Positions 1 to 35,372 of a DNA stretch of 35,372 nucleotides are shown piece after piece; position 1 is the stretch's first letter; the number at the start of each line of letters is the position of its first letter. Source of the DNA: Candidatus Zipacnadia bacterium. GTDB lineage: Bacteria; Armatimonadota; Zipacnadia; Zipacnadales; Zipacnadaceae. The notes under the pieces were generated by a model that was not told the origin of the DNA, ran no database searches, and was given only the letters and a program-made list of their open reading frames with translations. Made by a program: the position numbers and the translations under genes. The stretch spans positions 1-35,372 of the forward strand of contig JALGTI010000001.1 of NCBI GenBank assembly GCA_029821455.1, given 5' to 3'.

Positions 1-1
1 G

Positions 2-760
2 CAGTACCGGACAGGCCCGTACCGCTGGATAGGCGGAGTGCGCTACCAGGACGAGGACCTCTTCGACAGCCAGACCACCTATCGCCTGGGGGTCAGCAGA
101 ATCCTGGGCGATGGCAACACTGTTCTCTGGACTAACTACGGCACTGGCTATCGCGTCCCCACTTTCAATGAACTGTACTTCCCCTTTATGGGCAATCCCG
201 GCCTCGTGCCCGAGGAGAGCAATAGCTACGAAGTCGGCTTGTGGGACAAGGTCGGCAAGAATGAGGATGTGGAGCTGGTCTACTTCCACAATGACTTCGA
301 GAACCTCATCCAGTGGCGTGAGGTCGCTCCCTGGGTCTGGCAGCCGGTCAACGTCGCCAATGCCACTACCCAGGGCCTGGAGTTCAGCTTCAACCAGCAG
401 CTCAGTGATAACTGGAGCCATAGCCTCGGGTTCACTCGCCTGAGCATCTGGACCGATGGCGACCCCCTACTGCGGAGACCAAAGTACTCCGGTTCATATC
501 AACTGGCGCACGCGGATGGGCGTGATAGCTTCAGCCTGGCTGCCTGCTACACTGGCCGGCGGTTTGACGCCAAGACTTTTCCTGGCCCGGATGTAGTAGG
601 AGGGTACTTGGTGGTTGATGTGGCGGCTTCGCGCAAGCTGGGCTCTGGCACCACGCTGTGGCTGCGTATCAACAACCTGCTGGACAAGGAATACGAGGCG
701 GCAGCGAATTATCCCTCGCCGGGATGGAACTGGCTAGTGGGTTTGAGCAGGGAGCTGTAG
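2..760 (+). CDS. TonB-dependent receptor, BtuB-like beta-barrel C-terminal part (5' truncated by window edge)
   Basis: Frame is open to the window edge (QYRTGPYRWIGGVRYQDEDL...); TBDR motifs 'NYGTGYRVPTFNELYFP.....NPGLVPEESNSYEVGL' and 'LRINNLLDKEYEAAANYPSPGWNW'; stop at 758-760. Confidence 0.88.
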   Translation, partial: QYRTGPYRWIGGVRYQDEDLFDSQTTYRLGVSRILGDGNTVLWTNYGTGYRVPTFNELYFPFMGNPGLVPEESNSYEVGLWDKVGKNEDVELVYFHNDFENLIQWREVAPWVWQPVNVANATTQGLEFSFNQQLSDNWSHSLGFTRLSIWTDGDPLLRRPKYSGSYQLAHADGRDSFSLAACYTGRRFDAKTFPGPDVVGGYLVVDVAASRKLGSGTTLWLRINNLLDKEYEAAANYPSPGWNWLVGLSREL

Positions 761-771
761 GTGGCTGCCGG

Positions 772-898
772 CCTCACCCCCCGGCCCCCTCTCGTTGCAG
801 GAGAGAGGGAGTACGACACAGTCTCGCCCTCCGATTCCGGGAGGGAGTTAAGAAGCTGGACAGGCAAGGATGCCTGTCCTACACATTTTAGGGTGAGG
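772..898. repeat. Composite palindromic intergenic element between convergent genes
   Basis: Outer arms cctcaccc (772-779)/gggtgagg (891-898); inner stems ccctctc/gagaggg (787-793/803-809), ccctcc/ggaggg (827-832/840-845), ggacaggca-agga-tgcctgtcc (858-879). Confidence 0.6.
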
Positions 899-3257
899 GG
901 GCGATAGTGAGGGTCACGGCCCGGGCCTGTACATCGAAGCGGAGGCGGGAGCTAGGGGCCTCGAATGTCTTCTCTTCGCGACTGCCGTCGGGCCACTGGA
1001 ATGTCACCTGATGTCGGCTGCCGGGCGTCACCTCATAATCACCATTCCTGATCGCCAGCCGCGTCTGGGTACGCTTGCCAGACGAGAGGGTAAGCCGGCC
1101 ATCGCGGCTAGTCTGCAGTCTGGTATCTGTGCCGGCTAGCTGCAGCACAATCGCGTTCTCGTCATACTGCTCGACGATAGCGGTGACCTCGCCGGCATAC
1201 GGTTGCACGAGCAGTGGAATGGCGCGAAGGGTACGCAACTCGCCGGATCCAAGCGGCACCGTCAGGCGCGCATAGCCGGTGCGCAGGCCATTATCGTAAC
1301 GGGAGCCAGCGGAGAACTTGGCAATAGCCCCCAGGTAGGCTCGGTGCTTGGCTGTGTAGCTGAGTACCTCGGCGATAGTGTCGGAGCCACTGTTATATAG
1401 CCGGAATTCATCTCCACCCAGGCCGGCGATATGGACCTGGTCAGGAAACAGGGGCGGCCCAATCAATTGATACATGGCACGGCGGGAGCACAGGTCACGA
1501 TGGAACGCGATGTAGGACGGGTCATTCACGCTCCAGTTGCTCCACAGGGGGTAGGTGGCAAAGACTGTCGCCCCCAGCCCACGGGTGCGTACTAAGATCC
1601 CAGCCCAAGCGGGGCTCCCCTCCTCATCGCGCTCCACATCCAGAACCGCCAGCGGTATGGTGTCTTCGGCGATCAATGCGTGCGCGGCGGGGCCGACTAC
1701 CGTCCACTGGCCACCGGCCACACTCGTGCCCCCGCGTTTCCCCATCTCGGTGAAGCCTTTGGTATCCATCCCCGGGCGCAGTGATGGGAACAGCGGCGGA
1801 ATGCAGTTAACCTTCAGATTCCCCACGCGATCCTTGATGCTGACAATCCCCTCCACACCACACCAGGCGCCCAGAGGGTGGGGCAGCTTGTCCCACTGGC
1901 CGGAGTTATACATCCCCGCGCCCAGGTCGCAGACAAACACTCCGCCGCGCTCGATGTAACCTTCGATAGCTGTTACGGCCTCGGGGGTAAGCTTCAGGGC
2001 TAAGGGTCCAAAGATGACCCCATACCGGTCCAGGTCCACGTCAGCCACTTCATTAAGCTGGAGTATATCCACCCCACCGAAGACGGTGCCGAGCCTGAAG
2101 GCGCCGAAGAGGTTGTTCGGCTCGCCGTCAGAGAGGCCCTGGATGAAGCCATAGGCGGGCACTTTCTCTTGCCCTGCCGCAAAGCCCTGGGCGTAGGGCT
2201 CCCAGAGGATTGCGATGGTACCAGCAGGCTCGATACCAAAGTCGGTCGGCTGCACAGCGGCGAGGGTGTCGTGCAGTTGACTGCGGACCTCCGCAGGCGA
2301 GCGGTTCTCCTCGATACGCTCGGCATCCTCGATGCCAAAGCCACAAGCACCACCCAGAGCGGCAACCCCGATCCAGCGGCCCAACGCATTCTCTGAAAAC
2401 AGCGGGCTGGGTGGAACCGGCAGGCGCAAGACGGGCAGGACCCGGAACTTGCCCATGCGGCGGCCCATGTGCAGGGCGTGCACATTGCTGGCGGTAGTGT
2501 CAGGCTCCAGGATATCCGGCGGCATCCAGACCTGGATGATGTCGTAGTCGTCGGGGATAGCACTGAGACTGCGGTAGAGGCTGATGCGCCCGGTCATCAG
2601 AGGGCGGGTAGGGTCCGCCTCCCGAATGACATCGGCCCAGAGCGCCATAAGATCGTGGAACTCCTGGCGCTGGAAGTCAGCGAAGTCAATTGAGGGCCGG
2701 CCCACCGCGAAGGGCATCTCATCATCCGCGCTCAAGGCGCCGACGATGCCTATCTGCGACCAGGTGAGGTACTCCGTCCCCCAGGCCGCGTTCAGTGTCG
2801 CCAGGTCTCGATAAATGGTCTTCAGGTATTGCTGGAAGCCAGCGGCCGAATAGCGGATGTCGCCCTCCAGGAAGTCAGAGGTCGCCCAGGCGGTGATACC
2901 CTCCTCGGAGGCCAGCTCGCCAACCGTCTCCCGTAGCAGCGTCCTGACACGATCTACGTATGACTGATCGCCCGTTGACAGGCCTAACTCGCTGTCTACG
3001 CTCGTCGGCAGGGCCACAATTGACTGCAGCCCGGCTTGGTGGGCGTTGCGGACCGCGACTTTGATGGGACCAAGTCTATCAACCTGCTCAGGATCAATGG
3101 TGAGGTAGATCGTGTTGAGGCCCAGCCAGCGCGCGTCATCGACCATCCGCGGCCCACTGAGGCCCAACAGGTAAGTGAAAAACAGGCCGTCGCTGTCAGC
3201 CGGACCGCCCGCAGCGCATAAGAGGCTTAGGAGAATGATGGCTGCGCTTCGCTTCAT
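888..3257 (-). CDS. Secreted GH42-like (beta-galactosidase-like) TIM-barrel protein, possibly catalytically degenerate
   Basis: 789 aa; signal peptide MKRSAAIILLSLLCAAGGPADS; GH42-like 'LNAAWGTEYLTWSQI' and a later 'AIEGYIERGGVFVCDLGAGMYN' amidotransferase/trimerisation-like segment. Confidence 0.65.
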   Translation of the reverse strand: MKRSAAIILLSLLCAAGGPADSDGLFFTYLLGLSGPRMVDDARWLGLNTIYLTIDPEQVDRLGPIKVAVRNAHQAGLQSIVALPTSVDSELGLSTGDQSYVDRVRTLLRETVGELASEEGITAWATSDFLEGDIRYSAAGFQQYLKTIYRDLATLNAAWGTEYLTWSQIGIVGALSADDEMPFAVGRPSIDFADFQRQEFHDLMALWADVIREADPTRPLMTGRISLYRSLSAIPDDYDIIQVWMPPDILEPDTTASNVHALHMGRRMGKFRVLPVLRLPVPPSPLFSENALGRWIGVAALGGACGFGIEDAERIEENRSPAEVRSQLHDTLAAVQPTDFGIEPAGTIAILWEPYAQGFAAGQEKVPAYGFIQGLSDGEPNNLFGAFRLGTVFGGVDILQLNEVADVDLDRYGVIFGPLALKLTPEAVTAIEGYIERGGVFVCDLGAGMYNSGQWDKLPHPLGAWCGVEGIVSIKDRVGNLKVNCIPPLFPSLRPGMDTKGFTEMGKRGGTSVAGGQWTVVGPAAHALIAEDTIPLAVLDVERDEEGSPAWAGILVRTRGLGATVFATYPLWSNWSVNDPSYIAFHRDLCSRRAMYQLIGPPLFPDQVHIAGLGGDEFRLYNSGSDTIAEVLSYTAKHRAYLGAIAKFSAGSRYDNGLRTGYARLTVPLGSGELRTLRAIPLLVQPYAGEVTAIVEQYDENAIVLQLAGTDTRLQTSRDGRLTLSSGKRTQTRLAIRNGDYEVTPGSRHQVTFQWPDGSREEKTFEAPSSRLRFDVQARAVTLTIAPSP

Positions 3258-3274
3258 GCCGCCCGTCTCTTCGG

Positions 3275-4015
3275 CTAGATAGTGTCCGTTGAGTGGTTAT
3301 TCACAACCGTCGCCAGCCAGACCTCCTTGGTGGATAGAGCATCGCCGGCCGCGGCTTGCTGAGCTTGCTGCTTGCTGGCACCGTTGCCTTGGCCGATCAC
3401 CCGTCCTCGGAAGCGCACCTCCACCTCGAAAGTCCGATCGTGAGGTGGCCCCATCACAGCAACGGTCACATAGCGAGGAATCTGCTTGGTCTGCTTCTGC
3501 AGCAGCTCCTGGAGCACGGTCTTATGGTCGAAGACAAGCTCCTGCGCCTCGATATTTGCCAGAATATCACGAAACAGTCGCATTACCAGGGCACGGGCGG
3601 TTCGCATCCCCTTGGCCAGATACGCAGCCCCGATGACAGCTTCCACGCAATCGGCCAGCAGTGAGGTTTTCTGTCGGCCACCAGTCTCTTCCTCGCCGTG
3701 ACCCAGCAGCAAGTAGTCACCAAAGCCCCGCTGCCGGGCAACCCTGGCAAGAGTGGTCGAACGCGCCACCACCGACTTCATCCTGGTCAACTGCCCCTCG
3801 GGTAAGCCGGGAAACTTCTTGTATAGGTGCTCCGCCAAGCATAAGTCCAACACCGTGTCACCCAGGAATTCCAGGCGCTGGTTGGACTCCACGGAGGGCA
3901 AGCCCTGTTCGCGCACCCACGAGGTATGACAGAACGCCTGCCGCAACAGGTCAAGATCCATCTTGGGCAGGCGTAGTTGTTCGGCAAGTGCCCTGAAGCG
4001 CTTCTTGTCCTGCAC
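3275..4015 (-). CDS. rnc: Ribonuclease III
   Basis: Signature NQRLEFLGDTVLDL, C-terminal dsRBD; GTG start with GGGAGG Shine-Dalgarno; follows fabF. Confidence 0.95.
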   Translation of the reverse strand: MQDKKRFRALAEQLRLPKMDLDLLRQAFCHTSWVREQGLPSVESNQRLEFLGDTVLDLCLAEHLYKKFPGLPEGQLTRMKSVVARSTTLARVARQRGFGDYLLLGHGEEETGGRQKTSLLADCVEAVIGAAYLAKGMRTARALVMRLFRDILANIEAQELVFDHKTVLQELLQKQTKQIPRYVTVAVMGPPHDRTFEVEVRFRGRVIGQGNGASKQQAQQAAAGDALSTKEVWLATVVNNHSTDTI

Positions 4016-4183
4016 AGTTAATCCTCCCGGCGAAACGACTGGCCGCAGTCAAGCTGGTAAGCTTCGGCGCCGGTCAGGTGCCGCGGCTTCTTCTGTGCAG
4101 GCGCGCTCCCCTGGACGCAACCAGTGCAGCCAAGGGACCGCCTCCGCGCAGGTGTTTCTTATGTACTATCGGCCCTTCTGCTA

Positions 4184-5410
4184 CTAGACAGCCCCAATGA
4201 TCAGCACCGCATTGTGTCCCCCAAAGCCGAACGAATTGGACATAGCGTACTTGACCGTTGCCTGGCGCGGCTTGTCTCGCACGATGTCAATGACTATGCC
4301 GTCGTCCGGGTTGTCGCAGTTGAGGGTGTGGGGGATTATTCCCTCTTGAATGGCTTTGATGCAGGCCAGCAGCTCAGAAGCCCCAGTCGCCCCGAGCTGA
4401 TGGCCGTGAATCGGTTTGGTTGACGAAACAGGTACGCTGTCACCGAACAACTCACCGATGGCGGTAGCCTCCATCTCGTCGCCGCCTGGGGTGCCAGGTG
4501 CGTGGGCATTAATGTAATCAATATCATCGGCTGCCAGGCCGGCGTCCCGCAGGGCCGCTTGCATCGCCATCCTAGCGCCACGTCCCTCGGGGTCGGGAGC
4601 TGTGATGTGATAGGCGTCTGCGGTCATGCCGTATCCCAGTATTTCCGCCAATATGGTGGCACCGCGCGCCCGGGCCCACTCCAGTTCCTCAAGGATCATA
4701 ACGGTGGCCCCTTCACCCATCACGAAGCCATCGCGGTCGCGGTCAAAGGGCCGGCAGGACCGTTCAGGCTCATCATTGCGCCGGGAGATAGCGCGGGCAG
4801 CAGCAAAGCCGGCCACGGCGAGCGGGGTGAGAGCCGCTTCAGCCCCACCGGCGACCATTACCTTGGCCGCTCCCCGGCGGATGATCTCAAAGGAATCACC
4901 GATGGCGTGAGCAGCCGTGGCGCAGGCTGTGGCGACCGTCGAGTTGGGCCCTTTGGCACCAGTCTCGATTGATACCATTCCCGATCCCATATTGACAATC
5001 ATCATCGGGACAAAGAATGGAGAGACACGCGAAGGGCCCCGCTCAAGCAGCGCCTGGTGCTGCTTCTCCCAGGTCCACATTCCCCCGATCCCCGAGCCAA
5101 TAAGCACACCGATATCATCGGCATTGTCCTCCATGACCGTCAGGTCCGCATCCCCCAGGGCCATTTTCGCGGCGGCGATGGCGAACTGGGTGAACCTGTC
5201 GCAACGTTTGACGATCTTGGCATCCATCCACCGGGTAGGTTCGAAGTCTCGGACCTCAGCAGCAATCCGCGTGGCGTGCTCTGACGCATCAAACTGCGTG
5301 ATGGGGCCAATCCCAGAGTGCCCCTTGCAGCAGGCCCGCCACAGGTCTTCAACGCTGTAGCCCAGGGGCGAGATGATACCGATTCCGGTGACAACGACGC
5401 GCCTGTTCAT
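4184..5410 (-). CDS. fabF: Beta-ketoacyl-ACP synthase II
   Basis: 408 aa; 'VATACATAAHAIGD' nucleophile Cys motif, 'HGHQLGATGASE', C-terminal 'SNSFGFGGHNAVLI'. Confidence 0.96.
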   Translation of the reverse strand: MNRRVVVTGIGIISPLGYSVEDLWRACCKGHSGIGPITQFDASEHATRIAAEVRDFEPTRWMDAKIVKRCDRFTQFAIAAAKMALGDADLTVMEDNADDIGVLIGSGIGGMWTWEKQHQALLERGPSRVSPFFVPMMIVNMGSGMVSIETGAKGPNSTVATACATAAHAIGDSFEIIRRGAAKVMVAGGAEAALTPLAVAGFAAARAISRRNDEPERSCRPFDRDRDGFVMGEGATVMILEELEWARARGATILAEILGYGMTADAYHITAPDPEGRGARMAMQAALRDAGLAADDIDYINAHAPGTPGGDEMEATAIGELFGDSVPVSSTKPIHGHQLGATGASELLACIKAIQEGIIPHTLNCDNPDDGIVIDIVRDKPRQATVKYAMSNSFGFGGHNAVLIIGAV

Positions 5411-5471
5411 TGACTACTCCTAGATTGACCCCGAAAACCAGGCGAAAAGCGCGGTGGCCTAAGCCTCAAGC

Positions 5472-5498
5472 GGCCTTGTGGCCAAGGCCCACAAGGCC
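5472..5498 (-). promoter_or_regulatory. Perfect 10-bp hairpin in the acpP-fabF intergenic gap
   Basis: ggccttgtgg-ccaaggc-ccacaaggcc; no following U-tract on the minus strand. Confidence 0.5.
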
Positions 5499-5521
5499 TG
5501 CGCGAAGTCGGCCCGAGAGGG

Positions 5522-5761
5522 CTAGCTACTGACACCCTTCTGCTCCAGATAGCGCACGGTATCGCCCACAGTCCGAATCTGCTCGGCTTCCTCTTCGGGA
5601 ATCTCGATGGCAAACTCCTCTTCAAGGGCCATGACCAGTTCGACGACGTCCAATGAGTCGGCCTTCAGATCGCCCTCAAAGGTAGCGCTCTCTGTGACCT
5701 CGCTTTCAGGTACCGACAGTTCCCTCACGATAACTTCCTTGACTTTTTCAAACAATGCCAC
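5522..5761 (-). CDS. acpP: Acyl carrier protein
   Basis: 79 aa; phosphopantetheine site '[20 protein letters not shown]'. Confidence 0.97.
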
Positions 5762-5808
5762 TGACTTTCACCTCGCTTGATGCATTCGCGGCGCGGACGC
5801 CGGTTCAG

Positions 5809-6549
5809 TTACATTAGCATGCCACCATCTATGCTAATGACTTGCCCAGTTATGTAGCTGGCCTCCGGGTGGGCCAGGAACGCCACTACGCCAGCCACGT
5901 CCTCTGCTGTGCCAGCTCGCCCGAGCGGTATCAGGCTCAGCCAGCCTTCACGCACCGCCTCAGAAAGCTGCTCAGTCATAGGAGTCTCGATGAAGCCTGG
6001 GGCAACAGCGTTGCAGTTAACGCCCCTTCCGGCCAGTTCCTTGGCGGTGGTCTTGGTCAGGGCAATCAGGCCGCCCTTGGAGGCAGCGTAGTTGGCCTGG
6101 CCGGGGTTGCCCATCACCCCCGCTACGGAGGCGATGTTGATAATGCGACCATAGCGCGCTTTCATCATCGGTTTGGCCACGGCGCGCGTGCAGATGAAGG
6201 CACCCTTGAGGTTGACATCCAACACCGCATCCCACTGCTCATCCTTCATTCTGACCAGCAGGCCGTCGCGGGTAATGCCGGCATTGTTGACCAGAATGTC
6301 AATCCGTCCCCATTTATCCAGCGCCTCGCTGACCATTGCCTCAACCTGCTCAGGATCAGTCACGGAGGCGACGGATACCAGGGCCTCGCGCCCCAACTCC
6401 TCAACCTCGGCGGCCACAGCATTCGCGGCCTCTTCCAGGATATCATTGACCACTATACTGGCACCGTGCTGGGCGAGCTCCAAGGCGATAGTGCGCCCGA
6501 TGCCGCCGCCGGAGCCGGTAATGATCGCAATCTGGTCCTGGAGCTTCAA
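5809..6549 (-). CDS. fabG: 3-oxoacyl-ACP reductase (SDR)
   Basis: SDR motifs TGSGGGIG, NNAG, YAASKGG. The ORF track starts at an upstream TTG (6585), but the TTG at 6549 follows GGAGGGAAGAA and gives a normal FabG N-terminus. Confidence 0.93.
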   Translation of the reverse strand: MKLQDQIAIITGSGGGIGRTIALELAQHGASIVVNDILEEAANAVAAEVEELGREALVSVASVTDPEQVEAMVSEALDKWGRIDILVNNAGITRDGLLVRMKDEQWDAVLDVNLKGAFICTRAVAKPMMKARYGRIINIASVAGVMGNPGQANYAASKGGLIALTKTTAKELAGRGVNCNAVAPGFIETPMTEQLSEAVREGWLSLIPLGRAGTAEDVAGVVAFLAHPEASYITGQVISIDGGMLM

Positions 6550-6565
6550 TTCTTCCCTCCGCTCC

Positions 6566-7495
6566 CTAGTTGATGAGACGGTCAATGGTCACTAGCAGTG
6601 TTTCGGCGTCACAGGCGCTGTGGACCGCCACGCTGCCATCAATCTTGCTCATCATCCGCGCCAGTACCTGCCCAGGTCCCACCTCGACGAAAACGTCAGC
6701 GCCCATCTTGATCATCGTACGCACCGAGGCCTCCCAACGCACCTGGTTCGTAATCTGCTGGATCAGGGCCTGACGGATGCCGTCAGCATCAGTGCGGGCA
6801 GTTGCGTCCACATTCGACACCAGCGGGATGCGGGCATCGGTGAAGTTGGCCTGTTCCAGCAGCGGACGCATCTGCTCGGCGGCTGGCTCCATAAGTCGCG
6901 AATGGAAGGCGCCAGAGACCTTGAGTGGGATCACGCGCTTGGCCCCCGCTTCCTTCGCCAACTCTGAGGCCCTCGCCACCGCCTCTGCCTCACCCGAGAT
7001 GACCGTCTGCACAGGAGTATTGTAATTCGCCACTACGCAGACACCTTCCTGCATGGCTTGGGCAACCGCTGCCTCCACCTCGTTGGGGGGCAGGCCAATG
7101 ATGGCGGCCATCACACCCCCAGCCTTCTCGCCTGCATCGGCCATCGCCACGCCGCGCTGCCATATCAGCATAATGGCCTCTTCGACCTCGAGTGCACCGG
7201 CGGCGACAGCCGCAGAGTACTCCCCGACGCTGTGGCCAGCGACGATCTGTGGCTCTACGCCGCGCTCGGAGAGCACCTGAAGTGTCGCGATGCTCTGTGC
7301 CAGTATGGCAGGCTGGGCATAGCGGGTGTCCTGGAGACCCTCCTGCAGACCGTCGAACATCAGCCCAGTGAGCGGGAAGCCCAGTGACTTATTTACCAGG
7401 CTGAATAGCCGCCGAACGGTTGGATACTCTCCATACAGGTCTGTGCCCATACCGACGAATTGTGAACCCTGGCCTGGAAAGATGAAAGCTATCAC
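6566..7495 (-). CDS. fabD: Malonyl-CoA:ACP transacylase
   Basis: FPGQGSQ N-terminal motif, GHSVGEYSA nucleophile elbow, 'VEVGPGQVL'. Confidence 0.96.
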   Translation of the reverse strand: MIAFIFPGQGSQFVGMGTDLYGEYPTVRRLFSLVNKSLGFPLTGLMFDGLQEGLQDTRYAQPAILAQSIATLQVLSERGVEPQIVAGHSVGEYSAAVAAGALEVEEAIMLIWQRGVAMADAGEKAGGVMAAIIGLPPNEVEAAVAQAMQEGVCVVANYNTPVQTVISGEAEAVARASELAKEAGAKRVIPLKVSGAFHSRLMEPAAEQMRPLLEQANFTDARIPLVSNVDATARTDADGIRQALIQQITNQVRWEASVRTMIKMGADVFVEVGPGQVLARMMSKIDGSVAVHSACDAETLLVTIDRLIN

Positions 7496-7550
7496 TGGGT
7501 GCTATCGCCTCCGTGGCAGCAAGAGCATCCGCCGCCAACTACCCGGCTTC

Positions 7551-8750
7551 CTATTGGTGCCCGAACTCGTTCTTTAGCGCAGCGGTCAAGGCTGGCACAA
7601 CTTCGAAAAGGTCGCCCACGATGCCATAGGTAGCCACGTCAAAGATAGGCGCATCGGGATCGCTATTGATGGCGACAATGCAGTCGGAAGAGGACATGCC
7701 GGCTAGATGCTGGACGGCTCCGCTGATGCCGCAGGCAATGTACAGCTTAGGCTGGACAGTCTTGCCGGTTTGCCCGACCTGATGATAAGCCGGTATCCAC
7801 CCGGCGTCCACGGTGGCACGCGATGCGCCGACCGCTCCGCCCAGCACCCCCGCCAGTTCCCTTATCATCGCAAAGTTCTCCGGAGCCCGTAGGCCACGCC
7901 CGCCAGAAACAATGATCTCCGCATCTTGCAGGTTGACCTGCTCTGCGCCCTCCTCGCGGATGACCTCAACGATCTTAGTTAGGATTGCCTTTTCGTTGAG
8001 GCTCACCTGTTTGCGGATGACTTCGGCCTGGCGGCCTTCCTGCAGCGCGGGCTTCTTCATTACTCTGGGCCGCACAGTTGCCATCTGGGGCCGCGCCTGC
8101 CGGCACAGAATGCTCGCCATAATATTGCCGCCGAAGGCTGGGCGCGTCTGCAGCAGCAATCGCTCGGCCGGGTCAATCTCTAGCCCCGTGCAATCGGCGG
8201 TCAGGCCGGCTCCGATGCGGGCGGCAATGCGCGAGGCGAGGTCACGGCCCATTGAGGTGGCCCCAATCAAGACAATCTCGGGCTTATGCTTGTTGATGAG
8301 ACCGGTCATCACATCCACGAATGGCCCGGTGCGGTAGTGTTTGAGGGCCTCGTCCTCCACCAAGTAAACCTTGTCAGCACCATACGCGGCGGCTGCGGGG
8401 ACTAGCGGCTCGACCTCGTGGCCAACCAACAATAAGGCCAGCTCCTCGTCCAGCGCCTCGGCCAACTTGCGGCCCTCACCCAGCAGTTCGACAGTCACCT
8501 CAGCGAACTTGCCATCGTGGGTCTCGGCGATGACCCAGACGCCCTGGTACTCGCTTGTGTCAACAGCCTCCTTCTTTGGCCGCGCCTGGATGATGGCTTC
8601 GAACTTGCAGAAGCTGACGCAGGCCCCGCACATCACGCAATCCTCGGTGAAGCGGGCCTTGCCGTCCTCGATGATTATCGCGCCATAGGGGCACGCGTTC
8701 AGGCAAAGCTTGCAGCCAGTACATTTGTCAGTATCAATGTAGATAGACAT
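7551..8750 (-). CDS. etfA: Electron transfer flavoprotein alpha subunit with N-terminal 2x[4Fe-4S] ferredoxin domain
   Basis: N-terminal [12 protein letters not shown] and [12 protein letters not shown] (two CxxCxxCxxxC sets) fused to an Etf-alpha body ending with '[27 protein letters not shown]'. Confidence 0.93.
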
Positions 8751-8771
8751 ACTTCGCAGTTGTGGAGAGGT

Positions 8772-9554
8772 CTAAAGGACCTTGGCCTCCCGTAGTCTCT
8801 GGATCAGAGTATGGACAACTTCTGAGCACTCGCCCTCCAGCCGTTCCCCCTCCCGGCCACGCTCTGGCGTGAAGATCCGGACGACGTTAGTTGGTGAGCC
8901 ATCCAGGCCACAGCGCGCGGTGTCAGCCTGGATGTCCTCAGCGGTCCAGGTGGGAATCTCAGCCTTGCGCGCCTTCATCACGCCCTTGAGGCCGGCGTGG
9001 CGTGGCTCGTTCATCTGCTTGACACAGGTTATCAAAGCCGGCAGCCGGGTCTCGACCACTTCAAACCGATCCTCCAGCAGCCGCTTGACCCGCAGTCCTT
9101 TGTCCTCTATCTCCGCTTCGATGGCATAGGTCACCTGCGGAATGCCGAGTTGCTCCGCCAGGCCGGGGCCGACCTGGGCGGTGTCGCCATCGAAGGCCTG
9201 CTTGCCGCATAGTATCAGGTCATAGTCGCCAATCCTTCTGATAGCTTGGGCCAGCGTATAACTGGTGGCCAGTGTGTCGGAGCCTGCAAAGGCACGGTCG
9301 CTGATTAGGATCGCTTCATCGGCACCCATTGCGACGGCCTCACGCAGAGCCTTCTCGGCCTGCGGTGGCCCCATCGTGATGACCATTACCTTCCCGCCGT
9401 GCTTTTCCTTAAGCTGCAAGGCAGCCTCGATGGCATTCTCATCAAACGGGTTGATGATGCTGGGCACGCCCTCCCGTACCAGGGTGTTGGTCTCGGGGTC
9501 AATGCGCACCTCGGTGGTATCAGGAACCTGTTTTATGCAGACGATGAAGTTCAT
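8772..9554 (-). CDS. etfB: Electron transfer flavoprotein beta subunit
   Basis: 'CIKQVPDTTEVRIDPETNTLVREGVPSIINPFDENAIEAAL', 'CGKQAFDGDTAQVGPGLAEQLGIPQVTY'. Confidence 0.95.
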   Translation of the reverse strand: MNFIVCIKQVPDTTEVRIDPETNTLVREGVPSIINPFDENAIEAALQLKEKHGGKVMVITMGPPQAEKALREAVAMGADEAILISDRAFAGSDTLATSYTLAQAIRRIGDYDLILCGKQAFDGDTAQVGPGLAEQLGIPQVTYAIEAEIEDKGLRVKRLLEDRFEVVETRLPALITCVKQMNEPRHAGLKGVMKARKAEIPTWTAEDIQADTARCGLDGSPTNVVRIFTPERGREGERLEGECSEVVHTLIQRLREAKVL

Positions 9555-9569
9555 TGGGTGGTCTCATAT

Positions 9570-9673
9570 CCTGACGGTAGGGTAAGCTTCTCCTTCGGCT
9601 AGCTCAGGACGGTGAGCTTGCCGAACCGTCGAACCCGCAGCTTGCCCTAGCCCTGTGCAGGCAGGATGCCTGC
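9570..9673. repeat. Intergenic palindromic repeats (dispersed-repeat-like)
   Basis: 'ccttcggctagctcaggacggtgagcttgccgaaccgtcgaac' (arms gacggt/accgtc) followed by gcaggca-gga-tgcctgc at 9657-9673; related to the 858-879 hairpin. Confidence 0.5.
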
Positions 9674-9674
9674 G

Positions 9675-10826
9675 CTACCGCAACTTGGCTTCCTTCAGGA
9701 GCCGGTTGGCGATAACTAGCCGCTGGATTTCGCTGGTGCCCTCGACTATCTCAAAGAGCTTCGCTTCGCGGAAGTAACGCTCCACTGCGTATTCCTTAGT
9801 ATAGCCGTAGCCGCCGTGGATCTGCACCGCCTCGTTGCAGACCCTTGAGCAGGCCTCGGATGCAAACACCTTGGCCATCGCCGCCTGCTTCTCAAAGTCC
9901 AGGCCCTCGTCCTTGCGCCAGGCGGCCTGGTAAGTAAGCAGACGGGAGCACTCAATATCCGTGGCCATATCGGCGAGCTTGAACTGGATGGCCTGGAACC
10001 CGCTAATGGGCTGGTCGAACTGCACTCGAGTCTGGGCGTATGCCACTGCAGCATCGTAGGCTGCCTGGGCCAGTCCGACAGCTCCGACGGCCATACCGAT
10101 GCGGCCAACGGCCAAGGTCTGCATCGTCACCCGGAAGCCACCCTTCTCCTTGTGCAGGATGTTCGCGGCTGGCACGCGGCAGTCGGTAAAGATTAGTTCG
10201 CGGTTGGACAGACTCTTGAAGGCCATCTTCTGCTCATCCTTGCCGAAGTCGAAGCCGGGCGTGCCCTTCTCCACGATGAAAGCGGTCAGGCCGCGCATCC
10301 CTCGGCTGGGGTCCGCATTGGCGATGATGACGTATAGTTCGGCATCGCCACCGTTGCTGATGAAGAGCTTGGAGCCATTGAGGATGTACTCATCGCCATC
10401 GCGCTCGGCTCGGGTTTGGACGTTGCCGGCGTCAGAGCCAGCGTCAGGCTCCGTCAGTCCAAATGCCCCGATCTTCTCACCAGTGGCCAGTGGGGCGAGG
10501 AACTTCTGCTTCTGCTCGTCGGTGCCAAAGTGCATAATGGGGTATTCGGCCAGCATATGAGCGCCATAGATAGCGCCGGTAGTAGTGCAGGCACCCGACA
10601 GCAGCTCACCGATCACCGCCCACTCCAGGAAGCCCAAGCCCATCCCGCCGTATTCTTCAGGGGCGGGGATGCCCATCAGGTCCAGCTTGCCGAGCTGGCG
10701 CACATTGTCCCAGGGATACTCGCCAGCCTCGTCAACCTCCTGCGCCCGGGGCTTGAGCACGTCGTCGCAGAACTCGCGGACGGCTGCGAATATCTCCTGT
10801 TGCTCTTCGGTAAAGGCGAAATCCAT
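9675..10826 (-). CDS. Acyl-CoA dehydrogenase
   Basis: 'MDFAFTEEQQEIFAAVREF' start; 'GLTEPDAGSD', 'QIHGGYGYTKEYAVERYFREAKLFEIVEGTSEIQRLVIA'. The ORF-track N-terminal 78 aa are non-homologous read-through. Confidence 0.94.
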   Translation of the reverse strand: MDFAFTEEQQEIFAAVREFCDDVLKPRAQEVDEAGEYPWDNVRQLGKLDLMGIPAPEEYGGMGLGFLEWAVIGELLSGACTTTGAIYGAHMLAEYPIMHFGTDEQKQKFLAPLATGEKIGAFGLTEPDAGSDAGNVQTRAERDGDEYILNGSKLFISNGGDAELYVIIANADPSRGMRGLTAFIVEKGTPGFDFGKDEQKMAFKSLSNRELIFTDCRVPAANILHKEKGGFRVTMQTLAVGRIGMAVGAVGLAQAAYDAAVAYAQTRVQFDQPISGFQAIQFKLADMATDIECSRLLTYQAAWRKDEGLDFEKQAAMAKVFASEACSRVCNEAVQIHGGYGYTKEYAVERYFREAKLFEIVEGTSEIQRLVIANRLLKEAKLR

Positions 10827-10875
10827 CGGCGGATACCCTCCCTTGGCCGCATTGCAGAGGTGGAGGCAATGCCAG

Positions 10876-11889
10876 TTAGTCTTCGGCAGTGTAGGGGACC
10901 TTATCCCACCGCACCACAGCCGCCCCCAGCGTGAACCCCGCGCCAAATCCGACCAGCAAGACCAGGTCGCCGGGCGCCATATGCCCCTCGCGGTAGACCT
11001 CATCCAGGGCGATGGGAATGGAGGCGGCAGACGTGTTGCCGTAGCGGTCCACATTGACAACCACGCGCTCGTCCGGGACGCCTAGGCGCTTGGCGGCTGC
11101 ATCGAGAATGCGTTTATTGGCCTGGTGCATTACGACCCAGGCGATATCTTTGGCCTCAACACCAGCCTTTTCCATCGCAGTTTCGCCAACCTCGGGCACC
11201 CCACGTACCGCCAGCTTGTAGAGCTCGTGGCCTTCCATCCGGATGCAGTTTTCGTGCTGCGCCAGCAGTTCGGGAGTCAGTGGCTGGCGGGTGCCCCCCG
11301 CTGGCAGCTTCAGGAGGTCTCCGTGCTGGCCATAGGATTCCAGGACATAGGACAGCACCCCGGTGCCTGGCTCAGCCAGCCCCACAACAGCCGCGCCCGC
11401 GCCATCCCCGAACAGCACACAGGTGGAGCGGTCGGTCCAGTCGGTGATGCGTGTGAGTACTTCGCCGCTGATAACTAGTACGTAATCACAAGCCCCGTTT
11501 GATATCATTCCGTCTGCCAGTCCGATGCCATATATGAAGCCAGTGCAGCCGCTCACGAGATCAAAGGCGCCTGCATTTCTGGCCCCAATGCGATCCTGGA
11601 CAAGGCAGCCGGTGGCTGGAAAGGTCATATCCGGGGTGACGGTGCTGACGATCACCATATCAAGTTGCTCAGGCGAGACACCGGCATCGGCCAGGGCGCG
11701 CTCGGCAGCCGGGACGCACAGATCCGAGCAGGCCTGGTCATCAGTGGCTATCCGGCGCTCTCGAATACCGGTGTGGGTAACTATCCACTCATCGGTGGTA
11801 TCAACAATCCTCTCCAAGTCGGCATTGGAGAGGACCTTATCGGGGACGTATGAGCCCATCCCCCATATCTTCGAGCCTCGTTGCTGCAT
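10876..11889 (-). CDS. fabH: Beta-ketoacyl-ACP synthase III
   Basis: 'WGMGSYVPDKVLSNADLE', 'DLVSGCTGFIYGI' Cys motif, 'HQANKRILDAAAKRLG', 'YGNTSAASIPIALDE'. Confidence 0.96.
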   Translation of the reverse strand: MQQRGSKIWGMGSYVPDKVLSNADLERIVDTTDEWIVTHTGIRERRIATDDQACSDLCVPAAERALADAGVSPEQLDMVIVSTVTPDMTFPATGCLVQDRIGARNAGAFDLVSGCTGFIYGIGLADGMISNGACDYVLVISGEVLTRITDWTDRSTCVLFGDGAGAAVVGLAEPGTGVLSYVLESYGQHGDLLKLPAGGTRQPLTPELLAQHENCIRMEGHELYKLAVRGVPEVGETAMEKAGVEAKDIAWVVMHQANKRILDAAAKRLGVPDERVVVNVDRYGNTSAASIPIALDEVYREGHMAPGDLVLLVGFGAGFTLGAAVVRWDKVPYTAED

Positions 11890-11930
11890 TGATACACTCG
11901 TTTCACAAGGTGTTGGCCCGGGACGGCCTG

Positions 11931-12941
11931 CTACTGTGCCAATTCCCTATCCTGGAGTTGTTCCACGACAGCGGCCAGGTGTTCAATCACGCGGCCCTCG
12001 ACGGCCCGCTGCGCCACCTGGATGGCGCTTTCAATGGCTCTGGCATCAGATCGTCCGTGGCTCACCACACAGATGCCATTCACACCCATCAGCAGGGCCC
12101 CGCCGTAAGTTGAATAATCAAAGAACTCCCCCAAATGCTTGAGCGGGCGCCGCATCAATAGTGCGCCCAGTTTTGCCATAAGGCTGCGCGCGATCTGGCC
12201 CCGCAGCTCGGTCAGCACGAAGTGGGCCATCCCTTCGCCAACCTTGAGGGCCACATTGCCAGCGAAGCCATCAGCCACTACCACATCAATCTCCCCGGAG
12301 AACAGGTCGTCACCCTCGACGTTACCGATGAAATTGACCGGCGCCTTACTCAGCAATCTGTGAGCGGCCAGGATAAGTTCGCTACCCTTGCCCTGCTCTT
12401 CCCCGATGCTCAGGAGGCCGACCTTGGGTTGCTTGACGCCCAGCGCGCGCTCACAATAGATGCTGGCCATGACACCGAACTGGGCGAGATGGATGGGCTT
12501 ACAGTCAGCATTGGCTCCGGCGTCAATCAGCACCCAGGCGCCTCGGTGACCGGGCAGCACTGCGCCGATGGCGGGGCGGTGGATGCCTGTCACCGGTGGC
12601 AAAGATAAGTGAGCGAGGGTCAGGAAGGCACCGCTGTTGCCGGCCGATACCACCGCCGAAGCCTCACGGTCACGAACCATTTGGATGGCGACGGCCAGCG
12701 AGGAATCGCGCTTGGTACGCAGTGCTGCGGTGGGGCTCTCACCCATCTCTATGACCTGGGAGGCCGGCCGGATTGTGACATTGGCAGGCAGACCGCCATG
12801 TTCGGCGACGACAGCGTCCAGGGCGTCCGGTTTGCCGACCAGCGCGATGTGAAGGTCAGTCCGGGCCGTGCAACTCAATGCGCCCTTGACTACCTCGTCA
12901 GGCGCATAGTCCCCTCCCATTGCGTCAACAGCTATCAACAT
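11931..12941 (-). CDS. plsX: Phosphate acyltransferase PlsX
   Basis: 'IAVDAMGGDYAPDEVVKGAL', 'NSGAFLTLA', 'GFAGNVALKVGEG'; between rpmF and fabH. Confidence 0.96.
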   Translation of the reverse strand: MLIAVDAMGGDYAPDEVVKGALSCTARTDLHIALVGKPDALDAVVAEHGGLPANVTIRPASQVIEMGESPTAALRTKRDSSLAVAIQMVRDREASAVVSAGNSGAFLTLAHLSLPPVTGIHRPAIGAVLPGHRGAWVLIDAGANADCKPIHLAQFGVMASIYCERALGVKQPKVGLLSIGEEQGKGSELILAAHRLLSKAPVNFIGNVEGDDLFSGEIDVVVADGFAGNVALKVGEGMAHFVLTELRGQIARSLMAKLGALLMRRPLKHLGEFFDYSTYGGALLMGVNGICVVSHGRSDARAIESAIQVAQRAVEGRVIEHLAAVVEQLQDRELAQ

Positions 12942-12969
12942 AAGCTTAGCTTATATGCGCACCCGCATA
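12940..12969 (-). promoter_or_regulatory. Two abutting palindromes at the rpmF-plsX junction
   Basis: ataagct-t-agcttat (12940-12954) and tatgcg-cacc-cgcata (12954-12969). Confidence 0.35.
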
Positions 12970-12975
12970 GCCCCA

Positions 12976-13182
12976 CTAGGTCCCGTGGTGCTTCTTCTCC
13001 TCTTCGCGCACTGTGTGGTCAACCTTCTCGCCCTGGTAATAACCGCAAGCTTGGCAGGCGTTGTGTGCGCGTGTCATCTTGTGACATTGGGGGCACTCCA
13101 CCAGGGCTGGTAGCGATAACTTCTGATGGGTGCGCCGCTTTCGGGTGCGTGTATTGGAATGTTTGCGTTTGGGTAGAGCCAT
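12976..13182 (-). CDS. rpmF: 50S ribosomal protein L32 (zinc-binding form)
   Basis: 'MALPKRKHSNTRTRKRRTHQKL' and CxxC pairs 'CPQCHKM...CQACGYYQG'. Confidence 0.96.
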   Translation of the reverse strand: MALPKRKHSNTRTRKRRTHQKLSLPALVECPQCHKMTRAHNACQACGYYQGEKVDHTVREEEKKHHGT

Positions 13183-13225
13183 AACCACTAAACTCCTCAG
13201 GGGGCCCCTTGGTGCATTGTCTGAA

Positions 13226-13726
13226 TTACTGGCCTGTTAGCTGCTTGAGGGGCATAAGGCGCGGGTCTATGTCATCTTGTTTGCAGTTGCATTTACCACG
13301 ATTGAGATCCGCACCGCAATGCGGACATAACCCCTTGCAGTCCGGGGCACATAGCACCCGCAACGGTGTATGCAATCCAAGCATCTGGCGCACCAGCTCA
13401 CTGAGGTCCACCGTCGCCTCATCTAGTAAAGGTATCTGGTCGCCAGCCGGCGGCTGGGGACTGTCTATCTGAGCCAGGGCGCACTCTTCGTTGACCTCAA
13501 TATCCAGCGGTACCTCGACCGGCTGCAAGCAGCGGCTGCATTCCATCCGCATGACAGTTTTGAGGTAGCCATGCGCGTTGATGCTACTGCCAGTATTGGT
13601 GAGGGCAATCCGCCCGCACACTGGCCCCACCAGGGGCCATTCAAGCCCCTCGGGCCCCTCATCATCCAGGTCGCAGACGGCCCGTCCCCCAACCTGGTTC
13701 AGTGTGCCGAACAGTTCATACCGCAT
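13226..13726 (-). CDS. yceD: DUF177/YceD family protein
   Basis: 'MECSRCLQPVEVPLDIEVNEE', 'LVRQMLGLHTPLRVLCAPDCKGLCPHCGADLN'; directly upstream of rpmF. Start chosen at MRYELFG. Confidence 0.9.
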   Translation of the reverse strand: MRYELFGTLNQVGGRAVCDLDDEGPEGLEWPLVGPVCGRIALTNTGSSINAHGYLKTVMRMECSRCLQPVEVPLDIEVNEECALAQIDSPQPPAGDQIPLLDEATVDLSELVRQMLGLHTPLRVLCAPDCKGLCPHCGADLNRGKCNCKQDDIDPRLMPLKQLTGQ

Positions 13727-13733
13727 AATGACA

Positions 13734-13774
13734 CCGCGGCCTTCCGGCCGCGGCACCTTAGGCCCTCAAGGTGC
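13734..13774 (-). promoter_or_regulatory. Tandem hairpins immediately upstream of the yceD start
   Basis: ccgcggcc-ttcc-ggccgcgg (13734-13753; loop reads GGAA on minus) and gcacctt-aggccctc-aaggtgc (13753-13774). Confidence 0.55.
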
Positions 13775-13854
13775 GCAGAAGTATACTCAATCAGACGCGC
13801 CCTTGTCAAGCTCACAGGCGTGTCGCCGGCCGGGCGATGGGCCTGGGTTTAAGC

Positions 13855-15741
13855 CTAGCCCGCTGGCCACGGGATGGTCAGCAGCGGCGAGCTCCACGGC
13901 CCAGCCGCGTCAGCCGCTTCCCCGTTGATAGTGCGACTGAGAACCTTATTGGCCCGCATATCCTCCACCAGCTCCATCGCGAGGTCATCGGCCGTGTATT
14001 TGATGGTGTGGACGAGCAGATGCTGATATACCAGGTCGGACTTGGACTTGGGCTTCCACTCCGTCAGCATCGGCGGCTTATCCGTAGCCTCTTCTTCGCG
14101 CAGCCGCTTTTTCTGATACTGGACGGTTTGGACAATGCGGGCGCGAGTGAGCGCCCGCGAGAACTTCTCCAGCGACTCGAAAGCCTCCAGGGGTGCAATG
14201 CGCACCATGAAGCCGGCTCGCATATTGTCCAGCGGCCGCCGCACCAGCGAGGTCTCCTTCCGGGCATAGATGCGCAGGGCGAGCTCAGCCTGGTCCCCCT
14301 CACCGATCCAGCCCAGCGTAGCCGGCTTCGGCCCCTCGCGCACATGCTTTGGCTGGGCGGCTCCACAATGCAGGGGCCGCACACCCAGATAGCAGTCCCG
14401 GGTCTGGACAGCCAGGCTGCTCATCTCCTCAACCCCGACTTCGTAGCCAGGCCACTCTTCACCGAACAGGAGCACCCGCTCAATCTGGTTCCTGGGACCC
14501 AGGATACCTTCCAGCCAGGCTTGCCGCCGGCCCCTGACCCCAAGCAGGTCGAAATCGGCGCTGACGACAGCCACGGAGCCGTGCTGGATGCTGGTGACGT
14601 GTGCGGGGCCGCCATGCAGGTAGAAGTAGCTGGTAGGCCGCCGGCCGCCGGCGCTGTAGGTCACCAGTCCCAGTATCGAATCATCTCCGATTTGGCCTGA
14701 TAACGTGCCCAGGGTGAAGTGGGGGTTGATGAATGTGTCCGTGCGGGTGACGCCGTCAGGCTTCTGGCAAGCGGTCGTGATGGTAGTCGGAAGTGGCGGC
14801 CGGGATACAGAGAACTGCGGGGCAGGAGGCGCGAGCAGGTAAACCGCGAACGGCTCAATGCCCGTCGGTTCCGGCCCGCCCAGGTCATAGTGGATGAGGT
14901 ATCTGGCCACCGAGCTTCCGCTTGCGTAGTCACCAGGGAAGGCGGCAGTCATAGCACCGCCTAGATATGAACCTGAGGCATCCACGCGCTGGACAAAGTC
15001 CAGCCACAGCAACTCATAGGCGCGTTCCAGTCCTGTCCCGCCAGCCCACTGCACCCACCGCACAGCCGCGACCTTCAGTGCATCATAGGTCGGGTTATGG
15101 CCCTCCGGCACACCATTGTGGCGGGCCTCCCGCCCCCAGTTGGAGGTCAGGCCAGCCTCTCGTCTGACTAGCTCCGTGTCATCGAGGGCGCGGCCAATAG
15201 CTGACAGGGCCGCTGCACGCAGCAACCGCGTTGTGCTGTCCTCGTCCTGCGTCCCACGTCGCTGCAGCGCGCCCTTGCATAGCCCGAGAGCCGCCAGCAA
15301 CTTCCCATTTAGCTCCTCACCGAGGACAGCCTCGCCATACGTGATCGTGACGTAGGCCAACAGCGGAGCAACGTAGAGAACCGCGTCAGGCTGATAATCA
15401 GCCTCCGGATTTCCCCGCCAGCGGAAGGTCCCCTGTGTCCCAGAGCCTGGTTCCACATCCTGATTCGCCAACACTGCCTCCAGCACGCCGCGCGCCATTT
15501 CCTGGTCGCCATCATTGCCAGCCAGAGCAGCAGCTACGAATCCGATGCTGCTGTCCACCAGGTTGGGGTCGCCGTATCTATCCTTGATGAGACTCGTGCC
15601 CTCATCCAGATTAGCCCGGCCATAGGCCACCACCACTTCTACCAGAGCGGGCCGGGTTTCTATCAGAGAGTATTGCGCCCATGCTGCAGTGCACATTAGC
15701 AGCAGGACCAAAGCAGATCCAATGCATCGCCCTCTTGCCAT
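13855..15741 (-). CDS. Secreted protein of unknown family, possibly alpha-helical toroid plus beta-rich C-terminal domain
   Basis: Signal peptide 'MARGRCIGSALVLLLMCTAAWAQ' at an internal ATG; helical N-terminal half ('YDALKVAAVRWVQWAGGTGLERAYELLWLDFVQRVDASGSYLGGAMTAAFPGDYASGSS'); no family recognised. Confidence 0.75.
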   Translation of the reverse strand: MARGRCIGSALVLLLMCTAAWAQYSLIETRPALVEVVVAYGRANLDEGTSLIKDRYGDPNLVDSSIGFVAAALAGNDGDQEMARGVLEAVLANQDVEPGSGTQGTFRWRGNPEADYQPDAVLYVAPLLAYVTITYGEAVLGEELNGKLLAALGLCKGALQRRGTQDEDSTTRLLRAAALSAIGRALDDTELVRREAGLTSNWGREARHNGVPEGHNPTYDALKVAAVRWVQWAGGTGLERAYELLWLDFVQRVDASGSYLGGAMTAAFPGDYASGSSVARYLIHYDLGGPEPTGIEPFAVYLLAPPAPQFSVSRPPLPTTITTACQKPDGVTRTDTFINPHFTLGTLSGQIGDDSILGLVTYSAGGRRPTSYFYLHGGPAHVTSIQHGSVAVVSADFDLLGVRGRRQAWLEGILGPRNQIERVLLFGEEWPGYEVGVEEMSSLAVQTRDCYLGVRPLHCGAAQPKHVREGPKPATLGWIGEGDQAELALRIYARKETSLVRRPLDNMRAGFMVRIAPLEAFESLEKFSRALTRARIVQTVQYQKKRLREEEATDKPPMLTEWKPKSKSDLVYQHLLVHTIKYTADDLAMELVEDMRANKVLSRTINGEAADAAGPWSSPLLTIPWPAG

Positions 15742-15829
15742 AAGATACAAGCTCCCCTCAGTTGGCGGTGTCGGCTTGCGGCGCGTTTGGCCTCGGTTGC
15801 TGTGTTGGTTATGTTGTAGGACAGGCAAT

Positions 15830-15857
15830 TCAGCCGCCGGTTGCAACCGGCGGCTGA
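15830..15857. repeat. 28-bp perfect palindrome downstream of rpsI (possible terminator or repeat unit)
   Basis: tcagccgccggttgcaaccggcggctga; no clear U-tract on the minus side. Confidence 0.6.
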
Positions 15858-15910
15858 GTATCGCTCATTGATGTTGGAGCTTGGCTGGCAGCCCCGCCAT
15901 CTGTAATAGC

Positions 15911-16321
15911 CTAGCGCTTGGAGAACTGCTTGCCCCGGCGGGCGCGGCGGAATCCGGCGTGCTTGCGCTCCTTGACCCTGGGGTCCCGGGTCAGGAGGCC
16001 CTCGGGTCCGAGTATGCCACGGTGCTCTTCCTGCATCACTACCAATGCCTTGGCGATTCCGTGGCGCACGGCTCCGGCCTGGCCGGCGATGCCGCCCCCC
16101 TTGGCGTAAGCGGTCACGTCAATTTCGCCAGCCGTCTGGGTCGCCAGGAGTGGCTGGCGCACCATCTCCTCGAGCTTAGTACGGTGGAAGTACTCGGCCG
16201 CCGCTTTGCCGTTGACGGTGATATTGCCTGTGCCCGGCTCTATCCAGACCCGCGCAACAGCGTCTTTGCGCCGACCTGTTCCATAGTATCTTTCCTCAGC
16301 CAATTTACGAAGCCTCCTCAA
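15911..16321 (-). CDS. rpsI: 30S ribosomal protein S9
   Basis: 'YYGTGRRKDAVARVWIEPGTG', C-terminal 'RDPRVKERKHAGFRRARRGKQFSKR'. Confidence 0.97.
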   Translation of the reverse strand: MRRLRKLAEERYYGTGRRKDAVARVWIEPGTGNITVNGKAAAEYFHRTKLEEMVRQPLLATQTAGEIDVTAYAKGGGIAGQAGAVRHGIAKALVVMQEEHRGILGPEGLLTRDPRVKERKHAGFRRARRGKQFSKR

Positions 16322-16326
16322 AGCGC

Positions 16327-16764
16327 CTACAGCGACAGCTCCCGTGGCCGCTGGGCTTGATGGGGATGTTCACTGCCGGTGTAAACCTTCAACTTCTTAA
16401 GCTGCTTGCGTCCCAGAGATGTGTGGGGGAGCATTCCTCGGACCGCGCGGATGATCAGCTCTTCAGGCCTACGCTGCAACAGATGGCCCGCTTGCTCGCT
16501 CTTCAGAGCGCCTGGATAGCCAGAATGGCGATAGTAGATTTTTTGGGTGAGCTTGTTGCCAGTCAGCAAGACCTGCGCCGCATCGGTGACCACGATGAAA
16601 TCTCCGCAGTCAGTGTGCGGGGTGAAGGTTGGCTTGTGCTTGCCGCGCAATACGCTGGCCACACGCGCAGCCAAGCGCCCCAGTGGCTGGCCTGCAGCGC
16701 TAATCACCCACCAATCGTGGGCGGCTTCCTCGGCCTTGACGGAACGTGTCTTCAGATTGTCCAT
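16327..16764 (-). CDS. rplM: 50S ribosomal protein L13
   Basis: 'WWVISAAGQPLGRLAARVASVLRGKHKPTFTPHTDCGDFIVV'. Confidence 0.97.
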   Translation of the reverse strand: MDNLKTRSVKAEEAAHDWWVISAAGQPLGRLAARVASVLRGKHKPTFTPHTDCGDFIVVTDAAQVLLTGNKLTQKIYYRHSGYPGALKSEQAGHLLQRRPEELIIRAVRGMLPHTSLGRKQLKKLKVYTGSEHPHQAQRPRELSL

Positions 16765-16812
16765 CTTCTACTACTCCTCTTAAATGCTGTGCGTCGCCAG
16801 TCCAGTAGTGTT

Positions 16813-17553
16813 TCAGTAGTCAATCCGTAGCAGGCACAGGCCCTGAGGCGGAGCGGTCGGGCCGGCCTGGTCACGGTCTCTGCTGGCAAGGATAGCAGCC
16901 ACATCATATGGTTCCAGGCGTCCGGCGGCCACCTCTACCAGGGTCCCCACCATAATCCGCACCATCATATATAAGAAGCCATCGCCCTCAAAGTGCAGCT
17001 CGATAATGTCGCCCTCCCGCTGGCAGTCCAGCCTGTAGAGCGTGCGCACAGTTTGCTTGACGTTACTGCCGGCTGCGCAGAAGGCCGCGAAATCATGCTC
17101 TCCTATCAGCCACTGTGTCGCTTCCTGCAGCGCCTCTACATCCAGTGGCTCCGGCAGATGCCATGCGTAGCGGGCGATGAAGGGCGAGCCAGCTTCTCGA
17201 TTCAAGATGCGATACGAGTATAGCTTACCGCGAGCGTCGAAGCGCGGATGGAACTGCAGGCTAACCTCTGCCACGTCAAGGATATTCACTGCCAGCGGCA
17301 GATGGTCGTTCGCCGCGCGCTTCAGGTTCGGCAATGGAATGGGCCGGTCGGTCTCGAACGTCACCACCTGGCCCATCGCATGGACGCCTGCATCGGTGCG
17401 ACTGGCAAATGTCAATTTCACGTCGTGGCCAAGCACTACAGCCAGCGCCCTCTGCAGTTCGTCCTGGATGGTGGGGGCATTAGGCTGCGACTGCATGCCA
17501 CCATAGTCGGTGCCATCGTACTGCACAGTCAGCATTGCCCTGCGGGTAGCCAT
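16813..17553 (-). CDS. truA: tRNA pseudouridine synthase A
   Basis: Catalytic 'ASRTDAGVHAMGQV', 'GDGFLYMMVRIMVGTLVEV'; downstream of rplQ. Confidence 0.95.
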   Translation of the reverse strand: MATRRAMLTVQYDGTDYGGMQSQPNAPTIQDELQRALAVVLGHDVKLTFASRTDAGVHAMGQVVTFETDRPIPLPNLKRAANDHLPLAVNILDVAEVSLQFHPRFDARGKLYSYRILNREAGSPFIARYAWHLPEPLDVEALQEATQWLIGEHDFAAFCAAGSNVKQTVRTLYRLDCQREGDIIELHFEGDGFLYMMVRIMVGTLVEVAAGRLEPYDVAAILASRDRDQAGPTAPPQGLCLLRIDY

Positions 17554-17604
17554 CGGCGGTCTCTCCGGCAGGCCCTAAACACAAGGCACCTCACCAAGGT
17601 CTCT

Positions 17605-17958
17605 CTACTCCGCCAGTTCAAGTATCGCCATCTGCGCGGAGTCGCCACGTCTCATTCCTGCCCGAATGATCCTCGTGTACCCGCCGGCCCGATCCGCGTA
17701 GCGGGGCGCGATCTCGTCGAACAGGTGCTTGACCAGGTCGCGGTCAGGGATGTCACGCAACACCCGCCGCCGGGCAGCCAGGTCGCCACGCTTAGCAGTG
17801 GTGATGATCTTCTCAGCTAGACGGCAGGTCTCCCTGGCCTTCTGCAGCGTTGTCTTTATGCGGTTGTGCCGCAGCAAGGCGGCGGTCTGACTTCGCAGCA
17901 ACGCAATGCGCTGGTCAGTGGCACGCCCCAGTTTTCTGTGGTCTTTTCTATGTCGCAT
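17605..17958 (-). CDS. rplQ: 50S ribosomal protein L17
   Basis: 'MRHRKDHRKLGRATDQRIALLRSQ...IKTTLQKARE'. Confidence 0.97.
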   Translation of the reverse strand: MRHRKDHRKLGRATDQRIALLRSQTAALLRHNRIKTTLQKARETCRLAEKIITTAKRGDLAARRRVLRDIPDRDLVKHLFDEIAPRYADRAGGYTRIIRAGMRRGDSAQMAILELAE

Positions 17959-17988
17959 AGCGATCCCTGTTTCCTTGCCAACGCCCTG

Positions 17989-18966
17989 TTATTGCTCTTC
18001 GCTCTCTTCCGCGGCCGCCTCGGGCAGGGCCAGGCCAAAGGACTGCAACTTCTCGATAACCTCCTCGAGGGACCGCTGCCCGAAGTTGCGGATATCCAGG
18101 AGGTCCTCCTCGGTCTTGATAATCAGTTGGCCAAGGGTGTTGATGCCTTCCTTCTTGAGGCAGTTGAAGGTTCGGACCGAGAAGTCGACATCCTCGATGG
18201 GCATGTCGAGGGCCTTATCATATATTTCCTCTGCGACCGGCCTGCCTTCCTCGGCGATGAGTGCCTCAGCGCTGATGCTTGCGAAGAGCGTTAGGTGGCC
18301 TATCAGGATGTTGGCTGCCATTCGCACGGCGGCGTCCGGCGCTACGGTTCCATTACCCCACACTTCGAGAATGAGCTTTTCCACGTCGGTGCGATGACCC
18401 AAGCGGGTAGGCTCCACACGGTACGACGCCCGTCTGATAGGCGAGAAGACAGCGTCGACTGGCACGATCCCCGGCCCTTTACGCCGCCGGTCGTGCTGTT
18501 CGACGGGCATAAAGCCGATGCCCTTGTCAACCCAGATCTCGATGCTGAGCTGGGCCGACTTGGTGCTCAGTTCAGCAATGTGCAACTCGGGGTTGAGAAT
18601 CTCGAGCTCCGGCGGGCAGACAATATCAGCTGCCGTCACCTTACCGATGCCGCTTGCCTCCAGGCGCAGGATGTGTTCGTCCTCCTCATCGGCCTCTGAA
18701 GGATGAAGCTTGACAGCCAACTCCTTGATGTTAAGCAGTATCTCTGTGCAGTCCTCAACCACCCCCGGCAAGGTGGCGAACTCGTGAAGGGCGCCGTCAA
18801 ACCGCAGATCGGTAACAGCCGCGCCCTCGATATGAGCCATCAACACTCGGCGCAAGGCTGAGCCTAGCGTGTGTCCGAAGCCGCGTCCCAGGGGCTCAAT
18901 TGAGAACTTGCCGTACTTGGGGTCAAGCGCCAGATTCACAATCTTAGGAACGATCCCCTCTAACAT
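17989..18966 (-). CDS. rpoA: RNA polymerase alpha subunit
   Basis: 'GFGHTLGSALRRVLM', CTD 'FNCLKKEGINTLGQLI..TEEDLLDIRNFGQRSLEEV'. Confidence 0.98.
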   Translation of the reverse strand: MLEGIVPKIVNLALDPKYGKFSIEPLGRGFGHTLGSALRRVLMAHIEGAAVTDLRFDGALHEFATLPGVVEDCTEILLNIKELAVKLHPSEADEEDEHILRLEASGIGKVTAADIVCPPELEILNPELHIAELSTKSAQLSIEIWVDKGIGFMPVEQHDRRRKGPGIVPVDAVFSPIRRASYRVEPTRLGHRTDVEKLILEVWGNGTVAPDAAVRMAANILIGHLTLFASISAEALIAEEGRPVAEEIYDKALDMPIEDVDFSVRTFNCLKKEGINTLGQLIIKTEEDLLDIRNFGQRSLEEVIEKLQSFGLALPEAAAEESEEQ

Positions 18967-19031
18967 CGCTTTGCTCTCCTTGCTATGTGTCCTGAAAGAT
19001 CAATGCGGTACTTGCCCCCATGTCAACTAGA

Positions 19032-19664
19032 CTAGCGGGAGTAGAATTCGATAACCTGCTGTTCCTGAACCTCGGTGTCAATCTCCTCGCGCGTCGGCAC
19101 AGCCACGACAGTTATTGTGCGCTGCTCAGGAGCTACCTGCAGCCAGCTCAAATTGCTACCGGAGCTGGCAGCCAGTGCCTGGACAATAGGCTGACTATCG
19201 CGGCTTCCCTCTCGTACAGTTATCACATCGCCCGGCCGGACACGGAAAGAGGGGATATTAACAACGCGCCCGTTAACGGCAAAGTGCCGGTGGCCGACCA
19301 GTTGACGTGCGGCAGGGCGACTGGCGGCAAAGCCGGCTCGCCAGACAACGTTATCCAGGCGGGTTTCCAGAAGCTGCAGTAGCACCTCACCGGCAACTCC
19401 CGAGCTGCGCTCGGCAGCGCGGATATAGCGCCGGAAGGGCTTTTCCAGTATGCCATAGATGCTGCGCAGTTTCTGCTTTTCGCGCAACTGGATGGCGTAG
19501 TCACTGGGCCGACGCCGTCTGCGAAAGCTATCTCCAAACTGCCCAGGGAGATAGGGTTTTTTCTGGAATGCACACTTGGGACCATAGCACCGCTGGCCCT
19601 TCAGGTACAGCTTCTGACCCTCTCTGCGACAGATTCTGCATGTAGCCTCGGTCTGCCGAGCCAT
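19032..19664 (-). CDS. rpsD: 30S ribosomal protein S4 (zinc-binding form)
   Basis: 'CRICRREGQKLYLKGQRCYGPKC', 'ETRLDNVVWRAGFAASRPAARQLVGHRHF'. Confidence 0.97.
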   Translation of the reverse strand: MARQTEATCRICRREGQKLYLKGQRCYGPKCAFQKKPYLPGQFGDSFRRRRRPSDYAIQLREKQKLRSIYGILEKPFRRYIRAAERSSGVAGEVLLQLLETRLDNVVWRAGFAASRPAARQLVGHRHFAVNGRVVNIPSFRVRPGDVITVREGSRDSQPIVQALAASSGSNLSWLQVAPEQRTITVVAVPTREEIDTEVQEQQVIEFYSR

Positions 19665-19710
19665 TGTGTGACGTCACCTCCGAGAATCTACGCCCAAGCC
19701 GACCGCCAGC

Positions 19711-20115
19711 CTAGACACGGCGCCGCTTTTTGGGTCGGCAGCCGTTGTGTGGGATCGGCGTCACGTCCTTAATGTTGACAACCTCCAGGCCAGCGGCCTG
19801 CAATGCGCGGATTGCTGTCTCGCGACCGGAGCCGGCCCCCTTGACAAGGACGTCCACCTTCTGCATACCGAATTCCTGGGCTTTACGGGCGGCGGAGTCG
19901 GCGGCCAACTGGGCAGCGAAGGGCGTGCCTTTCTTGGTTCCCGAAAAGCCGATTGACCCCCCGTTGGCCCAGCACAGCACGTTGCCCTGAGGGTCGGCGA
20001 TAGTCACGATAGTGTTGTTGTAGGTGGACTTGATATGGGCCCGACCGTAAGGGACTTGGCGCTTGACCTTGCCCCTGCGCGGCACCGCCACAGCCTGTTG
20101 TCTTTCCTCGTTCAT
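19711..20115 (-). CDS. rpsK: 30S ribosomal protein S11
   Basis: '[24 protein letters not shown]', '[17 protein letters not shown]'. Confidence 0.97.
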
Positions 20116-20162
20116 GCAAGCTACCTCCATAGAATACCAGCCGAGGCCTGTTACAAATGCCC

Positions 20163-20543
20163 CTACTTCTGTACTTCCCGCCTGCGACCGGCTACCGTCT
20201 TTTTTCGGCCCTTACGGGTACGGGCGTTGGTACGGGTACGCTGGCCGCGGACGGGCAGGCCCCGACGATGGCGCACCCCACGGTAAGTACCAATCTCGAT
20301 GAGGCGCTGGATGTGACCCTGGACCTCGCGCCGCCTGTCGCCCTCAATGGTGTAGTCGCGCTCAATCACCTCGCGCAAGCGCGCTGCCTCGTCCTCGGTG
20401 ATGTCACGCATCCGCGTTGCCGGGTTGATGCCCGTCTTTTTGAGAAGCTCCTTGGCTGAGGTGTGCCCAATGCCATGAATGTACGTAAGGGCCACCTCAA
20501 CGCGCTTATCCCTAGGTAGGTCTACGCCGACAATCCTAGGCAC
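20163..20543 (-). CDS. rpsM: 30S ribosomal protein S13
   Basis: '[24 protein letters not shown]', '[26 protein letters not shown]'; GTG start behind TAAGGAGG. Confidence 0.97.
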
Positions 20544-20649
20544 TATCTTGGCCTCCTTAGAGCCTCTGACTGAACTGCCTGACTGACCAGTGCCAGATCG
20601 AGGCTAACGGCCCCGCTCTGGCAGGCGCGTCCATTGCTTGCACACAAGC

Positions 20650-20763
20650 CTACCCCTGCCGCTGCTTGTGGCGGGGGTTAGAGCAGATCACCCGCACCAC
20701 CCCGCGGCGACGGACTATCTTGCACTTATCACAACGTTTCTTTACGGATGCCTGTACCTTCAT
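20650..20763 (-). CDS. rpmJ: 50S ribosomal protein L36 (zinc-binding form), absent from the ORF track
   Basis: Translated by eye: [37 protein letters not shown], between infA and rpsM. Confidence 0.96.
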
Positions 20764-20832
20764 CGTCATACATCCATTCCTTTAGCTGGGCCGGCAGTGG
20801 CTGAGGTGCGGTTTGCTGGTGAGGCAGCCCTG

Positions 20833-21093
20833 CTATTTGTGTAGCCACACGATGCGGCCCTTGCCCGGGTCATCCAACGACCACTCAATGGTTACCTTAT
20901 CACCGGCCATAATACGAATGTAGCGCATCCGCATCTTGCCGCAGATATAGGCCAGAATCTGCCGACCATTTTCCAGCTCCACATTGAACATCGCGTTGGG
21001 GAGCTTTTCCACAACCCTCCCCATCACCCGCAGCTTCTTGCCGGCCTTTTTCTTCTGGTCCCTTTCGCGGTCAGCTTGTCTGTTCTTTGGCAT
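20833..21093 (-). CDS. infA: Translation initiation factor IF-1 with lysine-rich N-terminal extension
   Basis: '[50 protein letters not shown]...GRIVWLHK'; start at MPKNRQAD. Confidence 0.95.
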
Positions 21094-21134
21094 ACTCAGC
21101 TTTCCTACTGACTTGCTCGCCCGCCCTATTAGCT

Positions 21135-21923
21135 TTACTGCCTGCTGGTCAGTATCTCCGGTTTTCCCTTGGTCACGACGATGGTGTGTTCCCAGTGCGC
21201 CGAGGGCTTGCCATCCACCGTGCGCACGGTCCAACCATCTGAGTCCTGAGTGACTCCCGCCAGCCCCATATTGACCATCGGCTCGATGGCCAGCGTCATT
21301 CCAGGCCGCAGTGTCACATCGTAATCAGCAAACTCCCCCTCCTCCACGAAGTTCGGCACCTGGGGCGGCTCGTGCATTTCCCGGCCGATACCGTGACCTA
21401 CCAACTCGCGCACCACGCTGTAGCCATGGGCCTCAACATACGCCTGGATAGCCTGGGACACCTCTCGCAAACGGTTTCCCGCAACAGCCTGCTCAAGCCC
21501 CGCATATAAGGCCTGCTCAGTTACTGCCATCAGCCGCCGCGCCGCTTTGCCCACCTCGCCGAGGGCCACAGTGATGGCCGAATCGCCGTGGTAACCATCA
21601 ATGTACGCGCCCAGGTCAATGCCGAGTATCTTCCCGTCTGGCAGCGGCCTCTCGTTCGGAATGCCATGGACCACGATATCGTCCAACTCGGCACAAATCG
21701 TGGCCGGATAACCCCGGTAGCCCAGAAACGATGGTTCTGCGCCGTGGCGGCGGATGTTATCTTCGGCGATTTTGTCAAGCTCCAGTGTTGTCACGCCCGG
21801 GCGGGCACATTCGGCTATCAACTGCAGTGTCTCGGCCACTATCTGCCCTGCCCGGTGCATTGCGGCCACTTCGCGTTTGGTCTTGCGGTTGACTCTTGGC
21901 GGCCGACCGGCTCGACTGGACAT
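21135..21923 (-). CDS. map: Methionine aminopeptidase type I
   Basis: '[39 protein letters not shown]', '[17 protein letters not shown]', 'EPMVNMG'; start at MSSRAGRPP. Confidence 0.96.
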
Positions 21924-21924
21924 T

Positions 21925-22596
21925 CTATGCTCCCTCGTCAGGACCAGCGGCCAGCCTATCCAGCATTGCGTCGCGCACCTCATCTATAGGGCCTTCGCCG
22001 GGCACCGCAACCAACTGCCCACGGTCAGTATAGTAAGGCACCAGCGGGTCGGTCTGCTGATGATAGACGCGCAGCCGCTCCGCGATGGCCTCCTTTTGGT
22101 CATCAGGACGCTGATATATCTTCCCACCACAGGCTGGGCAGGTGTCGCCCACGTCCAGGTTATGCTGAGCCACATGGTAGATGGCATTGCACTCCCGGCA
22201 CATCCGCCGCCCACTCAGCCGGCGTAGGATCTCTTCGTCGTCAACCACGATATTGACAACACGCGGCTGCGCCAGGCCCAGTTCATCTACCATTGCGCTG
22301 AGCGCCTCGGCTTGCGCTAGCGTACGCGGGAACCCGTCGAGCAAGAACCCTGCCTCACAGTCTGACTCCTGGACCCGCTGCCGCACGATGTTGATGACCA
22401 GGTCGTCCGGTACCAGCTTGCCCGCATTCATATACTCCTGGCCCTGGCGGCCGAGTTCAGTACCCTTCTCCACCGCCTCGCGTAACATATCGCCGGTCGA
22501 GATGTGAGCCACACCGAACCGCTTGACCAGCGCAGCAGCCTGGGTGCCCTTGCCCGCTCCCGGAGGGCCTAGCAGAATGAAGTTGCGCTGGGCCAT
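21925..22596 (-). CDS. adk: Adenylate kinase (zinc LID)
   Basis: 'ILLGPPGAGKGTQAAALVKRFGVAHISTGDMLRE', LID 'CRECNAIYHV...CPACGGKIYQRPDD'. Confidence 0.97.
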   Translation of the reverse strand: MAQRNFILLGPPGAGKGTQAAALVKRFGVAHISTGDMLREAVEKGTELGRQGQEYMNAGKLVPDDLVINIVRQRVQESDCEAGFLLDGFPRTLAQAEALSAMVDELGLAQPRVVNIVVDDEEILRRLSGRRMCRECNAIYHVAQHNLDVGDTCPACGGKIYQRPDDQKEAIAERLRVYHQQTDPLVPYYTDRGQLVAVPGEGPIDEVRDAMLDRLAAGPDEGA

Positions 22597-22624
22597 CTAC
22601 CGGTCACCCTCGTAGTGGCTCCCT

Positions 22625-22642
22625 GAGGAACTATCGTTCCTC
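22625..22642 (-). promoter_or_regulatory. 7-bp hairpin abutting the secY stop codon
   Basis: gaggaac-tatc-gttcctc, immediately 3' of the secY TAA on the minus strand. Confidence 0.35.
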
Positions 22643-23974
22643 TTAGGACAGGAAGCCTCTGTACTGACGCATTAAGAGCTGTGCCTCAATCTGCTGCATC
22701 GTATCCAGCGCCACGCCGACCACGATCAGCAGCGAAGTACCACCCACGAGGTTGAATGTTGACACACCGGTAATGGGGCCAACGTAATACTGCATTATGG
22801 CAATGAAGCCCAGGAACAACGCCCCGGCCAGGGTGATACGATACAGTATCTTGTCAAGGTAATCGCGGGTGCGTTCCCCCGGTCTGATGCCGGGGACCGC
22901 GCCCCCATTCTTCTGCAGATTGTCGGCAATTTGCTCTGGGTTGAACGTTACTGCGGTATAGAAGTACGTGAACAGAATCACCAGGATGAAATACAGGAAC
23001 GATGCAAAATGATTGCCAACCCCAGGGGCTGTGTAGTTTACCAGCGCGTTGACCGCGTTCCTTACTGCGTCTTCGGCGATCCCCAGCCGCGCGACCAGGC
23101 CGATGAAGCCCTCTGAAAGCAAGAGTCTTGCAATAGTTGCCGGGAACATCGAAACAGATATAGCAAAGATAATCGGAATGACCCCGGCCTGGTTAACCCG
23201 CAGCGGCAGGAAGCTGGACTGTCCGCCATAGACCCTCTGGCCTTTGACCCGCTTGGTGTACTGTACCGGTATCTTACGCTCAGCCTGCTGCACCTTGACG
23301 ATGCCATAGATGGTGGCCAGGAAGATGGCAACCAGTAGTGCGATGTTGGCAATGGTTATCTCGCGCCCTTCCCACAACTTGTAGGTTTGTGCCATATCCT
23401 GCGGCATACGAGTCATAATTCCCACGAAGATGATAAGGGAGACGCCCTGGCCGATGCCGCGCTCAGTGATACGATTCCCAATGTACATCAGGAACATCGT
23501 GCCAGAGGTCATCATCAGTATGTCAAAGATCGTGATGAATCTGTCGCCGATAAAAGCGTTCGCCCCACGGAACATTGCAATCATACCGGCTGCCTGCAGC
23601 ACCGCCAGGGCCACTGTCAGATAGCGCGTCCAGGCCTGCAGCTTCTTCTGCCCCCACTCGCCCTCCCTTTGTAGCTGCTCCAGAGAGGGGATCGCCATAA
23701 CCAGGAGCTGGAAGATAATCGAGGCGTTAATGTAGGGCATAATGCCCAGAGCTAGGATCGAGAAGCGCTTGAGCGAGCCGCCCACGAAGACATCCAACAG
23801 GTCCATCAGCCCACCGCCAGCGAAAAAGTTGGCGAGCTGCTCCTTGTCAATGCCTGGCAGCGGGATGTGCGCACAGAACACGTACAGCGCAAACATCGTA
23901 AAGACAAAGAATATGCGCTTGCGCACATCCGGCAGCTTCATCGCCATGGCCAGGTTAGCCAGGCGCTCCTTCAT
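22643..23974 (-). CDS. secY: Preprotein translocase subunit SecY
   Basis: 443 aa polytopic protein; 'HIPLPGID', 'GIMPYINASIIFQLL', 'IGNRITERGIGQGVSLIIF'; 4-bp overlap with rplO. Confidence 0.97.
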   Translation of the reverse strand: MKERLANLAMAMKLPDVRKRIFFVFTMFALYVFCAHIPLPGIDKEQLANFFAGGGLMDLLDVFVGGSLKRFSILALGIMPYINASIIFQLLVMAIPSLEQLQREGEWGQKKLQAWTRYLTVALAVLQAAGMIAMFRGANAFIGDRFITIFDILMMTSGTMFLMYIGNRITERGIGQGVSLIIFVGIMTRMPQDMAQTYKLWEGREITIANIALLVAIFLATIYGIVKVQQAERKIPVQYTKRVKGQRVYGGQSSFLPLRVNQAGVIPIIFAISVSMFPATIARLLLSEGFIGLVARLGIAEDAVRNAVNALVNYTAPGVGNHFASFLYFILVILFTYFYTAVTFNPEQIADNLQKNGGAVPGIRPGERTRDYLDKILYRITLAGALFLGFIAIMQYYVGPITGVSTFNLVGGTSLLIVVGVALDTMQQIEAQLLMRQYRGFLS

Positions 23975-24432
23975 TGCTCAATCACCTCGACGGTGCCACC
24001 GGCTTTCTCGATCTTCTCCCGGGCAGTCGCGCTGAATGCATTCGCCCGGACGGTCAGGGCCCTGCTGAGTTCGCCTTCACCAAGCACCTTCAGTCCGTCG
24101 CGCAGCTTGCTCACCAGGCCAGCCTCCAGCACCGTCTCTGGGCTGACCTCCGCCCCGCTCTCGAGGCGCTCCAGTTGCCCCACATTCACTATAGACATCT
24201 GTTGGCGGAACATCCCAATATTGTGGGCGCGGTTGGAGCGTCCCCGCAAGGCCGGAAGCTGACGATAAATCGGGCTGCCGCCACCCTCAAACCCTACCCG
24301 CACCTTGCTGCGATACTTCTGCCCCTTCTGGCCGCGACCAGCAGTCTTGCCACCCGCCCCCGCTTGGCCGCGGGCGACACGCTTGCGGCGCTTGCGACGC
24401 GCTGGATCAGGCTGTACCTGCGTCAGGTTCAT
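23971..24432 (-). CDS. rplO: 50S ribosomal protein L15
   Basis: 'RKRRKRVARGQAGAGGKTAGRGQKGQKYRSKVRVGFEGGGSPIYRQLPALRG'; good SD (GAGGAG). Confidence 0.96.
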   Translation of the reverse strand: MNLTQVQPDPARRKRRKRVARGQAGAGGKTAGRGQKGQKYRSKVRVGFEGGGSPIYRQLPALRGRSNRAHNIGMFRQQMSIVNVGQLERLESGAEVSPETVLEAGLVSKLRDGLKVLGEGELSRALTVRANAFSATAREKIEKAGGTVEVIEQ

Positions 24433-24470
24433 ACTCTTAACTCCTCAGAAACCACCTAGTACTAGTGTCT

Positions 24471-24857
24471 CTAAAACTCCAGACCGGCTTCCCTGGCCGC
24501 ATCAGCCAGGGCCTTGACCTTACCGAAGTACGGCCAGCCAGCGCGGTCAAAAACTACCTGCTTGATACCCTTATCCAGCGCCCGCCGGGCGATCGCCTCA
24601 CCGACGGCCTGAGCCGCTGCAATGTTGCCGGTCCCGTTGAGACCCTTTGCGATTGGCGCCTCACGGGTGCTGGCAGCCACGAGCGTATGCTCGCCATCAT
24701 CATCAATGATCTGGGCGTACATATGCCTCAGTGTCTTAGTGACACACAGACGCGGACATTCGGCGGTGCCTCGAATCTTGCTGCGCACCCGCAGTTGTCG
24801 CCGCCTGCGCCGATCTGTTTTGGCAAGTCCGGGACTCACTGCACTACACCTTCTCAA
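24471..24857 (-). CDS. rplR: 50S ribosomal protein L18
   Basis: 'RRRRRQLRVRSKIRGTAECPRLCVTKTLRHMYAQIIDDD', C-terminal 'VVFDRAGWPYFGKVKALADAAREAGLEF'. Confidence 0.96.
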   Translation of the reverse strand: MRRCSAVSPGLAKTDRRRRRQLRVRSKIRGTAECPRLCVTKTLRHMYAQIIDDDGEHTLVAASTREAPIAKGLNGTGNIAAAQAVGEAIARRALDKGIKQVVFDRAGWPYFGKVKALADAAREAGLEF

Positions 24858-24909
24858 TCTCGGCCAGAGCTAGGGCCAACTGTCTTGTGTCCCACAACGC
24901 GTTTCACAC

Positions 24910-25461
24910 CTAGGCAACGCCGATCTTAGCTGCCTTGCCGGCCTTGCGCCGCACGTGTTCCCCAACGTAGCGGATGCCCTTGCCCTTGTACGGCTCGACC
25001 TTACGCACCGCTCTGATCTCGGCAGCGATTTGTCCTACTAACTGCTTATCAGCGCCACGTACGCTAATGAGCGTGTTTTCCTCCACAGCAAACTCAATCC
25101 CCTCAGGCGGCTCCACCACAACATCGTGACTATGACCCACCCGGAGCCGCAGGTTCTTGCCTTCCAACTGCGCACGGTAGCCCACGCCCTGAATCTCCAG
25201 ACGCTTCTCAAAGCCCTGGGAGACCCCTTCGATCATGTTAGCCAACAGGCTGCGGGTCAAGCCGTGGAGGGCGCGGTGTTCTTTGGCGTCGGTGGGACGC
25301 TTGACCGCAATGTCTTTATCCTCAACCTCGATAGTCATCTCGGCCGGCAGGCGCTGGGATACCTCTCCCTGTGGCCCACTGACCGTGACCACGTTGCCCT
25401 TGTCTACTGTTACTTTGACCTTCTCAGGTAGCTGTATTGGTTGCTGTCCGATGCGAGACAT
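24910..25461 (-). CDS. rplF: 50S ribosomal protein L6
   Basis: 'MSRIGQQPIQLPEKVKVTV', 'VRKVEPYKGKGIRYVGEHVRRKAGKA'. Confidence 0.97.
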   Translation of the reverse strand: MSRIGQQPIQLPEKVKVTVDKGNVVTVSGPQGEVSQRLPAEMTIEVEDKDIAVKRPTDAKEHRALHGLTRSLLANMIEGVSQGFEKRLEIQGVGYRAQLEGKNLRLRVGHSHDVVVEPPEGIEFAVEENTLISVRGADKQLVGQIAAEIRAVRKVEPYKGKGIRYVGEHVRRKAGKAAKIGVA

Positions 25462-25496
25462 CTGAGTTCTCTCCCTGCCATGGCAATGGTGAGTGG

Positions 25497-25892
25497 CTAC
25501 CAGATGTAGCCTAGCACTTCGCCTCCGACGCCGTGCTTTCGCGCCTCCTCGGCGGTCATCAAGCCCTCGCTGGTGGAAATCAGAGCGATACCCAGCCCGT
25601 TGAGCACGCGCGGGAGGTCTCTCTTGCCCACATACACCCTCCTGCCCGGCTTGCTTACCCGCTTGAGACCCTTCACAATGGGCATGCGATGCTCATCGTA
25701 CTTGAGCCTGATGCGCATCTCGCGGCCCTTGGCTACCAGTTGATAGCCACGGATATAGCCCTCTTGATGCAGGATGTTGGCAATCTCCAGCTTCAGCTTG
25801 GACACTGGCACCCGCACATTCGGGTGGCCCACCTGGGCCGCATTGCGAATTCTCGTGAGCATATCTGCAATTGGATCGGTCAAAGCAGCCAT
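25497..25892 (-). CDS. rpsH: 30S ribosomal protein S8
   Basis: Start at internal ATG '[26 protein letters not shown]'; C-terminal '[22 protein letters not shown]'. Confidence 0.97.
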
Positions 25893-25920
25893 CTGCTTAC
25901 CTCCTGAAATGGCGCTTCGG

Positions 25921-26106
25921 CTACCAGCTTGATTTCCTAACTCCAGGGATATTGCCGCGTAAGGCGTTCTCGCGGAAACAGATACGACAGATGCCAAACT
26001 TGCGCATATAGCCGCGCCGCCGGCCACACAAGCCGCAGCGGTTGTAGGCCCGGCTGGAGAACTTGGCCGGCCTCTTCTGTTTGGCAATCCAGGATTTCTT
26101 CGCCAC
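25921..26106 (-). CDS. rpsN: 30S ribosomal protein S14 type Z
   Basis: 61 aa; '[38 protein letters not shown]'. Confidence 0.97.
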
Positions 26107-26140
26107 TCTATCAAGCCTCCTGAAGCTGACAGGTCAAAGT

Positions 26141-26707
26141 CTACGGCGTCTCCGCGCCGGCCCGCAGCGGCATGCCGAACGCCCGCAGCAGTGCCTCCGC
26201 TTCCTCGTCTGTCTTTGCCGTGGTCACGATGGTTATGTCCATACCCCGGCTCTTCTCAACATCGTCATAACCCAGCTCCGGAAAGATGAGATGGTCTGTG
26301 ATCCCCAGGCTATAATTCCCTCGGCCATCGAAGGCGTCAGCCGACAGGCCGCGGAAGTCGCGGATGCGAGGCAGTGCCAGACTGATGAGCCTGTCGAGAA
26401 ACTCCCACATCCGGTTACCGCGCAGTGTCGCCCGGCAGCCAATGGGCATCCCCTGTCTTATCTGAAACGCCGCCACCGATTTCTTGGCGCGCGTGATGCA
26501 GGGGCGCTGGCCCAAAACCAATGCCAGTTCCTGCACCGCCCGCTCCAGCGTCTCGGCCTGGCTCCGTGCATCACCTACGCCCATATTGACGCAGATCTTT
26601 TCCAGCCGTGGCGCTTGCCACATATTCCTGTAACCGAAGCGCTCGATTAGCTGGTCACGGACCTCCTGCTCATAACGTTGTTTGAGTCTTGGCTTATCGG
26701 CCATCAA
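26141..26707 (-). CDS. rplE: 50S ribosomal protein L5
   Basis: '[14 protein letters not shown]', '[28 protein letters not shown]'. Confidence 0.97.
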
Positions 26708-26773
26708 TCTCGCCTACGCTTTCACTGGCCGCCTTGAAGCTGCGACGCTGGCGCCGCGCCAGCGGCCTGGCGA

Positions 26774-27139
26774 CTACTCATCTATCTGCCGATCACACTT
26801 CTTGCAATAGCGTACCTTGCGCCCATCCTCGCGAATCCGATAGCCCACCCGGGTTGGCTTGTCGCACGCCGGACATATCAGCATCACATTTGACACATCC
26901 ACGGGCCCGGGGCTTTCGATGATGCCGCCCTGGCGCACTTTCTGCGTCTGGCGCACTGCCCGCTTGATAATGTTCAAGCCGTCTACCAGTACCCGACGCT
27001 GCTTGGGCATCACGCCGATGACCCGACCACGCTTGGGGCTGTTGTGGAATGAGCGATCCTTGCCGGCCATCACCAGCACCTCATCCCCACGCTTAATCTT
27101 AAGGTTGTTCTTGGCCATATCTATCTTCCCCCTGCCCAC
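26774..27139 (-). CDS. rplX: 50S ribosomal protein L24 (zinc-ribbon C-terminus)
   Basis: KOW 'IKRGDEVLVMAGKDR', 'GGIIESPGPVDVSNVMLICPACDKPTRVGYR...CKKCD'. Confidence 0.96.
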   Translation of the reverse strand: MGRGKIDMAKNNLKIKRGDEVLVMAGKDRSFHNSPKRGRVIGVMPKQRRVLVDGLNIIKRAVRQTQKVRQGGIIESPGPVDVSNVMLICPACDKPTRVGYRIREDGRKVRYCKKCDRQIDE

Positions 27140-27157
27140 ACCTGGAGCGCCTGCATT

Positions 27158-27526
27158 CTAGACGACCTCCGGGGCCAGCGAGATGATCTTCATATACTGT
27201 TTCACTCGCAGTTCACGCGCCACAGGCCCGAATACACGGGTACAGCGCGGGTTCTTAGTCTCATCCACGATTACAACCGCGTTGTCATCAAACCGCACCT
27301 GAGTGCCATCAGGCCGCACTACAGGCTGACTGCAGCGCACCACCACTGCCCGCAGCAGCTCGCCCTTAGAAATCGGGCTGGAAGGGGCAACTTGCTTGGC
27401 AGAGCAGACAATCTCGTCCCCCAGTGACGCATAGCGGCTGGCACCGCGCCCCATCACCCGAATGCAGCCGACTTCCTGAACCCCTGAGTTGTCGGTTACC
27501 TTAAGGCGTGTCTGCATCTGTATCAT
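27158..27526 (-). CDS. rplN: 50S ribosomal protein L14
   Basis: 'MIQMQTRLKVTDNSGVQEVGCIRVMG', 'RVFGPVARELRVKQYMKIISLAPEVV'. Confidence 0.97.
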   Translation of the reverse strand: MIQMQTRLKVTDNSGVQEVGCIRVMGRGASRYASLGDEIVCSAKQVAPSSPISKGELLRAVVVRCSQPVVRPDGTQVRFDDNAVVIVDETKNPRCTRVFGPVARELRVKQYMKIISLAPEVV

Positions 27527-27551
27527 CGCACGTTCCTCCGTGCTGCAATGC

Positions 27552-29636
27552 TTACCCTTCGTCTTCAGCTGCCTTGGCTTCTGCTATGATCTTATCAGCC
27601 TGATAGGCGGGCAGTTCTTCGTAGTGTGACAGTTCCATCGTGTAGCTAGCCCGCCCCTGCGAGATGGAGCGCAGGTCAGCAGCGTATGTCCGCATCTCTG
27701 CATACGGTACCAGGGCGGTGATTAGCACCATCCGGCCACCAAGCTGCACCTGGTCCTGCGGGTGACCACGGCGCCCTGACAGGTCACTTATGATGTCGCC
27801 CATGATCTCAGCCGGTGTCGTGATTTCCACTTTCACTATCGGCTCAAGCAGGACGGGAGCTGCCTCCTCCATCGCTTTGCGGATGGCAATTTGGCCCGCC
27901 AGTCGGAACGCAATGTCGGACGAGTCGACCGGATGGGAGCTCCCATCATCCAGGGTCACCCTAACGTCAACCACGGGGTAGCTGGCCAGCGGTCCGGCGG
28001 CCAGGCCATCCTGCAAGCCCTTCTGCACAGCCGCAATGAAGTTCGTAGGCACCGACCCGCCCCTGATCTCGTTGACGAACTCATATCCTGCCGCACGAGG
28101 CAGCGGGTCGAGGCGAATCCAGACATCGCCGAACTGCCCGCGACCGCCGGTCTGCTTCTTATGCCGTCCCTGCACGCGCACCGACTTAGTGGCCGTCTCA
28201 CGGTAGGGAACCTGCGGCTCGGCGAGCGTGACATCCACATCAAACTTAGCCTTGAGCTTGGCAACGATTACCTCAATGTGTAGCGGCCCCATGCCGTGGA
28301 CGACCAGTTCCCCGGTGTCCTGCGAGCGCTCGAAGCTAAAGCCAATGTCCTCTTCAGCCAGCCGTGCCAGCGCCGTGGAGAGCTTGTCCTGGTCGGCGCG
28401 GGTGACGGCCTCCATCGCCACGGCATGCATCCCGACCGGTATGGGCGGCATCTCATAGACAATTAGGCTCTTGGGCTCACAGAGCGTGTCGCCGGTTACC
28501 GTATGTTCCAGCTTGGTGACACAGCCCAGATCCCCGGCTGCCAGTGTTCCGGCAGTCTTCAGGTCCCTGCCCTGGGTCACCGAGAGGCCGCTGAGCTTCT
28601 CGCGCTCGCCACTGGCACCATTCACCACTGTCATATCGGTCTGGGCCATGCCCGAGACGATGCGGATCAGGCTCAGCTTGCCCACATAAGGATCGGTGAG
28701 CGTCTTGAAAACGATTGCGCTGAATGGCTCGGAGCTATCGCAACTGCGTGTGATCTCTGCATCACTGCCCGGGCTCTTACCTGTCCAGGCTGGTGCCTCT
28801 ACCGGGCTGGGGCAAGCGCCGGCCAGGAAGTCCATTATCACCACCGTGCCAATGTTGCGCAGCGCCGAGGCGCACAGCACAGGCATAACACTGCCGGCGG
28901 CAACTCCTGCCTTCAGCCCCGTAATCAGTTCCTCTTCGCTGAGTGTATCGTTCTCAAAGAATTTCTCCATCAGCTCATCATCGCTGGCCGCGACGGCCTC
29001 AATAAGCTGGCCTCGCGCCTCTTTGACCTCATCGGCCATCTCCGCAGACACCTCCGCCACCTGCGGCGATTTGCCATCCCCGCTGATGGCCTTGTTGCTC
29101 AGCAGATCAACGATGCCCGAAAAGGCGCTTTCGACTCCGATGGGCAGATGGATTGGCGCCACTTCAATACCTGCAAGCGCCTCCCGAATGCTGTCGAGGC
29201 TATTCTGGAAGTTTGAATGTTCCCTGTCCAGCCGGTTGATGACACACACAAGCGGCAGGCCCATCTCCCGCGCAGTAGCGAAAACCTTGCGAGTGTGCAC
29301 CTCGACGCCGGCTGCTGCGTCAACCACCAGCAGCGCCGCGTCCACTGCCGCCAGGCACGGCAGCACCTCGGCAAAGAATTCCGCATAGCCGGGCGTATCA
29401 AGAAGGTTCAACTTTATCTTGTCATGGTGGACGTGGGCCAGGGCAGGCGAGATGCTGATCTGGCGCTGTCGCTCTTCTTCGTCAAAGTCAGTGGTAGCCT
29501 GGCCGCTGTCCACGCCCCCCAGCCTGCTAACCTCACCAGCCGTGTTCAGCATCGCCTCCACCAGGGTCGTCTTCCCGCAGCCACGATGACCGATCAAAGC
29601 AATATTCCGTATGTTTTCGCTCTCAAATAACGGCAC
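27552..29636 (-). CDS. Elongation factor G-like GTPase (EF-G2/FusA2-like), inserted between rpsQ and rplN
   Basis: 694 aa; G1 GHRGCGKT, G3 DTPGYAEF, G4-like NRLDRE; domain IV 'GRHKKQTGGRGQFGDVWIRLDPLPRAAGYEFVNEIRGGSVP'; 'DLRSISQGRASYTMELSHYEELP'. Confidence 0.92.
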   Translation of the reverse strand: MPLFESENIRNIALIGHRGCGKTTLVEAMLNTAGEVSRLGGVDSGQATTDFDEEERQRQISISPALAHVHHDKIKLNLLDTPGYAEFFAEVLPCLAAVDAALLVVDAAAGVEVHTRKVFATAREMGLPLVCVINRLDREHSNFQNSLDSIREALAGIEVAPIHLPIGVESAFSGIVDLLSNKAISGDGKSPQVAEVSAEMADEVKEARGQLIEAVAASDDELMEKFFENDTLSEEELITGLKAGVAAGSVMPVLCASALRNIGTVVIMDFLAGACPSPVEAPAWTGKSPGSDAEITRSCDSSEPFSAIVFKTLTDPYVGKLSLIRIVSGMAQTDMTVVNGASGEREKLSGLSVTQGRDLKTAGTLAAGDLGCVTKLEHTVTGDTLCEPKSLIVYEMPPIPVGMHAVAMEAVTRADQDKLSTALARLAEEDIGFSFERSQDTGELVVHGMGPLHIEVIVAKLKAKFDVDVTLAEPQVPYRETATKSVRVQGRHKKQTGGRGQFGDVWIRLDPLPRAAGYEFVNEIRGGSVPTNFIAAVQKGLQDGLAAGPLASYPVVDVRVTLDDGSSHPVDSSDIAFRLAGQIAIRKAMEEAAPVLLEPIVKVEITTPAEIMGDIISDLSGRRGHPQDQVQLGGRMVLITALVPYAEMRTYAADLRSISQGRASYTMELSHYEELPAYQADKIIAEAKAAEDEG

Positions 29637-29676
29637 AACAGCCGCCTCCCAGATGCTATCTAAAGCAAACGGGTTG

Positions 29677-29940
29677 TTATTCAGCTCGCGCCAGTACGCG
29701 AGTAACTCGCCACGACTTGCTCCGGCTCAGCGGCCGGCATTCGGTTATCTCCACCAAGTCGCCGGCCCGGCAGGTATTGTCTTCGTCGTGAGCCTTGTAC
29801 TTCTTCGTACGTCGCATAACGCGGCCATACAACGGATGAGGCGTCAATCGCTCCACCGCCACCGTGACCGTCTTATCCATCTTGTGGCTGGCCACCACAC
29901 CTTGGAGGGTTCTTCGCCTCCCACGATTATCGTCGCTCAT
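29677..29940 (-). CDS. rpsQ: 30S ribosomal protein S17
   Basis: '[42 protein letters not shown]'. Confidence 0.97.
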
Positions 29941-29983
29941 AGCTATTTGCTAACCCTCTCTATCGCGTCGGCAGGCAAGTCAC

Positions 29984-30214
29984 TTATCGCTGGCTAATGC
30001 TCAGCTCGCGCTCACGCAAGATAGTGTTAATCCGCGCGATAGCCTTGCGATACTTGCGGACGCGCTTGGGATCCTCAATCTGACCCGAGGCCAGGCGGAA
30101 GCGCAGATTGAATAGACTCTCCGTTATGTGTCGGCGGCGGTCGCGCAGCTCTGCGTCAGTGGAGTCGCGCAGTTGCTCGATGAACTGCCGCGTCGTGTCG
30201 CAGCTATCAGGCAT
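29984..30214 (-). CDS. rpmC: 50S ribosomal protein L29
   Basis: '[56 protein letters not shown]'. Confidence 0.95.
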
Positions 30215-30623
30215 ATCCCTCGTCCTCCCGCGTCACAAACTTCGTCCTAATCGGGAGCTTGTGGGCGGCCAGCCGCATCGCATCCCTGGCCACATCATCA
30301 GGCACACCGGCCATTTCAAACATTATGCGACCGGGCTTGACGACGGCCACATAATGGGCGACAGCACCCTTTCCCTTGCCCATCCGCGTCTCAGCCGGCG
30401 TCTCTGTGACTGGCTTGTCGGGGAAGACTCGGATCCAGATCTTGCCGCCGCGATGGGCGCGGCGCGTCATCGCCACACGCGCCGCCTCAATCTGCCGTGA
30501 GGTCAGCCAACAGGGCTCCAGAGCCTGCAGCCCATATTCGCCCACTGTCAAAGCGTTACCGCGGCTAGCCGTGCCCTTCATGCGGCCGCGATGCTGCTTG
30601 CGGTACTTCGTGCGTTTGGGCAT
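30207..30623 (-). CDS. rplP: 50S ribosomal protein L16
   Basis: '[23 protein letters not shown]', '[37 protein letters not shown]'. Confidence 0.97.
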
Positions 30624-30635
30624 CAACATTCGCTA

Positions 30636-31586
30636 CTACTCCTCCTCGGGCTTAGCCTCGGTATCCTCTTCGGTGTCAAGCACTGCCACGATGGACGCCT
30701 CATCGGCCTCCTGCGGGGCGGCTGTCTCTGGTGCCTCCCCTTGCGCTCCAGTCTCTGCAACAGCTTCCTCTCCTGCTTCTGTGGCCGGTTCTTCGTCAGC
30801 CGTCGCGGTGGCCGGCACTTCCTCAGCCACTTCCACTGTCGGCTGTTCACCAGCTTCTGCGGCCGACACTTCAGCCTCAGCAGTTATCACCTCAGTTGCA
30901 GCCTCCTCTGCCTGCTCTTCCGCTTCAATCTCCTCGACAGCGGGCTCCGGCTGCTTCGGAAGGATATCACCCTTGTATATCCAGACCTTCACACCGATGT
31001 TTCCGTAAGTCGTCTGCGCCTCAGCAAGCCCGTATTCTACATCGGCCCGCAGCGTATGCAACGGCACCCGGCCTTCGGGCCCCACGGCCTCAGTGCGCGC
31101 AATTTCAGCCCCCCCAAGCCGTCCGCTAACCATGGCGCGAATCCCCAGTGCACCAAGCTTCATCGCCCGCTCTACGGCCTGGCGCATTGCGCGCCGATAG
31201 CTGATACGGCGTTCGATCTGCCGGGCGATGTTATCTGCCACCAGTTGCGCATTAGTATCGGGGTCCCGCGCCTCGTCCACATTCACCCGCACCTTGGCAT
31301 CGGTCAACTTCTCTATCTGCTGCCGCAGCCGTTCCACATCCTGCCCGCCACGACCGATCACCATCCCTGGCTTAGCGGTCTCAATGTTCACCGTTACCAC
31401 ATCGCCCATCCGCTCAATCATTACTGCTGATATGCCGGCGTCGCCGTGCTGCTTGGCGATTAGCTGGCGGATCTTGAGGTCCTCAACAAGCTGCTGACGA
31501 TAGCGAGGGCCCTCAGCAAACCAGCGACTGCGTGACTGGCGGATTATGCCCAGACGCAGGCCGTATGGATGAACTTTCTGTCCCAT
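30636..31586 (-). CDS. rpsC: 30S ribosomal protein S3 with ~105-aa acidic C-terminal extension
   Basis: '[26 protein letters not shown]', KH '[14 protein letters not shown]', '[12 protein letters not shown]'; the tail from residue ~215 is Glu/Ala/Thr-rich. Confidence 0.96.
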
Positions 31587-31612
31587 CAACATCACTCCCT
31601 GGCCGCTGGAGG

Positions 31613-31960
31613 CTACTCTTGCTCTACTTCGTCACTGACAACCACAGTGACATGACAATTGCGCCGCACCATCCTGTCAGCTCGCCCCCGTGCCCGCCGT
31701 TTGATGCGCGGAATCCTGAGCGCCTCGCCGGCATACACCTCGGTCACCGTCAGCTCCTCAGGGTCCATATCGTGATTATTCTCAGCATTGGCCACCGCCG
31801 ACTCCAGGCACTTGCTTAGCACGGCCGCCGCGGGGCTGGACTGCACCCCCAGGATCGCGCGGGCCTCCGCAAGCGGCAGTCCCCGGATCAGGTCAGCAAA
31901 CCGCCGTACCTTGCGCGGCCCAGTCCGCACCCATTTCGCTCTTGCGATCGCTTCCATCAC
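31613..31960 (-). CDS. rplV: 50S ribosomal protein L22
   Basis: '[27 protein letters not shown]', '[24 protein letters not shown]'. Confidence 0.96.
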
Positions 31961-31979
31961 GATGACTCCTCGACCTGGC

Positions 31980-32267
31980 TTAGGTCACGCTGGTTACTCG
32001 TTCGCCGCGGGATGGGCGCATCCCCCGATATGTGCGGGTCGGGACGAACTCACCAAGCTTGTGCCCCACCATATTCTCAGTAATGTAGATGGGCACGTGC
32101 TTACGGCCATCGTACACTGCGATGGTATGCCCAACCATCTCCGGGAAGATCGTCGAGCGTCGTGACCACGTCTTGATAATGCGCTTCTCCCCGCTAGTCT
32201 CCATCGCCTCGATCTTTGCCAGCAGCTTGGGATCCGCATAGGGACCCTTCTTGATAGATCTGGGCAT
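31980..32267 (-). CDS. rpsS: 30S ribosomal protein S19
   Basis: '[22 protein letters not shown]', '[42 protein letters not shown]'. Confidence 0.98.
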
Positions 32268-32309
32268 ACAGTCAGCCTCCAGTGGCCACTGGTACTTGCG
32301 CCTTCGCCC

Positions 32310-33146
32310 CTACCGTTGTGACCTGCGTCGTCGCACTATGTACTTGTTTGATGGCTTGGTCTTCTTGCGCGTTTTCTTGCCCAGTGTCTTTTGCCCCCAC
32401 GGGCTACGCGGGCTGTCCATACCGATGGGTGCCTTGCCCTCGCCGCCCCCGTGTGGATGGTCCACAGGATTCATCGCGCTACCGCGCACTGTGGGCCGCA
32501 CACCTCGCCAGCGTTTGCGCCCCGCCTTGCCATCACGAATGTTTACCTGATCAATGTTCCCCACGCGTCCCACCGTGGCTCGACAGGCGGCTGGCACCAT
32601 TCGCATCTCACCGGAAGGCAGGCGTAACGTCACATAATTGCCCTCACGTGCCATGAGCTGCGCGCCGGCACCTGCACTGCGCACTAACTGTCCGCCCTTG
32701 CCGGGCTGCATCTCCACACTGTGCACCACCGTCCCGACAGGGATGTTCTGAAGCGGCAGGCAGTTGCCCGCTCGTGCAGGCACCTCTTGTCCCGAGATGA
32801 CCTGCCTACCCTTCACCAGGCCCTGAGGTGCGAGGATGTAGCGCTTTTCACCATCCTGGTACTCCAGCAGCGCGATATGTGCCGAGCGTCCTGGATCGTA
32901 CTCGATCGCCTTCACCACGGCCGGGATGTCGTCTTTGTTGCGTTTGAAATCAACTACGCGTAGCAGCCGCTTGTGTCCTCCGCCCCGGTGGCGCACGCTT
33001 ATCTTGCCACCCACGTTGCGCCCCGCCTTCTGCTTACGCGGCATCGTCAGGGTGCGCTCCGGGCGCTTGCGGTCAAGCTCCGAGGTATCGGAGGCAATGT
33101 GGAAGCGCCGACCTGGCGAAGTTGGCTTCTTCTGTTTGACCGGCAT
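32310..33146 (-). CDS. rplB: 50S ribosomal protein L2
   Basis: '[19 protein letters not shown]', '[26 protein letters not shown]'. Confidence 0.98.
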
Positions 33147-33176
33147 TAGCAATCTCTCCGTTTGCGCACCGACTCA

Positions 33177-33497
33177 CTAAGTAATTTCGAACTCGGCAAT
33201 CCGCTCACCGGGGACCAGTGTCACGATGGCCTTCTTCCACTGGGCCGTCTTGCCGACCCTGTGGCGATAGCTGCGGCGGCGTGACTTGCCGCGCACATTC
33301 ATCGTGTTGACCGAAAGCACATGCACGTCAAACAGTGCTTCCACCGCCTCGCGGATCTGGATTTTGTTCGCCTCCGGGTGTACCCGGAAGTGATACTTGC
33401 CCCGGCCTTCGGCATCACCCATAGACTTTTCAGTGACGATCGGCTGAAGTATGATGCCACGGTAAGAGCTTGTGGGCTCAATGTCAGGACTCGGCAT
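33177..33497 (-). CDS. rplW: 50S ribosomal protein L23
   Basis: 'ILQPIVTEKSM', 'YHFRVHPEANKIQIREAVEALFDVHVLSVNTMNVRGKSRR'. Confidence 0.95.
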   Translation of the reverse strand: MPSPDIEPTSSYRGIILQPIVTEKSMGDAEGRGKYHFRVHPEANKIQIREAVEALFDVHVLSVNTMNVRGKSRRRSYRHRVGKTAQWKKAIVTLVPGERIAEFEIT

Positions 33498-34131
33498 CTT
33501 GTTTCTCTCCAGACTCAAGGAGTGCCAGCGCCGACCGCGTGATGACGATGTTATCGGCCCACAACACCTCGCGGACTGAGAAGTGTGGCGCGGGGCGCGG
33601 GATCAGACCAGCGACATTGCGGCAGCTTTTGTATATCCTGTCATCCTCGGCCTCCGCTGGTCCCAGCAGCAGCAGCATATTACCGCGGACTCCGAGGTCC
33701 TCAAGCATTTGCACTACGCGCTTGGTCTTGATCTCATCGAGCCGAATCTCATCAAGAATTGTCACCTTCCCCGCCGCTATCTGAGCTGACAGGGCGCTAT
33801 GGAGGGCTTGTCGGCGCATCCTGCGTGGCATCGCGACCCGGCTGCCCTCGCCCCGGGGGCCGTGAGCCTTCGCCCCGCCGACGAACAGCGGCGCACTCTG
33901 CGCACCGTGCCGCGCCCTGCCCATGCCCTTCTGCCGGTACCACTTGCCGTGAGTGAGCTTGATCTCAGAGCGCGTTTTGGTGCGGCCTGCCTGGCGCTGC
34001 CGCGCCTTCGCTACGGTCACCAGAGCCTGATGGATGAGGTCCTCGTTCAGCTCCGCCCCGAATACCTCCGCACTGAGCTGAACCTCACCCACCTTATCGC
34101 CCTGCATATTACACACCGCTGCTTGCGGCAT
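33484..34131 (-). CDS. rplD: 50S ribosomal protein L4
   Basis: 'HGKWYRQKGMGRARHGAQSAPLFVGGAKAHGPRG'. Confidence 0.96.
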   Translation of the reverse strand: MPQAAVCNMQGDKVGEVQLSAEVFGAELNEDLIHQALVTVAKARQRQAGRTKTRSEIKLTHGKWYRQKGMGRARHGAQSAPLFVGGAKAHGPRGEGSRVAMPRRMRRQALHSALSAQIAAGKVTILDEIRLDEIKTKRVVQMLEDLGVRGNMLLLLGPAEAEDDRIYKSCRNVAGLIPRPAPHFSVREVLWADNIVITRSALALLESGEKQDAES

Positions 34132-34176
34132 ACGGCTTCATCCCTTCAAGTGTCACCAAGGGCCTAGGCGTACCTG

Positions 34177-34794
34177 CTACTGGGGCCCGATGATCACCAG
34201 GCTACCAGGGGGACCGGGGACTGCCCCTTTGACCACTAACAAATGATTATCCCTGTCAATCTCAACGAGCTCGAGACCCTTAACTGTAGCTATCTTGTTG
34301 CCCATGTGACCGGGCATCCGCTGCCCTGGGAATACGCGGGCCGCATCCGTCGCTCCGGCCGACATCGGCGCGCGATGCACCTTGGAGCCGTGGCTGGCCG
34401 GTCCGCCCTTGAAACCGTACCGCTTGATCACCCCGGCAAAGCCGCGGCCCTTGGAGGTGCCTGTTACGCTTACGCTCTGGCCACGTTCGAATAGCTCAAC
34501 GGTTAACTCCTGGCCAACCTCAAACTCCTCGTCGTCTGCGACACGGAACTCGCGCAGGTGCTTCAGCGGCGCGAGATTACGACTCTCGAAGTGGCCGGTC
34601 ATTGGGCTATTGGTGCGGCTGCGCTTGGCCTCCTTGAAGCCTACCTGGATTGCTGAATAGCCATCGGTTCCCACCGTCTTACGCTGTACGACCGTGCACG
34701 GGCCAGCCTTGATCACGGTCACGGGCACCGCACGGCCGTCTTCGGTGAAAATCCGCGTCATTCCCATCTTGGTGCCGATCAATCCTGCAGGCAT
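34177..34794 (-). CDS. rplC: 50S ribosomal protein L3
   Basis: 'AGLIGTKMGMTRIFTEDGRAVPVTVI', 'TGTSKGRGFAGVIKRYGFKGGPASHGSKVHRAPMS'. Confidence 0.97.
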   Translation of the reverse strand: MPAGLIGTKMGMTRIFTEDGRAVPVTVIKAGPCTVVQRKTVGTDGYSAIQVGFKEAKRSRTNSPMTGHFESRNLAPLKHLREFRVADDEEFEVGQELTVELFERGQSVSVTGTSKGRGFAGVIKRYGFKGGPASHGSKVHRAPMSAGATDAARVFPGQRMPGHMGNKIATVKGLELVEIDRDNHLLVVKGAVPGPPGSLVIIGPQ

Positions 34795-34850
34795 GCTCTT
34801 CACCATTTCCAATTCATCTGCGCGACATCCACAGCGCCCCGCTGGCAGGG

Positions 34851-35180
34851 CTAGGCCAGGCCACCCGTCCTAATGGCAATGTCTACCCCGCCGGGCAGGT
34901 CCAGCTTCATCAACGCATCCACGGTGCGGGTTGTGGAGTCGAGGATATCTATCAGGCGCTTGTGGATGCGGATCTCAAAGTGCTCCATACTGCGCGAGCT
35001 GCGCCCGAGAGCAGTGGGCCGTACGATGCAGTGCACGTGCTTCTCCGTTGGGAGGGGGATGGGCCCGGCAATGCGCGCTCCTGTGCGCTCCGCCGTCTCC
35101 ACAATCTTCTGGCACGAGCGATCCAGTACCTCATGATCAAAGGCCTTCAGTTTGATACGGATGCTGTTGGTATCGGCCAT
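34851..35180 (-). CDS. rpsJ: 30S ribosomal protein S10
   Basis: '[42 protein letters not shown]'. Confidence 0.98.
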
Positions 35181-35239
35181 TTCCTGCTACTCCTCCGGTT
35201 GGACTCGGTGGCGCGCCGCTGTTATGTCGGGTGTGTCTT

Positions 35240-35372
35240 CTACTTGATGATTTTAGTTACAACGCCTGCGCCGACCGTATGGCCACCCTCCCGCACCGCA
35301 AAGCGCACGCCCTCCTCCATCGCAATCGGCTCGATCAACTGCCCCCTCAGCGTGACATTGTCCCCCGGCATC
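35240..35372 (-). CDS. tuf: Elongation factor Tu, C-terminal fragment (truncated by window edge)
   Basis: Minus-strand translation ends [43 protein letters not shown]; too short for the ORF track. Confidence 0.95.

Follow-up and report, generated by a model that had tools for sequence, protein, structure and literature searches.

Separation of rpsE from the spc operon in the class Zipacnadia (Armatimonadota) and a candidate leader hairpin of the solo gene

Results

Gene order at the rplR-rplO junction

The window, by which we mean the whole stretch of DNA analysed (35,372 nucleotides), comes from a metagenome-assembled genome (MAG) of the class Zipacnadia (Armatimonadota), which was formerly named UBA5377 (PMC10290634). 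This MAG consists of 518 contigs and its completeness is 87%. The canonical order of the bacterial spc operon is L14-L24-L5-S14-S8-L6-L18-S5-L30-L15-SecY, and rpsE, which encodes the essential ribosomal protein S5, is almost always inside it. Compared with this order, rpsE is gone in the class and rpmD (L30) is also gone in the window's genome, whereas all other genes keep their usual order, as they do in the outgroups of the class. The remaining genes of the S10-spc-alpha cluster in the window are likewise in the usual order, except that an EF-G paralogue is interposed between rpsQ and rplN.

At the junction, rplF (L6; 24910..25461, minus strand) lies upstream of rplR (L18; 24471..24857, minus strand). 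The L18 protein matches TIGR00060 with 130 bits (cut-off, 88) and its C-terminus is complete (AREAGLEF, then the stop codon). The gene after the gap is rplO (L15; 23971..24432, minus strand; TIGR01071, 124 bits; cut-off, 78), which starts with ATG at 24432 and has its own Shine-Dalgarno (SD) sequence, GAGGAG. The operon continues with secY (22643..23974, minus strand); rplF and secY stand in the same order as in relatives. Between rplR and rplO, at the site of rpsE and rpmD in most bacteria, there are 38 bp (24433..24470, minus strand), which are not conserved in relatives and contain the palindrome ctagtactag (24456-24465). The S5 profile (PF00333) had no match within the window, and the L30 profile (PF00327) had none anywhere in the window's genome. 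The claim of an earlier note that both genes are absent between an intact rplR and an intact rplO is borne out by this spacing and by flanking proteins that score above the curated cut-offs.

Two further features of the cluster should be mentioned. The EF-G paralogue (27552-29636, minus strand) belongs to the NF009381 subfamily and scores below the TIGR00484 cut-off for EF-G. Every class genome in which the region was read has it between rpsQ and rplN, as does one genome from outside the class (G100); in other Armatimonadota, for example G047, G050 and G058, it lies between rplE and rpsN. Thus, the paralogue has changed its place within the ribosomal cluster. The S3 protein (30636-31595, minus strand) has a Glu/Ala-rich C-terminal tail of about 100 amino acids.

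The genome of the window encodes S5 on another contig

A single intact rpsE is present in the window's genome, where PF00333 has one match genome-wide. The gene runs from a GTG at 2007 to the stop codon at 2681 of contig C47 (1417-2091 of the extracted locus L001; offset, 590) and encodes 224 amino acids. The protein scores 185.1 bits against TIGR01021 (curated equivalog cut-off, 164.05), and the gene shares 79.8% identity with its counterpart in a genome of the same genus. A predicted promoter with TTGACA, a spacer of 17 and an extended -10 element (TGGTAGGGT) is located at 1915-1943, a leader hairpin at 1953-1975 and a terminator-like hairpin at 2719-2752. In the class as a whole, S5 proteins have acidic tails of variable length.

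We searched 46 class genomes for S5 and found it in 43, in one copy and with conserved core motifs; the search gave no match in three draft genomes. A cell that lives without S5, or that uses a replacement protein, is hardly conceivable: the absence from the operon and the three drafts would fit it, but S5 with its core motifs conserved occurs once in 43 of 46 class genomes, that of the window among them, and the above-cut-off score of the window's own S5 already refutes it for this genome. The unusual supply of S5 function that the earlier note had considered is therefore not needed, because an intact gene is present.

Separation of rpsE from rplR throughout the class

The tables of contigs carrying S5 and L18, in and outside the class, were matched up by eye. 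In the 41 class genomes that have both genes, S5 and L18 always lie on different contigs, so none of these relatives keeps rpsE at the junction. In non-class Armatimonadota with both genes, S5 adjoins L18 on one contig in 110 of 112 genomes. One of the two exceptions (G135) is due to a contig break: S5-L30-L15 lie at the end of one contig and L18-L6 at that of another. In the other (G100), S5-L30-L15-SecY are in order, but an inserted ORF of about 1.6 kb (2089-3600 of locus L192, minus strand), with a start that resembles a signal peptide, separates S5 from a short stretch similar to the end of L18. This insertion is an independent break at the rplR-rpsE junction, outside the class. We considered G100 as an intermediate state and rejected it, as the operon proteins group this genome with another non-class genome (G054) and not with the class. 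Because the genes are separated in 41 of 41 class genomes and adjacent in 110 of 112 others, the move dates to the class ancestor; the gene orders indicate that rpsE left the spc operon once.

The main alternative in the earlier note was an assembly or binning join at the rplR-rplO junction, with rpsE truly in place. Such a join might be suspected in a MAG of 518 contigs and 87% completeness, in which rpsE lies on a contig of only 2.9 kb. However, separation throughout the class is not an artefact of one assembly: 41 class genomes share it. In several of them both S5 and L18 are inside contigs of 50-375 kb, and in several rpsE is deep within contigs of 160-375 kb. Moreover, relatives also show rplR directly before rpmD or rplO, at varied distances. 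We reject a join as very improbable. The other proposal of the earlier note, that rpsE moved away cleanly, agrees with the S5 gene elsewhere in the same genome and with the class-wide separation.

Later loss of rpmD and the origin of the 38-bp gap

In most of the class, L30 adjoins L18 (rplR-rpmD-rplO), so rpsE departed alone and rpmD remained. In the window's family (f1), L30 was undetectable in 12 of 15 genomes, all from genera g1-g3; it is present in genus g4 of this family and in nearly all other class genomes. This distribution indicates two separate steps, of which the exit of rpsE in the class ancestor was the first and the loss of rpmD in three genera, including that of the window, came later. 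The 38-bp gap is the result of the second step.

The earlier note had taken the palindrome as a possible deletion junction. This idea did not survive the comparison. Since rpmD still separated rplR from rplO once rpsE was gone, the palindrome is not the scar of rpsE excision. In addition, the palindrome is not found in the gap of the same-genus genome, and within the family the gap varies freely in sequence and ranges from 15 to 281 bp. Therefore, we regard the palindrome as incidental. The gap shares 13 bases with the start of rpsE in G011, but no other locus compared shows this match, which was taken as chance.

Descent of the relocated gene

Among 17 operon proteins, S5 shows the largest drop in identity from the class to its outgroups (0.475, compared with 0.581 among the outgroups). 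In the S5 tree the stem branch of the class is long (0.55-0.7), and S5 trees unite the other Armatimonadota to the exclusion of the class, which stands beside them with weak support. The trees of the operon-mates place the class inside Armatimonadota. AU tests of nested arrangements for S5 rejected one marginally (p 0.039) and did not reject another (p 0.195).

These results bear on the possibility that the solo rpsE is a foreign copy, gained by the class ancestor before the operon copy was lost. The identity drop, the long stem and the disagreement with the operon-mates would all be expected of such a copy. However, class S5 still stands, with weak support, beside the S5 of Armatimonadota, no donor was found, one nested placement passed the AU test and long-branch effects could yield the same picture. 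We think a foreign origin unlikely and favour vertical descent of class S5 with a burst of change.

The solo rpsE resembles a one-gene transcription unit

We compared 42 distinct rpsE loci from the class. No conserved new neighbours of rpsE were found in them: the surroundings of the gene change from family to family and often from genus to genus. Therefore, rpsE joined no other conserved operon. T-box leaders were seen near rpsE in two class genomes (loci L042, 11762-11996, minus strand; L053, 7187-7425, plus strand), without a visible link to rpsE in either.

A near-consensus sigma-70 promoter with an extended -10 element, TTGACA-17/18-TGnTAnnnT, is predicted upstream of rpsE in 39 of the 42 loci; it was not found at the other three. 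The strict form of the pattern (TTGAC[ACT], 17 or 18 nucleotides, GnTAnnnT) occurs about once per 18 kb of strand in the DNA around rpsE, the rpsE promoters themselves included. The predicted 5' UTR is about 40-60 nt in most loci and longer in some genera, and an SD sequence precedes the gene. A hairpin resembling an intrinsic terminator lies within 150 nt past the rpsE stop codon in 19 of 42 loci, mostly at 20-50 nt. Thus arranged, the moved rpsE appears to be transcribed on its own.

A stem-loop at the predicted 5' end of the rpsE mRNA

Directly after the predicted transcript start, and so at the predicted 5' end of the mRNA, there is a stem-loop. A strong hairpin was found in 38 of 39 rpsE leaders. 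Among the other strict promoters in this DNA the figure is 5 of 19, and the parser may have overlooked an rpsE leader in at least one of these cases. The typical stem, GCCTCCC-loop-GGGAGGC, is kept across several families. The loops are not conserved, and the stems vary between lineages, among them the window's genus and family f5: the stem is GCCCCCG/CGGGGGC in family f5 and GGCTTCC/GGAAGCC in genus g6.

Because MAFFT misaligns hairpins with short loops, covariation was analysed on a well-aligned subset of 14 leaders. In this alignment, pairing holds in 99% of stem cells, with a covariation score of 0.275 (shuffled mean, 0.194; 4 of 500 shuffles scored as high). In a structure-guided count over 30 leaders, three of the seven pairs have compensatory types (C-G/U-A, U-A/C-G and C-G/U-A/G-C). 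Covariation thus gives modest support to the predicted hairpin, which is one short stem of seven pairs.

Eleven whole genomes were searched with a covariance model built from the hairpin plus the bases that follow it. The rpsE leader was the top genome-wide match in six (G002, G016, G019, G021, G024 and G026) and was matched, not in first place, in G004 and G008; the model does not detect the divergent stems found in the window's own genus and in family f5. We inspected 20 other matches, and none had such a promoter in front. Therefore, the combination of promoter and 5' hairpin appears to be specific to rpsE. A search with Rfam gave no match at the rpsE leader and, elsewhere in the loci, only T-boxes and one tRNA. 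We also considered an anti-SD switch, in which the 5' arm (CCUCCC) would pair with the SD sequence. It fits some leaders of family f1 but was not adopted for the lineage, because family f5, with the arm GCCCCCG and the SD sequence GAAGGG, does not fit.

Discussion

The sequences show that, in the class ancestor, rpsE left the site between rplR and rpmD for a distant one. The spc operon closed up to rplR-rpmD-rplO, and rpmD was later dropped in some genera of the window's family. The solo unit appears to consist of a promoter, a short 5' UTR that opens with a stem-loop, an SD sequence, rpsE and, often, an intrinsic terminator. In E. coli, the spc transcript, which S8 controls, is the normal source of S5. 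Because rpsE of the class no longer shares that transcript, we infer that the promoter and the 5' hairpin may restore a matched output. The escaped gene would have required a tuning of its own, probably exerted at the hairpin. Judged from gene order and leader sequences, this explanation as a whole, from relocation in the class ancestor to the restored output, is in our opinion highly probable.

How the hairpin would act is a separate question. A ribosomal leader binds a ribosomal protein, which thereby reduces expression, and some leaders resemble the rRNA site of that protein. A structured RNA is consistently present in the rpsE 5' UTR (38/39) and has covariation support, so that the hairpin is a candidate ribosomal-protein leader. 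It may shield the 5' end of the mRNA, or it may be bound as a feedback leader by excess S5 or another ribosomal protein. We put at about even chances the explanation that the relocation is real and the hairpin is a general mRNA stabiliser only, which binds no ribosomal protein. Its position at the very 5' end, the unconserved loops and the differing stems speak for this. Against it, several families preserve the GCCTCCC/GGGAGGC stem, with compensatory changes, and the promoter-hairpin pair was found nowhere but at rpsE. A feedback leader bound by S5 itself, which would have evolved after rpsE escaped the shared control of the spc operon, is a tentative proposal that we hold somewhat doubtful. 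If it is true, S5 would be a leader ligand that has not been described before.

The exit of cluster genes from the spc operon is already known for other genes: rpmJ, rpsN and secY occur singly outside an otherwise kept spc operon, as does secY of Bacillus selenitireducens (PMC8046335). These examples are limited to individual species or to genes that also have a second copy, and the paper does not mention rpsE. In contrast, rpsE of Zipacnadia is an essential single-copy gene, it is separated in every class member examined and it has a shared new promoter and hairpin. The closest likeness for the hairpin is the single-hairpin L31 leader, which is also a conserved 5' UTR hairpin with covariation at a lone ribosomal-protein gene (PMC7247131); the rpsE hairpin is a candidate leader. 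The table of new leaders in that paper contains no S5 leader, and its main text mentions neither rpsE nor Armatimonadota. The conserved control region of a solo rpsE has apparently not been described before.

One practical consequence is that operon-based searches will report S5 as missing in this class. Few gene orders in bacteria are as well conserved as that of the S10-spc-alpha cluster, whose members are believed to be kept together by joint transcription and feedback. In some 40 descendants of the class ancestor, rpsE stands by itself at sites that differ, and its promoter and hairpin are conserved. The class is thus a natural experiment on what holds ribosomal operons together and on how balance returns after one of them is broken.
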